A DNA stretch of 64,000 nt from Methylococcus sp. Mc7 (GTDB lineage: Bacteria; Pseudomonadota; Gammaproteobacteria; Methylococcales; Methylococcaceae): contig NZ_CP079095.1 in the NCBI RefSeq assembly GCF_019285515.1, positions 2,946,501-3,010,500 on the forward strand. Direction: 5' to 3'. Within the stretch, counting starts at the first letter, position 1. Each line of letters begins with the position of its first letter. The translations under genes and the position numbers were made by a program. Shown one piece after another: positions 1 to 64,000 of the stretch. The notes beneath the pieces were generated by a model. That model searched no databases. It was given only the letters and a program-made list of their open reading frames with translations, and was not told the origin of the DNA.

Positions 1-112
1 AGGCAATTTGGTAGATTTAGCAGGTATTGACCGGGGCACGCTCGGATTAAACTGATGCCGCAGGTTTTGTCTGCCTACATTTTTAACAACTCCAGCGAAG
101 GAAAGACTCCAG

Positions 113-691
113 ATGACTAGAACCCCGAAAGCATTTGCGCTGTTCGCCGTTTTCGTTCTCTTCTTGTCCGCTTGCGCGTCGCAGCCCCTGACTCGCGCCG
201 AAAAAGAAGCCCAACGGGCGGAAATCCGCTCGATGGCAAACCAGACCCTGGCGCAGCTCTACCAGAGCTATCCCGAGGCCAGGGCGCGCGTCCGCAAGTC
301 GGCCGGTTACGCGGTATTCAGCGATTTCGGGATGAAGATTCTCTTCGGCGGCGGTTCACACGGCGAAGGCGTCGCCATCAACAATGCGACCCAGAAGGCA
401 ACCTTCATGAAGATGTTCGAGCTGTCGCCAGGTCTGGGTTTCGGGGCACAGAAGTTCCGCGTCGTCTTCCTGTTCGACACGCGGGAAGCCTTCGACACGT
501 TCGTGAATTCCGGCTGGGAGTTCGGCGGGAACACCGAAGCCGCCTTGCAGACCACCACCCAGGGGGAGGGCGGACGGTTGGGTGTGTCGGTGTCGCCGGG
601 CGTGACGATGTACCAGATCAGCGAAGCCGGCGCCATCGTCGGCATCAGCGTCGCCGGCGCCAAGTACTACAAGGACGACGATCTGAACTAG
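113..691 (+). CDS. SYLF/YSC84-domain lipoprotein
   Basis: A 192-residue protein with a lipoprotein signal: a hydrophobic stretch ends in LSAC, so Cys21 should be lipidated and the protein anchored to a membrane from the periplasmic side. The rest matches the SYLF (YSC84) lipid-binding family: the segments KSAGYAVF near residue 63, a glycine-rich GGGSHGEGVA run, and a C-terminal SEAGAIVGISVAGAKYY block are typical. The cellular role of bacterial members is not well known; phosphoinositide or membrane binding is established only for eukaryotic relatives. A good purine-rich ribosome site (GAAGGAAAG) lies before the ATG. The gene stands alone, with a repeat element starting 18 bases after its stop. 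Confidence 0.8.
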   Translation: MTRTPKAFALFAVFVLFLSACASQPLTRAEKEAQRAEIRSMANQTLAQLYQSYPEARARVRKSAGYAVFSDFGMKILFGGGSHGEGVAINNATQKATFMKMFELSPGLGFGAQKFRVVFLFDTREAFDTFVNSGWEFGGNTEAALQTTTQGEGGRLGVSVSPGVTMYQISEAGAIVGISVAGAKYYKDDDLN

Positions 692-708
692 CCCAACCGG
701 GAAGGGAA

Positions 709-1006
709 CTGGAGCGTCGCCATTTTTTGCGAAACCCGACGGGACATCCCAGCCACCCTCGGGAGCAAATTGTGGCGACGTCTTTGCCTTCGGCGGCCCG
801 CGCCGTCCTGCGTCCGCCTCGGCTTCGTCCGTCTCTCCGCGACGCACTCCGCCAAGGCTCCCACAATGACTCGACGCCGTGTCGGTTCCCTTATGTTTTG
901 TCTCCGCCCGCGATGAAGCCGCGGACTCCGACAAAACATCCGGGCCTACGGCTTCGCGGGGGTCGTCGCACTCGCTCGCTTCGCTCGACTTCCTTGTGCT
1001 CCTTCG
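709..1006. repeat. 298-bp interspersed repeat, copy 1
   Basis: This stretch is repeated in inverted orientation at 2099-2396, with only a few mismatches (one is CAGCCACCC here against CAGTCACCC in the other copy). It carries no convincing gene. Inside it are short inverted repeats, for example ATGTTTTGTC facing GACAAAACAT across a GC-rich spacer, and the near-palindrome CGCTCGCTTCGCTCG. The ends share only a short GGAGC inverted motif, so it lacks clear long terminal repeats. It fills the gap between the YSC84 gene and the 3' end of the symporter gene. It is best described as a MITE-like or REP-like element of unknown family. Confidence 0.85.
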
Positions 1007-1018
1007 AGGCGGGAAGCC

Positions 1019-2579
1019 TCACTTCGGCGCCTTTTCCCACCGGCTCACCACCGCCGCGGCCACGCTGTTGCCGAACACGTTGGTCGCGCTGCGTCCCATG
1101 TCCAGTACCTGATCGATCCCCAGCAACAGGAGCAGACCTTCCGCCGGCAGGTCGAACATGTCCAGGGTGGCGGCGATGACGATCAGGGACGCCCTCGGCA
1201 CCCCGGCAATCCCCTTGCTGGTAAACAGCAGCACCAGCAGCATCAGCAATTGATCCGCCGGCGCCATCGCAACGCCGTAGGCCTGGGCGATGAACAGCAC
1301 GGCGAACGTCATGTACATCATGCTGCCGTCCAGGTTGAAGGAATAGCCCAGCGGCAGCACGAAGCCGCAGATGCGCTCGGGGCAGCCGAAACGTTCCAGT
1401 TGCTGCAGCAGTTTGGGATAGGCCGCTTCGCTGGTGGCCGTGGCGAAGGCGATCAACGCCGGTTCACGGACATGCCGCAGCAGGCTGACGATCCGCCGGC
1501 CCAGCAGCAAAAAGCCGACGCCGCCGAGCACAGCCCACAGCACGGCCAGGCCGAGGTAGAACTCGCCGATGAAGATGCCGTAGGAGCCCAGCACGCCGAA
1601 ACCGTTCTTGGCGACCATCGAGGCCATCGCGGCGAACACCGCGACCGGTGCGAAGTGCATCACATAGCCGGTAACCTTCAGCATCACATGGCCGAGGGAA
1701 TCCAGCAGCCGCACCGTGGGCTGGGCCAGTTCGCCGAGGTGGGCGCAGGCGACGCCGAAGAAAATCGAGAACACCACGATCTGCAGTATCTCGTTCTGCG
1801 CCATCGCTTCGAAAAGGCTCCTGGGGACGACGTGGGCGACGAACGAGGCCAGCGTGGGCTCGTGCTTCTGCAAGCCCGTGTCGGCGCCGGCCGCCGGCAG
1901 CTCCAGGTGCAGCGCCTCGCCCGGCGCGAGCAGATTCACCAGGGCCATGCCGATCACGAGGCTCACCAGCGAGGCCGAGAAGAACCACAGGATCGCCTTG
2001 CCGCCCACCCGCCCCACGGCGCGGCCTTCCCCCATCTTCGCCATGCCGGCCACGAGGGTGGCGAACACCAACGGCGCGATGATCATCTTGATCAGCCGCG
2101 AAGGAGCACAAGGAAGTCGAGCGAAGCGAGCGAGTGCGACGACCCCCGCGAAGCCGTAGGCCCGGATGTTTTGTCGGAGTCCGCGGCTTCATCGCGGGCG
2201 GAGACAAAACATAAGGGAACCGACACGGCGTCGAGTCATTGTGGGAGCCTTGGCGGAGTGCGTCGCTTAAGAGACGGACGAAGCCGAGGCGGACGCAGGA
2301 CGGCGCGGGCCGCCGAAGGCAAAGACGTCGCCACAATTTGCTCCCGAGGGTGACTGGGATGTCCCGTCGGGTTTCGCAAAAAATGGCGACGCTCCAGATG
2401 AAAACGTCCGTCATCGCGCCGAACACGTTCGTAATGCCGGTCAGCGCCTCGCCTTTGCCGAGGGCGAGATTCAGGACCTCCCCGGCGATGACGCCGAGAA
2501 CGATCGCGGCAAGTACGAAGAGCGTCTGATGGTTTGCACGCGAAGCGTGAATCGGAGGATTTGAACGTGAGGTGTTCAT
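1019..2579 (-). pseudogene. Sodium:dicarboxylate symporter (DAACS family), split by a repeat
   Basis: The C-terminal part (2098 down to 1019) has the DAACS/GltP-DctA hallmarks: LIKMIIAPLVFATLVAGMAKM, the serine-rich hairpin region ending in ATATSEAAYPKLLQQLE, LPLGYSFNLDGSMMYMT, and SKGIAGVPRAS. The N-terminus lies upstream on the same strand (2579 to 2397): MNTSRSNPPIH, a first membrane helix TLFVLAAIVLGVIAGEVLN, and GAMTDVFI. Between TDVFI and RLIKM sits a 298-bp repeat (2099-2396). Because 298 is not a multiple of three, the two halves are out of frame. A product could start at the internal ATG at 2086 but would lack the first helix. The intact protein would import C4-dicarboxylates or glutamate with sodium or protons. 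It is divergent from the gas vesicle operon. Confidence 0.85.
2099..2396. repeat. 298-bp interspersed repeat, copy 2 (inserted in symporter gene)
   Basis: Inverted relative to copy 1 at 709-1006 and the same length. It begins CGAAGGAGCACAAGG and ends TGGCGACGCTCCA on the + strand. The flanking symporter codons (ATC of TDVFI at 2397-2399 and CGG of RLIKM at 2096-2098) abut it directly, so the insertion point is defined nearly to the base. No target duplication is obvious. One difference from copy 1 is TCTCTTAAGCGACG against TCTCTCCGCGACG. It is open in some frames but codes for nothing recognisable. Confidence 0.85.
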
Positions 2580-2764
2580 GGTTGCGTTTCGGGTTCCTGG
2601 TGGTGTCTTCAAGGCATTGGCTGTCAGTGGTGCCCTACCGAATTCGGGTTATATGGAATTGCGTTCCTCCACTCCTATGGATTCCGATTCCAACAACCAC
2701 AGGGCTTCCGTTTCAGCCCGGTTACAGCGGACGCTTAAACAAAGACTTGGATTGAAATCCGCTA

Positions 2765-2781
2765 TTGGCACGATGGTTGCT
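2765..2781 (+). promoter_or_regulatory. Sigma-54 promoter of gvpA
   Basis: The sequence TTGGCACGATGGTTGCT matches the sigma-54 consensus TGGCAC-N5-TTGCW exactly, with the invariant GG at 2767-2768 and GC at 2779-2780. Transcription would start near 2792, giving a leader of about 64 bases before gvpA. The locus also encodes an NtrC-type activator with the GAFTGA motif (13315-14736), which fits. I found no clear enhancer repeat upstream. Confidence 0.8.
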
Positions 2782-2855
2782 CTCTCTACAATGACCCTGT
2801 CGCGACACCGGTCATCAACCGCAACGTTCAGTAACCCCATTTAGGAGGAATCTCC

Positions 2856-3074
2856 ATGGCTAAGATCCAGAAATCCACTGACTCTTCGAGCCTGGCCGAA
2901 GTTGTTGACCGCATCCTGGATAAAGGGATCGTCGTCGACGTCTGGGCCAAGGTCTCGCTGGTCGGCATCGAACTGCTGTCCGTAGAGGCACGCGTGGTCG
3001 TTGCCTCTGTCGAAACCTACCTGAAGTATGCCGAGGCCATTGGCCTTACCGCCAGTGCTGCTGCGCCGGCCTGA
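2856..3074 (+). CDS. gvpA: Gas vesicle structural protein GvpA
   Basis: A 72-residue protein with the near-invariant GvpA core: [31 protein letters not shown], then [22 protein letters not shown]. GvpA is the small hydrophobic protein that polymerises into the ribs of the gas-filled, air-permeable shell. A strong ribosome site (TAGGAGGA) lies 7 bases before the ATG, and the sigma-54 promoter at 2765 points at it. The gene is the first of the locus and is followed by a stem-loop, a usual arrangement that allows high gvpA expression relative to the minor genes. Length and sequence look intact. Confidence 0.97.
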
Positions 3075-3078
3075 TGTT

Positions 3079-3092
3079 CTCAGCGCGCTGAG
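3079..3092 (+). other. Stem-loop after gvpA
   Basis: The perfect palindrome CTCAGCGCGCTGAG starts five bases after the gvpA stop. No run of T follows, so it is not a standard intrinsic terminator. In other gvp loci such structures stabilise the gvpA message or partly stop read-through; that role is inferred here. Confidence 0.5.
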
Positions 3093-3169
3093 ATGAGACG
3101 GGGAGGCTTGCCTGCGTCTTCACCGGCTCGGGCAAGTCGTCCTTCTTCAACGTTGAGAGGGGAATGATT

Positions 3170-3451
3170 ATGGGACGTTTGACGAGTGATATGGCTCGGC
3201 TTCGCGGTGAAATCACTGCGATGCGCGAAGGACGCCATGCCTTGCAGCGGGACTTGAGAGATGCCGTGGCGACTTTGAAACAGGACGTCGCCAAGACACA
3301 GGCCGCTTTTCGCCGGGCTCATGCAGACATGGCGAAAGCCTCGCACAAGACGAGGGCGACGTACGTCAGAGATATTTCTCACCAAGTCAAGGACTTACTG
3401 CGCTTGGTGTCCGATGATATGAAAGGCGCCCGCCAAGCTTGGCGCGGTTGA
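3170..3451 (+). CDS. Small helical gas-vesicle-locus protein (GvpC position)
   Basis: A 93-residue, highly charged and probably all-helical protein (DMARLRGEITAMREGRHALQ, then long Ala/Lys/Asp helices) with a C-terminal DMKGARQAWRG. It lies between gvpA and gvpN, the position gvpC holds in many loci, but I see no clear 33-residue GvpC repeats. Similar small helical proteins occur in proteobacterial gas vesicle loci; a function on the outer shell surface is only a guess. The ATG at 3170 was preferred over 3164 because the GAGAGGGG ribosome site is 7 bases before it. The 163 bases after the stop hold a GCCGAAC/GTTCGGC hairpin and no gene I can support. Confidence 0.6.
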   Translation: MGRLTSDMARLRGEITAMREGRHALQRDLRDAVATLKQDVAKTQAAFRRAHADMAKASHKTRATYVRDISHQVKDLLRLVSDDMKGARQAWRG

Positions 3452-3614
3452 CCGAAGGTACTCCAGAAAATCGCCAAGGACGGCAGATCTTGAAAAGCCG
3501 AATGGAGCAGCGGGTGCTTTTGGAGGTTTTTTTGAAGGTCGCAAGACTGGCCGAACGAAGCGTCCGGTTCGGCGTCCGCCAACCAACTCTTGTCTAGACA
3601 GCGAGGTCATCGCG

Positions 3615-4049
3615 ATGGCCGGCGACAACGTTGAAGTGCTTACATGTGCATTTTGCAAAGGCCGAGGCGTAGACCCTTACGGGGTGCCGTCGGAGTTCTC
3701 GGCCTGTTGTGTGTGTGGGGGACGAGGGAAAGTCTGGGTAGCGGCGCCACATATCGTGTGCGCTCATTGTGCGGGGAGCGGCTCGATCAAGACCTTTACC
3801 TGTTCGGCATGCGGGGGGAAGGGCGCGGTTCCGGCCTGGCCAGGCAACGCCTCCGTATGCGGAATCTGTCACGGTACCGGAGATGATGCGTCAAATGCCG
3901 GACTGGCGTGCCTGAATTGCCGCGGCAGCGGTTTTGTCTCCGCTGGAGTACAGCCGTTTTTGGCTACCGCCGAGCCGAAGAAGCCGAAAGAAATCAAGAT
4001 GGCCATGAAATCACCGCGAGGAAAAGTCCGTCATGAATATGCTGGTTGA
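3615..4049 (+). CDS. DnaJ-type cysteine-rich zinc-finger protein
   Basis: A 144-residue protein built almost wholly from six CxxCxGxG-like motifs: CAFCKGRG, CCVCGGRG, CAHCAGSG, CSACGGKG, CGICHGTG and CLNCRGSG. This is the zinc-binding repeat of the DnaJ central domain, without a J domain or the C-terminal substrate domains. In DnaJ four such motifs bind two zinc ions and help handle unfolded protein. Its 3' end overlaps the start of gvpN by 17 bases, so the two are probably co-translated. A chaperone role for the very hydrophobic Gvp proteins is plausible but inferred. Confidence 0.75.
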   Translation: MAGDNVEVLTCAFCKGRGVDPYGVPSEFSACCVCGGRGKVWVAAPHIVCAHCAGSGSIKTFTCSACGGKGAVPAWPGNASVCGICHGTGDDASNAGLACLNCRGSGFVSAGVQPFLATAEPKKPKEIKMAMKSPRGKVRHEYAG

Positions 4050-5100
4050 AGAACTGCCGATCCCTGCCGTTGCCGAGGAAGTACTCAAGCTGTCCGCGGA
4101 TAACGAAAATGTCCTGATCGAAGCGAGCGAGGAGTTTGTCAATACACCCTATGTGCAGGCGTTGACCGAACGCGCATTGACATATTTGTCCGTCGGCTAT
4201 GCCGTGCACTTCGCCGGCCCGGCTGGTACTGGAAAGACCACGCTGGCTTTGCATGTCGCCGCACAACTTGCACGTCCGGTGATGCTGCTTCACGGCGACG
4301 ACGAATTTACCGGCTCGGATCTGGTGGGACGAGGTTCCGGATATCGTAAATCCCGCGTCGTGGACAACTACATTCATTCCGTGCTCAAGACCGAAGAGCA
4401 GATGACCACGTTCTGGATGGACAACCGGCTGACCACCGCCTGTGAAGAGGGATACACCCTGATTTACGATGAATTCAACCGGTCCAAGGCCGAAGCGAAC
4501 AACACTCTCCTCAGCGTTCTGGCTGAAGGCATCCTGAATTTGCCGAATCGGCGTCAACACTCCGGCGGAAGTTATATTCAGGTCCATCCGCAATTCCGCG
4601 CCATCTTCACTTCGAATCCGGAAGAGTACGTGGGTGTCCATAGGACGCAAGATGCACTCATGGACCGGATGATCACCATTGACGTGGGTCACCATGATCA
4701 AGAAACGGAGATTCAGATCACGCGCGCCAAGTCGGGCATTGCGCTTGAAGACGCTGCCGCGATCGTCGATTTGGTTCGCCAGATCAGAGGGGATAGCGGC
4801 CACCGGCCGACGATCCGTGCCTGCATAGCGATCGCACGGGTGCTGATGTATCACAACGCTCGAGCCCGAAATGACGATCCGGTATACCGGTGGGTGTGCA
4901 GGGACGTGTTGGGCGTGGATGTTGGCCAGTCCGGCATTGGATCAACAAGTCCGGCGTTCGAAAAGCGCTCGTTTCCGCTACGGAGTCCCGCGGCCATGGA
5001 GGAAGGACAGGACATTCCTGAAACAGCGTCGGAAATGGAGGTCGATCGGGCTTCCGGTGGGAGCAGGAAATCGGCGAAGAGTGCGAAGAGGGCTGGCTGA
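4033..5100 (+). CDS. gvpN: Gas vesicle AAA+ ATPase GvpN
   Basis: A 355-residue MoxR-type AAA+ protein. The GvpN signature FVNTPYVQALTERALTYLSV leads into a Walker A motif GPAGTGKT at residues 62-69. A Walker B-like segment LIYDEFNRSKAEANN and a sensor region FRAIFTSNPEEYVGVH follow. GvpN is a minor, conserved protein needed for normal vesicle enlargement, probably by ATP-driven assembly. Its start lies inside the preceding zinc-finger gene. The C-terminal 50 residues (Ser/Lys-rich) are an unconserved tail. A start at Met3 (4039) is also possible. Confidence 0.93.
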   Translation: MNMLVEELPIPAVAEEVLKLSADNENVLIEASEEFVNTPYVQALTERALTYLSVGYAVHFAGPAGTGKTTLALHVAAQLARPVMLLHGDDEFTGSDLVGRGSGYRKSRVVDNYIHSVLKTEEQMTTFWMDNRLTTACEEGYTLIYDEFNRSKAEANNTLLSVLAEGILNLPNRRQHSGGSYIQVHPQFRAIFTSNPEEYVGVHRTQDALMDRMITIDVGHHDQETEIQITRAKSGIALEDAAAIVDLVRQIRGDSGHRPTIRACIAIARVLMYHNARARNDDPVYRWVCRDVLGVDVGQSGIGSTSPAFEKRSFPLRSPAAMEEGQDIPETASEMEVDRASGGSRKSAKSAKRAG

Positions 5101-5131
5101 ATCCGACGTATTTACCTGCGGGAGATGGTTT

Positions 5132-5449
5132 ATGACAAAACTACGTAGGGGGTTAAGCAATATTCGAACGATATCGGGCCGTGTGCACCAGACATTCACG
5201 CCATACCGCGCTTATATGCAGATCAGTTGTCTGGAGATGGAAAAGAGCCGGCGGCTGGAGGAGCGAAGAAACGCCGCAGCCCGGATCGCGGAGATAGATG
5301 CGCGCCTGAGCGATATCGAGTCTGAGAAATCCAAGCTGGAATCCGCCCTGGATATGCAGGGGTTGCCGAGACAGCCGGTGGAAAGGAAGGAGACTTCCCA
5401 CCGAAGAGCCGAGCGGCCACCTGACGCCGGTTTGAGGCTGAAATATTGA
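5132..5449 (+). CDS. GvpV-like gas vesicle protein
   Basis: A 105-residue protein: a basic N-terminus (MTKLRRGLSNIRTISGRVHQ), then YMQISCLEMEKSRRLEERRNA and a predicted coiled coil AEIDARLSDIESEKSKL. The pattern 'basic, ISGR, CLEMEK, coiled coil' is how I remember GvpV of the Serratia-type loci, where gvpV likewise follows gvpN. GvpV is required for vesicles in Serratia, but its job is unknown. The ATG at 5132 has GGGAG upstream. The family call rests on memory of a few sequences, hence moderate confidence. Confidence 0.65.
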   Translation: MTKLRRGLSNIRTISGRVHQTFTPYRAYMQISCLEMEKSRRLEERRNAAARIAEIDARLSDIESEKSKLESALDMQGLPRQPVERKETSHRRAERPPDAGLRLKY

Positions 5450-5462
5450 AGAAGAGGTCGGT

Positions 5463-5681
5463 ATGTTGAACATCAGAACGGCGTCCCACATCAGACGCAG
5501 TCTCCATCTGAAGAGCTTCCGCTCCCATCCAACGTCCACCGGAATCGGGCTCGATCAACTGGACCGCCGTCGTCGCGAGTGGGCGGAGCTGCGCCTTTTC
5601 GCCAGGGAAATCAGGCGTCGCTGGCTATCCGCCTGCTGGGACGACCACATTCAATCGGTACAAAGCTCCAGGAGAGTGTGA
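5463..5681 (+). CDS. Small basic protein of the gas vesicle locus
   Basis: A 72-residue, Arg- and Trp-rich protein (LDQLDRRRREWAELR, then LFAREIRRRWLSACW). I do not recognise a family. It sits 13 bases after the GvpV-like gene and one base before the next ATG, with GAAGAGG upstream, which supports it as a real operon member. Nothing suggests membrane insertion or export. Confidence 0.5.
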   Translation: MLNIRTASHIRRSLHLKSFRSHPTSTGIGLDQLDRRRREWAELRLFAREIRRRWLSACWDDHIQSVQSSRRV

Positions 5682-5682
5682 G

Positions 5683-5889
5683 ATGAAGATCAACTGCATT
5701 GCCTGTGGTCACAATTTCGACGTGGACGAGGCCTATCACGATTATGAGGGCCTGGTTCGCTGCTGGGTCTGCGGCACCTTGTTGGAGGTCACCACCGTCG
5801 AAGGTAGTATTCGCCGCTTACGCCTACCAGGCGCATGCCAGCAGGTTCAGAGTCCTCAGACCGAAGTTCGGCTCGTCGAGGGAGCCTGA
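5683..5889 (+). CDS. Small zinc-ribbon protein
   Basis: A 68-residue protein with two CxxC pairs, CIAC at residues 5-8 and CWVC near 28-31, separated by an acidic stretch (DVDEAYHDYEGL). This looks like a small zinc ribbon, of the type that binds nucleic acid or another protein. The gene starts one base after the stop of the upstream gene and ends three bases before gvpF, so it is translated within the operon. It is the second zinc-binding protein in this locus. The specific function is unknown. Confidence 0.6.
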   Translation: MKINCIACGHNFDVDEAYHDYEGLVRCWVCGTLLEVTTVEGSIRRLRLPGACQQVQSPQTEVRLVEGA

Positions 5890-6141
5890 CCGGTGGCTAG
5901 ATCCCATTCGAAGGCAGCGCAAGGCGTTTATCTCTATGCCGTTTCGAAGGCGTCGGTCCGCATCGACGAACCGCTTGCGGGGATCGCCGGAGGCTCCGTT
6001 TATGCCCTGGTGGAAGGCGATCTGGCCGCGATCCTGAGCGACGTGGATCAAGACAAGATCCGTCCGGAGCGCCGCAACATCGCCGCTCATCAAGATGTCC
6101 TTCGGCGCTTGACGGCTGCCGATACCGTTCTTCCGATGGCT

Positions 6142-6152
6142 TTTGGAACGGT
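6142..6152. repeat. Direct repeat left of IS66 copy 1
   Basis: TTTGGAACGGT directly left of the element, repeated at 8505-8515 directly right of it. It is the target duplication and proves a simple insertion into gvpF. IS66 elements usually duplicate 8 bp, so 11 bp is longer than expected; three of the bases may match by chance. Confidence 0.85.
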
Positions 6153-6231
6153 GTAAGCGTCCGGCCGAGCGCATTCTTTCGCGGCCTTAGCGCGCGAGGC
6201 ACAGTATCGCCGGATTCCTACAGAGGAGGAT

Positions 6232-6534
6232 ATGGCGATGACGAGGCAAGAGCGTGAAGTTTTTTGGCTGGGGCTGTTGGAACAGCAGGCGGCGAGCGGA
6301 TTGTCGGCGCGGGCTTGGTGCGTTCAAAAGGCGATTGGCTATGCGACGTTCATGTACTGGCGCCGGCGCTTGGTGCAGCGGACTAAGGCGGCGCCGCTGA
6401 CACTGATCCGCGTGATCGAGGAGGACGCGGTCAGTGACGGTTTGTGGCTGTTGGTGGGCGGTGCACGCATCGAGGTGAAGGGCGGGTTCGATGCCGCCTT
6501 GCTGAAGCAGGTCGTGGCGGCATTGGTGTCGTGA
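6232..6534 (+). CDS. tnpA: IS66 accessory protein TnpA (copy 1)
   Basis: A 100-residue small protein with an N-terminal helix-turn-helix-like region (GLSARAWCVQKAIGYATFMYWRRRL), typical of the IS66 OrfA/TnpA accessory protein. It is needed with TnpB for efficient transposition of IS66 elements, probably by DNA binding. A GGAGG ribosome site lies before the ATG. Its stop overlaps the tnpB start (TGATG), so the two are coupled. Confidence 0.93.
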   Translation: MAMTRQEREVFWLGLLEQQAASGLSARAWCVQKAIGYATFMYWRRRLVQRTKAAPLTLIRVIEEDAVSDGLWLLVGGARIEVKGGFDAALLKQVVAALVS

Positions 6535-6875
6535 TGCTGGCGACGCTGCTGAGTGCGACGACGGTGTATGTGGTTGCCGAACCCTGCGATCTGCGCAAGT
6601 CCATCGATGGTTTGGCGCTGGCGGTGGAGAGCAGCCTGGGGCATTCGCCGTTGTCGGGTTCGGTGTTCGTGTTCTTCAACCGGGGCCGGGACAAGGTGAA
6701 GCTGTTGTGGTGGGATCGTCATGGTTTCTGGCTGGCCTACAAGCGGCTGGAGAAAGGCCGCTTCCGCAATCCGGTTCAGGGGACGATTTCGCGCTCGGAC
6801 CTGCTGCTGTTGCTGGAAGGCGTGGACTTGTCGGTGGTGCGTTTGCGGGAGGTTCGGGCCGGCCGGGTCGGGTGA
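6534..6875 (+). CDS. tnpB: IS66 accessory protein TnpB (copy 1)
   Basis: A 113-residue protein with the diagnostic IS66 Orf2 motifs: EPCDLRKSIDGL, VFVFFNRGRDKVKLLWWD, GFWLAYKRLEKGRF. It starts on the last base of the tnpA stop codon. The exact biochemical role of this conserved IS66 accessory protein is not settled. It appears intact. Confidence 0.95.
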   Translation: MLATLLSATTVYVVAEPCDLRKSIDGLALAVESSLGHSPLSGSVFVFFNRGRDKVKLLWWDRHGFWLAYKRLEKGRFRNPVQGTISRSDLLLLLEGVDLSVVRLREVRAGRVG

Positions 6876-6934
6876 TCGAAAAAGTGGCTGAAACCCGCAT
6901 CAGAGCTGGGCTTTCGGGTGGTCTACCGGGTATC

Positions 6935-8443
6935 ATGGCAGCCATGAATGCCGCCGCTCTCGCCGAAGAAAATCGTACGCTGAAGGCCACCCTGGCCCAG
7001 CGCGAGGCGCGCATCGAACGGCTGGAATTCGACCTGGCACAGCTGAAGAAGCTGCTGTTCGGCGCTCGCTCCGAGAAGCTCAAAACGCTCCCCGACAGTG
7101 AACAACTGCCGCTGTCGGCGGAAGTGCCCGAGGACGCCCCCGTCGCCAGTCCGGTGGAGTTCAAGACGGTGGTGCAATCGCCGGTCAAGAATCCGCCCAA
7201 ACGCACCGCGCTGCCGGAGCATCTGCCGCGCGAGATCGTGGTGTTGCCGCTGTCGGCGGAAGATCGCCGGTGTCCTGAATGCGGCGAAGAGCGGCCGGTG
7301 ATCGGCTACGAAAGTTCCGAGCGGCTGGACTACCTACCGGCCACCCTCAAGGTGGTCGAGACCCGCCGGGAAAAATGCGCCTGTTCCAAGTGCCAGGGGC
7401 AGCTGACCACGGTGCCGGCGAAGCCTGAGATTATCGAAGGGGGCATCCCGCTGCCGGGTCTTCTGGCGCATCTGCTGATGGCCAAATACGGCTATCACCT
7501 GCCCCTCTACCGCATCGAGCAAATTTTTGCCCACCAGGGTGTGCCCATTGCCCGCACCACGTTGTGCGACTGGGTCATCCAGAGCGGCTGGCAACTGAAA
7601 CCCTTGGCTGAGCGGATGCTGGCGTTGCTCAAGCAGCAGCCGGTGATCTTCTCGGACGACACCACTGTGGCCGTGCAGGACCGCGGCAAGACGCGGGAGA
7701 CGCGGTTTTGGGTCTACGCCGGCCACTCCCCGCCGATCGTCGTCTACGATCACACCGAAACCCGGGCGGGCAAACATCCCAAGGCCAAACTGGAAGGCTA
7801 CCGCGGCTACCTGCAGGCGGACGCCTATGCCGGTTACGACCAGATCTTCGCCGCAGGCAAGGTCCTGGAAGTGGCCTGCTGGGCGCATGCGCGCCGCAAG
7901 TTCTTCGACATCGCCCGCCAAGCGGAGGCTGGCAAGCGCATCAGCGCCCACGAGGCCTTGGAATTCATCGGCCGGCTCTATGCCATCGAACGGGAAGCCA
8001 AGGAACAGCAACTCGACGCCGAAGGCATCCGCAAGCTGCGGCAGCAACAGGCGCGGCCGATCCTGGCCGAGTTCAAGGCCTGGCTCGAAGACCGGCTGCG
8101 CCAGTTAGCGCCCAAGACGCCCACGGCCCAAGCCATCGGCTATGCCCTCAAGAACTGGCCGGCGCTGGAGCGCTACACCGAAGACGGCCGCCTGGAAATC
8201 GACAACAACCGGAGCGAACGGGCCATCCGCCCCCTCACCATCGGCCGCAAGAATTGGCTGTTTCTCGGCTCGCCCAAGGGCGGCCAGGTCGCCGCCACGG
8301 TGTTCAGCCTGATCCAGACCTGCAAGGAGCTGGGCATCAATCCGGAGGCCTATCTGAAGGATGTCCTCACCCGCCTGCCTTCCACCAAGCAGAAGGACAT
8401 CGACAGCCTGCTACCTCACAATTGCAAGCTGCCCGGGGCGTAA
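6935..8443 (+). CDS. tnpC: IS66 transposase TnpC (copy 1)
   Basis: A 502-residue transposase. In order: an N-terminal leucine-zipper-like helix (EENRTLKATLAQREARIERL), the IS66 signature KLLFGARSEKL, a zinc-binding domain (CPECGEE and CACSKC), and the DDE catalytic core with SDDTTVAVQ, LQADAYAGYD, CWAHARRKF and the C-terminal DNNRSERAIRP containing the catalytic glutamate. I chose the ATG at 6935; the frame is open further upstream, but that part overlaps tnpB. All key residues are present, so the element is probably active. Confidence 0.95.
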   Translation: MAAMNAAALAEENRTLKATLAQREARIERLEFDLAQLKKLLFGARSEKLKTLPDSEQLPLSAEVPEDAPVASPVEFKTVVQSPVKNPPKRTALPEHLPREIVVLPLSAEDRRCPECGEERPVIGYESSERLDYLPATLKVVETRREKCACSKCQGQLTTVPAKPEIIEGGIPLPGLLAHLLMAKYGYHLPLYRIEQIFAHQGVPIARTTLCDWVIQSGWQLKPLAERMLALLKQQPVIFSDDTTVAVQDRGKTRETRFWVYAGHSPPIVVYDHTETRAGKHPKAKLEGYRGYLQADAYAGYDQIFAAGKVLEVACWAHARRKFFDIARQAEAGKRISAHEALEFIGRLYAIEREAKEQQLDAEGIRKLRQQQARPILAEFKAWLEDRLRQLAPKTPTAQAIGYALKNWPALERYTEDGRLEIDNNRSERAIRPLTIGRKNWLFLGSPKGGQVAATVFSLIQTCKELGINPEAYLKDVLTRLPSTKQKDIDSLLPHNCKLPGA

Positions 8444-8504
8444 CGAGCCGCCACCTAACCGTTCGCCACTGAGACCACAAGACCGGGCACCGCCGAACGC
8501 TTAC

Positions 8505-8515
8505 TTTGGAACGGT
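8505..8515. repeat. Direct repeat right of IS66 copy 1
   Basis: TTTGGAACGGT, partner of 6142-6152. The uninterrupted gvpF would read GCTTTTGGAACGGTTGCAG across this point. Confidence 0.85.
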
Positions 8516-9061
8516 TGCAGAGAGCCGGAAAGCGGTCAGCAAGATGCTGAAAACTTATCAGTCACGGTTAGTCAAACAGCTGCGTGAGCTCGGTGGCAAA
8601 GTGGAAATGGGCTTGCGGGTAGCGCTCGATGCGCCGGATGTCTACGAATATCTAATTGCACAATCGCCAGAAATCCTTGCGCTGCGTGACCAGATGGCGC
8701 TCAGGGGTGGAGGGGCGCACAGTGAGAAGATTGAGTTGGGACGGCAATTTGCGGAACTGCTCGAGGATACAAGAAGCGCGTCATTTGAAAAAATTGAGGC
8801 GGCCCTGGCACCGTTTTGTTTCGAGATTCATTCCAACACGGTCAAGGGCGATAAAGAGATCGCTAACCTTGCCTTTCTGGTTGACCGGGAAAAACTCCCT
8901 GAGTTCGAACGGGGGGTTGAAAAGATAGCCGATGAATTTGATGATCGTTTTACATTTCAATATAGCGGGCCTTGGGCACCCTATAACTTCGTAAACATGG
9001 AACTAGACTTGTAGTTTACATATCTCGACTAAAATTGTTGTTTGGAGCAGGGGTGAATTCG

Positions 9062-9313
9062 ATGTTAGTGGTCGACAATTTGGCGTTCGCCCCTGTGAGG
9101 GGGCTCATGTGGGTATTTCGCGAGGTGCAGAAGGCTGCGGAACAGGCCTTGCGGGATGAATATGAAACCATAACCTCGGAACTTGGCCGCTTGCACCTGA
9201 TGCTGGAGCGGCAGGAAATTTCCGAACAAGAGTTTGACCGGCGTGAAAAGCAACTCCTCGACCGGATGGATGAACTGGAGGAGCAGGGCTATGGCCGGTC
9301 CAGCGAGCACTAG
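9062..9313 (+). CDS. gvpG: Gas vesicle protein GvpG
   Basis: An 83-residue protein beginning MLVVDNLAFAPVRGLMWVFREVQ, which is the GvpG signature, followed by a helical, Glu/Arg-rich coiled coil ending in DRMDELEEQ. GvpG is a minor protein encoded next to gvpF in most loci and needed early in vesicle formation. I chose the ATG at 9062 because the family starts at this methionine; an in-frame TTG at 9035 would add nine residues. It follows the broken gvpF by 47 bases and overlaps the next gene by 23. Confidence 0.9.
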   Translation: MLVVDNLAFAPVRGLMWVFREVQKAAEQALRDEYETITSELGRLHLMLERQEISEQEFDRREKQLLDRMDELEEQGYGRSSEH

Positions 9314-9530
9314 GCGAGTGATCGCCGAATCCGGCCCGGATCTCCCGGGGTCCGTTCGGAAATACGGTACCGCCGCTCCCGCGTCGTTGTGCGACGCCTT
9401 AGACAGATTGTTGACCACGGGTGTCGTGGTGGTTGCCGACGCGACGTTGACGGTGGCGGACATAGACCTGCTTCGGCTCCAGTGTCAGATCGTTGTCAGC
9501 TCTGCCGAGGAAAGTCGGGGCCCGCTGTGA
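9291..9530 (+). CDS. GvpA-family minor protein (GvpJ/M/S-like)
   Basis: A 79-residue protein whose second half is a diverged GvpA fold: SLCDALDRLLTTGVVVVADATLTVADIDLLRLQCQIVVSS. This resembles the short GvpA paralogues called GvpJ, GvpM or GvpS, thought to form the tips or early nucleus of the vesicle. The start inside gvpG (ATG at 9291) and the GTGA overlap with gvpK show tight translational coupling. Which letter name applies cannot be decided by eye. Confidence 0.78.
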   Translation: MAGPASTRRVIAESGPDLPGSVRKYGTAAPASLCDALDRLLTTGVVVVADATLTVADIDLLRLQCQIVVSSAEESRGPL

Positions 9531-9871
9531 GCCACAGCATCCGAATCGCTCTTTCGGCCGTCGGGGAGGAGGGCGCTGCTGAAGGAGTGGCGCCTGAGCA
9601 GCAGGTCCCAGATATTCAGCTTGGCGGGGAAAAAGCGGCAAAAGGTCTGGCACAGTTGGTTCTGAGCCTGGTCAAGCTGCTCCACGAGCTGCTCGAGCGG
9701 CAAGCTTTGAGGCGGGTGGAATCAGGGGGACTGAGCGACGAAGAGATTGAGCGCTTAGGACAGGCCCTGATGCAGCAGACACAGGAAATCGATCGGCTCT
9801 GCGACGTATTGGGTCTCGAGCCGGAAGAGTTGAATCTTGACCTGGGGCCTCTAGGGCGCCTTTTCGACTAG
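9527..9871 (+). CDS. gvpK: Gas vesicle protein GvpK
   Basis: A 114-residue protein with the GvpK core: EKAAKGLAQLVLSLVKLLHE, LLERQALRRVESGGLSDEE, and the C-terminal LGLEPEELNLDLGPLGRLF. GvpK is a conserved minor protein of unknown exact role, needed for vesicle formation. It starts with GTG overlapping the previous stop (GTGA). Length and ending match the family. Confidence 0.93.
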   Translation: MSHSIRIALSAVGEEGAAEGVAPEQQVPDIQLGGEKAAKGLAQLVLSLVKLLHELLERQALRRVESGGLSDEEIERLGQALMQQTQEIDRLCDVLGLEPEELNLDLGPLGRLFD

Positions 9872-9881
9872 GACTACGTTC

Positions 9882-10253
9882 ATGCCTATTCAGCAACGCA
9901 AGCTGCAGCATGCTACCAACACCACGTCTCTGGGGGACCTCCTGGAACGCATTCTCGACAAAGGAGTCGTCATTGCGGGGGACATCCGGATCAACCTGGT
10001 GCAAGTCGAGCTTCTTACCATTCAATTGCGCCTCGTGGTGTGTTCCGTCGATAGGGCTAAGGAAATCGGCTTGGATTGGTGGAATGACCACCCGGCATTC
10101 CAGCGCGCCCACCGCGATGAGCGGTCCGTTCTGGACGCGCTTACACGCCTCGAACAGCGGCTGTCGGGCATGGAAGAGAGGTTTTCAGGTTTGGCAGCAA
10201 TCGAGGGCCGAGAGTCAATCGAGCCGCCCCAAGGAAACGTGTTGGGCGCTTAG
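9882..10253 (+). CDS. gvpJ: GvpJ-like GvpA paralogue
   Basis: A 123-residue protein with an N-terminal GvpA-like domain (SLGDLLERILDKGVVIAGDI, then VELLTIQLRLVVCSVDRAKEIGLDWW) and a helical C-terminal extension (LDALTRLEQRLSGMEERFSGL). The extension and its place after gvpK match the longer GvpA paralogues (GvpJ, or GvpA2/A3 of Serratia), believed to form the conical tips. It is intact, 10 bases after gvpK. Confidence 0.88.
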   Translation: MPIQQRKLQHATNTTSLGDLLERILDKGVVIAGDIRINLVQVELLTIQLRLVVCSVDRAKEIGLDWWNDHPAFQRAHRDERSVLDALTRLEQRLSGMEERFSGLAAIEGRESIEPPQGNVLGA

Positions 10254-10507
10254 ATTCATTTTCGCCGGTTCCGCCAAGACTCGGAATCAGGGAGGGGAAA
10301 TGCAGTCCGGTAGTGATGCTTTACCCACGTGGTCGAGTGAACATGGGCCGCAGCGGATTCTCTACTACTTTCCTATCCTTCATAGCAGGGCCGACATGGG
10401 CGGGTTGGGAGAGCAGGCCGCCATGAAGGTAAGCGTCCGGCCGAGCGCATTCTTTCGCGGCCTTAGCGCGCGAGGCACAGTATCGCCGGATTCCTACAGA
10501 GGAGGAT

Positions 10508-10810
10508 ATGGCGATGACGAGGCAAGAGCGTGAAGTTTTTTGGCTGGGGCTGTTGGAACAGCAGGCGGCGAGCGGATTGTCGGCGCGGGCTTGGTGCGTT
10601 CAAAAGGCGATTGGCTATGCGACGTTCATGTACTGGCGCCGGCGCTTGGTGCAGCGGACTAAGGCGGCGCCGCTGACACTGATCCGCGTGATCGAGGAGG
10701 ACGCGGTCAGTGACGGTTTGTGGCTGTTGGTGGGCGGTGCACGCATCGAGGTGAAGGGCGGGTTCGATGCCGCCTTGCTGAAGCAGGTCGTGGCGGCATT
10801 GGTGTCGTGA
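10508..10810 (+). CDS. tnpA: IS66 accessory protein TnpA (copy 2)
   Basis: Identical protein to the 100-residue TnpA of copy 1 at 6232-6534, with the same GGAGG ribosome site and the same coupling (TGATG) to tnpB. Confidence 0.93.
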   Translation: MAMTRQEREVFWLGLLEQQAASGLSARAWCVQKAIGYATFMYWRRRLVQRTKAAPLTLIRVIEEDAVSDGLWLLVGGARIEVKGGFDAALLKQVVAALVS

Positions 10811-11151
10811 TGCTGGCGACGCTGCTGAGTGCGACGACGGTGTATGTGGTTGCCGAACCCTGCGATCTGCGCAAGTCCATCGATGGTTTGGCGCTGGCGG
10901 TGGAGAGCAGCCTGGGGCATTCGCCGTTGTCGGGTTCGGTGTTCGTGTTCTTCAACCGGGGCCGGGACAAGGTGAAGCTGTTGTGGTGGGATCGTCATGG
11001 TTTCTGGCTGGCCTACAAGCGGCTGGAGAAAGGCCGCTTCCGCAATCCGGTTCAGGGGACGATTTCGCGCTCGGACCTGCTGCTGTTGCTGGAAGGCGTG
11101 GACTTGTCGGTGGTGCGTTTGCGGGAGGTTCGGGCCGGCCGGGTCGGGTGA
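10810..11151 (+). CDS. tnpB: IS66 accessory protein TnpB (copy 2)
   Basis: Identical protein to the 113-residue TnpB of copy 1 at 6534-6875; carries EPCDLRKSIDGL and KLLWWDRHGFWLAYKRL. Confidence 0.95.
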   Translation: MLATLLSATTVYVVAEPCDLRKSIDGLALAVESSLGHSPLSGSVFVFFNRGRDKVKLLWWDRHGFWLAYKRLEKGRFRNPVQGTISRSDLLLLLEGVDLSVVRLREVRAGRVG

Positions 11152-11210
11152 TCGAAAAAGTGGCTGAAACCCGCATCAGAGCTGGGCTTTCGGGTGGTCT
11201 ACCGGGTATC

Positions 11211-12719
11211 ATGGCAGCCATGAATGCCGCCGCTCTCGCCGAAGAAAATCGTACGCTGAAGGCCACCCTGGCCCAGCGCGAGGCGCGCATCGAACGGCTG
11301 GAATTCGACCTGGCACAGCTGAAGAAGCTGCTGTTCGGCGCTCGCTCCGAGAAGCTCAAAACGCTCCCCGACAGTGAACAACTGCCGCTGTCGGCGGAAG
11401 TGCCCGAGGACGCCCCCGTCGCCAGTCCGGTGGAGTTCAAGACGGTGGTGCAATCGCCGGTCAAGAATCCGCCCAAACGCACCGCGCTGCCGGAGCATCT
11501 GCCGCGCGAGATCGTGGTGTTGCCGCTGTCGGCGGAAGATCGCCGGTGTCCTGAATGCGGCGAAGAGCGGCCGGTGATCGGCTACGAAAGTTCCGAGCGG
11601 CTGGACTACCTACCGGCCACCCTCAAGGTGGTCGAGACCCGCCGGGAAAAATGCGCCTGTTCCAAGTGCCAGGGGCAGCTGACCACGGTGCCGGCGAAGC
11701 CTGAGATTATCGAAGGGGGCATCCCGCTGCCGGGTCTTCTGGCGCATCTGCTGATGGCCAAATACGGCTATCACCTGCCCCTCTACCGCATCGAGCAAAT
11801 TTTTGCCCACCAGGGTGTGCCCATTGCCCGCACCACGTTGTGCGACTGGGTCATCCAGAGCGGCTGGCAACTGAAACCCTTGGCTGAGCGGATGCTGGCG
11901 TTGCTCAAGCAGCAGCCGGTGATCTTCTCGGACGACACCACTGTGGCCGTGCAGGACCGCGGCAAGACGCGGGAGACGCGGTTTTGGGTCTACGCCGGCC
12001 ACTCCCCGCCGATCGTCGTCTACGATCACACCGAAACCCGGGCGGGCAAACATCCCAAGGCCAAACTGGAAGGCTACCGCGGCTACCTGCAGGCGGACGC
12101 CTATGCCGGTTACGACCAGATCTTCGCCGCAGGCAAGGTCCTGGAAGTGGCCTGCTGGGCGCATGCGCGCCGCAAGTTCTTCGACATCGCCCGCCAAGCG
12201 GAGGCTGGCAAGCGCATCAGCGCCCACGAGGCCTTGGAATTCATCGGCCGGCTCTATGCCATCGAACGGGAAGCCAAGGAACAGCAACTCGACGCCGAAG
12301 GCATCCGCAAGCTGCGGCAGCAACAGGCGCGGCCGATCCTGGCCGAGTTCAAGGCCTGGCTCGAAGACCGGCTGCGCCAGTTAGCGCCCAAGACGCCCAC
12401 GGCCCAAGCCATCGGCTATGCCCTCAAGAACTGGCCGGCGCTGGAGCGCTACACCGAAGACGGCCGCCTGGAAATCGACAACAACCGGAGCGAACGGGCC
12501 ATCCGCCCCCTCACCATCGGCCGCAAGAATTGGCTGTTTCTCGGCTCGCCCAAGGGCGGCCAGGTCGCCGCCACGGTGTTCAGCCTGATCCAGACCTGCA
12601 AGGAGCTGGGCATCAATCCGGAGGCCTATCTGAAGGATGTCCTCACCCGCCTGCCTTCCACCAAGCAGAAGGACATCGACAGCCTGCTACCTCACAATTG
12701 CAAGCTGCCCGGGGCGTAA
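11211..12719 (+). CDS. tnpC: IS66 transposase TnpC (copy 2)
   Basis: Identical 502-residue DDE transposase to copy 1 at 6935-8443, with intact zinc-binding cysteines, SDDTTVAVQ, ADAYAGYD and DNNRSERAIRP. Having two apparently unmutated copies 4.3 kb apart implies a recent transposition and gives a substrate for homologous deletion of gvpG to gvpJ. Confidence 0.95.
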   Translation: MAAMNAAALAEENRTLKATLAQREARIERLEFDLAQLKKLLFGARSEKLKTLPDSEQLPLSAEVPEDAPVASPVEFKTVVQSPVKNPPKRTALPEHLPREIVVLPLSAEDRRCPECGEERPVIGYESSERLDYLPATLKVVETRREKCACSKCQGQLTTVPAKPEIIEGGIPLPGLLAHLLMAKYGYHLPLYRIEQIFAHQGVPIARTTLCDWVIQSGWQLKPLAERMLALLKQQPVIFSDDTTVAVQDRGKTRETRFWVYAGHSPPIVVYDHTETRAGKHPKAKLEGYRGYLQADAYAGYDQIFAAGKVLEVACWAHARRKFFDIARQAEAGKRISAHEALEFIGRLYAIEREAKEQQLDAEGIRKLRQQQARPILAEFKAWLEDRLRQLAPKTPTAQAIGYALKNWPALERYTEDGRLEIDNNRSERAIRPLTIGRKNWLFLGSPKGGQVAATVFSLIQTCKELGINPEAYLKDVLTRLPSTKQKDIDSLLPHNCKLPGA

Positions 12720-13314
12720 CGAGCCGCCACCTAACCGTTCGCCACTGAGACCACAAGACCGGGCACCGCCGAACGCTTACGAAAATCGGGCTGGCGAAAT
12801 GGGAAGCCCAATGCAGGTCGATCGAACAGGGCTGGGCCCGCATTGAGGAATTGATCGAAAGCTTGCATCTGGATTATCCCTCCTGTCGACTATACCAGGA
12901 CGGCCTTCCCGTCTGCGGCCACGAGCTGCTGATTGTCAGGGATTTGGCGAACTCCGGGAGCCACAATCATCAATTACTTCTGACGCTGTACGAGCGTGGC
13001 GCGATGCTGATGGGCACAGAATCTCCCGATCTACTTATTGAAGAATATCAAATTGTCACACACTATCTGGCCCATAACAAGACGACGAAGACGACGACCA
13101 ATTTCACGGAAATGGAGGCTCGTAGCGCGGAACTGTTGAAACGGCGCGATGGCTTCATCGCGGACAGAATTGCCGCAACTCTGCGGCCGGGAGAATCCGG
13201 TTTGCTGTTCCTCGGCTTGCTACATTCGCTGGAGGGTAAGTTGCCATCGGATATCCGGGTAATTTGCCCAATCGTGTCTCCGGTAAGGATTCCCAGCCAA
13301 GAGGGACAAAGTAT

Positions 13315-14736
13315 ATGAGCGACACCGCCAGGGATATCCTGATCGTCGATGACGAACCTGCCATTTGCAACCTCCTTGCGCGTTTGATCAGGAAAGAAGG
13401 CTTGTGTGCGGAGGTTGCACATTCCGGTCTTTCGGCATTGGATGCCATCCACAAATCGCCGCCGGATCTGTTGCTCCTCGATTACCGGCTACCGGACATG
13501 ACGGGGCAGGATGTCATGCGTGAGGCGCGGCTTATCTTGCCGGAATTGCCGGTCGTCGTGATTACGGCTTATGCCAGTGTTCAGACCGCCGTCGATTCAA
13601 TGCGCGCCGGAGCGGTTGATTTTCTTGCCAAGCCGTTCGATCACAAAAAACTGTTGAGCATTATTCGTTCAACGTTGGCCAGACAAGAAGCTTCGCATTC
13701 TCCGTCGGTAGCTCACCGATTGACCACCGAGGGCGAAATACATTCGGGACTCCAGGATTCCATGGGGCCAAGCCGGGTAATCCGGGAACTGGCGCAACAA
13801 GTGGAGCGAGTCGCAGCTTCGAACTTCAACGTGTTGCTCGTCGGAGAAACCGGGACGGGCAAGGAGCTCGTGTCCCAGGCTATTCACCGATCCAGTTCCA
13901 GGAGGAAAGGACCATTCGTCCCTGTCGATTGCGGCGCATTGCCGGATCAGCTCCTGGAAAGCGAACTGTTCGGTCATGAAAAAGGAGCTTTTACCGGCGC
14001 CGTCCACCGCAAGCCGGGCAAGTTTGAACAGGCGAACGGTGGCACCTTGTTCCTGGACGAGATTTCCAATCTATCCTGGACAGCGCAAGGCAAGTTGTTG
14101 CGGGCGATTCAGGAGCGCGTCATTTACCGCCTTGGCGGTACGGAACCGATACGCGTCAATGTACGCTTGATTGCAGCGTGCAATCAGGATCTGACCTTCG
14201 CAGCAGAACGGGGGGAGTTCCGCTCCGATCTTTTCTTTCGTCTGAATGAGTTCATGTTGCGGCTTCCAGCGCTACGCGACCGGCGTGAAGATATCAGCCA
14301 TCTGGCTCAGCGTTTCCTGAAAGAGACGAATCAGGAACTGGGCAGGGCTGTCCAGGGTTTTAGCGCCGAGGCGGTAGATCGCATGCATTGCTATAACTGG
14401 CCGGGAAATGTGAGGCAGTTACGCAACGTCGTCCGGCAAGCAGTTCTGATGGCCGATGAATATGTGGAGTTGCACCACATGAGTCTTCTGGACTCGTCGA
14501 TCGTCCTTGCTTCGTCATTGACGAATCTGGACGTGGGATGCGACAAGGAATGGCTGGACATGCCGCTGAAAGAGGTTGTGCGGCGGGAGGTTGCCCAAAT
14601 CGAAAGGAAAATCCTGGTAAATGCCTTACGCCATACCACTGGCAACAAGCTCAAGGCGGCCCAGCTTCTTTGCATCGATTACAAGACCCTGCTCAACAAG
14701 GTCAAGGAATATTCCATAGACATCGGCTACAACTGA
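13315..14736 (+). CDS. NtrC-family sigma-54 response regulator
   Basis: A 473-residue regulator with three domains. Receiver (1-120): acidic pair Asp12-Asp13, phosphoacceptor Asp56 in LLLLDYRLPDM, Lys106. AAA+ sigma-54 activation domain: Walker A GETGTGKE at 177-184, GAFTGA at 224-229 (the loop that contacts sigma-54), Walker B GGTLFLDEISN. C-terminal Fis-type helix-turn-helix: NKLKAAQLLCIDYKTLLNKV. It starts inside the stop of the interrupted upstream gene. The locus has a consensus sigma-54 promoter before gvpA and a histidine kinase at 18290, so the simplest reading is that this protein activates the gas vesicle operon. Serratia loci have a comparable regulator, GvrA. Confidence 0.9.
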   Translation: MSDTARDILIVDDEPAICNLLARLIRKEGLCAEVAHSGLSALDAIHKSPPDLLLLDYRLPDMTGQDVMREARLILPELPVVVITAYASVQTAVDSMRAGAVDFLAKPFDHKKLLSIIRSTLARQEASHSPSVAHRLTTEGEIHSGLQDSMGPSRVIRELAQQVERVAASNFNVLLVGETGTGKELVSQAIHRSSSRRKGPFVPVDCGALPDQLLESELFGHEKGAFTGAVHRKPGKFEQANGGTLFLDEISNLSWTAQGKLLRAIQERVIYRLGGTEPIRVNVRLIAACNQDLTFAAERGEFRSDLFFRLNEFMLRLPALRDRREDISHLAQRFLKETNQELGRAVQGFSAEAVDRMHCYNWPGNVRQLRNVVRQAVLMADEYVELHHMSLLDSSIVLASSLTNLDVGCDKEWLDMPLKEVVRREVAQIERKILVNALRHTTGNKLKAAQLLCIDYKTLLNKVKEYSIDIGYN

Positions 14737-14795
14737 ACGGAGCACGCTCCAATCGAGACGTTGTTAACATTGAATCGGTAAGAGGAGGTAGGCTC

Positions 14796-15311
14796 ATGAG
14801 TAAGAAGAAGGAAGGACTCACTGGTGGAGAAGCACTGGAGGGTATTGTCTCCGGCCTGACGGGCTTGGTGGACAAGCTGAACGAGTTGGCCAAGACGGGC
14901 AAGGAGTTGCATGAATTAGGGGACATAGCCGGAAGCGGAAAAGATAAGGCGTTACGCGCCGTCTATGGTCTGAAAGTGAAAGTAGGACTGGGTGAGGAAG
15001 GCCCCAAGGTAGAGCCGTTCGGTAATATCCGGGGTGATCAGGAGCATGGTTTTACCGTAACTCCCGAGGTGTCCGAGCCCATCGTGGATGTATTCGAAGA
15101 ATCCGACCACACCCTGGTCGTGGCTGAAATGCCGGGAATTGGCCTCGAAGATGTCAGCGTCGAGATAGCGGACGACATATTGACCTTGGACGCGGCCAGC
15201 GGTGCGAAGAAATATCACAAGGAAATCCTGCTGCCACGGACCTATGAGCGCGATCGTTTGCGGCTTTCCTGCAACAACGGGATACTCGAAATCAAGTGCT
15301 TGAATGAGTGA
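14796..15311 (+). CDS. GvpH-like Hsp20-domain gas vesicle protein
   Basis: A 171-residue protein. The N-terminal half is gvp-specific (EALEGIVSGLTGLVDKLNELA, then GLGEEGPKVEPFGNI). The C-terminal half is an alpha-crystallin/Hsp20 fold (EPIVDVFEESDHTLVVAEMPGI, EDVSVEIADDILTLDAASG, NNGILEIKCL). This combination is that of GvpH of proteobacterial and actinobacterial loci, an accessory protein thought to keep hydrophobic Gvp proteins soluble. AGAGGAGG lies before the ATG. The gene is 59 bases after the regulator and 8 bases before the AAA ATPase gene. Confidence 0.82.
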   Translation: MSKKKEGLTGGEALEGIVSGLTGLVDKLNELAKTGKELHELGDIAGSGKDKALRAVYGLKVKVGLGEEGPKVEPFGNIRGDQEHGFTVTPEVSEPIVDVFEESDHTLVVAEMPGIGLEDVSVEIADDILTLDAASGAKKYHKEILLPRTYERDRLRLSCNNGILEIKCLNE

Positions 15312-15319
15312 GGGGTGCC

Positions 15320-17470
15320 ATGAGCGATGACGAACCAAACCTAGATAAGTTCAAAGTCGCTGAGGCCCTGCCCAAGGATGTGGGGCGCGCTATCGCCCGC
15401 CTTGACCCTATGGATATCGAAAGGCTGGGTGTCGAGGTTGGCGACATCATCGAGGTCAGCGGCAAGCGTGCTACCGTCTGCCGGGTCATGCCCGCGTACA
15501 AAGAGATGCGGGGTCAGGGGCGAATTCAACTGGATGGATTGAGCCGTATAAACGCCAAGGTCGGTTTGGACGAATCGGTGACGTTGCGGCAGGTTTCCTG
15601 TCCGATGGCCGAGCAGATCGTCGTGGCACCGGTAAACGCCACACCGAAACAGGGAGATTTGGAATACATCGCTGCGCGTATGGATGGGCTGCCTGTGGTC
15701 GGCGGAGATCGTATTCGCATCAATCTTTTCGGCAGTCGTGCAGTTGAGTTTACGGTGGCGGACACGAAGCCGAAAGGTCCGGTATTGATCGGTCCACCTA
15801 CCCACTTGGTGTTGGAGCAGCCCCGGACCGGCGGCGTTGCGAGAACCGAGCAAGCCGCGGCTCAACGTTTGTCCTATGAAGATATCGGTGGCCTGAAGCC
15901 CCAGTTGCACCGTATTCGGGAAATGATCGAATTGCCACTCCGCCATCCCGAGGTCTTTGAACGGCTCGGCATCGACGCGCCGAAAGGTGTGCTTCTGTAT
16001 GGGCCTCCCGGCTGCGGCAAGACATTGATTGCGCGGGCTATTGCCCAGGAGACGGAAGCAAACTTCTTCGTAATCAGCGGGCCGGAAATCATTCATAAAT
16101 TCTACGGGGAAAGCGAAGCACACCTGCGAAAGGTGTTCGATGAAGCGTCGCGCAAAGGGCCGAGCATCATTTTTCTGGACGAAATTGACGCTATCGCGCC
16201 TAAGCGCGAGCAGGTCGTCGGGGAAGTGGAAAAGCGTGTGGTGGCCCAGTTGCTCGCGCTGATGGATGGATTGAACCGCCGTCCCAATCTGATCGTCATC
16301 GCCGCCACCAACTTGCCCAATGTACTGGATCCCGCACTCCGTCGCCCCGGGCGGTTCGATCGGGAAATCGCCATTCCCATCCCCGATCGCTTCGGACGAA
16401 ACGAGATCCTGGAAATCCACAGTCGAGGGATGCCGCTGGCCGATGACGTCGATCTGTCTCATCTCGCAGATATCACCCACGGCTACGTCGGGGCGGACCT
16501 GGAAGCACTGTGCCGTGAGGCGGCCATGAGCTGCCTGCGGGGACTAATCCAGGAAATCGATTTCGGCTTGCAGACCATCCCCTACGAGAAGCTGCAGGGG
16601 CTTGAGATATCCATGGAAGATTTTCTTTCGGCTTTGAGGGAAGTTGAACCCTCGGCTGTGCGTGAAGTCTTCGTGGAAATGCCAAGTATAGGCTGGCAGG
16701 ACGTAGGCGGTTTGGATTCGGTAAAAGAACGCCTCATCGAAGCTGTGATCTGGCCACTGAAGTTTGCCGATATTTTCGAGCAGGCAGGCACTCGTCCGCC
16801 TAAAGGCATCTTGCTGGCCGGTCCTCCGGGTTGTGGTAAAACCATGCTGGCGAAGGCACTGGCGAACGAGAGCCAAGTCAATTTCATCCCCGTCAAGGGA
16901 CCGGAACTGCTCTCCAAGTTCGTAGGCGAGTCAGAAAGGGCGGTGCGCGAGATTTTCCACAAAGCCAAGCAGGCAGCCCCTTGCATCATATTCTTCGACG
17001 AAATAGACGCTTTGTTGCCGGCTCGTGGCACGGGGGGGACGGATGCTCACGTCACCGAAAGGGTGTTGAGCCAGTTTCTCGTCGAGTTCGACGGCGTCGA
17101 AGAGCTGAAGGGAGTGCTTGTGCTGGGTGCGACCAATCGTCCGGATATTCTCGATCCGGCCGTAGTCAGGCCGGGTCGCTTCGATGAAATCATCGAGATT
17201 CCCGTCGCGGGGGATGCCGATCGGGCAGAGATCTTTTCCGTGCATCTCAAGGATAAGCCCCTGGCCGAGGGCATCGATGTCGTGTCCCTTGCTGCAAAGT
17301 GTGCGGGTTTCAGTGGAGCCCGCGTCGCTGCCGTGTGTCAGCATGCCGCGCTTAGGGCGGTCAGGCGCGCGGTGAGAAGCCGACAACTCGAGGCCGAGGC
17401 GCCCATCGAAGTAAAGATCGAGGCCGCGGACTTGGAAGCTGCGCTGGCAGAGGAGGCAGGGGTAAGATGA
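15320..17470 (+). CDS. Cdc48/VAT-type double AAA ATPase of the gas vesicle locus
   Basis: A 716-residue protein with the full Cdc48/p97 plan. The N domain (1-185) has a double-psi-barrel start (VAEALPKDVGRAIARLDP). D1 has Walker A GPPGCGKT at 228-235, Walker B FLDEID at 285-290 and RRPGRFDRE. D2 has Walker A GPPGCGKT at 501-508, Walker B FFDEID at 558-563 and VRPGRFDE. The family unfolds or extracts proteins by threading them through a double hexameric ring. It sits between gvpH and gvpF/L, with a 4-base overlap to the latter, so a role in vesicle assembly or remodelling is likely. The ATG at 15320 was chosen because the family begins there and GGGG lies upstream. Confidence 0.9.
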   Translation: MSDDEPNLDKFKVAEALPKDVGRAIARLDPMDIERLGVEVGDIIEVSGKRATVCRVMPAYKEMRGQGRIQLDGLSRINAKVGLDESVTLRQVSCPMAEQIVVAPVNATPKQGDLEYIAARMDGLPVVGGDRIRINLFGSRAVEFTVADTKPKGPVLIGPPTHLVLEQPRTGGVARTEQAAAQRLSYEDIGGLKPQLHRIREMIELPLRHPEVFERLGIDAPKGVLLYGPPGCGKTLIARAIAQETEANFFVISGPEIIHKFYGESEAHLRKVFDEASRKGPSIIFLDEIDAIAPKREQVVGEVEKRVVAQLLALMDGLNRRPNLIVIAATNLPNVLDPALRRPGRFDREIAIPIPDRFGRNEILEIHSRGMPLADDVDLSHLADITHGYVGADLEALCREAAMSCLRGLIQEIDFGLQTIPYEKLQGLEISMEDFLSALREVEPSAVREVFVEMPSIGWQDVGGLDSVKERLIEAVIWPLKFADIFEQAGTRPPKGILLAGPPGCGKTMLAKALANESQVNFIPVKGPELLSKFVGESERAVREIFHKAKQAAPCIIFFDEIDALLPARGTGGTDAHVTERVLSQFLVEFDGVEELKGVLVLGATNRPDILDPAVVRPGRFDEIIEIPVAGDADRAEIFSVHLKDKPLAEGIDVVSLAAKCAGFSGARVAAVCQHAALRAVRRAVRSRQLEAEAPIEVKIEAADLEAALAEEAGVR

Positions 17471-18255
17471 GCGCCGCTCTTTATCTTTACTGTTTGACGC
17501 CGCAGCCGGCGCTTAAAGATCTTTACCAATGCGAGTTCCCAAATCTGCTTGGTCCTGTTCACTGGGAGGCCTGTGGCGAAATAGGAGCGGTGTTAAGCCG
17601 TATTGAAAATGTAGAGGGCTGGGTCAGCGACGATTTGTTTGCCGATGCTGACTGGGCCACACATCGCGCCTTGCATCATGCAAGGGTTATCGAGTTGGTA
17701 TGGTCCAAAGTTCCAGTCTATCCGGCCCAATTCGGGACCTTGTACGGGTCCCTCGACTCCCTTAAGAGCGTGCTTGTCCGGGAACACGCGAGTCTTGACA
17801 GATTTTTTCGGGCCACTGCGGGGATGGCGGAATGGGACATCAAAGTATTCTTTAATCCCAGCAAAGCCCAGGACAAATGGGTTCAGGATCACATGAACAT
17901 GGAGAGTGATGTCATTGGGTGTTTGTCCGGCGGGAAACGTTATCTCGTTGAACAGCGATTGCGCCGGGATGCGAAATACAGCGTAGTCTCAGATTATAAA
18001 ACGCTTTGTGTACGCATATTGGAGGAGCTGACACATGATGCTGCCGGCGTTTGTGGCCGGGCTCTCCCTCCGCTGGAGGACTCCGACAAGCAACCTTTGG
18101 GCCACTGGGCAGCCCTGTGGCCGGCGACATTTTCGTCCGAAATCGACGAACGCATGGGAGAAGCGCGAGCAGCACATCGGCCTTTAGGAATTGACGTGCA
18201 ATGGAGTGGCCCGTGGCCTCCCTACAGTTTCCGATCCATGCTGACCTTAGACTAA
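17467..18255 (+). CDS. gvpF: Gas vesicle protein GvpF/GvpL (second, intact copy)
   Basis: A 262-residue GvpF/L protein: ALYLYCLTPQPALK at the start, VYPAQFGTLYGSLDSLK in the middle (the family's 'FGTxF' region) and the C-terminal signature WSGPWPPYSFRSMLTLD. It starts within the stop of the Cdc48-type gene (ATGA). It is diverged from the IS-interrupted gvpF at 5893, so it is an old paralogue rather than a recent duplicate. Confidence 0.92.
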   Translation: MSAALYLYCLTPQPALKDLYQCEFPNLLGPVHWEACGEIGAVLSRIENVEGWVSDDLFADADWATHRALHHARVIELVWSKVPVYPAQFGTLYGSLDSLKSVLVREHASLDRFFRATAGMAEWDIKVFFNPSKAQDKWVQDHMNMESDVIGCLSGGKRYLVEQRLRRDAKYSVVSDYKTLCVRILEELTHDAAGVCGRALPPLEDSDKQPLGHWAALWPATFSSEIDERMGEARAAHRPLGIDVQWSGPWPPYSFRSMLTLD

Positions 18256-18289
18256 CAAGATATCCTTTTGGACTATTTTGACGTGAGTC

Positions 18290-19831
18290 ATGGTCGGCCA
18301 GAGCGATAACTCCCGCTTTATCGATTCAGCCCGCGGCGCATTGGAAATGCCGTCGCACGAGATATATTCAAAGCTTTACGCGATGCTGGTCGATGCTATC
18401 CCATCCTCCGTGCTGCTGGTTGATCGAGAATTCCGTATCTTATCCACCAATCGGAATTTCCTTGAAAGGAGCAGGCGTTCTTCTGCCGATACACTCGGTC
18501 GAAAACTTCACGACGTCTTTCCGCCTGGGATTCTGGATCACACCAATATTCTGTTCAGGATACAGCAGGCCTTTTCCACCAATGTGTCCAGTCATGGGGA
18601 AAGAATTACCTATCGCGCACCGGGTCTGCCAATGCGGTTTTATTATTATCGCATTGTGCCGTTCATGTGGGATGGGAGCGTGGAAAGTGTCCTGCTCTTG
18701 CTGGACGACGTTACCGAGCAGGTGCTCTTGAGCGAAGAGGTGCGGCGCGTGGAACGCCACTTGGCTAGCGTCGTGGAAAGTGCGCGCGACATCGTTCTCT
18801 CGGTGACGATCGATGGTCGAATACTGACCTGGAATACCGCAGCTGAGCAGCTTTCCGGATATTCCTTGCAGGAAGTCCGAGACCGCCATTTCATTGAATA
18901 TTGCGCTTCGCAGCATAGGACAGAGGTCGAGGCGGCATTCGAAACGCTAAAGGCGGGACGATCCATCCGTTCTCAAATAGGTGAATGGCATTTGATAACC
19001 AGGACTGGAGCGGCGCTTCCAGTTTCCTGGGTCTGTTCGCCGATGCGTACCGACGGCGGCGAAACCACCGGTATCGTTGCAGTAGGGAGAGATCTCACCG
19101 AATACAGGAAGCTGGAAATGCAGTTGGTCCAGTCTCAGAAGCTTGCCGCACTGGGGGTCATGGCTGGCGGTATTGCACACGAAATAAGAAATCCCTTGGC
19201 GATTTGTTATTCGGCAGCCCAGTTCCTCATGGAAGACGATATTACGGACGAATTTCGCCGGGAGTGTGTCGAAGATATCCGCACTGGAATAAACAAGACC
19301 TCGGTCATCATCGAGAATTTGTTGCGTTTTGCCCGCCCCACTACCCGAACGGATCTGGCTCCGATCGACCTGGTACCGGTTATTGAGGAAACGCTTCAGT
19401 TGATAATCAACCAAGCCAAGGTTCAAGGTATTGCGCTTCATTGGGAAATTCCTCCATCACCCGTCTTGGTTAAAGGCATAGCCAACCTGATTCAACAAGT
19501 ACTGATTAACATCTTGTTGAATGCCATCAATGCCATGCCTGATGGCGGTACGATGAAGTTGCGACTGGAACAGGATGCCCGGGATATTCGTATCAGGGTT
19601 ACAGATACGGGTTGCGGTATACCGGAGTCGGACATCGACAAAATTTTCGATCCTTTTTATACCACTTCGGCGGCAGGAAAAGGTACAGGCCTCGGTCTGT
19701 CGATTTGCTACTCCATTGTGAAGGAACATGGAGGAAAAATCGATGTCCAGAGTGCCATCGACGGAGGTAGCGAGTTTACCGTATACCTCCCGCGATTGGA
19801 CGCTGCAGGATATATGTCATCCTGTAAATAA
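18290..19831 (+). CDS. PAS-domain sensor histidine kinase
   Basis: A 513-residue soluble kinase with no membrane segments: PAS domain one (about 25-145), PAS domain two (about 155-270), HisKA with His297 in GGIAHEIRNPLA, and a HATPase_c domain with NILLNAINAMPDGG (N box), DTGCGIPE (G1) and GTGLGLS (G2). The layout is NtrB-like, which suits the NtrC-type regulator at 13315. Lack of a membrane anchor means it senses an internal cue. It begins 34 bases after gvpF/L and closes the locus. Confidence 0.9.
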   Translation: MVGQSDNSRFIDSARGALEMPSHEIYSKLYAMLVDAIPSSVLLVDREFRILSTNRNFLERSRRSSADTLGRKLHDVFPPGILDHTNILFRIQQAFSTNVSSHGERITYRAPGLPMRFYYYRIVPFMWDGSVESVLLLLDDVTEQVLLSEEVRRVERHLASVVESARDIVLSVTIDGRILTWNTAAEQLSGYSLQEVRDRHFIEYCASQHRTEVEAAFETLKAGRSIRSQIGEWHLITRTGAALPVSWVCSPMRTDGGETTGIVAVGRDLTEYRKLEMQLVQSQKLAALGVMAGGIAHEIRNPLAICYSAAQFLMEDDITDEFRRECVEDIRTGINKTSVIIENLLRFARPTTRTDLAPIDLVPVIEETLQLIINQAKVQGIALHWEIPPSPVLVKGIANLIQQVLINILLNAINAMPDGGTMKLRLEQDARDIRIRVTDTGCGIPESDIDKIFDPFYTTSAAGKGTGLGLSICYSIVKEHGGKIDVQSAIDGGSEFTVYLPRLDAAGYMSSCK

Positions 19832-19867
19832 AAAGAGATGTGCATTCGGCCATGTAGACAAACCCCA

Positions 19868-19964
19868 TGTAACCGTTCAGTCCCCTGGGGGCGCGGAAGT
19901 CCCGCCCCCTGAAAAAGCGGCCAAGATGGCCGCGATTCCTCAAAAAAAAGTATGTACGGTTACA
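19868..19964. other. Structured non-coding segment with nested hairpins
   Basis: The 325 bases between the kinase and the VOC gene hold no convincing gene. Within them TGTAACCGT (19868-19876) faces ACGGTTACA (19956-19964). Between these arms lie two hairpins: GGGGGCG/CGCCCCC (19887-19909) and GCGGCCA-AGA-TGGCCGC (19917-19933). The second is preceded by AAAAA, so it reads as an intrinsic terminator on the minus strand, although no minus-strand gene is visible nearby. It may end transcription or be a small RNA or element. Confidence 0.4.
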
Positions 19965-20156
19965 ACCCCATTATCGGCGAGGGTTGGCAGCGTCGAGGTG
20001 CGGCCGGTCGGGGCCTTGAATCCGTAACAAAAAAAATTCGCGGCCCCTGTCGATTGCCGTGTACGTCATTCGACTGTTCAGTGAGACCTGTGCGAGCGGC
20101 ATGCCGGCAGGTCCGACTTCGTCGGGATCGACCCACCATCAGAGGAGAACATCATC

Positions 20157-20579
20157 ATGCAAATTCAGCCCTATCTGTTTTTCGACGGACGCTGCGACGA
20201 GGCGCTCGAGTTTTACCGGTCGGCACTGGGCGCCGAGATGATCATGCTCATGCGTTTCAAGGAGAGTCCAGAGCCGCCGCAATGCGCGCTTCCCGAGGGA
20301 GGCGAAGACAAGGTGATGCACGCGAGCTTCCGCGTCGGTGACAGCGTCATTCTGGCATCCGACGGCCGCTGCGGCGGCCAGCCCAGCTTCCAGGGATTTG
20401 CGCTGACGCTGACGGTGGCGGACGAAAACGAGGCCGATCGCCTGTTCGCCGCCCTGGCCGAGGGCGGCCAGGTACAGATGCCTCTGGCGAAGACCTTCTT
20501 TTCCCCCCGGTTCGGCATGGTCATCGACCGCTTCGGCGTATGCTGGATGGTCCTCGCCGAATGCAGCGAGCCGGCGTAG
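20157..20579 (+). CDS. PhnB-like VOC (glyoxalase-fold) protein
   Basis: A 140-residue protein of the vicinal-oxygen-chelate fold, PhnB/DUF1428-like branch: QPYLFFDGRCDEALEFYRSALGAEM at the start, VMHASFRVGDSVILASDG, and FFSPRFGMVIDRFGVCWMV at the end. Such proteins are widespread and rarely characterised; a metal-dependent enzyme is possible but the substrate cannot be read. Ribosome site AGAGGAGA precedes the ATG. It is followed by remnants of YciI-like and SRPBCC genes, partners often found with it in small operons. Confidence 0.8.
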   Translation: MQIQPYLFFDGRCDEALEFYRSALGAEMIMLMRFKESPEPPQCALPEGGEDKVMHASFRVGDSVILASDGRCGGQPSFQGFALTLTVADENEADRLFAALAEGGQVQMPLAKTFFSPRFGMVIDRFGVCWMVLAECSEPA

Positions 20580-20596
20580 CCGAGAGGAGAAGACCG

Positions 20597-20872
20597 ATGC
20601 GATTCATGATCATCGTCAAAGCCACGAAGGATTCCGAGGCGGGGGTGATGCCTCCGGAAAATCTCCTTGCCGAAATGGCGGGCTACCACGAGGAACTGCA
20701 GAAAGCCGGGATGCTGCTCGAAGGCTCCGGCCTGCAACCGAGCGCGAAAGGCTGGCGCATCCGGTACTCGGGCGACAAGCGCTCGGTGGTCGACGGTCAG
20801 GGTGGTCATGAAACGGGATTCCGCCCGCCCATTCGCAGTTCACAATATCGTGGAATTTTCGCCGGAGCCTGA
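20597..20872 (+). pseudogene. YciI-like (DGPF-domain) gene, truncated
   Basis: The start is a normal YCII-related protein: MRFMIIVKATKDSEAGVMPP, then AEMAGYHEELQKAGMLLEG and a broken GDKRSVVDG where the family has its conserved DGPF region. After VVDG (about residue 67) the family sequence stops and the frame runs on for 24 unrelated residues to 20872. In another frame the following DNA encodes an SRPBCC C-terminus. A deletion has therefore joined two genes. It is probably non-functional. Confidence 0.75.
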
Positions 20873-20996
20873 AGGTGATACCACCACGGAGGCAACCTGG
20901 GCCATGTATGGCCCCATGCCGTTTCTATCGAAGCTGATGACGGTATTTTTCAGCATGGACAAGATGATCCGTGTTGCATGGCATTTTTTTCAATAG
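20808..20996 (+). pseudogene. SRPBCC-family gene remnant
   Basis: In the frame starting at the ATG at 20808 the DNA reads ARPFAVHNIVEFSPEPEGDT, then TTEATWAMYGPMPFLSKLM and FFSMDKMI, the C-terminal half of an SRPBCC/START-like polyketide-cyclase protein. The N-terminal half is missing, and the last residues (RVAWHFFQ) depart from the usual GKDFEKGL ending. It overlaps the YciI remnant out of frame, marking the deletion junction near 20800. Confidence 0.7.
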
Positions 20997-21033
20997 ACGT
21001 TAGAGTCTTATCCGAAGTTGGAGCGACCTCTGT

Positions 21034-22179
21034 ATGTGTCAAGGGTGGTTTCTTTCAGCATCCCATGCCGATGTCCCATTCCCCGGTTTCACGGCGCTGA
21101 AGGAACGCATCCGCGAATGGGGCAGGGCGCAGGGCTTTCAGCAAGTGGGCTTCGCAGGCGTCGACCTGGGCGGACACGAAGCCCGGTTGCTCGAATGGCT
21201 GGCGGCGGGTTTTCATGGCGAAATGGACTACATGGCCCGGCACGGGCTGAAGCGCAGCCGTCCCGCGGAGCTGGAGCCCGGCACGCTGTCGGTCATCAGC
21301 GTGCGGATGGACTATCTGCCCGAACCCGTGCGCGACATGAAAGAGGCGCTGGCGGACCCGGCCGCCGCCTACGTGTCGCGTTACGCGCTGGGGCGGGATT
21401 ACCACAAGCTCATGCGCCGCCGTCTGCAGAGGCTGGCGGAGACCATCGCCCGGCACGCCGGGCCGTTCGGCTACCGGGTCTATACCGACAGCGCGCCGGT
21501 GCTGGAAAAGGCGCTGGCGGAGAACGCCGGACTCGGCTGGATCGGCAAGCACACCAATCTCATCAACCGCGAGGCCGGGTCCTGGTTCTTCCTCGGCGAA
21601 ATCTACACGGACCTGCCGCTGCCTCCGGACCGGCCGGCCACCAATCACTGCGGCCAATGCCGGGCCTGCATCGACGTCTGTCCGACCCAGGCGATCGTCG
21701 CCCCCTACCGGCTCGACGCCCGCCGTTGCGTCTCCTACCTCACCATCGAACTCAAGGGATCGATTCCGGAGGCGCTGCGCCCCGGCATCGGCAACCGCAT
21801 CTACGGCTGCGACGACTGCCAGATGGTCTGTCCGTGGAACCGCTTCGCGCGGATGACGGGGGAAGCCGACTTTCTGCCGCGGCGGGGCCTCGACCGTGCC
21901 TTGCTGCTGGAGTTCTTCGCCTGGGACGAGGCCGAATTCCTGCGCCGCACGGAAGGGTCGGCCATTCGCCGCATCGGCCATGAGCGCTGGCTGCGCAACG
22001 TGGCGGTGGCCATCGGCAACGCGCCGCCCCATCCGGACCTGGCGGATGCCTTGCGGCAGCGGCTCGACGATGCATCCGCGTTGGTGCGCGAGCACGTCGC
22101 GTGGGCCTTGGAGCGGCAAACGAAGCCAGGCTCGGCCTTGTTCACAGGTGCCGGCGGGGCTGTGTCACTTCAGCGGTAG
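21034..22179 (+). CDS. queG: Epoxyqueuosine reductase QueG
   Basis: A 381-residue cobalamin-dependent iron-sulfur enzyme that reduces epoxyqueuosine to queuosine in tRNA, the last step of queuosine synthesis. Seen: GFQQVGFAGVD near the start, YHKLMRRRLQRLAE, DSAPVLEKALAENAGLGWIG, and two 4Fe-4S motifs CGQCRACIDVCP and CDDCQMVCPWN, followed by the HEAT-like C-terminus. Length matches E. coli QueG. The start at 21034 gives a slightly long N-terminus and could be later. It overlaps the convergent GST gene by 10 bases. Confidence 0.93.
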   Translation: MCQGWFLSASHADVPFPGFTALKERIREWGRAQGFQQVGFAGVDLGGHEARLLEWLAAGFHGEMDYMARHGLKRSRPAELEPGTLSVISVRMDYLPEPVRDMKEALADPAAAYVSRYALGRDYHKLMRRRLQRLAETIARHAGPFGYRVYTDSAPVLEKALAENAGLGWIGKHTNLINREAGSWFFLGEIYTDLPLPPDRPATNHCGQCRACIDVCPTQAIVAPYRLDARRCVSYLTIELKGSIPEALRPGIGNRIYGCDDCQMVCPWNRFARMTGEADFLPRRGLDRALLLEFFAWDEAEFLRRTEGSAIRRIGHERWLRNVAVAIGNAPPHPDLADALRQRLDDASALVREHVAWALERQTKPGSALFTGAGGAVSLQR

Positions 22180-22784
22180 CCCTCCTCCCGGAGTACCCGC
22201 TGCACCGCGGGGCGCTGGAGCATTCGCCGGTAGTGCGCCAGGCAGTGCCCGGGCAGCTCGAACTCGAGCCTGTCGGCCCAGAATTCGACGTAGAACAGCG
22301 CGGCATCGGCGATCGAGAAACTCCCGGCCACGTACTCTCTCCCGGCCAGGGCTTGATTCACGATCGCGAATCCCTTGTCGACGATCTCCCGGCCGCGCGC
22401 CCGGACGGCCTCATGATCGGCTGCGCTGGGTGTGAAGCTCTCGGTGGTGAATATCCGGGCGAAGCCGTGTCCGTGCAGGGTGCCGACCACATAGGCCAGC
22501 ATTTCGATCACTCTGGCCGCACCGTCGGGGTCTTCCGGCAGGAGCTTGGCTCTGGGGTAGGCCAGGGCCAGCCAGAAGGCGATGGCCTGGAATTCGGTCA
22601 GCGCGGTGCCGTCGTCGCGCACCAGCGTCGGTATGGTGGACTTGGGATTGATCGCGAGGTACTCCGGCTTGCGGTGCTCGCCCGCCGGCAGGTTCACGAT
22701 GTAGGCCTCGAAGGGGATGTCCAGTTCTTCCAGCAGGATGTGGATGCCGGTCGAGCAGGAGCCGGGGGTCATGTAGAGTTTCAT
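22170..22784 (-). CDS. Glutathione S-transferase
   Basis: A 204-residue GST. The N-terminal thioredoxin fold begins MKLYMTPGSCSTGIHILLEE, with Ser10/Cys10 in the catalytic region as in beta-class bacterial GSTs, and the cis-proline and glutathione-binding segment KSTIPTLVRDDGTALTEFQA. The helical C-terminal domain ends with FSIADAALFYVEFWADRL. Likely a cytosolic detoxification or glutathione-conjugating enzyme; the substrate is unknown. It stands alone, facing queG. Confidence 0.88.
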   Translation of the reverse strand: MKLYMTPGSCSTGIHILLEELDIPFEAYIVNLPAGEHRKPEYLAINPKSTIPTLVRDDGTALTEFQAIAFWLALAYPRAKLLPEDPDGAARVIEMLAYVVGTLHGHGFARIFTTESFTPSAADHEAVRARGREIVDKGFAIVNQALAGREYVAGSFSIADAALFYVEFWADRLEFELPGHCLAHYRRMLQRPAVQRVLREEGYR

Positions 22785-22994
22785 CGGTTGCGCTTCGCGA
22801 AGTCGGATTCTCGAAAGCCTACCGAGCTCCGGGCGTCGGGCAAGCTCCCATGGGGGAAACGGCCTGTTCGCCGATCCGCCGCCATTCCCCGGCTCCGCCC
22901 GTACGCTTGTAATGCCGCTGCGGCAGCCTCATATCGGCCCAAGGCATGAGAAGCGCGTCAACATGGCGTAAAATCGCACCTTCCCCCGTTGCCG

Positions 22995-24104
22995 ATGATT
23001 AGAAGAATATTGAGAACCACACGATTGCATAGCCGATGCGTGGCCGGCGCCGTGCTCCTGGCGGCGCTGGGCGCGCCGGCCCTCCTCCGGGCGGAGGGCG
23101 AGTGGCAACCGACGACGCTGTCCGAGGCGACCCTGGTCAAGGTGCACGAGGCGGCCAAGGCGTACCAGGATTGCCTGAACGAAGAATTCCGCGATCACGT
23201 CGGCGAAGCCGTCGATTCCCGTCTTCAGACCGACCGGATTCTGCGTACTTGCGAAAACCGGCTGACCCCGATGAAAGCCGCGTTCGATGCCGAGAAAGTG
23301 CCCGATTCGATCAGCGAGCGCTACATGCGTTCGCACCGCACGCGCGGCGCCCGGGACCTCGTCCGGCTGCTGATGTCGGCCCAGGCCGCACGTGCGGCGG
23401 ATGCCGAGTCCGAATCGAATCCGCCGGCGACGGCCGATCCACCCTCCCTCAATCCTCACCCCCCAGAAGGGAAAGCCATGGAAATTGATCTGAATCTGAT
23501 TCCCGCGAAGCTGGACGCGGTGCATGCCGGCCTGGCCGCCATAGTGGTGGCCTTGCTGCTGGTGCAAATCATCCTGCTGTCGGTGGCGGTGATCGCCCTG
23601 TTGCGGCGCAAGCCCGAGCCCGCCGTGACGGTTCAGGCTGCGCCGGCGGCGGTTGCTCCCGCCCCCGAGCCCGTGAAAGCGCCGGAGCCGGTCGTGAAGA
23701 AGGAAACCGTGGTGCTGAAGGAAGCCACGCCCGATGCGGCGCTCCAGCTCCTGGCCCTGTTGCAGAAGGAAGCGCGCTTCGTCGACTTCGTGCAGGAAAA
23801 CGTGGCGCAGTATTCCGACGCCGAGATCGGCGCGGCGGCGCGGGTGGTGCACGAGGGCTGCCGCAAGGTGATCGGCCAGTCCTTCGACCTGGCGCCGGTG
23901 CGCACCGAGACCGAAGGCAGCCGTCTGACGCTCCCGAAGGGCTTCGACGCCGCCAGCGTGCGGCTGGCCGGCAACATCGTGGGCGAGCCGCCCTTTACCG
24001 GCACCCTGGTGCACCGCGGCTGGAAGGTGGAAAACGTCCGCCTGCCCAAGGTCGCCGAGGGCCACGACAACCGCATCATCGCCCAGGCCGAGGTGGAACT
24101 GTGA
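22995..24104 (+). CDS. Secreted/membrane protein with C-terminal DUF2760 domain
   Basis: A 369-residue protein in two parts. The N-terminal part has a signal peptide (CVAGAVLLAALGAPALLRAEG) and a periplasmic-looking helical domain with two cysteines (about 1-160). From Met159 a second unit begins: EIDLNLIPAKLDAVHAGLAA, a membrane helix IVVALLLVQIILLSVAVIAL, a Pro/Ala linker and a DUF2760 domain (ALQLLALLQKEARFVDFVQENV to the end). DUF2760 genes are typically followed by two Hsp70-like genes, as here, with a 4-base overlap (GTGA). The fusion is unusual; a separate start at 23478 for the second unit is possible. Confidence 0.75.
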   Translation: MIRRILRTTRLHSRCVAGAVLLAALGAPALLRAEGEWQPTTLSEATLVKVHEAAKAYQDCLNEEFRDHVGEAVDSRLQTDRILRTCENRLTPMKAAFDAEKVPDSISERYMRSHRTRGARDLVRLLMSAQAARAADAESESNPPATADPPSLNPHPPEGKAMEIDLNLIPAKLDAVHAGLAAIVVALLLVQIILLSVAVIALLRRKPEPAVTVQAAPAAVAPAPEPVKAPEPVVKKETVVLKEATPDAALQLLALLQKEARFVDFVQENVAQYSDAEIGAAARVVHEGCRKVIGQSFDLAPVRTETEGSRLTLPKGFDAASVRLAGNIVGEPPFTGTLVHRGWKVENVRLPKVAEGHDNRIIAQAEVEL

Positions 24105-26056
24105 GCGAGACCCGCTATTCGGTCGGCATCGACCTCGGCACCACCAACAGCGTGGTGGCCTATGTGGACTTGAGCGGCTGCGACGGCGAAAAGGCGCCGC
24201 TGGAAGTCCTGGAAATCCCCCAGCTCACCGCGCCGGGCACGGTCGGCGACAAGAAGCAACTGCCGTCCTTCCTGTATCAGGCCCATGAGGCCGAATTGGC
24301 GCCGGGTGACGTCGTCCTCCCCTGGGACGAACACCCCGAAGCCCTCACCGGCGACCTGGCCCGCCAGCTCGGCTCCAAAACCCCGATCCGTCTGGTCGCC
24401 AGCGCCAAGAGCTGGCTGTGCCACAGTGGCGTGGACTGCCGCGCGCCTATCCTGCCGGTCCAGGCGCCGGAAGAGGTGAAGCGGGTCTCGCCCCTGCAGG
24501 CTTCGATCGCCTACCTGCGCCACATGCGCGATGCCTGGAACGCGCGTCATCCCGAATATCCCTTGAGCGAGCAGGACCTGACCATCACGGTGCCGGCTTC
24601 GTTCGACCCGGCGGCGCGCGAACTGACGGTGGAGGCGGCCCATGCCCTCGGGCTGCGTCAGGCCATCCTGCTGGAGGAGCCCCAGTCGGCGCTGTACAGT
24701 TGGATCCAGACCAGCGGCGGCGGCTGGCGCGAACAGGTCAAGCCGGGCGACGTCATCCTGGTGGTCGACGTGGGCGGCGGCACCACCGACCTCTCGTTGA
24801 TCGCGGTCACCGAATCCGATGGCAACCTGGAACTCAACCGCGTCGCCATCGGCGATCACATCCTGCTGGGCGGCGACAACATGGATCTGGCGCTGGCCTA
24901 CGGCCTCAAGCTGAAGCTGGAGGCCGAAGGCAGGAAGCTCGAGGCCTGGCAGGTGCAGGCCCTGATGCACGGCTGCCGGGACGCCAAGGAATCGCTGCTG
25001 TCCGATCCGGACGTCTCCGAAGTGGCGGTGGTGGTGCCGAGCCGCGGTTCCTCGCTCATCGGCGGGACGCTGCGCACCGAGCTGACCAAGGACGAAGTCA
25101 ACCGTACCCTGATCGAGGGCTTCTTCCCCAAGGTCTCGATCGAAGAGAAGCCTTTGGTCCAGGCCCGCACCGGCCTGACCACCATCGGTCTGCCCTATGC
25201 CAAGGACGCCCGCATCACCTGCCATCTTGCCGGCTTCCTGAGCAAGCAGGTGAACGCGGCCGCCGAGCTGGAAGGTTTCGCGGCGGCCGAGGGCGCGCGC
25301 TTCATCCATCCCACCGCGTTGCTGCTGAACGGCGGCGTGTTCAAGTCCGAAGCGCTGGAACGGCGGCTGCTGGAGGTGCTGAACGGTTGGCTGGAGGCCG
25401 ACGGCGCGCCTGCGGCGCGTCTGCTGCACGGGGCCGATCTGGATCTGGCCGTGGCCCGGGGGGCGGCTTATTACGGCTACGTGCGCAAGGGCCAGGGTGT
25501 GCGCATCCGCGGCGGCACGGCGGCGGCCTATTACGTCGGCGTGGAGAGTGCCATGCCGGCGGTGCCCGGCTTCCCTGCCCCGCTGCAGGCGTTGTGTATC
25601 GCGCCGTTCGGCATGGAGGAGGGCACCGAGGCCGAGCTGCCGCCGGAGGAGTTCGGGCTGGTGGTGGGCGAGCCGGTGCGCTTCCGTTTCTTCGCCTCGA
25701 CCCTGCGCCGCGAGGATCTGGTCGGCACCCGGATGGAGGATTGGCGCGAGGACGAGATCGAGGAGCTGGATGAAATCGAGGTGACCCTGCCGGTCGAAGG
25801 CCACCAGCCCGGCGAGGTGGTGCCGGTCCGGCTGGCGGCGCGGGTGACCGAGGTCGGCACGCTCCAGCTCGAAGCCGTGGCGCGGGACAGCGGCGAGCGC
25901 TGGAAGGTCGAGTTCGAGGTGCGCAGCGGCGAGAAGCCGGCGGAAGCCTTCGGCGAGGCGGTTCCCGAAGCGCCTTATCTCGGCACCGCCGATCCGGAAC
26001 CGGAAGCCGGAGACGAATCGGCCGAAAGGAAGCCGTTCTGGTCCTTCAACAAATAG
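24101..26056 (+). CDS. Hsp70-like protein 1 (DUF2760-associated)
   Basis: A 651-residue Hsp70-family protein. The actin-like ATPase motifs are intact: VGIDLGTTNSVVAY (phosphate 1), LVVDVGGGTTDLSLI (phosphate 2), LLLNGGVF (adenosine-binding region). It lacks the C-terminal lid of DnaK and has its own insert KSWLCHSGVD shared with the next gene. This branch occurs as a pair beside DUF2760; the pair is presumed to be a specialised chaperone, but no client is known. GTG start overlapping the DUF2760 stop. Confidence 0.88.
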   Translation: MSETRYSVGIDLGTTNSVVAYVDLSGCDGEKAPLEVLEIPQLTAPGTVGDKKQLPSFLYQAHEAELAPGDVVLPWDEHPEALTGDLARQLGSKTPIRLVASAKSWLCHSGVDCRAPILPVQAPEEVKRVSPLQASIAYLRHMRDAWNARHPEYPLSEQDLTITVPASFDPAARELTVEAAHALGLRQAILLEEPQSALYSWIQTSGGGWREQVKPGDVILVVDVGGGTTDLSLIAVTESDGNLELNRVAIGDHILLGGDNMDLALAYGLKLKLEAEGRKLEAWQVQALMHGCRDAKESLLSDPDVSEVAVVVPSRGSSLIGGTLRTELTKDEVNRTLIEGFFPKVSIEEKPLVQARTGLTTIGLPYAKDARITCHLAGFLSKQVNAAAELEGFAAAEGARFIHPTALLLNGGVFKSEALERRLLEVLNGWLEADGAPAARLLHGADLDLAVARGAAYYGYVRKGQGVRIRGGTAAAYYVGVESAMPAVPGFPAPLQALCIAPFGMEEGTEAELPPEEFGLVVGEPVRFRFFASTLRREDLVGTRMEDWREDEIEELDEIEVTLPVEGHQPGEVVPVRLAARVTEVGTLQLEAVARDSGERWKVEFEVRSGEKPAEAFGEAVPEAPYLGTADPEPEAGDESAERKPFWSFNK

Positions 26057-26112
26057 ATCTTGACCGAAGGGGCGGCGGCCGGCCCCGCTCCTCTTCGGCG
26101 GCTGATTTCCGC

Positions 26113-28851
26113 ATGTCTTCCGCTGCGCCACGCTACGTCGTAGGCATCGACCTCGGCACCACGCACACCGTCGTCGCCTACGCCGACGGCGGCGATCCGT
26201 CGCGGATCGAGTTGTTTCCGCTGGAGCAGCTCGTCGCGCCGGGACAGATTGCCGAACGGCCGCTGCTGCCCTCGGTGCGCTACCACCCGGCGGCGGGCGA
26301 ACTCGCCGAAGCGGACAACGCCTTGCCCTGGCCGGTAGAGGAAATGGCGCCGGGCTGCCGCCCGGTGATCGGCGAGCTGGCCCGCCAGCTCGGCAGCCGC
26401 AGCCGGGGCCGGCTGGTCGCCAGCGCCAAGAGCTGGCTGTGTCACTCGGGCGTCGACCGCACGGCCGACATTCTGCCCTGGGGCGCGCCGGACGAGGTGC
26501 CCAAGGTTTCGCCGGTCGAGGCATCGGCGAGTTTCCTGCGGCACGTGCGGTGTGCCTGGAACCGGCACTTCCGGGAGCATCCGCTGGAAGCGCAGGAGCT
26601 CGTCGTCACCATCCCCGCATCGTTCGACGACGCGGCCCGTGCCCTGACGGTCGAGGCGGCGCGCCGGGCGGGCCTTCCGAACGTCCGCCTGCTCGAAGAA
26701 CCGCAGGCGGCCTGCTACGACTTCCTGTGGACCCATCGCGGCCGTCTGACCGAGACACTGGAGGGCGTGAGCCTCCTGCTGGTCTGCGACGTCGGCGGCG
26801 GCACCACCGATTTCACCCTCATCCGTGTCGTTGCCGGCGGGCCGGAACCCAGGCTCGAACGTATCGCCGTCGGCAATCATCTGATGCTGGGCGGGGACAA
26901 CATCGACCTCACCCTGGCGCACCGGTTGGAGCCGCGTCTGACCGGGGTCGAGCGCGGCCTCTCCGCCACCGATCTGATCCTGCTGGCCGAACAGTGCCGG
27001 CGGGCCAAGGAGACGCTGCTGGCGGCGCAGGGACCGGAGTCCGTGACCGTCACCCTGCTCGGCAAGGGCGGCGGTCTGATCGGCGGGGCCCGCTCGGTCG
27101 AGCTGGGACGGAACGAAGCGCTCGAGGTCGTGCTGGACGGATTCTTCCCGCGGGTCGGGGCGGATGCGGTGCCGGAGCGGCGCAGCGGCGTGGTCGAGTT
27201 CGGCCTGCCGTATGCGTCCGATCCGGCGATCACCCGCCATGCCGCGGCGTTCCTGGCCCGGCACCGGAACGATGCCGGCGGAGCCGCGCCGGACGCGCTG
27301 CTGCTGAACGGGGGCGCATTCCACAGCCCGGTGATCGCCGGGCGGATGGCGGACGTCGTCGGTTCCTGGTCCGGACGGGCGCCGGCGATGCTGCGGAACC
27401 CGCGCCCCGACCAGGCCGTCGCCTTCGGTGCCGTGGCCTTTGGGCTGGCGCGGCGGGGGCTCGCCGTGCAGAAGATCGGCGGCGGCTCGGCCCGGGCCTA
27501 TTATCTGCTGGTCGGCGACGGCAAGGACGAGCTCCGCCGCGGCGTCTGCATCCTGCCGCGTGGTGCCGCCGAGGGCCAGGAATGGAACGTGGAACAGCGG
27601 AATTTCCTGCTGAGCGTCGGCCGGCCGGTACGGTTCCACGTGTATTTCTCCACCGCCGACTCGGCCCACGGTCCAGGTGACCTGGCGGTATTGGACGAGG
27701 CCGGGTTCGGCGAGCTGCCGCCGCTGGCGGTGGCCTTCGAGGCGGAGGAGAAGGGCGACGTCGAGGTGCGCCTCGCCGCGCGGCTCACCGAGATCGGCAC
27801 GCTGCAGCTGCAATGCGTGTCGGTCGCCGACCCGAAAGAGCGCTGGGACCTCGAGTTGCAACTCCGTTCGGGAGGCGCGAAGCCGGCGGTGCCCACGAGT
27901 CTGCATCCACGCGCCGCGGAAGCGATGGATCACATCGGGCTGATCTTCGGCAAGAAAGCCAAGCAGCTCGATCCCAAGGCCGTCAAATCGCTCCGCAGCG
28001 ATCTCGAAAGGATTTTGGGCAAACGCGAGGACTGGGATACCGCGCTGTGCCGCGAACTGTACGCGGCCCTGCTCGAAGGCGCCCCGCATCGCCGCCGTTC
28101 GCCCGATCACGAGCGGCTCTGGCTGAGCCTGGCCGGCTATTGCCTGCGGCCCGGCTTCGGCGCGCCGCTGGACGATTGGCGGGTAGGGCAGGCCTGGAAT
28201 CTGTATTCGCAGGGCTTGCAGTTCGTGAACGAGGCGCAGAACTGGTCCGAATGGTGGATATTGTGGCGGCGCATCGCCGGGGGGCTGGAGGCAGCGGCGC
28301 AACAGCGCATCTTCGCCGACATCGCCGGCTTCATCGATCCGGTCCGGGCGCGGCGGGGCAATGCCGAAGCGCTGGCCAGGAAGCGCGGCTTCGAGGACAT
28401 GCTGCGGCTGGCGGCGTCAATGGAGCGCCTGTCGTCCGGCGACAAAGCCCTGCTGGGCGGCTGGCTCATCCAGCGCCTGGACAAGGCGCCCGATTCGGCG
28501 GAGCTCTGGTGGGCCTTGGGCCGCGTCGGCGCGCGTGCGCCGTTCCACGGCAGCGCCCACAATCTCGTCGACCGCGAAGTAGCCGAAGGCTGGGTGGAGC
28601 TGGCCCTGCGGCGGGACTGGAAGAAGCAGAGCTTCGTCGCTTTCGCCGCGACCCTGCTGGCGCGCCTGACCGGAGACCGCGAGCGCGACCTCGACACCGC
28701 CTTGCGGAACCGGGTCGCGGAAAAACTGGCGGCCTCCCGCTCGCCGGAATCGTGGCTGGAACTGGTGACCGAGGTCAGGGTGCTGGATGCGGCGGACGAG
28801 AAGCGCATTTTCGGCGAGGGTCTGCCACCCGGCTTGCGGCTGGTCGATTAG
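26113..28851 (+). CDS. Hsp70-like protein 2 with C-terminal DUF3731 domain
   Basis: A 912-residue relative of the preceding protein. ATPase motifs: VVGIDLGTTHTVVAY, LLVCDVGGGTTDFTLI, LLLNGGAFHSPVI. It shares KSWLCHSGVD with its partner. From about residue 600 it continues into a long helical C-terminal region (HIGLIFGKKAKQLDPKAVK, then LWLSLAGYCLRPGFGAPLDDW) corresponding to DUF3731. It probably works with the upstream Hsp70-like protein and DUF2760 as a unit; 56 bases separate the two genes. Confidence 0.85.
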   Translation: MSSAAPRYVVGIDLGTTHTVVAYADGGDPSRIELFPLEQLVAPGQIAERPLLPSVRYHPAAGELAEADNALPWPVEEMAPGCRPVIGELARQLGSRSRGRLVASAKSWLCHSGVDRTADILPWGAPDEVPKVSPVEASASFLRHVRCAWNRHFREHPLEAQELVVTIPASFDDAARALTVEAARRAGLPNVRLLEEPQAACYDFLWTHRGRLTETLEGVSLLLVCDVGGGTTDFTLIRVVAGGPEPRLERIAVGNHLMLGGDNIDLTLAHRLEPRLTGVERGLSATDLILLAEQCRRAKETLLAAQGPESVTVTLLGKGGGLIGGARSVELGRNEALEVVLDGFFPRVGADAVPERRSGVVEFGLPYASDPAITRHAAAFLARHRNDAGGAAPDALLLNGGAFHSPVIAGRMADVVGSWSGRAPAMLRNPRPDQAVAFGAVAFGLARRGLAVQKIGGGSARAYYLLVGDGKDELRRGVCILPRGAAEGQEWNVEQRNFLLSVGRPVRFHVYFSTADSAHGPGDLAVLDEAGFGELPPLAVAFEAEEKGDVEVRLAARLTEIGTLQLQCVSVADPKERWDLELQLRSGGAKPAVPTSLHPRAAEAMDHIGLIFGKKAKQLDPKAVKSLRSDLERILGKREDWDTALCRELYAALLEGAPHRRRSPDHERLWLSLAGYCLRPGFGAPLDDWRVGQAWNLYSQGLQFVNEAQNWSEWWILWRRIAGGLEAAAQQRIFADIAGFIDPVRARRGNAEALARKRGFEDMLRLAASMERLSSGDKALLGGWLIQRLDKAPDSAELWWALGRVGARAPFHGSAHNLVDREVAEGWVELALRRDWKKQSFVAFAATLLARLTGDRERDLDTALRNRVAEKLAASRSPESWLELVTEVRVLDAADEKRIFGEGLPPGLRLVD

Positions 28852-29007
28852 GAGTAGGTCGCGTAGCGAAACGTCGGTTTCCCCCAGGAAATTCGTCGGG
28901 TCTATGACGAGAACTCTAGATACAACCTTTGGCCGTTTCTCGTCGGGCCGTCATACAATGGTCATGGCAGACTCCTAGCATCCTGGAAGAATCCTGATGA
29001 GGTGACG

Positions 29008-30366
29008 ATGGCCCTGAGTCTGGTCCGTTTCAAGAAGATCCTTTCCATCGTGGGCGACATCATCAAGATCGAGGTGCCCGCCATCGGTGAGGCCGGCCTT
29101 GGTGCGGTCGAGGTTCGCTTAGGTGACCTCGCCATGATCGAAGATACCGCAGCGCTTCGCTCCGTGGCCCAAGTGATCCGGATAGAGCAAGAACAGGTGT
29201 CGCTACAGGTCTTCTCCGGAACCAGGGGGTTTTCCACCCAGGCTTCGGTCCATTTCCTCGGACACCCCATGCGCGTGACTTATTCCTCGAACATCCTGGG
29301 CCGTGTGTTCTCGGGGACGGGGGAGCCTCTCGACGGCAACTCCCGGTTGGAGTTCGATCCCAAGGTACCGATCGGTGTCGCATCGGTGAACCCCTTGAGG
29401 CGGACCGTGCCCGCGCGCATGATCCGCACCAACGTGCCGATGATCGACCTGTTCAACTGCCTGGTCGAGAGCCAGAAGATCCCGATCTTCTCGATCCCCG
29501 GAGAACCCTACAACGCCTTTCTCGCGCGCATTGGTATCCAGGCTGACGCCGACCTGGTGGTGTTCGCCGGTTTGGGGCTGCTCTTCGACGATTACCACTT
29601 CTTCCGCAAAACCTTCGAGGATGCCGGGGTATTCGGCCGCACCGTGATGTTTTGCAACCTGGCCACGGCGCCCATCGTCGAGCGCCTCATCACCCCGGAC
29701 CTTGCCCTGACGGTGGCCGAGCGCTTCGCCGTCGAGCACGGCAAACGGGTCCTGGTCCTTCTGACCGACATGACCACTTATGCCGACGCCATGAAGGAGA
29801 TCGGCGTGGCTCTGGAACGGGTACCGGCGAACCGCGGCTATGGCGGCGACCTCTACTCGCAACTGGCGCGCCGTTACGAAAAGGCCTGCCATTTCAGCGG
29901 CGCCGGATCGGTCACCATACTCGCGGTGACGACCATGCCGGGCAACGACGTGACCCATCCAGTGCCCGACAACACCGGCTACATCACCGAGGGCCAATTC
30001 TATCTGCACGGCGGCATGCTGGACCCCTTCGGCTCCCTGTCGCGGCTCAAGCAGCACGTGATCGGCAAGGTCACCCGCGAAGACCACGCCGCCTTGGCCA
30101 ACACCATGATCCGCCTGTACGCGGCGGCGGTTTCGGCGGAGCAAAAGCAGGCCATGGCCTTCGACCTGTCGCCCTTCGACCTGAGGCTGCTCGAATTCGG
30201 CGAGTCGTTCCGGCGGCGGTTCATGGACATCAACGTGTCGATGCCGCTCGAAGAGGCACTGGATTTGGGCTGGCAAACCCTGGCGGAGTGTTTTTCGCCC
30301 GAGGAACTGGTCATCAAGCAATCGCTGATCGACAAGTATTTCCCGCGAGCGGCGGAGGTCGGATAG
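29008..30366 (+). CDS. atpB: V/A-type ATPase subunit B
   Basis: The regulatory, non-catalytic B subunit, 452 residues. Conserved segments: GRVFSGTGEPLDG, RTNVPMIDLFNCLVESQKIPIFS, LTDMTTYADAMKEI, PANRGYGGDLYSQLARRYEKA, DVTHPVPDNTGYITEGQFYL. As expected it has no Walker A motif (SIPGEPYN at that place). It most resembles the Chlamydia/Bacteroidetes type. ATG at 29008 was preferred over GTG at 29002 because GAGGTGA suits it. First gene of the operon B-D-I-K-E-DUF2764-A. Confidence 0.95.
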   Translation: MALSLVRFKKILSIVGDIIKIEVPAIGEAGLGAVEVRLGDLAMIEDTAALRSVAQVIRIEQEQVSLQVFSGTRGFSTQASVHFLGHPMRVTYSSNILGRVFSGTGEPLDGNSRLEFDPKVPIGVASVNPLRRTVPARMIRTNVPMIDLFNCLVESQKIPIFSIPGEPYNAFLARIGIQADADLVVFAGLGLLFDDYHFFRKTFEDAGVFGRTVMFCNLATAPIVERLITPDLALTVAERFAVEHGKRVLVLLTDMTTYADAMKEIGVALERVPANRGYGGDLYSQLARRYEKACHFSGAGSVTILAVTTMPGNDVTHPVPDNTGYITEGQFYLHGGMLDPFGSLSRLKQHVIGKVTREDHAALANTMIRLYAAAVSAEQKQAMAFDLSPFDLRLLEFGESFRRRFMDINVSMPLEEALDLGWQTLAECFSPEELVIKQSLIDKYFPRAAEVG

Positions 30367-30367
30367 C

Positions 30368-30970
30368 GTGCGAAGATTGTCCTTGAACAAGACCGCCCTC
30401 AACGACGAAAAAGAAAAACTGGGCACCTATGCCCGCTTTTTGCCTTCCCTGGAACTGAAAAGGGACCAGCTATTGGTCGAACGGATCAGAGCCGCGCGTC
30501 GGCTAGCCGACACCGATCGCGACCTGCGCGAGCTCGTCGGGGCGGTGGGGGAGGCGCTCCCCATGCTGGCCAACCGGGGCGTCGATCTCGATGGACTGGT
30601 CCGGGTCCGTGCGGTCGACATGGGACGCGAGCGGGTGTTGGGCATGGATTTGCCGGTCTTGCGGGCCGTCGATATCGCCGTGGCGGATTATGGCTGCCTC
30701 ACCACGCCGCATTGGGTAGACGCGGTGGCGTCGCGCCTCGGAACGGCGATGAGACTCCGGATGAGCCTGCGAGTGGAACGCGAACGCCTGGCGATCGTGG
30801 AGCGGGCCTTGAAAAAGGTCAACCAGCGCATCAACCTGTTTGAGAAGGTTCTGATTCCCCATGCCGAACGGAACGTCAAAGCCATCCAGATCGCGCTTTC
30901 CGATGCCGAAAAAGCGGCGGTGGTGCGCGCCAAGCTTGCGAAACGCAAACGCCTGGGTCCTCGGCTGTGA
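30368..30970 (+). CDS. atpD: V/A-type ATPase subunit D
   Basis: A 200-residue protein with the long N- and C-terminal helices of the central-stalk D subunit: LSLNKTALNDEKEKLGTY at the start and RALKKVNQRINLFEKVLIPH near the end (NQRINxFEKxLIP is the family signature). It turns inside the A3B3 ring and links catalysis to ion movement. GTG start one base after the B stop; its own stop overlaps the next GTG (GTGA). Confidence 0.92.
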   Translation: MRRLSLNKTALNDEKEKLGTYARFLPSLELKRDQLLVERIRAARRLADTDRDLRELVGAVGEALPMLANRGVDLDGLVRVRAVDMGRERVLGMDLPVLRAVDIAVADYGCLTTPHWVDAVASRLGTAMRLRMSLRVERERLAIVERALKKVNQRINLFEKVLIPHAERNVKAIQIALSDAEKAAVVRAKLAKRKRLGPRL

Positions 30971-32763
30971 GCATCGCCCTCCTCAAGAAAGCCACCTTGT
31001 GCGGCCTCGTCAAAGACAAGCCGCGGATCCTCGAGGACCTGCGTGATCTCGGCTGCCTGCACCTGCTGCCCCCCCAAGGAACAACTTCAGACGGCGGGGA
31101 TGTGGTCGAGCAGCCGGAGGACATCGTCAAGGCCTTGCGCTACCTCCGCGACTGCCCGCGTAAGCGGCGGCGGGTCGGTAAGGCCATTGGTTTCGATGCG
31201 GCGGACGTCGCCAGTCTGGTTTTGCGCAACCAGGCCAAAAAGCGCGAACAGTCCGACCGGCGCGATTTTTTGCAGCATCGCATCAAGGAGTTGGCGCCCT
31301 GGGGCACCTTGCTGCTGCCCGGGGAGTTCGGCGAACTTGGCCTCAAGTTTTGGTTTTACATCGTCCCGGCCGGATTCCAGCACCGTCTGCGTAACGATGA
31401 GCTCATCTGGCAGGTGGTTCACCGTGAGCGTGGCTATCTCTACATCGTGGTCATCGCCGAGCGCGAACCGTCCCCTCATGCCATGCCCGTGCCCCGCACC
31501 CGCACCGGCAGCGTCCCGCTGGCTGAACTCGAAGCCGAGCTCGATGCGGTCAATCTGACTCTGGAAGACTTGGAGGCTGAACGGGAGTCGCTGACGCGCT
31601 GGATCGACCTGTTAGAGGCGGCTTTGGCCGCCGTGGAAGACGTGGCGGCTCTGCGAAGAGCGATGCGCTCGACGTACGACGCGGCGCCGTTATTCATTCT
31701 TCAGGCTTGGGTGCCTGGGCACGAAGTGGATCGAGTCGAGGCCTATTGCGAGGCGCGGGGATTGGCGCTGCAGATGGCGGTCCCCGACCCCGGCGACCGG
31801 CCTCCCACCTTGCTGGTCAACGCGCCGATGCTGGAGGCGGGGCAGTCCTTGGTGTCGTTTTATCAGTTGCCTCCCTACGGAAGCTGGGACCCCTCGGCGC
31901 CGGTGTTGTTCTCCTTCGCCTTGTTTTTCGCCATCATCCTGTCCGACGCTGGCTATGGGGCAGTGCTGGGTGTATGCGTGCCGCTGTTCTGGCGTTCCTT
32001 CGGAGCGAGCCCGTCCGGGGTGCGCATGCGGCGGCTGGTCGTCCTCATCGCCGGTGTATCCGTCATTTGGGGTATGCTGGTGGGGAGTTATTTCGGCTGG
32101 TCGCCACCGTCCCAATCATGGCTTGGCCAGATGCGTATCCTATCCGTGGCGGATTTTGACGCCATGATGCGTTTGACCCTGCTCCTCGGCGTGTTGCACC
32201 TCGGTGGCGCCAATCTGGCACGCGCCTGGCAGTCGCGACGAAGCGGGGCAGCCTGGGCGCCGCTCGGCTGGATCGCGGTGATGGCGGGAGGTTATCTCTG
32301 GTGGTCGGCCGACGGGGCAGGGCGTTTTGGCACCTTCGCGCGGTGGCTGCTCATAGGCGGGATTGCCCTGGTTCTTTCATTCGCGAAGCAAATGCCCGTG
32401 CGGCGGATGAGCGACTTGTTGCGCCGTCTGTTGGCCGGCTTGCTGGAAATCGCGGGTAATTTGTCCAAGCTGTTCGGCGATGTGCTCAGCTACTTGCGCT
32501 TGTTCGCGCTGGGCTTGGCGGGTTCGTCGTTGGCCGAAACGTTCAATGGTCTCGCTCATTCGGCCTCACGGACCCTGGCCGGAGCCGGCTTGTTCGCATC
32601 CGTTCTCATCCTCCTGGTCGGGCATTCCCTCAACTTTTTGTTGGGCTTGATGAGCGGCGTCGTGCACGGACTCAGGCTGAATTTCATTGAGTTTTACAGT
32701 TGGGGACTCAAGGGCGAAGGCCACCCGTTCAGGCCCTTTCGCAAGAAGGAAATACCACGGTGA
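30967..32763 (+). CDS. atpI: V/A-type ATPase subunit I (a subunit)
   Basis: A 598-residue membrane subunit. The N-terminal 310 residues are the cytosolic stator arm with coiled coils (LAELEAELDAVNLTLEDLEA). The rest is membrane-embedded: LFSFALFFAIILSDAGYGA, then FGDVLSYLRLFALGLAGSSLAETFN, which holds the essential arginine facing the rotor ring. It forms the two half-channels for the ion. GTG start overlapping the D stop. Confidence 0.93.
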   Translation: MSIALLKKATLCGLVKDKPRILEDLRDLGCLHLLPPQGTTSDGGDVVEQPEDIVKALRYLRDCPRKRRRVGKAIGFDAADVASLVLRNQAKKREQSDRRDFLQHRIKELAPWGTLLLPGEFGELGLKFWFYIVPAGFQHRLRNDELIWQVVHRERGYLYIVVIAEREPSPHAMPVPRTRTGSVPLAELEAELDAVNLTLEDLEAERESLTRWIDLLEAALAAVEDVAALRRAMRSTYDAAPLFILQAWVPGHEVDRVEAYCEARGLALQMAVPDPGDRPPTLLVNAPMLEAGQSLVSFYQLPPYGSWDPSAPVLFSFALFFAIILSDAGYGAVLGVCVPLFWRSFGASPSGVRMRRLVVLIAGVSVIWGMLVGSYFGWSPPSQSWLGQMRILSVADFDAMMRLTLLLGVLHLGGANLARAWQSRRSGAAWAPLGWIAVMAGGYLWWSADGAGRFGTFARWLLIGGIALVLSFAKQMPVRRMSDLLRRLLAGLLEIAGNLSKLFGDVLSYLRLFALGLAGSSLAETFNGLAHSASRTLAGAGLFASVLILLVGHSLNFLLGLMSGVVHGLRLNFIEFYSWGLKGEGHPFRPFRKKEIPR

Positions 32764-33218
32764 ATCCTATGAATGAATTGATCACGGCGCTGGCTTGGGC
32801 CGGAATTTTTGCGCCGCTGGCGATGGGTGCGTTCGGCAGCATCATCGGCTGCACCATAGCCGGCCAAGCCGCCATCGGCGCCATGCTGGATGCCGAGACC
32901 GGTCACGCGCGCTTTATCGGCGTCTCCGTGATGCCCGCTTCGCAGACCATCTACGGCATCGTGGCCACGTTCACCCTCAATCGCGGGGTCACGGCGGACA
33001 CTGCGGGCGGATTGATCGGTCTGGGTTTCCTGGGCGGGTTGGTACTGGCTTACAGCGCTATCCGCCAAGGACACTGCTGTGCTTCGGCGATCCAGGCGAG
33101 CAAGATCAAACCCGAAGTATTCGGATTATCGCTGGCGCCAGCCGCCGTGGTGGAAGGTTTCGCCGTTTTCACCTTCGTGTTCTTGCTGGTGTTGAGCGCG
33201 GGCATTCCCAAACCCTGA
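32760..33218 (+). CDS. atpK: V/A-type ATPase proteolipid K (rotor ring)
   Basis: A 152-residue proteolipid with four membrane helices (two fused hairpins). The ion-site pattern of the sodium-binding NtpK of Enterococcus (Leu-x-x-Thr-Gln-x-x-Tyr in helix 2, Gln in helix 3, Glu in helix 4) is largely kept: Met58-Pro-Ala-Ser61-Gln62-Thr-Ile-Tyr65, Gln103 in AIRQG, Glu132 in AAVVEGFAVF. Helix 2 has no acidic residue, so one ion site per four-helix unit. This suggests sodium coupling. The GTG at 32760 overlaps the I stop; ATG at 32769 is the alternative start. Confidence 0.92.
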   Translation: MNPMNELITALAWAGIFAPLAMGAFGSIIGCTIAGQAAIGAMLDAETGHARFIGVSVMPASQTIYGIVATFTLNRGVTADTAGGLIGLGFLGGLVLAYSAIRQGHCCASAIQASKIKPEVFGLSLAPAAVVEGFAVFTFVFLLVLSAGIPKP

Positions 33219-33231
33219 GACATCATGAGCC

Positions 33232-33921
33232 ATGACCGATACCAGCCCAACGAAGGCCGCGAGCGGCGTCGAAGCCCTGATCCAGCGCCTTAGGGAAGAG
33301 GGTGTGGCCAAGGGCGAGGCCGAAGCGCGAGCCTTGGTGAGCGCCGCCGAGCAACAAGCGGCGGCCATGCTGCAAGCGGCCTATGCGGAGGCGGGGAAGG
33401 TGCGGGAACAGCTCAAGCAAGAAGCCGAGCGATTCGACGCCGCGGGCCGCGAAGCCTTGGCGATGGCCTTTCGGGATACCGTGATTCGGCTCCGCGATGA
33501 ATTGACGCGGCGCTTTCAGGTGGAAGTGGGCCGCTTGGTGGGACAGGAGCTGGAGCAAACCGAAGTGATACGCGAGCTGCTGTTGCAACTGGGGATCATC
33601 GCCGGCGACCAGGCTCGCCTCGATCGCCAGTCGCGCTTTACGGTGCAATTGCCGGCGCGTTTGGTGGGGCTCGAGGAGCTTCGAAAAAAACCCGAAGAGC
33701 TCGAAGCTGGCACCTTGACCCAGTTGGTCTCCTCGATCACGGGCAATCTGCTGCGCGAGGGGGTGGAATTCCACCCAGTAGCGCACACGGGCCGGGGCAT
33801 CCGGCTGTTTCTTCGCGACGGCGCGATGCAGGTGGATTTGACCGACGAGGCTTGCGCCGCGATCCTGCTCGAACACCTGCAACCCCGGTTCCGCGCCCTT
33901 TTGGAAGGCGTGGTGAAATGA
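33232..33921 (+). CDS. atpE: V/A-type ATPase subunit E
   Basis: A 229-residue peripheral-stalk subunit: a long N-terminal Ala/Glu-rich coiled coil (EARALVSAAEQQAAAMLQAA, then REQLKQEAERFDAA) and a globular C-terminus with EGVVK at the end. E forms the stator stalk that holds the A/B head. It lies 13 bases after K and overlaps the DUF2764 gene (ATGA). No separate G/H stalk gene is seen in the operon, as in Chlamydia-type operons. Confidence 0.85.
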   Translation: MTDTSPTKAASGVEALIQRLREEGVAKGEAEARALVSAAEQQAAAMLQAAYAEAGKVREQLKQEAERFDAAGREALAMAFRDTVIRLRDELTRRFQVEVGRLVGQELEQTEVIRELLLQLGIIAGDQARLDRQSRFTVQLPARLVGLEELRKKPEELEAGTLTQLVSSITGNLLREGVEFHPVAHTGRGIRLFLRDGAMQVDLTDEACAAILLEHLQPRFRALLEGVVK

Positions 33922-34637
33922 GCCGCCGCGCCTCCTGTCGCTATGCGATGCTGGTATGTTATCTGCCACCTCTGCCCCTGCATCCATTCGCCATCAGGCA
34001 AACGCCCTTGTCACGGCTGCAACTGGACCGCCGTCTGACCCTGCTGGATCCCGACGATGCCCGCGATCTGGCGACCCTGGAGGAAGTAACGCACTGGGAG
34101 CGCATTCCACCCGCGACCAGCGACCGGACCTTTCTGGCCGGCGCGAGGGATGCTCTACGGAAGCTCGATCGTCCATCTTTGCGGGAACTGCTCGGCTGGC
34201 GTCTGGAGCTTAGGACCCTGGTCGGGGCCCTGCGGCGTCGCCACCGCGGCTTACCCGGCCCAGCCGCAGACGAAGCCTTCGGATATGGCCCATGCGCGGA
34301 CTACATCCGCCGCTATTGGGAGCGATCGGATTTCAACCTGAGCCACCGTTATCCTTGGGTGGCAGTAGCCGATCAACTGCTCCGGGAGGGCAACCATACC
34401 GCCTTGGAACGCCTGTTGTTCGCCACTGTTTGGGATCACTACACCCGCTTGGCCTGGAATCATCATTTCGATTTCGAGGCCGTGGTGTTGTATGTCTTGC
34501 GCTGGCATCTGATCGACCGTCAGACACGTTACGACCCCCCGGCCGCGACGGAGCGCTTCAAGGCGCTATTGATCCGGGGATTGGGACACTACGACCGCGT
34601 CGCCGATTCGCCGGCGTTCGCCGGTATGTCCAACTGA
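33918..34637 (+). CDS. DUF2764 protein, V/A-ATPase C-like subunit
   Basis: A 239-residue, mainly helical protein: CYLPPLPLHPFAIRQTPLSR at the start, then LLDPDDARDLATLEEVTHWE and YIRRYWERSDFNLSH. It matches DUF2764, the protein encoded between E and A in Chlamydia/Bacteroidetes V-type operons and presumed to replace subunit C, which couples the rotor ring to the central stalk. Its position between E and A here is the same. The assignment is by context and motif. Confidence 0.75.
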   Translation: MSRRASCRYAMLVCYLPPLPLHPFAIRQTPLSRLQLDRRLTLLDPDDARDLATLEEVTHWERIPPATSDRTFLAGARDALRKLDRPSLRELLGWRLELRTLVGALRRRHRGLPGPAADEAFGYGPCADYIRRYWERSDFNLSHRYPWVAVADQLLREGNHTALERLLFATVWDHYTRLAWNHHFDFEAVVLYVLRWHLIDRQTRYDPPAATERFKALLIRGLGHYDRVADSPAFAGMSN

Positions 34638-34647
34638 GGTTGGGAGG

Positions 34648-36489
34648 ATGAACGCGCCCAAGGCTATCGCGCGCGTGGTGGCGGTGCAAGACGATTTGGT
34701 CACCATCGAATCCTGCCCGTCGGGTGATGCCCTCACGGCACTGCGCAAGAACGGAATCGTTTATATCTGCCCGCCATCCTCGGCGGAAGGACCGGGGGAA
34801 CGGCTAAAAGGCGAAATTCTCCGCATCTTTGGCCGCCATGCCGACGTGCAAGTTTTCGAGTCCACCCAGGGCATCGCGGTGGGCGATCCGGTCATCCAGA
34901 GTGACGAACTACTCTCGGTGACGCTCGGCCCCGGCCTTTTGGGCCAAGTCTATGACGGCCTGCAAAATCCTCTGGAGGCGCTGGCCATCAACCACGGGTA
35001 TTTCCTTCCCAGGGGCGTGGAATCGCCCCCCCTGGATCCCAACAAGAAATGGGCTTTCCAGCCGCGTGTCCGGGCGGGCGCCCGGCTGTCCGCCGGGGAA
35101 GTGGTCGGAGCGGTGCAGGAAGGCCGCTTCACCCACAAGATCATGGTCCCGTTCAACGAGCCGGGACCCGTGGAAGTGACCTGGATCCAGGAAGACGCGG
35201 TGACCGTGGATACGCCGGTGGCGAGGCTTCGCGCCGCGGGGGGCGAGGAGCGCCCGCTGACACTTCATCAGCGCTGGCCGGTACGTAGACCTCTCCCGGA
35301 AATGCTCCTTGCGCAGGGTCAAGCCTTGCGCCTCTATCCGAGCGAGCCTTTGATCACCACCGTGCGGCTGATCGATACGTTTTTTCCCGTAGCGCTGGGC
35401 GGCACCTGCTGCATACCCGGACCTTTCGGCGCCGGAAAGACCGTCCTGCAACAGCTCATCGCCCGCCATTCCCATGTCGACATCGTGATCGTCGTGGCCT
35501 GCGGCGAGAGGGCGGGCGAGGTCGTGGAGACCATCGCGGAATTCCCCAAGCTCACCGACCCCCTGACGGGCGGTTCCTTGATGGATCGCACCGTCATCAT
35601 CTGCAATACCTCGTCGATGCCCGTCGCAGCGCGGGAAGCATCGATCTACACCGGTGTCACCATCGGGGAGTATTACCGCCAGATGGGATATCAGGTCTTG
35701 CTTTTGGCCGACTCGACGTCCCGCTGGGCTCAGGCCTTGCGGGAAATTTCCGGGCGCCTGGAAGAGATACCGGGGGAAGAGGCCTTTCCTGCCTATCTCG
35801 ATTCCTCGATACGGATGTTCTACGAACGGGCCGGCGTCATCCGCGCGGGCGACGACGCCACCGGCAGTCTGAGCATAATAGGCACGGTGTCGCCGGCCGG
35901 CGGCAATTTCGAAGAGCCGGTGACCCAGTCCACACTGGCCACGGTGAAGAGCTTTCTCGGCCTCTCCGGTCAGCGGGCCTACCGGCGCTGCTACCCCGCC
36001 ATCGATCCGCTGATTTCCTGGTCCCGTTATCTGCGTCAGTTGGAACCCTGGTATGAGGCGCACCTGCAACCCGGCTGGGTCAGCCGCGTAAGTGGCATGC
36101 TGGATTTGATCAAACAAGGCGATGCCATTGCGCGCATGATGCAGGTCACGGGGGAAGAAGGGATCAGCCTGGACGACTGGGTCAAATACCAGAAAGCCTG
36201 GCTGCTGGATACCGTTTATCTTCAGCAGGATGCTTTCGACCCTGTGGACGTTTCCTCGCCCTTGGAGCGGCAGCAAGCCCTGTTCGATTTGGTCGCCGAG
36301 GTGGTAGCCGCAGCCTACCGCTTTCCCGACAGGGAGACGGCGCGCACTCATTTCACCCGATTGGCGGGGCTGTTCAAGGATTTCAACTGTGCGGAACGGG
36401 ACACGCCGGATTTCCAGCATTGGCTGAACGAAATCCGCCGGGCGTGCTTGGAAGTTCAAATTGGTCCCGATTCCGTAACGAGCCCGTAA
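34648..36489 (+). CDS. atpA: V/A-type ATPase catalytic subunit A
   Basis: The 613-residue catalytic subunit. Seen: GPGLLGQVYDGLQNPL, the A-specific bulge domain, Walker A GPFGAGKT, the catalytic glutamate in CGERAGEVVE, LLLADSTSRWAQALREISGR, and GTVSPAGGNFEEPVTQSTL. No intein. It hydrolyses or makes ATP with B in the A3B3 head. It is the last gene, 10 bases after DUF2764, whereas in Chlamydia-type operons A precedes B; together with B at the front this is a circular permutation. Confidence 0.95.
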   Translation: MNAPKAIARVVAVQDDLVTIESCPSGDALTALRKNGIVYICPPSSAEGPGERLKGEILRIFGRHADVQVFESTQGIAVGDPVIQSDELLSVTLGPGLLGQVYDGLQNPLEALAINHGYFLPRGVESPPLDPNKKWAFQPRVRAGARLSAGEVVGAVQEGRFTHKIMVPFNEPGPVEVTWIQEDAVTVDTPVARLRAAGGEERPLTLHQRWPVRRPLPEMLLAQGQALRLYPSEPLITTVRLIDTFFPVALGGTCCIPGPFGAGKTVLQQLIARHSHVDIVIVVACGERAGEVVETIAEFPKLTDPLTGGSLMDRTVIICNTSSMPVAAREASIYTGVTIGEYYRQMGYQVLLLADSTSRWAQALREISGRLEEIPGEEAFPAYLDSSIRMFYERAGVIRAGDDATGSLSIIGTVSPAGGNFEEPVTQSTLATVKSFLGLSGQRAYRRCYPAIDPLISWSRYLRQLEPWYEAHLQPGWVSRVSGMLDLIKQGDAIARMMQVTGEEGISLDDWVKYQKAWLLDTVYLQQDAFDPVDVSSPLERQQALFDLVAEVVAAAYRFPDRETARTHFTRLAGLFKDFNCAERDTPDFQHWLNEIRRACLEVQIGPDSVTSP

Positions 36490-36574
36490 CGGAGTTGTAA
36501 CGGGACGCGCCCCGGCGTTGGTTACAATTCGCCTACGATCCTTAGGGTACTGCCGATTTCGGGAGGACGCCTTC

Positions 36575-38416
36575 TTGCGGACGATGGTTTCACTGATCTT
36601 CCTTACGCTTCTGGCGAGTCCCGCCCAGGCCTGGTGGAACAAGGATTGGCCGGAACGGAAGAGAATTGTGTTGGATACCTCGGCCAGCGGGGTTCCCATC
36701 GCGGAAAACCTGGTCCAGGTGCCGGTCCTGGTCCGTTTGCACAGCGGGAACTTCCATTACTTCCTGGATACCCAGGCCGACGGCTCCGATCTGCGCTTCA
36801 TCGCGGGCGACGACAAGACCCCCCTCAACTATCACATCGAACAGTACGATCAGATCAGCGGACTGGCCAACGTCTGGGTCCTGGTTCCAGTCCTGGCGCC
36901 GGGTACCGCGGACGCCCATATCTGGATGTACTACGGCAACGCCAAGGCGCCGCCGGCCGCCGACCCGGCGGGGACCTACGACGCGGCCACCGTCGTGGTC
37001 TATCACTACGACGAACGCACGGGCTTGCCCCGCGATGCGAGCGCGTTCGCCAACCACCCCAGCGAAGCTTCCATTACGCTCGGCCAACCCGGCATCGTCG
37101 GTCTGGCCGCGGCCTTCGATTCCACGGCCTCGCTGCGCGTACCCGCGAATCCGGCCCTCTCGATCTCCGCAAGCAAGGGATACACCCTGTCCACCTGGCT
37201 CAAGCTCACCCAAACCCAGCCTTCGGGGAGGATATTGACCGTGGGGGCCGCGGATTCGGGTCTGCGTCTGGAAGTCGTCGACAACGGTCTCGTCCTCCGC
37301 CAGACCGCGGGCGGCAGGGAAGTCGTAGCGCGAACCACCGCCCCCCTCGCGGTGGACCGCTGGTATCACGTCGCGGCGACCTGGGGTTCGAAGCTGAAGC
37401 TATACCTGGATGGAGTACGGGTGGCGGAAGCCGAAAACCCCAACCCGCCCGACCTGGCCGGCGACTTGGTCCTGGGGGCGACCGCGGCGGGCAACGGCTT
37501 CACCGGCCTGCTGGACGAGACCCGGATCGCCTCTGTCGAGCGATCGGCCGACTGGATTCAACTGACCGCCAAGGGGGAGGGACCGGACGGCAAGCTGGTT
37601 GTTTACGGCGAAGACGAGACCGTCACGGCGGCCGGCGGTTTCGACCAGTTCGCCTTGATCAAGACTCTCGCGCGCACGGTCAGCGTGGAGGGCTGGGCGA
37701 TCATCGGGTTGACGCTGGCGCTGGGATTCCTGGCATTCGATGCCATGGTCACGCGTTACGTCCTGGTGAGGCGGGTGGAAAAGCTGGACACCCGGTTCGC
37801 CGCCGAAGCGCGGGAATTGGTGAATCGCATCCTCAAGGAACAGGATGCGGCCTCGAAACAGCGGGAACTGGAGAGAATCGGCCAGACTTACGGGCACAGC
37901 GCCCTGTTCCGGCTTTTTCAGACCGGTATCGACGAACTCGACCGGCTCCTGGAATTGGCGGCCGCCCGGGCTTGCGGCAAGACCCTGGCGGTCGAGGGAT
38001 TGGAGGTGATCCGCTCCAGTCTCGACGCGGCGATAGTCGAGGAAAACAATCGGCTGAACGCCCGCTTGGTCCTGGTGACCATCGCCATCAGCGGTGCGCC
38101 GTTTCTGGGCCTTTTGGGCACCGTCGTGGGCGTGATGATGACTTTCGCGACGGTGGCGGCGACGGGCGACGTCAATGTCAGCACCATAGCACCGGGGGTC
38201 GCCTCGGCCATGGCGACCACGGTCGTGGGCCTCGTCATCGCGATCCCTTGCATGTTCGGGTACAACTATCTCGCTACCCAGATCGGCAAGCGGATGTCGG
38301 CCATGGAGGTCTACGCCGACCAGTTGATCGGCACCTTGGCCCTGGCCCATTCGAGCACGTATTCCCCCGCGGAGGCTCCCCATGCGACGCCGAACCCGGC
38401 CGAAGCCATACGATGA
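36575..38416 (+). CDS. ExbB/TolQ-type proton channel with N-terminal DUF2341-LamG region
   Basis: A 613-residue protein, much longer than ordinary ExbB (about 240). It has a signal peptide (MVSLIFLTLLASPAQA), then a periplasmic DUF2341 domain (LRFIAGDDKTPLNYHIEQYD to HIWMYYGN), then a LamG/concanavalin-like domain (YTLSTWLKL, WYHVAATWGSKLKLYLDG). A membrane helix follows, and the MotA/TolQ/ExbB channel domain (APFLGLLGTVVGVMMTF) closes the protein. The channel part drives energy transfer from the proton gradient; the lectin-like part should face the periplasm and may bind glycans. The TTG start at 36575 fits GGGAGGA; ATG 36584 is possible. Overlaps exbD by 35 bases. Confidence 0.85.
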   Translation: MRTMVSLIFLTLLASPAQAWWNKDWPERKRIVLDTSASGVPIAENLVQVPVLVRLHSGNFHYFLDTQADGSDLRFIAGDDKTPLNYHIEQYDQISGLANVWVLVPVLAPGTADAHIWMYYGNAKAPPAADPAGTYDAATVVVYHYDERTGLPRDASAFANHPSEASITLGQPGIVGLAAAFDSTASLRVPANPALSISASKGYTLSTWLKLTQTQPSGRILTVGAADSGLRLEVVDNGLVLRQTAGGREVVARTTAPLAVDRWYHVAATWGSKLKLYLDGVRVAEAENPNPPDLAGDLVLGATAAGNGFTGLLDETRIASVERSADWIQLTAKGEGPDGKLVVYGEDETVTAAGGFDQFALIKTLARTVSVEGWAIIGLTLALGFLAFDAMVTRYVLVRRVEKLDTRFAAEARELVNRILKEQDAASKQRELERIGQTYGHSALFRLFQTGIDELDRLLELAAARACGKTLAVEGLEVIRSSLDAAIVEENNRLNARLVLVTIAISGAPFLGLLGTVVGVMMTFATVAATGDVNVSTIAPGVASAMATTVVGLVIAIPCMFGYNYLATQIGKRMSAMEVYADQLIGTLALAHSSTYSPAEAPHATPNPAEAIR

Positions 38417-38786
38417 ACTCAACGTCACGCCCCTGATGGACCTCGCCTGGAATTTGCTGGTGGTGTTCATCATCATGGCCACGGTGACCGTCCAGGGCAT
38501 CGCGGTCAAGCTGCCCCAGGCCAACCCGGCGCCAAGCTTGAGCAAACCGAAGACCAAGGCCGTGACGGTTCTGGCCGACGGACGCATCTACCTGGACACC
38601 ATGCAGGTGACGCTGGCAGAACTGGAGGAGAAGTTGCGCCAGTACAAGGCGGTCGACCCCCAGGTGCCGGTCGTGCTCCGGGGGGATGCCGATGTCCGCT
38701 ACCAGGAGGTCGTCGCGGCCCTGGACGCGATCAAGCGGGCCGACATCACTCATCTGGGATTGGTGACGAAACGTCTGGTGAAATAG
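38382..38786 (+). CDS. ExbD/TolR-type protein
   Basis: A 134-residue protein with one membrane helix near the start (MDLAWNLLVVFIIMATVTV), including the conserved membrane aspartate in NVTPLMDLAWNLL, and a periplasmic TolR/ExbD domain (AVTVLADGRIYLDTMQVTLA). It pairs with the ExbB-type channel upstream, sharing 35 bases. The next 157 bases hold no gene, only a GC-rich inverted repeat around GGCCCTGCGGCC. Confidence 0.9.
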   Translation: MRRRTRPKPYDELNVTPLMDLAWNLLVVFIIMATVTVQGIAVKLPQANPAPSLSKPKTKAVTVLADGRIYLDTMQVTLAELEEKLRQYKAVDPQVPVVLRGDADVRYQEVVAALDAIKRADITHLGLVTKRLVK

Positions 38787-38943
38787 CGCCCAGGGCGGCG
38801 CGTTCGCGTCCATTCCGATCTCGGCCTGTTGCTGTGAAAGTCGCGAAACGCACTCCTTGTCGCTCCTCTCCCTCATCCGGCCCTGCGGCCCTCCGGCCGC
38901 GGGTTCATGGAAGGGGACGGGCTGAGGGAAACCGCTTCCGCCG

Positions 38944-39642
38944 ATGAAGACCCTGATCCGTTTGGCGATACTGGCAATGGCCTTGGCATCCGCGTGGTGG
39001 ATACGCGAGCAATTGGCCCAAGGTCCGTACTACCGGACGGAGGAGCCCCAGTGGGTGAAACTGATCGATGAACCGCCGCCTCCGGAGCCGGAGCCGCCGG
39101 AGCCGGAGCCCATGGATGAGCCGCCCGAGTCCGAGATTCAGGAGGAGGTGGTCGAGGAACCGGCGGAGGCGGAATCCGCCACTGATGACCAATTGGGCGT
39201 CGATGAGGAAGGCGGAGCCGGCGCCGACAGTTTTGGGCTGCGCGCCAGGAAAGGGGGCAAGGACCTGCTGCAATCCGGGCCGTCGGGCCATCGTGGGCGG
39301 ACTTTTCTTGCCTACGGCGGTACGCTTACCTCCCAATTGGAAAGTCACTTGATGTCTGAACCCAAACTTCGCGGTAAGTACTACGTCGCCGTGGTGCGAA
39401 TCTGGATCAGCCCTGCCGGCAAGATTTCCCGGTGCGAAATCGAGCAGTCGAGCGGCAGCCGCGAAACCGATGCACGCATCGTCGAACTGGTCTCGTCCTT
39501 CTCCGGTCCGCTGGCGGCGCCGCCCACCGGCATGCCCCAGCCGATCAGGATTCGTATCCGTTCCACGCCACATCTATCATGTCGTGAATGGAGGGAAGCC
39601 AGATACTGGGGCACCCTGAAAAACCCCTTTGGGGCGGGGTGA
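38944..39642 (+). CDS. TonB-like energy transducer
   Basis: A 232-residue protein: an N-terminal anchor (LIRLAILAMALASAWWI), a periplasmic Pro/Glu-rich spacer (PPPPEPEPPEPEPMDEPPES) and a C-terminal TonB-type fold (YYVAVVRIWISPAGKISRC, then SRETDARIVELVSSFSGPL). It would carry energy from the ExbB/ExbD pair to an outer-membrane receptor. The spacer is acidic rather than Lys-Pro rich. The last 30 residues after RIRIRS do not look like the family. No receptor gene is adjacent. Confidence 0.8.
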   Translation: MKTLIRLAILAMALASAWWIREQLAQGPYYRTEEPQWVKLIDEPPPPEPEPPEPEPMDEPPESEIQEEVVEEPAEAESATDDQLGVDEEGGAGADSFGLRARKGGKDLLQSGPSGHRGRTFLAYGGTLTSQLESHLMSEPKLRGKYYVAVVRIWISPAGKISRCEIEQSSGSRETDARIVELVSSFSGPLAAPPTGMPQPIRIRIRSTPHLSCREWREARYWGTLKNPFGAG

Positions 39643-39681
39643 GGGGCAAGTAATCAAGTTTTTGTTCCCTAAGGAGATTCC

Positions 39682-40119
39682 ATGGATATCTACATGCAGG
39701 CCGCCATCGCCGAAGCCCGTGAAGGGCTGGAGGAAGGCGGCATTCCGATCGGCTCGGTCCTGGTGATCGACGGCGAGATCGTAGGTCGGGGTCACAACCG
39801 GCGGGTGCAGAAAGGCAGCGCGATCCTGCATGCGGAAATGGATTGCCTGGAAAACGCCGGACGCCTGAGTGCCGGGGATTACCGCCGGGCGACGCTCTAC
39901 AGCACCTTATCGCCCTGCGACATGTGCAGCGGCGCGGCCTTGCTCTACGGCATTCCCCGCATCGTCGCCGGAGAGAACCGGACGTTCCAGGGACCGGAGG
40001 CCTACATCCGCTCGCGCGGCGTGGATCTGCTGGTGCTGGACGATCCGGAATGCGCCGCGCTGATGAAGGATTTCATCGCAGCCCATCCGGCGCTCTGGAA
40101 CGAGGACATCGGCGGATGA
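39682..40119 (+). CDS. Nucleoside/cytosine deaminase family protein
   Basis: A 145-residue zinc-dependent deaminase with the paired motifs HAEMDCLE and SPCDMCSGA (zinc ligands His, Cys, Cys; proton-shuttle Glu). It looks closer to yeast cytosine deaminase FCY1 (AREGLEEGGIPIGSVL, and a C-terminal WNEDIGG) than to tRNA adenosine deaminase TadA. Cytosine-to-uracil salvage is the likely reaction but is not proven. Ribosome site AAGGAGA. Stands alone. Confidence 0.85.
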   Translation: MDIYMQAAIAEAREGLEEGGIPIGSVLVIDGEIVGRGHNRRVQKGSAILHAEMDCLENAGRLSAGDYRRATLYSTLSPCDMCSGAALLYGIPRIVAGENRTFQGPEAYIRSRGVDLLVLDDPECAALMKDFIAAHPALWNEDIGG

Positions 40120-40202
40120 AAGCGCACCCTGTTGCAGCGAAACTCCGCTAATATAAAGCGGTCTACATTAGTCTTGTGTGAAGTAACTTGAGGAGCTATC
40201 GA

Positions 40203-40880
40203 ATGAGTACCCCCCGTGAACAGGTCTTGAGCCGCGGCGCTTATGCCGTCGTGCCCCGCCACAAGGTTCTGACCAACACCTACGCCCTGCTGTCGCTGAC
40301 GCTGCTGTTCAGCGCTATGACCGCCGGCGTGTCCATGGCGCTGGCGCTGCCCCATCCGGGCATCATCATCACCCTGGTAGGCTATTTCGGCTTGCTGTGG
40401 CTGACCAACAAGTATTCCAGCAGCGCGCTCGGCATCCTTTGGGTCTTCGCGCTGACCGGCTTCATGGGCTACACCCTGGGCCCGATCCTGAACGCCTACG
40501 TCACGCATTTCGCCAACGGTACCCAGCTGGTCATGATGGCCATGGGCGGCACCGGCGCGGTGTTCCTGGGCCTTTCGGCCTATGCGCTGACGACACGCAA
40601 GGACTTCAGCTTCCTCGGCGGCATGCTGGGCGCCGGCATCCTGGTCGCCTTCCTGGCCGGTCTGGTCGCCGTCTTCGTGCCCGGCCTGATGGGGCTGAGC
40701 CTGGCGGTGTCGGCGATGTTCGTGGTGCTGATGGCCGGGATGATCCTGTTCCAGACCAGCGCGATCATCCACGGCGGCGAAACCAACTACGTCCTCGCCA
40801 CCGTGACGCTGTACGTGACGATCTTCAACCTGTTCACCAGCCTGCTGCAGTTGCTCGGCGTGTTCAGCAGCGACGATTGA
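40203..40880 (+). CDS. Bax inhibitor-1/YccA family membrane protein
   Basis: A 225-residue protein with about seven membrane helices and the BI-1/YccA pattern (VLTNTYALLSLTLLFSAMTA, then LAVSAMFVVLMAGMILFQTS, IIHGGETNYVLATVTLYV). E. coli YccA modulates the FtsH protease; other relatives leak calcium. GAGGAG precedes the ATG at 40203. A strong terminator follows. Confidence 0.9.
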   Translation: MSTPREQVLSRGAYAVVPRHKVLTNTYALLSLTLLFSAMTAGVSMALALPHPGIIITLVGYFGLLWLTNKYSSSALGILWVFALTGFMGYTLGPILNAYVTHFANGTQLVMMAMGGTGAVFLGLSAYALTTRKDFSFLGGMLGAGILVAFLAGLVAVFVPGLMGLSLAVSAMFVVLMAGMILFQTSAIIHGGETNYVLATVTLYVTIFNLFTSLLQLLGVFSSDD

Positions 40881-40901
40881 TCCTCCCGATCCTTCGGACA
40901 C

Positions 40902-40929
40902 GAAAAACCCGGCCTAGGCCGGGTTTTTC
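40902..40929. terminator. Bidirectional intrinsic terminator
   Basis: A perfect palindrome, GAAAAACCCGGCC followed by TA and GGCCGGGTTTTTC, in the 71 bases between the convergent yccA-like and pnp genes. A-run on the left, T-run on the right, so it should stop transcription from both sides. Confidence 0.93.
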
Positions 40930-40951
40930 ATTGGGGCGGGTCGGCCGAAGG

Positions 40952-43027
40952 TTACTCGACGGCTTTCATGCTCAGGCGCACCCGGCCCTGGCGGTCGATC
41001 TCCAGCACCTTGACCTTGACCACGTCGCCCTCGGCCAGCTTGTCGCTGACCTTCTCGACGTGCTCGTCGGAGATCTGGGAGATGTGCACCAGCCCGTCCT
41101 TGCCCGGCAGGATGGTGACGAAGGCGCCGAAGTCCATCAGCCGCGCAACTTTGCCTTCGTAGATCTTGCCGACCTCGACCTCCGCCGTGATGTCCTCGAT
41201 GCGGCGGCGGGCCTCCAGACCGGCCTGCTTGTCGACCGAGGCGATCTTGATGACGCCGTCGTCGGTGATGTCGATGCTGGTGCCGGTCTCTTCGGTGATG
41301 GCGCGGATGGTCGCGCCGCCCTTGCCGATCACTTCCCGGATCTTGCTGGGGTCGATGGTGAAGCTGGTGATGCGCGGCGCGTAATCGGACATTTCGCCGC
41401 GCGGTGCCGGCAGGACTTGCGCCATTTTGTCCAGGATGTGCATCCGTCCGTCGCGGGCCTGATGCAGTGCCTGGCGCATGATTTCCGGCGTGATGCCGTC
41501 GATCTTGATGTCCATCTGCAGCGCGGTGACGCCGTCGCGGGTGCCGGCAACCTTGAAGTCCATGTCGCCCAGGTGATCCTCGTCGCCCATGATGTCCGAC
41601 AGGACGGCGAATTCATCGCCTTCGAGGATCAGCCCCATGGCGATGCCGGCCACGGCGCCCTTGGTCGGCGCGCCCGCATCCATCAGCGCCAGGCTGCTGC
41701 CGCAGACCGAAGCCATGGAGCTGGAGCCGTTGGATTCGGTGATCTCCGAGACGATGCGGATGACGTAGGGGAATTCGTCCATCGTCGGCATGATCGCCTG
41801 CACGCCGCGCTTGGCCAGGCGCCCGTGGCCGATCTCGCGCCGCTTGGGCGAGCCGATGGCGCCGGTTTCTCCCACGCAGTAGGGCGGGAAGTTGTAGTGC
41901 AGCATGAAGTTTTCTTTGTACTCGCCTTCCAGCGCGTCGATGAGCTGCGCATCGCGGCCCGTACCCAGCGTCGCGACCACCAGCGCCTGGGTTTCGCCGC
42001 GGGTGAAGAGGGCGGAGCCGTGGGTGCGGGGCAGGACGCCGGTCCGGATCGTGATGGGACGCACCGTGGAGAGGTCGCGCCCATCGATCCGTTTGCCGTG
42101 GTGGAGGATGTTGCCGCGGACGATCTCTTCCTCCAGCTTTTCGATCTGCCGCTTGACCGCGTTTTCGTCATGGGCGCCTTCGGCGGTCAAGCCATCGATC
42201 ACCGCCTTCCGGACTTCCTTGAGCTTCTGCTGGCGGAGCTGCTTGTCGGCAATGCCGTAGCCCTCGCTCAATCCCGCCCGCGCCAACTGGTCGACCGCGG
42301 CGACCAAGCCGGTGTCGACGGCCGGCGGTTCCCAGGACCAGGGTGTCACGCCGACTTCCGCCGCCATCTCGTTGATGGCACGGATGGCCGTCTGCATCTG
42401 CTCATGGCCGAAGACGACCGCCCCCAGCATCACTTCCTCGGGCAGAATCTTCGCTTCCGATTCGACCATGAGCACGGCGTTGGCGGTACCCGCGACCACC
42501 AGGTCGAGTTCCGAAACCCCCATGGTCGAGCTGTCCGGATTCAGGACGTAGGCGCCGTCCACGAATCCCACCCGGGCGGCGCCGATCGGGCCTTTGAAGG
42601 GCAGGCCCGACAGCGTCAGTGCCGCCGACGCGCCGAGCATCGACGGAATGTCCGGGTCCACGTCCGGATTCAGCGACATGACGGTGGCGACGACCTGGAC
42701 TTCGTGGGTGAAGCCGTCCGGGAACAGTGGCCGGATGGGCCGGTCGATCAGGCGCGCGGTCAGCGTTTCCTTTTCGCTGGGACGCCCTTCCCGCTTGAAG
42801 AATCCGCCCGGAATGCGTCCAGCAGCGTAGGCCTTTTCCTGGTAATTGACGGTGAGGGGGAAGAAATCGCCGTGCGGGGAGGCCTCCTTGCGTCCCACCA
42901 CGGTAACCAGCACCACGGTGCCGGCCATGTCCACCATGACCGCGGCATCGGCCTGACGGGCGATCTCGCCGGTTTCGATCGAAACGGTATGAGCGCCGTA
43001 CTGAAATTGCTTCCGGATCGGGTTCAC
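40952..43027 (-). CDS. pnp: Polyribonucleotide nucleotidyltransferase (PNPase)
   Basis: A 691-residue phosphorolytic 3'-to-5' exoribonuclease. Two RNase PH-like domains ([44 protein letters not shown]), then a KH domain ([21 protein letters not shown]) and an S1 domain ([23 protein letters not shown]). GTG start. It follows rpsO, as in most gammaproteobacteria, and works in mRNA decay in the degradosome. Confidence 0.97.
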
Positions 43028-43058
43028 GGGTTCTCCTTGGGCTGTCGGCGGGCGAAGG

Positions 43059-43328
43059 TTATTTGCGGAGACCCAGCCGCTCGATGAGCGTACGGTAACG
43101 TTCGTTGTCGGTGCTCTTCAGATAGTCCAGCAGCTTGCGGCGTTGGTTGACCAGACGGAGCAGGCCGCGGCGCGAATGGAAGTCCTTCTTGTGCTTGACG
43201 AAGTGCGGGGTCAGGTAGTTGATGCGGTTGGTCAGCAGGGCCACTTGGACCTCGGGGGAACCGGTATCGCCTGGGGCGCGCTGGAATTCCTGCACGATGG
43301 CGCTTTTTTCTGCTGCTGTAAAAGCCAT
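43059..43328 (-). CDS. rpsO: 30S ribosomal protein S15
   Basis: The usual 89 residues: [55 protein letters not shown]15 binds 16S rRNA in the central domain. In E. coli S15 represses its own translation; whether the leader here can do so cannot be judged. ATG at 43328 with GGAG upstream on the minus strand. Confidence 0.98.
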
Positions 43329-43438
43329 GGGGATAATCTCCAAAAAACTCGTTGAAAACCTTTTGAACAATCGCTAATTGTACCGTCTGGGACCGGCGCA
43401 GGACAAGGTTCCGTCAAGGCAATGCGGGCAAGACCGGC

Positions 43439-44368
43439 TCATCGAGACCTCGATCCCCCATCGCCGCCATGCAGGGCGACCACCCGCTTGGGAGCCACCC
43501 GTCCTTTGCCGTCGTTGCGGCCTATGCCGAGAAACACGTGTCCGTCGTCATAAACCCGGAGCAGGTCGCCATCGGGGGCATCGACCGCGCTGACGGTCTG
43601 TCCGTGCAGGAAAAGCCGGGACGTTTCGGCATCGAGCGATACCGCGGGCCAGTGCGGCACCATGGCGTCCATCGGCCGCAGGCAATCGAGCCGGGCCGCC
43701 GGTGCCATCGCATCCAGTTGGTCCAGGGTGACGGCCTGATCGACGGAGAATCCGGCGACCGCCGTGCGCCGTAACACTTCGACATGGGCGCCGCAGCCGA
43801 GAGCGTTGCCGATGTCCTCCACTAATGTTCGGATATAGGTGCCCTTGGAGCAGTGCACGTCCAGTTCCAGGTAATCCGCCCCCCTTCCGGTCAGTTCGAT
43901 GCCGAAGATCGTCACCGGGCGTGCCTGCCGTTCGACTGCCACGCCTTTGCGCGCCAGTTCGTAGAGCCGCTTTCCCTGGTGCTTCAAGGCCGAAAACATC
44001 GGCGGCACCTGCAGGATGGGTCCGGTGAATTTTCCCAGCAGGGCGAGGAGAGCCGGTTCGTCGAGCACGGGGACGGGTGCCTGCGACAGGATTTCGCCGT
44101 CGGCGTCGCCGGTATTGGTGGTGGCACCGAGCCGCGCCACGACGCGGTAGCACTTGTCCGAATCCAGCAGGTAGCCGGAGAGCTTGGTGGCCTTGTTGAA
44201 GCAGAGCGGCAGGATGCCGCTGGCGAGAGGGTCCAGGCTGCCGGTATGGCCGGCCTTGCGCATGTCGAGCAGTTTCCGGGCACGCTGCAAGGCGCTGTTC
44301 GAGGTCATGCCGCTGCTCTTGTCGAGCAGCAGAACCCCCGCCAGCGTGGCCGTCGAAGCGGGCCTCAT
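43439..44368 (-). CDS. truB: tRNA pseudouridine-55 synthase TruB
   Basis: A 309-residue enzyme that makes pseudouridine 55 in the tRNA T-loop. The catalytic motif GHTGSLDPLASGILPLCF holds the nucleophilic aspartate; KCYRVVARLGATTNTGDADG and the C-terminal PUA-like region are also typical. It lies three bases after rbfA in the usual nusA-infB-rbfA-truB order. The last residues (GGDGGSRSR) are a variable tail. Confidence 0.96.
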   Translation of the reverse strand: MRPASTATLAGVLLLDKSSGMTSNSALQRARKLLDMRKAGHTGSLDPLASGILPLCFNKATKLSGYLLDSDKCYRVVARLGATTNTGDADGEILSQAPVPVLDEPALLALLGKFTGPILQVPPMFSALKHQGKRLYELARKGVAVERQARPVTIFGIELTGRGADYLELDVHCSKGTYIRTLVEDIGNALGCGAHVEVLRRTAVAGFSVDQAVTLDQLDAMAPAARLDCLRPMDAMVPHWPAVSLDAETSRLFLHGQTVSAVDAPDGDLLRVYDDGHVFLGIGRNDGKGRVAPKRVVALHGGDGGSRSR

Positions 44369-44371
44369 GCC

Positions 44372-44731
44372 TCAGGTATCGCCGTCCTTATCGAGGGATC
44401 GCAGCACTTCGTCCATGTGCAGTCCGCGCTCGAGGGAGTCGTCGTAGGCGAAGCGGATTTCCGGGATGATGCGCATGCGCATCCGCCGCCCCAGCACCTG
44501 CCGGAGCTGAGGCGCGAACTCGTCCAACCGCTTCACGGCCGCCCTGGTTTCCAGCCGCCCGCCGAGAAAAGTCACGAACACCTTGGCCACGGCGAGGTCG
44601 CGGCTGACCTCGACGTCGCTGACGGTGACCATGCCAAGCTCCGGCGCATCGATGCCGGTGCGCAGGAATTCGGCGATTTCCCGTTGCATCTGGGCGGAGA
44701 CCCGGTCGCTGCGGCTGAATTCTCTAGGCAT
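44372..44731 (-). CDS. rbfA: Ribosome-binding factor A
   Basis: A 119-residue KH-fold factor for 30S maturation: [20 protein letters not shown] at the start, [20 protein letters not shown] and [19 protein letters not shown]. Family length and order are normal; it sits 17 bases after infB. Confidence 0.95.
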
Positions 44732-44748
44732 GTTTCCGGATCACCGTG

Positions 44749-47358
44749 TCAGTGCGGCACGACCTGGACCTTCTCGAACACTTCGATCTGGTCGCCTTCG
44801 CGCACGTCGTTGTAGTTCTTGACCGCGATGCCGCACTCCATGCCGGATTTGACCTCGTTGACGTCGTCCTTGAAGCGGCGCAGCGATTCGAGCTGGCCCT
44901 CGAAGATGACTACGTTCTCTCGCAGTACCCGGATCGGCAGGTTGCGGCGGACATGGCCTTCCACGACCAGACAGCCGGCCACGGTACCGAACTTGGACGA
45001 ACGGAACACATCCCGTACCTGGGCGATGCCGACGATCTGCTCCTTGAACTCCGGCTCCAGCATGCCGCTGATCGACTTCTTGACTTCGTCGATGGCGTTG
45101 TAGATCACGCTGTAGTAGTGCAAGTCGATGCCCCGTTCCTCGATCAGCTTGCGGGCGCTGCCGTCGGCGCGCACGTTGAAGCCGATCAGGATGGCGCTGG
45201 AGGCCAGTGCCAGATTGGCGTCGGTTTCGGAAATGCCGCCGACGCCGCCGCCGATGACCCTCACCTTGACCTTGTCGGTGGACAGCTCGGTCAGTGCACT
45301 GCGCAGGGCCTCCAGGCTGCCCTGGACGTCGGCCTTGATGACCAGGTTGAGGTCGATGGTTTCCTCACTGCCCATGAGCGAGAACACGTCCTCCAGCTTG
45401 GCGGCCTGCTGCGCGGCGAGCTTGGTGGTGCGCAGCTTCTCTTCCCGGTGCATGGCGATCTCGCGGGCCTTGCGCTCGTCGGCCACCACGATGAATTCGT
45501 CGCCTGCGTCCGGCGCGCCGGAGAGGCCGAGCACTTCGATCGGCGCCGAGGGGCCGGCTTCCTTCAGCGGTTTGCCGTTCTCGTTGAACATGGCGCGGAC
45601 GCGGCCGATTTCCTTGCCGCACAGCAGGAAGTCGCCTTTGCGCAGGGTGCCGCGCTGGATCAGGATGTCCGCCACCGGGCCGCGGCCCTTTTCCAGCTTC
45701 GATTCCAGCACCACGCCGGTGGCCGGAATATCGGCCGGCGCCTGGAGTTCGAGCACTTCGGCCTGGACCAGGATGGCGTCCAGCAATGCGTCGATGCCGG
45801 TGCCGGCCTTGGCCGATACCGGAACGAACTGCACGTCGCCGCCCCATTCTTCGGGGACCACGTTGAGTCCGACCAGCTCCTGCTTGACCCGGTCGGGATC
45901 GGCGTCGGCCTTGTCCATCTTGTTCATGGCGACGACCAGGGGTACGCCGGCGGCGCGGGAATGCTCCACCGCTTCCTTGGTCTGCGGCATCACGCCGTCA
46001 TCGGCCGCCACGACCAGCACCACGATGTCGGTGACCTTGGCGCCGCGGGCCCGCATCGCGGTGAACGCGGCGTGGCCGGGCGTGTCGAGGAAGGTGATGG
46101 AGCCATGGTCGGTCTTGACCTGGTAGGCGCCGATGTGCTGCGTAATGCCACCGGCTTCGCCGGCGGCGACCCGCGATTTACGGATGTAGTCCAGCAGCGA
46201 GGTCTTGCCGTGGTCGACGTGACCCATGATGGTGACCACCGGCGGACGCGGCAGGTGCGGGGCTTCCGCTTCGGCGGCGAGATTGGCCATGATTTCCGCT
46301 TCCAGGTCGTCTTCCCTCTGCGCGGTCGCCTTGTGGCCCATTTCCTCGACTACCAGAATGGCGGTCTCCTGGTCCAGCACTTGGTTGATGGTGGCCATCA
46401 CGCCCATTTTCATGAGGGCCTTGATGACTTCGATACCCTTGACCGACATGCGCTGGGCCAAGTCCGAGACCGTGATGGACTCCGGTACTGCGACCTCGTA
46501 CACGATGGGGGCGGTCGGCCTCTCGAAACCGTGCTTCTGCTCCGGCATGACCATCGGCCTGCCGAGCCTGGGCTTCTTCTTTTTTCCGCCACCTTTACGG
46601 AAATCGTCGCCCAGGAGTTCCCGGTATTCGTCTTTTCGGCTCAAGCCCGCGCCCCGCTTCTCTCCGCGCGCTTCCGCTTCGCGTTCGGCGACATAGCCGC
46701 GGGGAGCTTCTCCCCTGGGCTTGGCGGCGGGCGGGCGCGGCGCCGCGGGGCGGGGTTCCGGCGCAGGACGAGGGGCCGAAGGAGCGGCGGCCGGTGCGGG
46801 CTTGGGCGCTGGGGCTTCCCGCTCGGCTGGGGTTCTGCGCTCTGCCTCTTCCCGGCGCAGGCGCTCTTCGGCGGTTCGGGCAGCTTCTTCCTGCTTGCGG
46901 CGCTCTTCTTCGGCGGCCTGCTGGCGGAGCATCTCCTCCTGCTGCCGGCGCGCTTCCTGCTCGGCCAGTTCGCGCTGCTGCTGTTCCTCCAGGGCCCGCC
47001 GGGCCTGTTCGGCTTCGGAAAGGCGCTCGCTGGTTTCAGGCAGTTCGCTGCGCTTGACGTAGGTGCGCTTCTTCCGCACTTCCACGCTGATCGTTTTCGC
47101 GCCCTTGCCCGGTACCGTGCCCTGCTTGAGTTCGGTGACGGAGCGGCGCTGGAGCGTGACCCGCTTGGGCTCGGTCACGCTTTCCTGCACCTTGCCGTGG
47201 CTCTGGCGCAGGTGGTTGAGCAGCTTCATCTTTTCGGCATCGCTCAGCACATCGTCCGCATCGGAGATCTGAAGACCCGCGTCTCCGAGCTGATGGAGCA
47301 GCCTGTCGAGGGGAATCCCCACGATCCCGGCCAATTGTCTCACTGTTACGTCACTCAT
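44749..47358 (-). CDS. infB: Translation initiation factor IF-2
   Basis: An 869-residue GTPase that brings initiator tRNA to the ribosome. An N-terminal IF2-N domain ([20 protein letters not shown]), a long charged Glu/Arg/Ala linker (about 100-230), a second IF2-N domain, then the G domain: [20 protein letters not shown] (G1), [15 protein letters not shown] (G3), NKMDKADAD (G4), followed by the beta-barrels and the initiator-tRNA-binding C-terminus. Confidence 0.97.
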
Positions 47359-47392
47359 GATTCAGCCCCTATCGGTAATCGTCCTTACGTCT

Positions 47393-48892
47393 TCAGGAAA
47401 ACCACGAGGCGCGCGCCTTCATGATGAGCTCAGCGGCCTTTTCCTCTTCCATGTCTTCGATGTCCAAAAGATCCGGGACGGCCTGGTCGGCCAGGTCTTC
47501 CAGCGTGCGAATGCCGTGGCGCGCGAGGCGGTAGGCCAGTTCGCGGTCCATGCCCTCGAGTTCCAGCAGATCCTGGCTGGGCTCGGTGTCTTCGAGCTTC
47601 TCCTCGGAGGCGATGGCTTTGATGAGCAGCGCGTCCCTTGCCCGGTTGCGCAATTCTTCCACGATATCCTCGTCGAATTCCTCGATTTCGAGCAATTCCT
47701 TGCTCGGCACGTAGGCCAGTTCCTCCACGCTGGAAAAACCTTCCCTGACGAGGATCTCCGCGACGTCTTCTTCCACGCTCAGTTGTTCGACGAAGGTCTG
47801 GATCAGGCGCTGGGTTTCTTCCAGGGTCTTGGCGTCGGCCTGGGTGGAGCTCATGACGTTCAAGGTCCACCCCGTCAGTTCGGACGCCAGCCGGACGTTC
47901 TGGCCGCCGCGGCCGATGGCCTGCGACAGGTTTTCGTCGGCGACGGCGATGTCCATGCTGTGGCGGTCTTCGTCCACGACGATGGACACGATTTCGGCCG
48001 GCGACATGGCGTTGACCACGAACTGGGCCTCGTTTTCGTTCCACAGGATGATGTCGACGCGCTCCCCCGCCAGTTCGTTGGACACGGCCTGGACCCGCGA
48101 ACCGCGCATGCCGACGCAGGCGCCGACCGGGTCGAGCCGCGGATCGTTGCTCTTGACGGCGACCTTGGCGCGTACGCCGGGGTCGCGCGCCGCCCCCTTG
48201 ATTTCGATGAGGTTTTCGCTGACTTCCGGGACCTCCAGCCGGAACAGGGCGATCAGGAGTTCCGGCGCGGTGCGGCTGACGAAAAGCTGAGGCCCCCTGG
48301 CATCCGGCCGGACCGCGCTCAGGATACCGCGCAGGCGGTCGCCGGCACGGACGGACTCGCGCGGGATCATTTCGTCGCGCGGGATGAAGGCTTCCACGTT
48401 GCCGCCGAGGTCGAGAAAGACGTTGCCCCGTTCGATGCGCTTGATGACGCCGGTGATCAGCTCGCCGACGCGGCCCTGGTAGGCGTCCGCGATCTTGCGC
48501 CGTTCGGCCTCGCGCACTTTCTGCACGATCACCTGCTTTGCGGTCTGGGCGGCGATGCGGCCGAACTCGATGGAGTCGAAAGGCTCTTCCACGAACTCGC
48601 CGACGGCGATGTCGGGGTGGGTTTTGCGCGCCTCTTCGAGCAGTATCTCTTTTTCCGGGAATTCGACGCCGCCGCCGAATTCCTCGCTGGGTTCCACCAC
48701 TTGCCAGCGGCGGAAGGTCTCGTAGTCGCCGGTCTTGCGGTCGATGCTCACGCGCACGTCGTACCTGCCGTCATGCCGCTTGATCGTGGCGGTGCGGAGC
48801 GCCTCTTCGATCGCGGAAAAAATGACTTCTTTTTCGATGTCCTTTTCGTTCGACACCACGTCGACTACCAGCAGGATTTCTTTATTCGCCAT
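47393..48892 (-). CDS. nusA: Transcription factor NusA
   Basis: A 499-residue elongation and termination factor: NusA N-terminal domain (ANKEILLVVDVVSNEKDIEK), S1 domain (ELITGVIKRIERGNVFLDLG), two KH domains (DPVGACVGMRGSRVQAVSNE; ENLSQAIGRGGQNVRLASEL), and two acidic C-terminal repeats as in E. coli. It binds RNA polymerase and nascent RNA. Between rimP and infB as usual. Confidence 0.97.
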   Translation of the reverse strand: MANKEILLVVDVVSNEKDIEKEVIFSAIEEALRTATIKRHDGRYDVRVSIDRKTGDYETFRRWQVVEPSEEFGGGVEFPEKEILLEEARKTHPDIAVGEFVEEPFDSIEFGRIAAQTAKQVIVQKVREAERRKIADAYQGRVGELITGVIKRIERGNVFLDLGGNVEAFIPRDEMIPRESVRAGDRLRGILSAVRPDARGPQLFVSRTAPELLIALFRLEVPEVSENLIEIKGAARDPGVRAKVAVKSNDPRLDPVGACVGMRGSRVQAVSNELAGERVDIILWNENEAQFVVNAMSPAEIVSIVVDEDRHSMDIAVADENLSQAIGRGGQNVRLASELTGWTLNVMSSTQADAKTLEETQRLIQTFVEQLSVEEDVAEILVREGFSSVEELAYVPSKELLEIEEFDEDIVEELRNRARDALLIKAIASEEKLEDTEPSQDLLELEGMDRELAYRLARHGIRTLEDLADQAVPDLLDIEDMEEEKAAELIMKARASWFS

Positions 48893-48909
48893 CAGGTCGT
48901 CCTACAATG

Positions 48910-49362
48910 TCAGATATCAAATTCGGGTATGAGCCGGGCCTTGTCGATCAGGTCGAAAGGGATGGCATGCAGGCCGTTGTCGTCCTCGATGTCGATCACT
49001 CCCTCCCGAACGCCCGCGATCCGGCCCTTGAACCGGCGCTGGCCATCCAGGGAACGCACCGTCTGCAGCCGCACCTGGCGGCCCGTGAAGCGTTCGAAAT
49101 GCTCGATGGCGAACAGCGGACGGTCGAGGCCGGGCGACGATATTTCCAGCTGATACTGGCCGGGGATGGGATCTTCCACATCCAGCATGCCGCTGAGCTG
49201 GTAGCTGACCTTCGAGCAGTCGTCGAGATCTATCCCGTCGGGATGGTCGATATAGACGCGCAGAATCCTGGCGCGGGCGTCGAATTCGATTCCCGCCAGT
49301 TCGTAACCCAACCCGGTAACGACGGGCTCGATCAATCGCTGCAAGTGTTCGGGCATCCGCAT
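48910..49362 (-). CDS. rimP: Ribosome maturation factor RimP
   Basis: A 150-residue factor for 30S assembly: LQRLIEPVVTGLGYELAGIE, YIDHPDGIDLDDCSKVSYQL, PGQYQLEISSPGLDRPLF. I chose the ATG at 49362 (MRMPEH); two codons on is another ATG. It opens the rimP-nusA-infB-rbfA-truB run and is preceded by a structured leader with terminator-like hairpins. Confidence 0.93.
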   Translation of the reverse strand: MRMPEHLQRLIEPVVTGLGYELAGIEFDARARILRVYIDHPDGIDLDDCSKVSYQLSGMLDVEDPIPGQYQLEISSPGLDRPLFAIEHFERFTGRQVRLQTVRSLDGQRRFKGRIAGVREGVIDIEDDNGLHAIPFDLIDKARLIPEFDI

Positions 49363-49380
49363 GGTCAGTTTCCGGCCCAC

Positions 49381-49483
49381 AAAAAAAGGGCGCAAGGCCC
49401 AATGTTGTTATCCCGTTCCTTCAGAAACTAAAAACGCCCGCAAGGGGCGCCGTTCGGGACCTGGTCCTCCAGGCTGGAAGACC
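49381..49483 (-). promoter_or_regulatory. Structured rimP leader with terminator-like hairpins
   Basis: Read on the minus strand, the leader contains a stem-loop GGTCTTCCA/TGGAGGACC (49463-49483), then a hairpin GGGCG/CGCCC followed by TTTTT (49430-49449), then GGGC-CTTGC-GCCC followed by TTTTTTT (49381-49400), only about 20 bases before the rimP start. Two tandem terminators directly before the gene suggest transcription attenuation; attenuated leaders before rimP are known in other bacteria. Some of it could instead be a terminator of an unseen small transcript. Confidence 0.55.
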
Positions 49484-49607
49484 CGTCTCATCAGTCCGCG
49501 TATGCTAACATAAATGCCTAGAGGAGATAAACCCCCAGATTCTCAAGCACTTTACTCTGCCGTTCGGCCGAACCGGCGCTTTTCCCTCGGAATCCACGGA
49601 GCAGACT

Positions 49608-50336
49608 TTGAGACCGGAGACGCTGTTCATTGCCGATCTGCACCTGAGCGCGGCGGGGCCCGGGCGGGTCCGCCTGTTCCAGGATTTCATCGCCGGTCAT
49701 GCCCGCGGCGCCGAGGCTTTGTACATACTCGGCGATCTGTTCGACGCTTATATCGGCGACGACGACACCGCTTTTCCCGCCGGCGCCGTTCGGAAAAGTC
49801 TCCAGGAGCTGACGCAGTCCGGCACCCAGGTGTTCTTTCAGCAGGGCAATCGCGATTTCCTGGTTGGCTCGGGTTTCGCGGCGGCGGCCGGGGCGAGGCT
49901 GCTCGAAGATTACGCGGTCATCGACCTGTACGGCAGCAAAGTGCTGGTCACGCACGGCGACCTCTTGTGCACGGACGATCTCAAATATCAGCAGGCCAGG
50001 GCGCGGATCCGCACCGACGGATGGAAGCGCCATGCCCTGGGCAAGCCTTTGTGGGCGCGCAGGCTCTACGCGCGCTGGTACCGCTTGCGCTCGGCGCTCG
50101 ACAAGCGCGGCAACGCGCCGGAGATCATGGACGTCAACGCCGCCGAGGTGGAGCGGATATTCGGGCGTTTCGGCGTAGAGGTCATGGTCCACGGCCACAC
50201 CCACCGTCCGGCGGATCATGAGCTGGCCTGCGGCGGCCGTCCGGTCCGCCGGATCGTGCTGGCGGAGTGGCGCGGCGAAGGCGAATTCCTGCGCTGGACG
50301 CCGGAGGGGCACCAGCGGGTGCGGATCTCCCCATAA
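49608..50336 (+). CDS. lpxH: UDP-2,3-diacylglucosamine pyrophosphatase LpxH
   Basis: A 242-residue calcineurin-like metallophosphatase of lipid A synthesis, which splits UDP-diacylglucosamine to lipid X and UMP at the inner membrane. Metal motifs: FIADLHL, YILGDLFDAYIGDD, FQQGNRDFLVG, VLVTHGDLLCTDD, MVHGHTHRP. TTG start at 49608. Divergent from rimP. Confidence 0.95.
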   Translation: MRPETLFIADLHLSAAGPGRVRLFQDFIAGHARGAEALYILGDLFDAYIGDDDTAFPAGAVRKSLQELTQSGTQVFFQQGNRDFLVGSGFAAAAGARLLEDYAVIDLYGSKVLVTHGDLLCTDDLKYQQARARIRTDGWKRHALGKPLWARRLYARWYRLRSALDKRGNAPEIMDVNAAEVERIFGRFGVEVMVHGHTHRPADHELACGGRPVRRIVLAEWRGEGEFLRWTPEGHQRVRISP

Positions 50337-50347
50337 GCTCAACCGGA

Positions 50348-51343
50348 TCAGGCCTTCGCCAGGGGGAACGCCAGGGTGTCGGCGATCGCGTCCAGCCGGT
50401 GGAGACCGAGCAGCAGCCGGTCGATTCCGAGGGCGATGCCGGCGCAATCGGGCAGGCCGGCTTTCAGGGCGTCCAGGAGGCGGTAGTCCTTTTCCGGAGC
50501 GGGAAGGCCGGCATCGATGCGGGCCGCGATGTCCCGGTCGAAGCGGCGTTCCTGCTCCAGCGGATCGTTGAGTTCGAAAAACCCGTTGCCCAGCTCCATC
50601 CCGTCCAGGAATACCTCCGCCCGTTCCACCAGCCGCTCATCGTCCGGCTTGAACCTGGCCAGGGACGGCAGAATCGCCGGGAAATCGCGCACGAACGTGA
50701 AACGGTCCCGTCCCAGATGCGGCTGGACGAGATGGCTGAACAGCAGGTCGAGCCAGATCGAGCGGTCCGTTCCGCAGATCGCCGCCGCTTCCTGCAAGCC
50801 ATGGCACGCGGCGCAGGCGGCGAAATCGCCGAACCCGGCCTCCAGCGGGTCGATGCCGGCATGCGCCAGAAAGGCCCCGCGGTAACTCAGGTGTTCGGAC
50901 GGCGCCAGGGGGCGGACGCCTTCGCTCAGCGCCCGCAACAGCGCATCGGTTTCTTCGATCAGTTCATCGAGCCCGAAACCGACCCCGTACCATTCCAGCA
51001 GGGTGAACTCGGGGTTGTGGAAGCGGCCGGATTCGTCGTTGCGGAAGGCTTTGCATATCTGGTAGATCGAACCGCTGCCGGCGGCCAGCAGCCGCTTCAT
51101 CGCGAATTCCGGGGAGGTTTGCAGGAACAGCCGCCTCGATGCGCCGCCACCGTTGCCGTAACCGGTGGAGAAAACGCTCAGGTGCGGATCGGTCACGGTG
51201 GCGTGCGAGAGGAGGGGCGTCTCGACTTCCAGCACTTCCCGTTCGGCAAAGAACTGCCGGATTTTCCGCAGGAGTTCCGCCCGCCGGCGCAGCATCGCCG
51301 GCGGGCAGGACGGACGCCAGTCGGATGGCGCCCTATTTGACAC
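50348..51343 (-). CDS. epmA: EF-P lysine lysyltransferase EpmA (GenX/PoxA)
   Basis: A 331-residue class II lysyl-tRNA-synthetase-like enzyme without the anticodon domain. It attaches beta-lysine to the conserved lysine of EF-P. Motifs: [60 protein letters not shown] (motif 2) and [13 protein letters not shown] (motif 3). The GTG start lies inside the 3' end of efp (11-base overlap), so the two are coupled. Confidence 0.95.
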
Positions 51344-51899
51344 GGGAGACGTATTCCCCCGTGCGGGTGTCCACTTTGATGACCTCGCCGGTCTGGACGA
51401 ACAGCGGTACCCGGACCACGGCGCCGGTTTCCAGGGTGGCGGGTTTGCCGCCGCCGCCGGACGTGTCGCCGCGCACGCCGGGGTCGGTTTCGGTGATGGT
51501 GAGTTCCACGAAATTGGGCGGCTGCACGGCCAGCGGGACGTTGTTGAACAGGGTCAGGATGCAGATGTCCTGTTCCTTCAGCCATTTCTTGGCGTCCGCG
51601 ACGGCAGTCGGCTCGGCGGCGTACTGCTCGAACGACTCGGGTACCATGAAATGCCAGAGTTCGCCATCGTTATAGAGATACTGCATCTCCACGTCGACCA
51701 CGTCGGCGGTTTCCAGGGTATCGCCGGACTTGAAGGTCCGTTCGATCACCCGTCCGGTCTTGAGGTTGCGCAATTTGACCCGGTTGAAGGCCTGGCCCTT
51801 GCCCGGCTTGACGAACTCGCTTTCGAGCATCGTGCAGGGATCGCCGTCCAGCATCACCTTCATACCGTTCTTGAATTCACTCGTGCTAACAATGGCCAT
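51333..51899 (-). CDS. efp: Elongation factor P
   Basis: A 188-residue factor that relieves ribosome stalling at proline runs. It has the modified lysine Lys34 in VKPGKGQAF, as needed for EpmA/EpmB beta-lysylation, plus the middle [17 protein letters not shown] and the C-terminal [20 protein letters not shown]. It forms an operon with epmA and faces epmB. Confidence 0.97.
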
Positions 51900-51999
51900 G
51901 CATACCTCGGGTCAGTGCATCTGAAAAAAATACAGACCATTATAATGGACCGTTTTTTATCGCGAAACCGCGCAGCCCCGGTCAGGGACGGTAGACGAC

Positions 52000-52971
52000 A
52001 TGAGTGAGCAATGGCAGGCCGAGCTGGCCGAGGGTTTTGGCAGCGTTCGGGAACTGCTGGATTTTCTGGGCACCGCTGTGCCGTTTTCGGCGGAGGCCGC
52101 AGAAAGGTTTCCATTCCGCGTTCCGCGTGCCTACGCCCGGCGGATGAGGCCGGGCGACCCCCATGACCCGCTGCTCCGGCAGGTTCTGCCGCGTGCGCAG
52201 GAACTGGCGTCGCCCGAGGGTTTCGTCAGCGACCCGGTCGGCGACCGGCACGCCCTCAAGGTGCCCGGCCTGCTGCACAAATACCGGGGCCGGGCGCTCT
52301 TGATAACCACGGGGGCTTGTGCGATCCACTGCCGCTACTGTTTCCGCCGCGAGTTCCCCTATGCCGAAAGCCAGTTCACCCGGCAGCGGGAAAAGGCCGC
52401 CCTGGATTACATTGCGCGGGATCCGGAGCTTGGCGAGATCGTTCTGAGCGGCGGCGATCCGCTGCTGCTGAGCGACGACCGCCTGGCGCGGCTGACCGGC
52501 CAGCTCGCGGCGATTCCGCACTTGCGGCGGCTGCGTATCCACAGCCGGGTGCCACTGGTGTTGCCGTCCCGCATCGATGAGAGATTGCTGGAAGTCCTCT
52601 CCAGCCACCGGCTGCGGACCGTGGTGGTGATTCACGCCAATCATCCCCGGGAACTGGACGGCGAGGCCGGCGGCGCGCTGGCCGCCATGCGGCGTGCGGG
52701 CCTGATGCTGCTGAACCAGGCCGTGTTGCTGAGGCGGGTGAACGATTCCGTCGGGACCTTGTGCGAACTCAGCGAATGCCTGTTCGAACGGGGGGTGCTG
52801 CCTTATTACCTGCATTTGCTGGACCGAGTGCGCGGCACCGCCCATTTCGAAGTTCCGGAAGCGGAGGCCCGGGATCTGCACGAAGCCTTGCGCCGCCGGC
52901 TGCCGGGATATCTCGTGCCGCGCCTGGTTCGGGAAATCGACGGGCAGCCGTACAAGCTGCCGGTCAGCTAG
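52000..52971 (+). CDS. epmB: EF-P (R)-beta-lysine 2,3-aminomutase EpmB
   Basis: A 323-residue radical SAM enzyme of the lysine 2,3-aminomutase family (YjeK). The iron-sulfur motif is CAIHCRYCFRREFPY; LSGGDPLLLSDDRL and HSRVPLVLPSRI are typical, and PLP would bind a C-terminal lysine. It makes (R)-beta-lysine for EpmA. Divergent from efp-epmA across 100 bases, so all three EF-P modification genes are together. Confidence 0.95.
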   Translation: MSEQWQAELAEGFGSVRELLDFLGTAVPFSAEAAERFPFRVPRAYARRMRPGDPHDPLLRQVLPRAQELASPEGFVSDPVGDRHALKVPGLLHKYRGRALLITTGACAIHCRYCFRREFPYAESQFTRQREKAALDYIARDPELGEIVLSGGDPLLLSDDRLARLTGQLAAIPHLRRLRIHSRVPLVLPSRIDERLLEVLSSHRLRTVVVIHANHPRELDGEAGGALAAMRRAGLMLLNQAVLLRRVNDSVGTLCELSECLFERGVLPYYLHLLDRVRGTAHFEVPEAEARDLHEALRRRLPGYLVPRLVREIDGQPYKLPVS

Positions 52972-53860
52972 GCTGGTTGGCCACGCCATGCGGCACGTGG
53001 CCGGTCGCCACATGGCGGCTGGCCGCTTCGCAATTGCTTTTCTGGTCGTCGAAGAAGATGTCCGCGCCGAAAGCGGCCAGGAACTGGCTCTTGTCCCGCC
53101 CGCCGAGGAACAGCGCCTCGTCGATCCGGATGTTCCAGGCCCTCAGCGTCCGCACCACCCGCTCGTGAGCGGGTGCGCCGCGGGCCGTCACCAGGGCGGT
53201 ACGCAGCGGCGAACTGTCGGCATCGAACTGGGTCTGAATGTGATGGAGCACCGCGAGGAAATTCCGGAACGGGCCGCCGGGCAACGGTTCGCGCGCGGTG
53301 GCGCGTTCGTTCTCGGAGAAGGCTTCCAGTCCCGCCGAGCGGTAGATGCGTTCGGATTCGTCCGAAAACAGCACGGCGTCGCCGTCGAAGGCGATGCGCA
53401 ACTGGTCGGACTCGCTGCTGCGGGCGGGGGCCGTGATGATGGTGGCCGCCGCCTGGCCGTCGTTGAGCGCGTCGGCGACGTCGCCGGCATCCGCCGATAG
53501 GAACAGATGGGCGCCGAAGGCCGCGACGTACTTGAACGGAGACCGGCCGCCGGTAAAGGCCGCGCGGGTGATGTCCAGTCCGTGGTGCTGGATGGAGTTG
53601 AAAATCCGAAGCCCCGTGTCCGCGCTGTTGCGCGAGAGCAGGATGACTTCGACCAGGGGGGCGCCGAGCCGGTCGTTCATCGCCAGGAGCTTGCGGACCA
53701 GCGGGAAGGCGACGCCCGGCGCCAGAATTTCGTCTTCATGCTCGATCTGGTAGCGGCAATAGCTTTCCCGGCCTTCCTGCTCGAAGATGCGGTGCGATTC
53801 GTCGAGGTCGAAAAGCGCGCGCGAGGAGATGGCGACGACGAGGCTGGAGGGCTGGTTCAT
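52964..53860 (-). CDS. Cytosolic 5'-nucleotidase (NT5C1-like)
   Basis: A 298-residue protein of the PF06189-type 5'-nucleotidases: LVVAISSRALFDLDESHRIF (with the DxD-like catalytic start), VEVILLSRNSADTGLRIFNS, RAAFTGGRSPFKYVAAFGAH, LRIAFDGDAVLFSDESERIY. It likely removes phosphate from nucleoside monophosphates. Homology to the vertebrate cN-I family is known; bacterial members are little studied. The ATG at 53860 is favoured by conservation. Overlaps the epmB end by 8 bases. Confidence 0.82.
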   Translation of the reverse strand: MNQPSSLVVAISSRALFDLDESHRIFEQEGRESYCRYQIEHEDEILAPGVAFPLVRKLLAMNDRLGAPLVEVILLSRNSADTGLRIFNSIQHHGLDITRAAFTGGRSPFKYVAAFGAHLFLSADAGDVADALNDGQAAATIITAPARSSESDQLRIAFDGDAVLFSDESERIYRSAGLEAFSENERATAREPLPGGPFRNFLAVLHHIQTQFDADSSPLRTALVTARGAPAHERVVRTLRAWNIRIDEALFLGGRDKSQFLAAFGADIFFDDQKSNCEAASRHVATGHVPHGVANQPS

Positions 53861-54007
53861 GGCTTGAAAATCGCAAAGGTTTCGGCGGCGCCGGTATACA
53901 TTTCGGCAGCGGTGCCGCACAATTGATCGCTTTCCGTGGTGTCTCCCCAAGAGGTCCCCGGATTCCTGGCAAACAGAACAAAAGCAGAACAAAACAAGAG
54001 GAGCATC

Positions 54008-54442
54008 ATGCGCCGGAACATCTCCCTCCTATTATTGGTTTTATTCATCGTCGGCCTTTACGTGCTGCAGAACAAGGGCGTGACGCCATTCGTGATGAAG
54101 GTTCTTGAATCCGACCTCTTCGACATGAAGGAGGAAGAGGAAGAGCAGCTCGGCAAGGTCAAGAATGTCCGCACCGACTTCGCTTACCTGCATTGCAAGG
54201 CCGCGATGCTGGAAGACCGCGTGGTGCCAGAGAACTCGGAATTCCTGGATGACAAATACGAAGCCTGGGCTTTGGGCGGTAGAAATTACATTCTGCGGTC
54301 CGAGGTGCTGGTCGATTCCGAGCAGGGCCGGACCGCCGAGAAATTCGTGTGCAAACTGCGCATGACGGGCGACGACCAGACCAATCCCGACAGTTGGTCC
54401 ATCCTCGGCACCGAGCTGAATCCCGCCGACGGCGGCGAATAG
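54008..54442 (+). CDS. Hypothetical membrane-anchored protein
   Basis: A 144-residue protein with one N-terminal membrane segment (ISLLLLVLFIVGLYVLQ) and then a charged periplasmic-type domain (FDMKEEEEEQLGKVKNVRTD, CKAAMLEDRVVPENSEFLDD) with two cysteines. I recognise no family. AGAGGAG lies before the ATG, and codon pattern looks normal. Possibly an inner-membrane protein with a small soluble domain outside. Confidence 0.6.
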   Translation: MRRNISLLLLVLFIVGLYVLQNKGVTPFVMKVLESDLFDMKEEEEEQLGKVKNVRTDFAYLHCKAAMLEDRVVPENSEFLDDKYEAWALGGRNYILRSEVLVDSEQGRTAEKFVCKLRMTGDDQTNPDSWSILGTELNPADGGE

Positions 54443-54477
54443 GCTTTACCCTTCCGCCCGTTCCGGCTACGGGCGGA

Positions 54478-54822
54478 TCAGCCTGGCGGCCAGTGCAGGC
54501 GGCGACCGCCGAGGACGTGCAGATGCAGGTGGTCGACCGCCTGGCCGGCATCGCCCAGGCAGTTGACCACCGTGCGGTAGCCGGATTCGGCGATCCCTTC
54601 CAGTGCAGCGACCCGCTTGACCGTCTCGAACAGCGCCGCGGCCAAGCCCGGCGCATCCGCCGGCAGCTCGTTGAGGTTCGCGACGTGCGCCTTGGGAATC
54701 ACCAGCACGTGCACCGGCGCCTGCGGATTGATGTCCCGGAACGCCAGAGTCAGCTCGTCCTCGTAGACCACGGCGGGTTTGATTTCCCCGGCGACCATCT
54801 GGCAGAAGATACATTGCGGCAT
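54478..54822 (-). CDS. HIT-family protein (HinT-like)
   Basis: A 114-residue histidine-triad hydrolase: CIFCQMVAGEIKPAVVYEDE, FRDINPQAPVHVLVIPKAHV and the catalytic HLHLHVLGGR. HinT-type enzymes cleave adenosine phosphoramidates. The ATG at 54822 begins at the conserved MPQCIFC. Upstream of it lies recR on the same strand, 28 bases away. Confidence 0.92.
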   Translation of the reverse strand: MPQCIFCQMVAGEIKPAVVYEDELTLAFRDINPQAPVHVLVIPKAHVANLNELPADAPGLAAALFETVKRVAALEGIAESGYRTVVNCLGDAGQAVDHLHLHVLGGRRLHWPPG

Positions 54823-54850
54823 GTGCGGCTCCTTGGGTGGATGGGGTTTT

Positions 54851-55447
54851 TTAGAAATCCTTGCGGCCGTCGAAGGCATGCGAAAGCGTGGCGCCGTCGA
54901 CGTATTCCAGTTCTCCGCCGAACGGGATACCGTGGGCGATCCGGGTGGTCCGGACGCCGTGCCGCCGGGCCATGTCACTGAGGTAATGGGCGGTCGCTTC
55001 GCCTTCGACGGTGGTGTTGGTCGCCAGGATCAGTTCCGCGACGCCGTCCTCCTTCAGCCGTTTCTCCAGGACGTCCAGCCCCAGCTCTTCGGGGCCGATG
55101 CCGTCGAGCGGCGAGAGCCGTCCGTTCAGCACGAAGAACAGGCCCTTGTAGCCGGTGGAGCGGCTGATCGCGAACACCTCGGCCGGCGATTCCACGATGC
55201 AGAGGAGGGACCGGTCTCGGCCGGGATTGGCGCAATGCTCGCACAGTGCGTGCTCGGTCAGGGTGCGGCACTGGCCGCACAAACCCACCTTGTCCAGGGC
55301 ATGGCGGAGGGCTTCGCTCAGCCTGGCGGCGGCATCGCGGTCGCGCTGCAACAAGTGCAGCGTCATGCGCTGGGCGGTCTTGGGCCCGACGCCGGGCAGA
55401 CAGCGCAGCGCTTCGATCAGCTCGGAAATGGCGCCGGATTGCCGCAT
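54851..55447 (-). CDS. recR: Recombination protein RecR
   Basis: A 198-residue DNA-repair protein of the RecFOR pathway: helix-hairpin-helix LPGVGPKTAQRMTLHLL, a zinc finger from CGQC to CEHC, and a Toprim domain (ELILATNTTVEGEATAHYLS, then RIAHGIPFGGELEYVD). It follows ybaB by 6 bases, the usual dnaX-ybaB-recR operon. Confidence 0.97.
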   Translation of the reverse strand: MRQSGAISELIEALRCLPGVGPKTAQRMTLHLLQRDRDAAARLSEALRHALDKVGLCGQCRTLTEHALCEHCANPGRDRSLLCIVESPAEVFAISRSTGYKGLFFVLNGRLSPLDGIGPEELGLDVLEKRLKEDGVAELILATNTTVEGEATAHYLSDMARRHGVRTTRIAHGIPFGGELEYVDGATLSHAFDGRKDF

Positions 55448-55453
55448 GCGGGA

Positions 55454-55777
55454 TTAGAACGGCATGTTGAAGCCGGGCGGGATGCCTAGGCTTCCCGTCA
55501 GTCCTGCCATCTTCTCCTGCTTGAGCTTGGCGACCCGGCGCACGCCGTCGTTGAAGGCCGCGGCGATCAGGTCTTCCAGCACTTCGCGCTCCTCCTGGAG
55601 CAGGCTGGGATCGATTTCCACCTTCAGCACTTCGCGCTTGCCGTTCATGCGGATTTTCACCAGGCCGCCGCCGGATTCGGCATGGATTTCGGTCGCCGCT
55701 ATCTCTTCCTGGGTCTTCTGGAAGGTCTCCTGGAAGCGCTGTGCCTGCTGCATCAGGTTGGCCAACGGGTTTTTCAT
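55454..55777 (-). CDS. ybaB: YbaB/EbfC nucleoid-associated protein
   Basis: A 107-residue DNA-binding protein: NLMQQAQRFQETFQKTQEEI, then VKIRMNGKREVLKVEIDPSL and a C-terminal Gly/Pro tail. It lies between dnaX and recR, three bases after dnaX. Confidence 0.95.
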   Translation of the reverse strand: MKNPLANLMQQAQRFQETFQKTQEEIAATEIHAESGGGLVKIRMNGKREVLKVEIDPSLLQEEREVLEDLIAAAFNDGVRRVAKLKQEKMAGLTGSLGIPPGFNMPF

Positions 55778-55780
55778 GGG

Positions 55781-57421
55781 TTACCTCGGGTTTTCGTGGC
55801 TGTCCAGTGGCCGGGTCGAGCCGGCCACGATCTGCGCGCCGAACATGTCCTTCAGGGCGTGGACGGTCGCATCGTTTTCGATTTCGAGTTCGGCCTCGCG
55901 CTGCCTCTCCGCCTGCGCGCGCTGGTCGGCGGCGGCGGGCGTTTCCTCCCGCAAGGATTCGCTGCGTATCGTCAACTTGATGGGGCGGCCGAGGAGCTTT
56001 TGCAAGGCGGCCTCGAGATTGTTCGTCACCGTTGGCGTGTGGATCTGCGCCTGCCTGGGGTCCAGCGCCAGCTCGCAGGTCTGTTCGGTCAGTGTACGCA
56101 GCACGCAATGGCTGGCGAGCTGGCGGGTCATGCCGGCGAGGTTCATGGCCTCTATCATCCGCGGCCAATCCCGGCCTGTGCCGGCCGGGGCAGGCTTCGC
56201 GGAGGGTGCTGCCGTTTCGGCGACGGGCGGAACGGCGGCATGACGGGGTCCTTCCGGGATGCTGCGCGGCTCCCGGATGCCGGCATCGGACGGCGTCCGC
56301 GCCGCCGGTGGGGCGGTCCTCGGTGTAGCGTCCGCCCCGGAGTGCGGGCGGAAGGCCAGCATCCGTAACAGCAGCATCTCGAAGCCGTCGCGCGGGTCCG
56401 GCGCCAGCTGCAGGTCCTTCTGCCCCTGCAGTGCGATCTGGTAGTAGAGCTGGGTATCCTCCGGCGCGAGGCGGCGCGCGAGTTCCTGGACACGCTCGGC
56501 TTCGTCGTCGCGGCGGACGGCATCCGGCGCAAACTGGGCGATCGCGACCTGGTGCAGGATCGCCAGCAGTTGCTGCACCACGTCCTGGTAATCCGGAGAG
56601 AACTCGGCCAGTGCGGCGGACACCTCGAGCAGGGCGTCGGCGGCGCCGTCGGCCAGCGCCTCGAGCAGGCCGTAGACCGGCTCCCGCGACACGGTACCGA
56701 GCATGGCGCTGACGCCGGTGTCGGTGAGCCGGCCGCCGCAGTGCGCGATGGCCTGGTCCAGCAGGCTGAGGCCGTCGCGCATGCTGCCCTGGGCGGCGCG
56801 GGCCAGGGCCTTGGCGGCGCCCGGCTCGAACTCCAGATTCTCCGCCGCGAGGATCTGCGCCATCTGCGTGCGGATCTGTTCCGGAGTCAGCCGCTTCAGG
56901 TTGAACTGCAGGCAGCGCGACAGCACGGTGACCGGGATCTTCTGCGGATCGGTGGTCGCCAGCAGGAATTTCACGTGCGGCGGCGGTTCCTCCAGGGTCT
57001 TCAGCAGGGCGTTGAAGCTGTGCCCGGAGAGCATGTGGACTTCGTCGATCAGGTAGACCTTGTAGCGTCCCTGGTTGGGGGCGTACTGGACGTTCTCCAG
57101 GAGTTCTCGGGTGTCCTCGACCTTGGTGCGGGATGCGGCGTCGACCTCGATCAGGTCGATGAAACGGCCCTCGTCCACTTCCCGGCAGATCAGGCAGCGG
57201 CCGCAGGGATTCGCCCCTTGGAGGTCTTCGCAGTTGAGCGCCTTGGCCAGAATCCGGGCCAGCGTGGTCTTGCCGACGCCGCGGGTGCCGGTGAACAAAT
57301 AGGCATGGTGCATGCGACCGGCTTCCAGCGCATGCGTCAGCGCCTTGACGACATGTTCCTGGCCGACGACTTCGGTGAAGTTGTGGGGTCGCCACTTACG
57401 CGCAAGTGCCTGGTAGAGCAT
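55781..57421 (-). CDS. dnaX: DNA polymerase III subunits tau/gamma
   Basis: A 546-residue clamp-loader ATPase: YQALARKWRPHNFTEVVGQE, Walker A GTRGVGKTTLARILAKALNC, zinc cysteines NPCGRCLIC, Walker B YLIDEVHMLSGHSFNALLKT, then a Pro/Ala-rich linker and the tau C-terminus. I see no A-AAA-AAG slippery site, so a gamma form by frameshifting is not evident. Upstream on the same strand lies the 4.5S RNA gene. Confidence 0.96.
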   Translation of the reverse strand: MLYQALARKWRPHNFTEVVGQEHVVKALTHALEAGRMHHAYLFTGTRGVGKTTLARILAKALNCEDLQGANPCGRCLICREVDEGRFIDLIEVDAASRTKVEDTRELLENVQYAPNQGRYKVYLIDEVHMLSGHSFNALLKTLEEPPPHVKFLLATTDPQKIPVTVLSRCLQFNLKRLTPEQIRTQMAQILAAENLEFEPGAAKALARAAQGSMRDGLSLLDQAIAHCGGRLTDTGVSAMLGTVSREPVYGLLEALADGAADALLEVSAALAEFSPDYQDVVQQLLAILHQVAIAQFAPDAVRRDDEAERVQELARRLAPEDTQLYYQIALQGQKDLQLAPDPRDGFEMLLLRMLAFRPHSGADATPRTAPPAARTPSDAGIREPRSIPEGPRHAAVPPVAETAAPSAKPAPAGTGRDWPRMIEAMNLAGMTRQLASHCVLRTLTEQTCELALDPRQAQIHTPTVTNNLEAALQKLLGRPIKLTIRSESLREETPAAADQRAQAERQREAELEIENDATVHALKDMFGAQIVAGSTRPLDSHENPR

Positions 57422-57446
57422 GGGGTTGCGGCGGAAGAGTAGGGAA

Positions 57447-57543
<97 letters not shown>

Positions 57544-57699
57544 GGGGACCGATGCGGCTTGCCATAGAATCGGTGAGCCGGCTGCTCATCAGAGAAGGCG
57601 CATTATGCCCGTTAACGTGGCGCGACACAAGGACTAGCCGGGTCTGCTGCTGGCCCCGCGCGATGGCGCCGCCGGTCAGGGAACGCCGGATGAGACCGG

Positions 57700-58099
57700 A
57701 AGCCCTCCTCTTTTGCGCTGAACACGCCATCGATGACGCAACAGTGACCGATCTGCCGGGAGCAGATTGGGACCGCGGGGCGACCCGTTGGGTGAAATAC
57801 CCGGACGTATTTCATCGGTGTGCAGATTGGCATTGAGCGCGGAGCCGAAGCAGTGGACAAACGTCGCCGCACCAAACCGCCGGGCACGTCCAGGCCACGG
57901 GAGCGCTGCGCCGCTTCACCCACTGCCGCACCGGCACCTCGGGAAACACGTGAGCCACCAGAGGTGTCGTCTCGACCATCCGCCGGGTGCTGCACGAGGG
58001 GCAGACCCCGCGGCCCTCGCAGCGGAAGGCGACCAGAAAGTCATGCCCGCAGCCGGCGCAGCGCTTGCCCGAAGGCTTCGAGCATGGAGGGGGCTTCAC
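57700..58099 (-). pseudogene. Degraded IS91-type transposase remnant
   Basis: Read on the minus strand, one frame gives CAGCGHDFLVAFRCEGRGVC then PSCSTRRMVETTPLVAHVFP and PVRQW, the zinc-binding N-terminus of IS91/IS801-type transposases. After that the frame is lost: another frame gives FGAATFVHCFGSALNANLH, and a third HCCVIDGVFSA, both pieces of the catalytic region. The section between is deleted. This is a dead remnant with frameshifts and an internal deletion. No element ends were found. Confidence 0.75.
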
Positions 58100-58174
58100 G
58101 AAAATCTCCGGTCATGAGTGCATTCTCCTTTGCTGTTCCTGATGTAAAAACCAGGCGAATTGGGATTTTCTGCA

Positions 58175-59146
58175 CTACTCCACCATCTCGATCAAAAATC
58201 TCGCAATCGGTCCCGCGATGTCCAGCCCCGTGAGCCTTTCGAAACCCGCGAACATCGGCGCCGGATTGACATCGAGGATGACGTGGCGGCCGGCATCGGT
58301 GCGCTTGAAATCGATACCGGCGAAGGCCAGGTGCATGGCCCGCGCGGTCTTGATCAGGTCGAGGCATTCCTCCGGGCTCAGGGGAGTCGGCTCGAAGTTC
58401 TGAGGACCTGTGCGGAAATCCACCCGATCGGTCATCAGCGCCCCGGCGGCGATGATTTGGCCGCCCAGAACATAGGCGCGGACATCGGTCCCATGGATGC
58501 GTTCCTGGAGCAGGACCGGCGCCTCCGACAACCGGTCCAGGAACTCCGCAGACAAATCGTCTGCGGTGAGCGCCACCGCCTCGCCACCCCCCGCCAGAGG
58601 TTTGCAAATCACCTGCTCATGCCGTGCGATAAAGCCTTTCACCGACTCGGAATCATTGCCCGCAAAAGTCGTCGGCACTGGAATCCCAGCCTGTTTCAGG
58701 TGGTCCACGGTGTGCAATTTATAGTAATGGCAAAGCAGGGTGCTCAGGGGATTCACCACGGGTTTTCCATGGGTTACCGCCCACCGCAAGAGGCTTCCCA
58801 GCATCGAATCCTTTTCCCGCAATGTCCGAAGCTGCAAGCGCAACGGCTCGCCGTCCTTGTGACCGTTGCCGGAATCCTGCTTGTGCCAGTCGTTGCAATG
58901 GAGGCTCCGCAGGAAAAAGGCCTTGATCGTGTTCAGGCTTACGGAATCGTACTGCCAGCCGCAATCGGAAAAGCCGAGAGCATGTCGGCGGGGAAATTCC
59001 GAAGTATCGATCAGAAGCGGCGGGTGGTCCAATTCGGAGAGGGAATCGCTAAGCCTGACGACTTCCAATTCGGTTGGGCTGCCGAGTATGGCGAAATCAT
59101 GCGTGGTGACGGCCTGCGATGCCGGTTGAGCGCAAAAACGGTTCAC
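58175..59146 (-). CDS. RimK/graspetide-type ATP-grasp ligase
   Basis: A 323-residue ATP-grasp enzyme. N-terminal domain: DFAILGSPTELEVVRLSDSL, with YDSVSLNTIKAFFLRSLHCN. ATP-grasp: NPLSTLLCHYYKLHTVDHLK, VICKPLAGGGEAVALTADDL, PVLLQERIHGTDVRAYVLGG, and the metal-binding DVNPAPMFAGFE. This resembles RimK and the macrocyclases of graspetides (MvdC/MvdD type), which join acidic side chains to Ser/Thr/Lys in a precursor peptide. The small secreted protein encoded 148 bases upstream on the same strand, with a leader-like motif, is a candidate substrate. GTG start inside an inverted repeat; AAGGGA is 5 bases before it. Confidence 0.8.
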   Translation of the reverse strand: MNRFCAQPASQAVTTHDFAILGSPTELEVVRLSDSLSELDHPPLLIDTSEFPRRHALGFSDCGWQYDSVSLNTIKAFFLRSLHCNDWHKQDSGNGHKDGEPLRLQLRTLREKDSMLGSLLRWAVTHGKPVVNPLSTLLCHYYKLHTVDHLKQAGIPVPTTFAGNDSESVKGFIARHEQVICKPLAGGGEAVALTADDLSAEFLDRLSEAPVLLQERIHGTDVRAYVLGGQIIAAGALMTDRVDFRTGPQNFEPTPLSPEECLDLIKTARAMHLAFAGIDFKRTDAGRHVILDVNPAPMFAGFERLTGLDIAGPIARFLIEMVE

Positions 59147-59191
59147 GCCGGTCCCTTTATAAGTTCGGCACAGGACCGGCGTGAACCGTTT
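59136..59191. promoter_or_regulatory. 19-bp inverted repeat over the ATP-grasp start codon
   Basis: AAACGGTTCACGCCGGTCC (59136-59154) is perfectly complementary to 59173-59191, with 18 bases between. On the minus strand the second arm contains the GTG start (59144-59146) of the ATP-grasp gene, and the AAGGGA ribosome site lies at the loop edge. In RNA it would form a strong hairpin hiding the start; in DNA it could be an operator. Confidence 0.7.
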
Positions 59192-59294
59192 ACAACGAGC
59201 GGCATTACGATCCGAGTGGAGAAACCGGCTCGGAACCCAATAGCCGTCACGTTGCGGTTTCCTGGAGACGGCTGTTCTGGTGACCCTGGCCTGA

Positions 59295-59603
59295 TTAGAG
59301 TGGAATCATTTGCAGATTTCCGGGTCCGCCCTCCTCGCCGAGAGCCATCGTGGTGACCTCGCCCGGACCATTATAGGGCGGATTATAGATCGGATTACCC
59401 TGGGGTGGATGCCACCGGTGCCAACCTCCGGAATACTCGGGTAACTCGACTCCTGCCGTCACACCATCGAGCTGCTGCTCGGTCAACTGAATGCCGGATG
59501 CGCCTTTCTGAGTATCCGGGGGTGTTACCGCTTCCGCCGGCACCGAAACCAGCAACGGCAGTACCGCGGCAGTGCTTAAGATCAAGCGTTCGTTAGTTTT
59601 CAT
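59295..59603 (-). CDS. Secreted putative RiPP precursor
   Basis: A 102-residue protein. Residues 1-25 form a Sec signal peptide (LILSTAAVLPLLVSVPAEA). At 40-51 lies LTEQQLDGVTAG, very like the double-glycine-type leader ends of many ribosomal peptides. The remaining 51 residues are Gly/Pro/Tyr/Trp rich (YSGGWHRWHPPQGNPIYNPP) with acidic and Thr residues (GEVTTMALGEEGG) that an ATP-grasp ligase could link. The ATP-grasp gene follows on the same strand. A Sec signal in front of such a motif is unusual. It may instead be a secreted peptide unrelated to the ligase. ATG at 59603; ribosome site weak. Confidence 0.6.
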   Translation of the reverse strand: MKTNERLILSTAAVLPLLVSVPAEAVTPPDTQKGASGIQLTEQQLDGVTAGVELPEYSGGWHRWHPPQGNPIYNPPYNGPGEVTTMALGEEGGPGNLQMIPL

Positions 59604-59773
59604 GATGCTTGACTCCGATCGTGAGGTTAAGGATAGGAGTTTCTCATGGGCGCTTCCGCCCATCGGGGAAAAGGGTGCGCCCGTCGTCGGGGTTTGTCAA
59701 CGACGAGGGAGAGCGCCGGCCCGATGGCGGGTGATACAATCCGCGGCCAGTGTATTCCACGGAGTTGCATCCG

Positions 59774-60370
59774 ATGAGTTCCGACCGTTTCGACCGGGCG
59801 CTGCAGGCGATCGACGCCGCCAATGCCCAGGATCCGAATCTCGAGGATTGGGAGGGGGCGCCGCATCCCAAGGAGCTGCTCTACGGCCGGCGGATGACCG
59901 AATGCCTGGAACGGAGTTGTCCCGGCGCTTCGGAAGTTTTACGGCTGGCGGCGCGGGGACAGCATATCAGGCGATGGGAGATTCCGCGCAGCGATTATCC
60001 CGGCACCCGCGAGGGTTACCTGCGTTGGCGGACCCGCCTGTACGGCTTTCACGGTGACCAGCTCGGGCTGATCATGGCCGGGGTCGGTTACGACGAAGGT
60101 TCGATCCAGCGGGTGAAGCGCCTGCTGAGCAAGCGGGATCTGCGCACCGACCCGGAATCGCAGACTCTCGAGGACACGGCTTGCCTGGTTTTCCTCGAGC
60201 ACTATTTCGCTCCCTTCGCCGCCGGTCACGACGAACCCAAGCTCATCGACATCGTCCGCAAGACCTGGAGAAAGATGTCGGACGCGGCCCGGGCCCGCGC
60301 TCTGGAACTCGATCTTCCGGGCAATCTCGGCGCCATCGTGGCGAAGGCGCTGGATACCGGGTCTTCCTGA
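59774..60370 (+). CDS. DUF4202 protein
   Basis: A 198-residue soluble protein matching DUF4202: RFDRALQAIDAANAQDPNLE, then KELLYGRRMTECLERSCPGA, ARGQHIRRWEIPRSDYPGTR and EDTACLVFLEHYFAPFAAGH. His residues in the ARGQHIRRW and LVFLEHYF segments suggest a metal site of HD-domain kind, but the function is unknown. The ATG at 59774 begins the conserved part. Confidence 0.8.
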   Translation: MSSDRFDRALQAIDAANAQDPNLEDWEGAPHPKELLYGRRMTECLERSCPGASEVLRLAARGQHIRRWEIPRSDYPGTREGYLRWRTRLYGFHGDQLGLIMAGVGYDEGSIQRVKRLLSKRDLRTDPESQTLEDTACLVFLEHYFAPFAAGHDEPKLIDIVRKTWRKMSDAARARALELDLPGNLGAIVAKALDTGSS

Positions 60371-60395
60371 GTCCTCACCTTCCGCGGATATTGCG

Positions 60396-61562
60396 ATGAT
60401 TCGGCCGGAATCGCTGACCCGGTACGCGTGGCTGTCGATCTTCGTGGCGCTCTTCACCATGGCGGTCAAGGCCGCCGCCTACCAGGTCACGGGATCGGTG
60501 GGGCTGCTGTCGGATGCCTTGGAGTCGATAGTCAACCTGTCGGCCGCGGTCGTGGCGCTGGCAATGCTGAGGTTTTCGGCGCAGCCGGCGGACGCGCAGC
60601 ACCATTTCGGGCACGGCAAGGCCGAGTACTTCGCCAGCGGATTCGAAGGCGTTCTGATCATCGCGGCTGCCGCGGCGATTCTGTTCGCGGCTTGGGACCG
60701 CTATCTGCATCCCCGTGAACTGGCTTCGCTCGATCTCGGCCTGGGGCTGTCGGCGGCGGCGGCGGCGGTCAACGGTCTGGCCGGCTGGTTCCTGGTTTCG
60801 GTGGGGCGGAAAGCCGGCTCGATTGTGCTGGAGGCGGACGGGAAGCATCTGCTGACCGACGTCTGGACGTCGGTCGGCGTCGTATGCGGCGTGGCGGCAG
60901 CCGGTCTCACCGGCTGGCACGATTTCGATCCGGGCGTTGCCGCACTGGTGGGGTTGAACATCGTGTGGACCGGCGCCGGACTCCTCCGGCGCTCCATCGC
61001 CGGCTTGCTCGATGCCTCGCTCCCGCCGCAAGAAAACCAGAGGATACGAGGAGTTCTCGAGACGTTCCGCGCGCGTGGCGTCGGCTTTCACGATTTGAGA
61101 ACCCGCCAGTCCGGAGCGCATCGCTTCATGAGCGTGCACGTTCTGGTACCCGGCGCCTGGACGGTGCAGGCGGCGCACGATCTGGCGGAGGAGATCGAGG
61201 CGGCGCTGTGTGCCGCGCTGACGAATCTCACCGTCGTGACTCACATCGAGCCGGTCGAGGACCCGGCATCGTTCGACCATCATGAGCCGTTTCCGGAGAT
61301 CGTTCCGGAAATCGCGAATTCCCGTTCCGTGCGGGTTTCCCGTCCGTCTCACCGCAAATCGCGGCGGCTCCGGATCGCTTCAGCGACGGGAACGGTCTTG
61401 CTCGTGGGCGGCAGTGCTTCCAGCATGGTGGTGTCCGGGGTCTGGATCGATCTTTCGCTGGCCGCGGCCCTGCTCGGTTTCGTCCTGATTCTGGTGGCGC
61501 GACGGCGGCTTGGCGCTCGACGCCGGCAGGGCGGCGTCAGTAGCCGAAGACGTCTGCTCTGA
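60396..61562 (+). CDS. Cation diffusion facilitator (CDF) transporter
   Basis: A 388-residue metal-ion exporter. Helix 2 has the metal-site pattern SDALESIVN, helix 5 has EADGKHLLTDVWTS (HxxxD), and HHFGHGKAEYF lies in the loop: the FieF/ZitB pattern of zinc, iron or cobalt exchange for protons. A cytosolic C-terminal domain follows (RFMSVHVLVPGAWTVQAAHD). Odd: beyond residue 300 there are two additional membrane segments (ASATGTVLLVGGSASSMVV; LAAALLGFVLILVA). Converges with fccB, overlapping 26 bases. Confidence 0.9.
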   Translation: MIRPESLTRYAWLSIFVALFTMAVKAAAYQVTGSVGLLSDALESIVNLSAAVVALAMLRFSAQPADAQHHFGHGKAEYFASGFEGVLIIAAAAAILFAAWDRYLHPRELASLDLGLGLSAAAAAVNGLAGWFLVSVGRKAGSIVLEADGKHLLTDVWTSVGVVCGVAAAGLTGWHDFDPGVAALVGLNIVWTGAGLLRRSIAGLLDASLPPQENQRIRGVLETFRARGVGFHDLRTRQSGAHRFMSVHVLVPGAWTVQAAHDLAEEIEAALCAALTNLTVVTHIEPVEDPASFDHHEPFPEIVPEIANSRSVRVSRPSHRKSRRLRIASATGTVLLVGGSASSMVVSGVWIDLSLAAALLGFVLILVARRRLGARRRQGGVSSRRRLL

Positions 61563-62814
61563 AACTGCGCTGCCAGGCCCGGGCATGAATCGCCTCCCGC
61601 TTGCGGTCGCCGCCAGGCGGCGTCTCGCCGGTCGATCGGGTCTCGAGCTGGCCGTCGTTTCGCGAGTAGCCGTAGACGCCGGTGATGGAGATGGCTTCGT
61701 CGGATGCGACGAAGCTATAGCAGTGGTTGATCAGCAGTGGTTCCGGCGGTGGCTCGCCGGCAAGCGAGGCGACGACGGCAGCCGCGCAGACCTTGGCCTG
61801 GGAGTTGGCCGAAAAGGCCGATTTGGGCATGGGGCCCGCCTGGCAGGCATCGCCGATGACGTGGATCGCTGAGTCGTACACAGATGCGAAGCTCAAGGGG
61901 TCGACCGGGCACCAGCCGGAGGTGTCCGTCAGACCCGACTGTTCCGCCAAAGCCCCGGCCTTCTGCGGTGGGATGACGTTGAGCACGTCCGCACGGAAGG
62001 CGTCGAATTCGGTTTCGACGGTCCGCGCGGCGGCGTCGACCCGCTCCAGCCGCCCCTGTTTTTCCGAGGAAATCCATTCCAGCATGTCTCCATAATGTTC
62101 GCGCCAGGCCTGTTCGAACGCCGGCTGCTTGGAAAACCGGGTCTTGGCGTCCAGTATCAGAATCTTGGAACGGGGTTTGTACTTCTTCAGGTAACAGGCG
62201 ATGAGCGAGGCACGTTCGTAGGGCCCAGGCGGACAGCGGTAGGGATTGGCGGGCGCGGTGATCAGCACCAGGCCGCCGTCGGGCATCGTGCGGATTTGCC
62301 GGGCGAGCATCGCGGTCTGGGGACCGGCTCGCCAGGCATGGGGAACGGTTCGGCTCGCCGCCTCGTCATAGCCTTCTATCGCATCCCAGCGAAAGTCGAT
62401 GCCGGGAGAGAGGACCAACCGGTCGTAGGGTACCTCGGCACCGTCCGCCAGCACTACGCGCCGTCGCGGCCGATCCAGCCGGGTGGCCTGGGCGTTGACC
62501 TTCTTTATATCCAGTTCCCGTCGCAACGAATCATAAGAGCGCACGAGCGTGCCCATGTCTTTGAGGCCGGCGACGGTTTCGTTCGAGCCGGGGCAGGAGA
62601 GATAGGTGTCGCGAGGCTCGATGAGCGTGACCGTCAGGTCGGGATTCATCAGCTTCAGATAGCGAGCTGCCGTGGCGCCGCCATGGCCGCCCCCGACGAC
62701 CACGACCTGGCCGGAGCCGGTGCCGCGACGATGCCTGCCGGAAGCGCATCCGCCCAACCCCCAACCCAAGCCGCAGGCCGCCAATAGACGCAGGAATCGA
62801 CGCCGGGGATTCAT
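61537..62814 (-). CDS. fccB: Flavocytochrome c sulfide dehydrogenase-like flavoprotein
   Basis: A 425-residue FAD protein. A twin-arginine signal (RRRFLRLLAACGLGWGLGGC) suggests export in folded form. FAD motif QVVVVGGGHGGATAARYLK, then RLVLSPGIDFRWDAIEGYDE, ITAPANPYRCPPGPYERASL and VIGDACQAGPMPKSAFSANS fit FccB. The family oxidises sulfide to sulfur with a cytochrome c partner, encoded just upstream with a 4-base overlap. Sulfide or persulfide handling in the periplasm is the likely role. Confidence 0.88.
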   Translation of the reverse strand: MNPRRRFLRLLAACGLGWGLGGCASGRHRRGTGSGQVVVVGGGHGGATAARYLKLMNPDLTVTLIEPRDTYLSCPGSNETVAGLKDMGTLVRSYDSLRRELDIKKVNAQATRLDRPRRRVVLADGAEVPYDRLVLSPGIDFRWDAIEGYDEAASRTVPHAWRAGPQTAMLARQIRTMPDGGLVLITAPANPYRCPPGPYERASLIACYLKKYKPRSKILILDAKTRFSKQPAFEQAWREHYGDMLEWISSEKQGRLERVDAAARTVETEFDAFRADVLNVIPPQKAGALAEQSGLTDTSGWCPVDPLSFASVYDSAIHVIGDACQAGPMPKSAFSANSQAKVCAAAVVASLAGEPPPEPLLINHCYSFVASDEAISITGVYGYSRNDGQLETRSTGETPPGGDRKREAIHARAWQRSFRADVFGY

Positions 62815-63155
62815 GGCCTCTTTCCCAGAAAGCCGGCGATCCCTTCGATTTCACCATCCTTGAGACCGGCTGCGATCCGGTTCATGACGGTGCCCGATCG
62901 CTTGCCCTCACGATAGTCCCGCAACATGGACGCTATCTCCTTCGCCTCGAAGCGGCGTGGCGATGTCAGCTCGGAAAGCGGTCCGTTTTCTTGCCCTCCC
63001 TCTTCAGCATGGCAGCCGAGACAACCGAGGGCCGCCAAAGCTGTATCCGGGCTTTCGGCGCGGGCGGGGAGACAGAGAGCGACAGCGATCGTACCGACGT
63101 GTGCGGACCTCGCAAACGATCGAACGGTACGGCGGGTGTTCAACTGATGACTCAC
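62811..63155 (-). CDS. Monohaem cytochrome c (FccA-like)
   Basis: A 114-residue class I cytochrome c with a signal peptide (GTIAVALCLPARA) and one haem site CLGCH; the likely axial methionine is in KRSGTVMNRIAAG. It is the electron acceptor partner of the flavoprotein encoded next (ATGA overlap). GTG start. It diverges from pmoC across 322 bases. Confidence 0.88.
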   Translation of the reverse strand: MSHQLNTRRTVRSFARSAHVGTIAVALCLPARAESPDTALAALGCLGCHAEEGGQENGPLSELTSPRRFEAKEIASMLRDYREGKRSGTVMNRIAAGLKDGEIEGIAGFLGKRP

Positions 63156-63308
63156 GGCGGGATATCCTGCAAAGATCGGCCTGACCGATTTTATGCAAGC
63201 GTGACGATTCGACCAAGCGGCGATTCCATCGAGGATACTGCATTAAGCGCTGCACAACCCATTGATTTATATGGAGCCACCCCTGCGTCAAAATGTCGCA
63301 GATTTTCC

Positions 63309-63336
63309 TTGACAGTTTGATGAAGGGTGATAGACT
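63309..63336 (+). promoter_or_regulatory. Sigma-70-type promoter of pmoCAB
   Basis: TTGACA (63309-63314), a 16-base spacer and TAGACT (63331-63336) lie 142 bases before pmoC. The -35 is perfect, the -10 imperfect. A sigma-70-like promoter in front of pmoC is known in M. capsulatus. The rest of the 322-base gap has no gene. Confidence 0.7.
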
Positions 63337-63477
63337 CCCTCGCACCGACGGACCGGAACCGCCTCTGTTGCGGGACCAATAGAACGCCCGTTAGAGGCAG
63401 GAAAGATAGGGAATTAGAGAAGCGGGTTGTCGGCCGAAACGCCGGCCCCTTTCAACCATAACGAGGAGGATAAAACA

Positions 63478-64000
63478 ATGGCAGCAACAACCATTGGTGG
63501 TGCAGCCGCGGCCGAAGCGCCGATGCTGGACAAGAAGTGGCTCACATTCGCGTTGGCGATCTACACCGTGTTCTACATGTGGGTGCGCTGGTACGAAGGC
63601 GTCTACGGCTGGTCCGCCGGCCTGGATTCGTTCGCGCCGGAGTTCGAAACCTACTGGATGAACTTCCTGTACACCGAGATCGTCCTGGAAATCGTGACGG
63701 CTTCGATCCTGTGGGGTTACCTCTGGAAGACCCGCGACCGCAACCTGGCCGCGCTGACCCCGCGTGAAGAGCTGCGCCGCAACTTCACCCACCTGACCTG
63801 GCTGGTGGCCTACGCCTGGGCCCTCTACTGGGGCGCTTCCTACTTCACCGAGCAGGACGGCACCTGGCATCAGACGATCGTGCGCGACACCGACTTCACC
63901 CCGTCGCACATCATCGAGTTCTATCTGAGCTACCCGATCTACATCATCACCGGCTTTGCGGCGTTCATCTATGCCAAGACGCGTCTGCCGTTCTTCGCGA
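63478..64000 (+). CDS. pmoC: Particulate methane monooxygenase subunit C (partial)
   Basis: The first 174 residues of PmoC, cut by the window edge (full length about 260). It begins MAATTIGGAAAAEAPMLDKK, followed by helices FALAIYTVFYMWVRWYEGVY, YTEIVLEIVTASILWGYLWK and YWGASYFTEQDGTW. Copper ligands of PmoC are visible: Asp in DTDFTPSHIIEFYLS and the His of that segment. pMMO oxidises methane to methanol in intracytoplasmic membranes. Ribosome site GAGGAGGA precedes the ATG. pmoA and pmoB should follow outside. Confidence 0.98.
   Translation, partial: MAATTIGGAAAAEAPMLDKKWLTFALAIYTVFYMWVRWYEGVYGWSAGLDSFAPEFETYWMNFLYTEIVLEIVTASILWGYLWKTRDRNLAALTPREELRRNFTHLTWLVAYAWALYWGASYFTEQDGTWHQTIVRDTDFTPSHIIEFYLSYPIYIITGFAAFIYAKTRLPFFA

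Follow-up and report, generated by a model that had tools for sequence, protein, structure and literature searches.

The window, the stretch of 64,000 nucleotides from Methylococcus sp. Mc7 that was analysed, contains two adjacent genes on the minus strand, the first encoding a small precursor-like protein and the second an ATP-grasp enzyme (Table 1). A sequence-only reading had described them as a protein of 102 residues, with a Sec signal and a double-glycine (GG)-type motif, followed by an ATP-grasp gene on the same strand, and both open reading frames (ORFs) were found where it had placed them. By eye, GGAG stands 5' of the ATG of the precursor, and AAAGGGA stands immediately 5' of the GTG of the synthetase at 59146. 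All signal peptides, including those of the C39 peptidases and of other proteins that combine a Sec-like signal with a GG-type motif (Sec+GG proteins), were judged by eye and by hydropathy.

Table 1. Features of the predicted graspetide locus, in positions of the window
Feature	Position	Strand	Remarks
Predicted graspetide precursor, 102 aa	59295..59603	-	signal-like N-terminus 1-25, linker 26-39, GG-type leader LTEQQLDGVTAG 40-51, 51-aa tail
Sec signal-like stretch MKTNERLILSTAAVLPLLVSVPAEA, including LPLL	59529..59603	-	by eye; LPLL invariant in four precursors
Double-glycine-type leader LTEQQLDGVTAG	59451..59486	-	pattern match and alignment
Predicted core VTTMALGEEGG (TTxxxxEE)	59325..59357	-	11/11 residues identical in Nitrococcus
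Perfect 19-bp hairpin (inverted repeat) between precursor and synthetase	59136..59191	-	followed by a run of U
Predicted ATP-grasp graspetide synthetase, 323 aa, GTG start	58175..59146	-	nearest solved relative 7drm; DFR at residues 243-245

A strict GG-leader pattern, applied to ORFs of 50-250 aa and required to start between residues 16 and 81, matched once in the window and never in 30 first-order random windows. Across nine loci with C39 genes, a GG-type pattern gave 22 matches in forward ORFs and none in the reversed proteins; one of the nine, L095, had no match. The core motif of plesiocin is TTxxxxEE, and the TTMALGEE core of the window precursor is predicted to be the site of two ester links. 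With both esters formed, the mature 51-mer has a calculated monoisotopic mass of 5516.6, compared with 5552.6 without them. One TT..EE unit is present in each of the four precursors compared, that of the window and three from related loci, and one of the latter (L023) has one additional loose match, TTPSWDD. Neither the precursor nor its tail gave a useful match in the PDB, and the AlphaFold model based on the four-row alignment had a pLDDT of 38.7.

The hairpin spans the ribosome-binding-like site and the start of the synthetase gene, and could lower the output of the synthetase relative to that of the precursor. The 201 nt around it have a z of -4.1, and both arms are unique in the genome when up to 2 mismatches are allowed. 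It does not appear in the terminator-scan listing, for which the loop limit was 8, and a promoter scan near the locus gave no hits. Since the hairpin is absent from the Nitrococcus-type loci described below, it is not a defining part of the locus.

Downstream of the ATP-grasp gene, 57812-58099 (-) encodes part of the zinc-binding domain of an IS91-type transposase (PF14319, E 5e-8), which hints at acquisition by transfer. The GC content of the locus is about 0.57-0.59 and below that of the near flanks, and the region at 63.0-63.7 kb is similarly low. A gene for the bacterial small SRP RNA was found at 57458-57554 (-) of the window (Rfam RF00169, 73.5 bits).

The synthetase and its class

In Pfam, the synthetase matches RimK above the cut-off (PF08443, E 7.6e-14). 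NCBIfam listed 23 families, among them MvdC and MvdD, and the enzyme reaches the cut-off of none; the top match is the RimK family TIGR00768 (84.4 bits, cut-off 143.4). The assignment to an MvdC/MvdD-type enzyme made by the sequence-only reading was abandoned, as the scores for these families are weak (43.7 against 425 bits and 35.8 against 475 bits) and the best solved relative is a different protein. With a profile built from four close members, the top match in the PDB was 7drm (E 5.1e-51, 176.5 bits), aligned over nearly its full length. The next solved relative was a RimK-type structure with 2.9e-15 and 59 bits, leaving a gap of 117.5 bits, and the microviridin-type enzymes rank among and below the RimK-type structures. 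In the PDB listing, 7drm is labelled merely as an ATP-grasp domain-containing protein; we take it to be PsnB, the plesiocin synthetase. Among solved structures, the window enzyme is thus by far nearest to this entry.

A DFR motif has been described as critical for graspetide synthetases (PMC13097080). It is aligned in the window synthetase, in the Nitrococcus enzymes, in an enzyme from another genome of the same class (G683) and in 7drm. Of the four RimK-like rows, two have EFR at this position and two have neither. DxR variants occur in more distant relatives, with DYR in Halocatena, DWR in Streptomyces and DSR in G523b and G550, and the relative on a Halorussus plasmid is without DxR. In a 19-row tree, the window enzyme and three Nitrococcus-type enzymes are grouped (98/95), and the placement of PsnB is not settled in the same tree. 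The designation as PsnB-type is therefore drawn from the score of the profile search and from the motif in the core.

Conservation and rarity of the locus

A scan of genome contigs found three close relatives, in Nitrococcus mobilis, in a Nitrococcus MAG and in a MAG labelled Alphaproteobacteria, each encoding an enzyme about 52% identical to the window synthetase. The genes and gene order on the contig of the last (L023) are closely those of Nitrococcus, and this contig is probably misbinned. In all three loci, a Sec+GG precursor lies directly 5' of the synthetase, so that the co-occurrence by which the sequence-only reading had proposed to judge its own claim was observed in every close relative. 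These precursors have a signal-like N-terminus, the leader LTDNQLDAV[TV]GG and a downstream part given as ...VTTMALGEEGGGISPVFWKL. The three Nitrococcus-type loci are near-copies of one another and, together with the window, effectively represent two lineages.

Conservation between the precursors is concentrated in the motifs. Between the window and the Nitrococcus-type locus L022, identity is 11/11 in the core, 8/12 in the GG leader and 10/25 in the signal, against 6/31 in the spacer and 1/9 at the end of the tail. TTMALGEE, which holds the linkable residues sought in an alignment of the tails, is invariant in 4/4 precursors. Compared with Nitrococcus, 7/11 core codons differ and every change is synonymous; therefore, it is the peptide that is conserved and not just the DNA. 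The earlier view of the whole tail as the modified core holds for TTMALGEEGG, but strong conservation is confined to 11 residues of the 51-aa tail, and the tail outside the core is about 18% identical between the window and the Nitrococcus type.

The LPLL element of the signal precedes the GG motif in 4/4 proteins with TTxxxxEE and in 0/24 other Sec+GG proteins, in a set of 28 Sec+GG proteins that a pattern search selected from nine loci; the four LPLL precursors represent about two independent lineages. Another P-h-h triplet is found in 4/24 of the Sec+GG proteins without LPLL. Graspetide leaders often carry a Phhx(1,2)h element (PMC8939145), and PLLVSV in the signal matches it. For the bufferins, preliminary results of the authors place the signal within the recognition sequence of the modifying enzyme (PMC12452194). 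The signal peptide may therefore double, through LPLL, as a recognition element for the ATP-grasp enzyme, and such a double role would explain ring closure before Sec export.

Among plasmids, 51 records matched the synthetase, and the surroundings of three were inspected. An ORF with TT..EE directly upstream of the ATP-grasp gene was found in one of the three (Halocatena) and was absent from the Halorussus and Streptomyces loci. On the Halocatena salina plasmid, where the ATP-grasp enzyme is 32.6% identical to that of the window, this ORF is unannotated (L029, 5558-5923 (+)), has the end ATPIGVTTMAMGEEVGDLSLPLI and stops 68 bases upstream of the ATP-grasp gene. The upstream ORF of this haloarchaeal relative terminates in VTTMAMGEEVGDLSLPLI, carrying VTTMAMGEE with the core TTMAMGEE, and its end GVTTMAMGEEVGDLSLPLI looks like a graspetide core. 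A GG-type leader was not seen in this ORF, and an internal ATG gives a likely short form of 39 aa without a signal. A second Halocatena ORF of 36 aa with TTPRRTEE is probably due to chance. Used as a query against plasmids, the Nitrococcus precursor had a single weak match (E 0.5), and no relative was found in viral contigs.

The synthetase family is rare. It was detected in 1/369 genomes of the class at 1e-40, this being the window genome itself, in 4/398 genomes of the phylum at 1e-30, namely the window genome and three distant ones, and in 2/54 genomes of the Nitrococcus order, both of the Nitrococcus type. At the thresholds used, neither gene was found in any of five genomes of the same genus, one of which is 87% complete. 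Distant matches in 12 further genomes, with 27-35% identity over the second half only, were not counted as the same family.

Other arrangements of small proteins with ATP-grasp genes were also seen. The genome G683 has, at 7167-10915 of L038, a 75-aa precursor with HPFFESI and VSGG, the leader HPFFESITPLQDAEVNAVSGG and the core YYTQAIGENGG, together with the DFR-bearing ATP-grasp enzyme. An ABC protein of the NHLM type is also encoded there (TIGR03796, E 5.7e-144, below the cut-off), and this is likely a conventional graspetide locus. In two Pseudomonadota genomes, G523 and G550 (loci L036 1279-3507 and L037 6688-8484), ATP-grasp genes stand behind tandem Gly-rich proteins of 87-96 aa that all end in NTSIGDINISS. 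These appear to be of a different kind, possibly another peptide class.

The C39 peptidase and the proposed pathway

The window genome, which consists of one contig and is 100% complete, encodes exactly one protein detected with PF03412 at E 0.001. Its open frame has 238 aa, it is not an ABC transporter, and it has a signal-like N-terminus. The gene lies at about 906.5-907.1 kb of the contig (C1), about 2 Mb from the graspetide locus, preceded by four genes for Sec+GG proteins and followed by one for a barrel-like protein. The peptidase is 53% identical to the C39 protein of L022. It matches FilB at 3.7e-31 (108.5 against 475 bits) and FapD at 2.9e-24 (85.6 against 330 bits), and the barrel-like protein matches FapF at 4.1e-6 (25.8 against 700 bits), with FilC not listed and the Pfam cut-off also not reached (15.1 against 22 bits). 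As all these scores are below the curated cut-offs, the two proteins are best regarded as putative relatives of FapD/FilB and FapF/FilC and not as members of these families.

In 3/3 Nitrococcus-type loci, a gene for a signal-bearing C39 peptidase and then a barrel gene follow directly 3' of the ATP-grasp gene (in L022, PF03412 with E 1.2e-14 and PF13557 with E 2e-9), and three to five Sec+GG genes lie upstream of the graspetide precursor. The earlier statement that neither a transporter nor a peptidase is visible is true of the surroundings of the locus in the window, but a C39 peptidase and a barrel-like protein are encoded about 2 Mb away, and their counterparts are next door in Nitrococcus.

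Near-orthologues of the C39 peptidase were found in five of 61 genomes, the window genome included (E 1.7e-97 or lower), and any match at 1e-10 in 11/61. Sec+GG proteins lie within the same 7-14 kb stretch as the near-orthologous genes in 5/5 cases. An adjacent barrel with a FapF match is present in four of the five (the window genome, G017, G057 and G006), and in G007 the contig ends. Together with the three Nitrococcus-type loci, these four are the cases of a signal-bearing C39 peptidase beside a barrel, the barrels being predicted. At E 1e-20 or better, none of the other four near-orthologue genomes has the graspetide synthetase; the export-type cluster is thus the more common of the two parts. 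Relatives repeatedly have small Sec+GG proteins clustered with a C39 peptidase resembling FapD/FilB and a barrel resembling FapF (L026 4199-8710; L089, L090, L091, L092), and no description of this cluster was found among the literature matches listed. FapD works in the periplasm, and Fap secretion depends on its peptidase activity; its cleavage target has been described as unsettled (PMC5557850).

On strong sequence evidence, this is a RiPP locus, and the 7drm-like enzyme, the DFR motif and the conserved adjacent precursor speak for the sequence-only reading in this respect. We consider it fairly probable that it is a plesiocin-type two-gene graspetide locus with a double-leader precursor that is esterified in the cytoplasm, exported by Sec, cleaved by a periplasmic C39 peptidase and passed on to a barrel. 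The ATP-grasp enzyme would join TT and EE of TTMALGEE by two side-chain esters in the cytoplasm, with a mass change of -36.02 Da, as strong homology suggests, and Sec would then carry the precursor across the inner membrane. In the periplasm, the sole PF03412 peptidase would cut after LTEQQLDGVTAG, at the proposed site behind its AG, and release the 51-residue peptide. This step is derived from the genome content and the synteny in Nitrococcus, and the link between graspetide and peptidase in the window genome from the likeness of the leaders, the lack of any other PF03412 protein and the Nitrococcus loci. G804 and G806 have 4 and 5 PF03412 proteins, respectively, and therefore the peptidase is less clearly determined in these genomes. 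In the last and weakest step, which is purely analogical, the barrel beside the C39 peptidase would probably let the peptide pass through the outer membrane. More tentatively, and with clearly less confidence than in the pathway as such, LPLL may also be a recognition helix that keeps the signal masked until the rings are closed, so that the graspetide would be modified in the cytoplasm before passing through Sec, the stand-alone periplasmic C39 peptidase and a FapF-like pore. Since all graspetides characterised by 2022 were reported to be protease inhibitors (PMC8939145), a protease inhibitor is a first guess for the product.

The explanations considered here overlap in part, and hence the probabilities assigned to them do not sum to one. 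It is unlikely that the graspetide is retained in the periplasm, with signal peptidase alone maturing it, the GG motif being a relic or binding site, and the C39 peptidase and barrel serving only their own neighbours. Such retention would fit the distance of about 2 Mb to the C39/barrel cluster and has a parallel in the bufferins, Sec-signal RiPPs said to sequester periplasmic copper (PMC12452194). However, the GG leader is conserved well above the spacer (8/12 against 6/31 residues in Nitrococcus), and the C39 and barrel genes stand directly downstream in 3/3 Nitrococcus-type loci. We give a low probability to the modified product being built into an extracellular Fap/Fil-like fibre as a minor subunit, which the rings would cap or lock. 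This explanation shares the export route of the preferred pathway, with which it overlaps, and differs in the function of the product. The three to five Sec+GG genes upstream of the Nitrococcus-type precursors and the Ala/Ser/Gly/Thr-rich composition (by eye) of the other Sec+GG proteins near FapD/FilB- and FapF/FilC-like genes point to it, but the mature graspetide is unlike these neighbours (by eye), and the protease inhibitors reported up to 2022 (PMC8939145) suggest another function.

Far less probable is that the enzyme works as a glutamate ligase like RimK, attaching residues to the peptide and closing no ring. Both the Pfam domain and the top NCBIfam match, at 84.4 against 143.4 bits, are those of RimK, yet 7drm is 117.5 bits ahead of the best RimK structure over nearly the full length, DFR is present where the RimK-like rows have EFR or neither, and the residues conserved as the target form an internal TTxxxxEE. 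Export of a conventional graspetide by an ABC transporter with a peptidase domain is the least probable of all, even though this is the usual route for graspetide group 2 (PMC13097080) and G683, from the same class, has the corresponding layout of precursor, DFR-bearing ATP-grasp enzyme and NHLM-type ABC protein. The precursor has a Sec-like signal, and the sole PF03412 protein of the window genome is no ABC transporter, which, as far as PF03412 at E 0.001 can detect, largely rules out conventional C39-ABC export in this genome.

Significance and comparison with known systems

The preferred reading, a plesiocin-type graspetide exported by Sec, would make the locus a compact test system of two genes and one C39 peptidase for both Sec-signal RiPPs and the cleavage of graspetide leaders. 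Sec signals are described as rare in the RiPP precursors of bacteria (PMC12452194), and a 2022 survey calls the enzyme that cleaves graspetide leaders unknown (PMC8939145). The Fap/Fil-type periplasmic C39 peptidases, which are little understood, would gain a candidate motif for their substrates, approximately L[ST]xxx[LM]Dx[VI][TS][AG]G. In addition, the locus suggests that RiPP searches that skip proteins with Sec signals could overlook such cases. Among the literature matches listed, titles and the starts of abstracts named no Sec-signal or Fap-linked graspetide, and a prior mention in survey supplements is possible.

With the microviridin enzymes MvdC/MvdD and MdnB/MdnC, the window locus shares ring closure by ATP-grasp enzymes, which is a prediction here; it differs in having one enzyme, a leader without PFFARFL and a core without Lys. 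The Sec-signal precursor is shared with bufferins and other MNIO-modified RiPPs, whereas in the window locus an ATP-grasp enzyme takes the place of the MNIO, a partner protein was not seen next to it, and the precursor has a second leader, of the GG type. A signal-bearing C39 peptidase beside a protein of the outer-membrane-barrel type is also found in the Fap (FapD, FapF) and Fil (FilB, FilC) systems. Here, one of the proposed C39 substrates is a predicted graspetide, the scores lie below the curated cut-offs, and the substrates have clear GG-type leaders, unlike the Fap proteins, which are said to be without canonical C39 sites (PMC5557850).

Another close known system is plesiocin (PsnA2/PsnB), which resembles the window locus in the TTxxxxEE core and in 7drm as the best solved relative of the enzyme; its precursor has four core units and that of the window one. 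Two esters are formed per unit in plesiocin (PMC12291112). Group 2 graspetides are normally paired with NHLM-type transporters (PMC13097080), and the PF03412 search found no such transporter with a C39 domain in the window genome. A transporter of this type is frequent in the group but does not strictly define it. A plesiocin-like graspetide would thus be the part of the locus that is already known, and what appears to be new, as judged from the genes, is the combination of a Sec-like signal, a GG leader and a stand-alone, signal-bearing C39 peptidase in place of the NHLM-type transporter.
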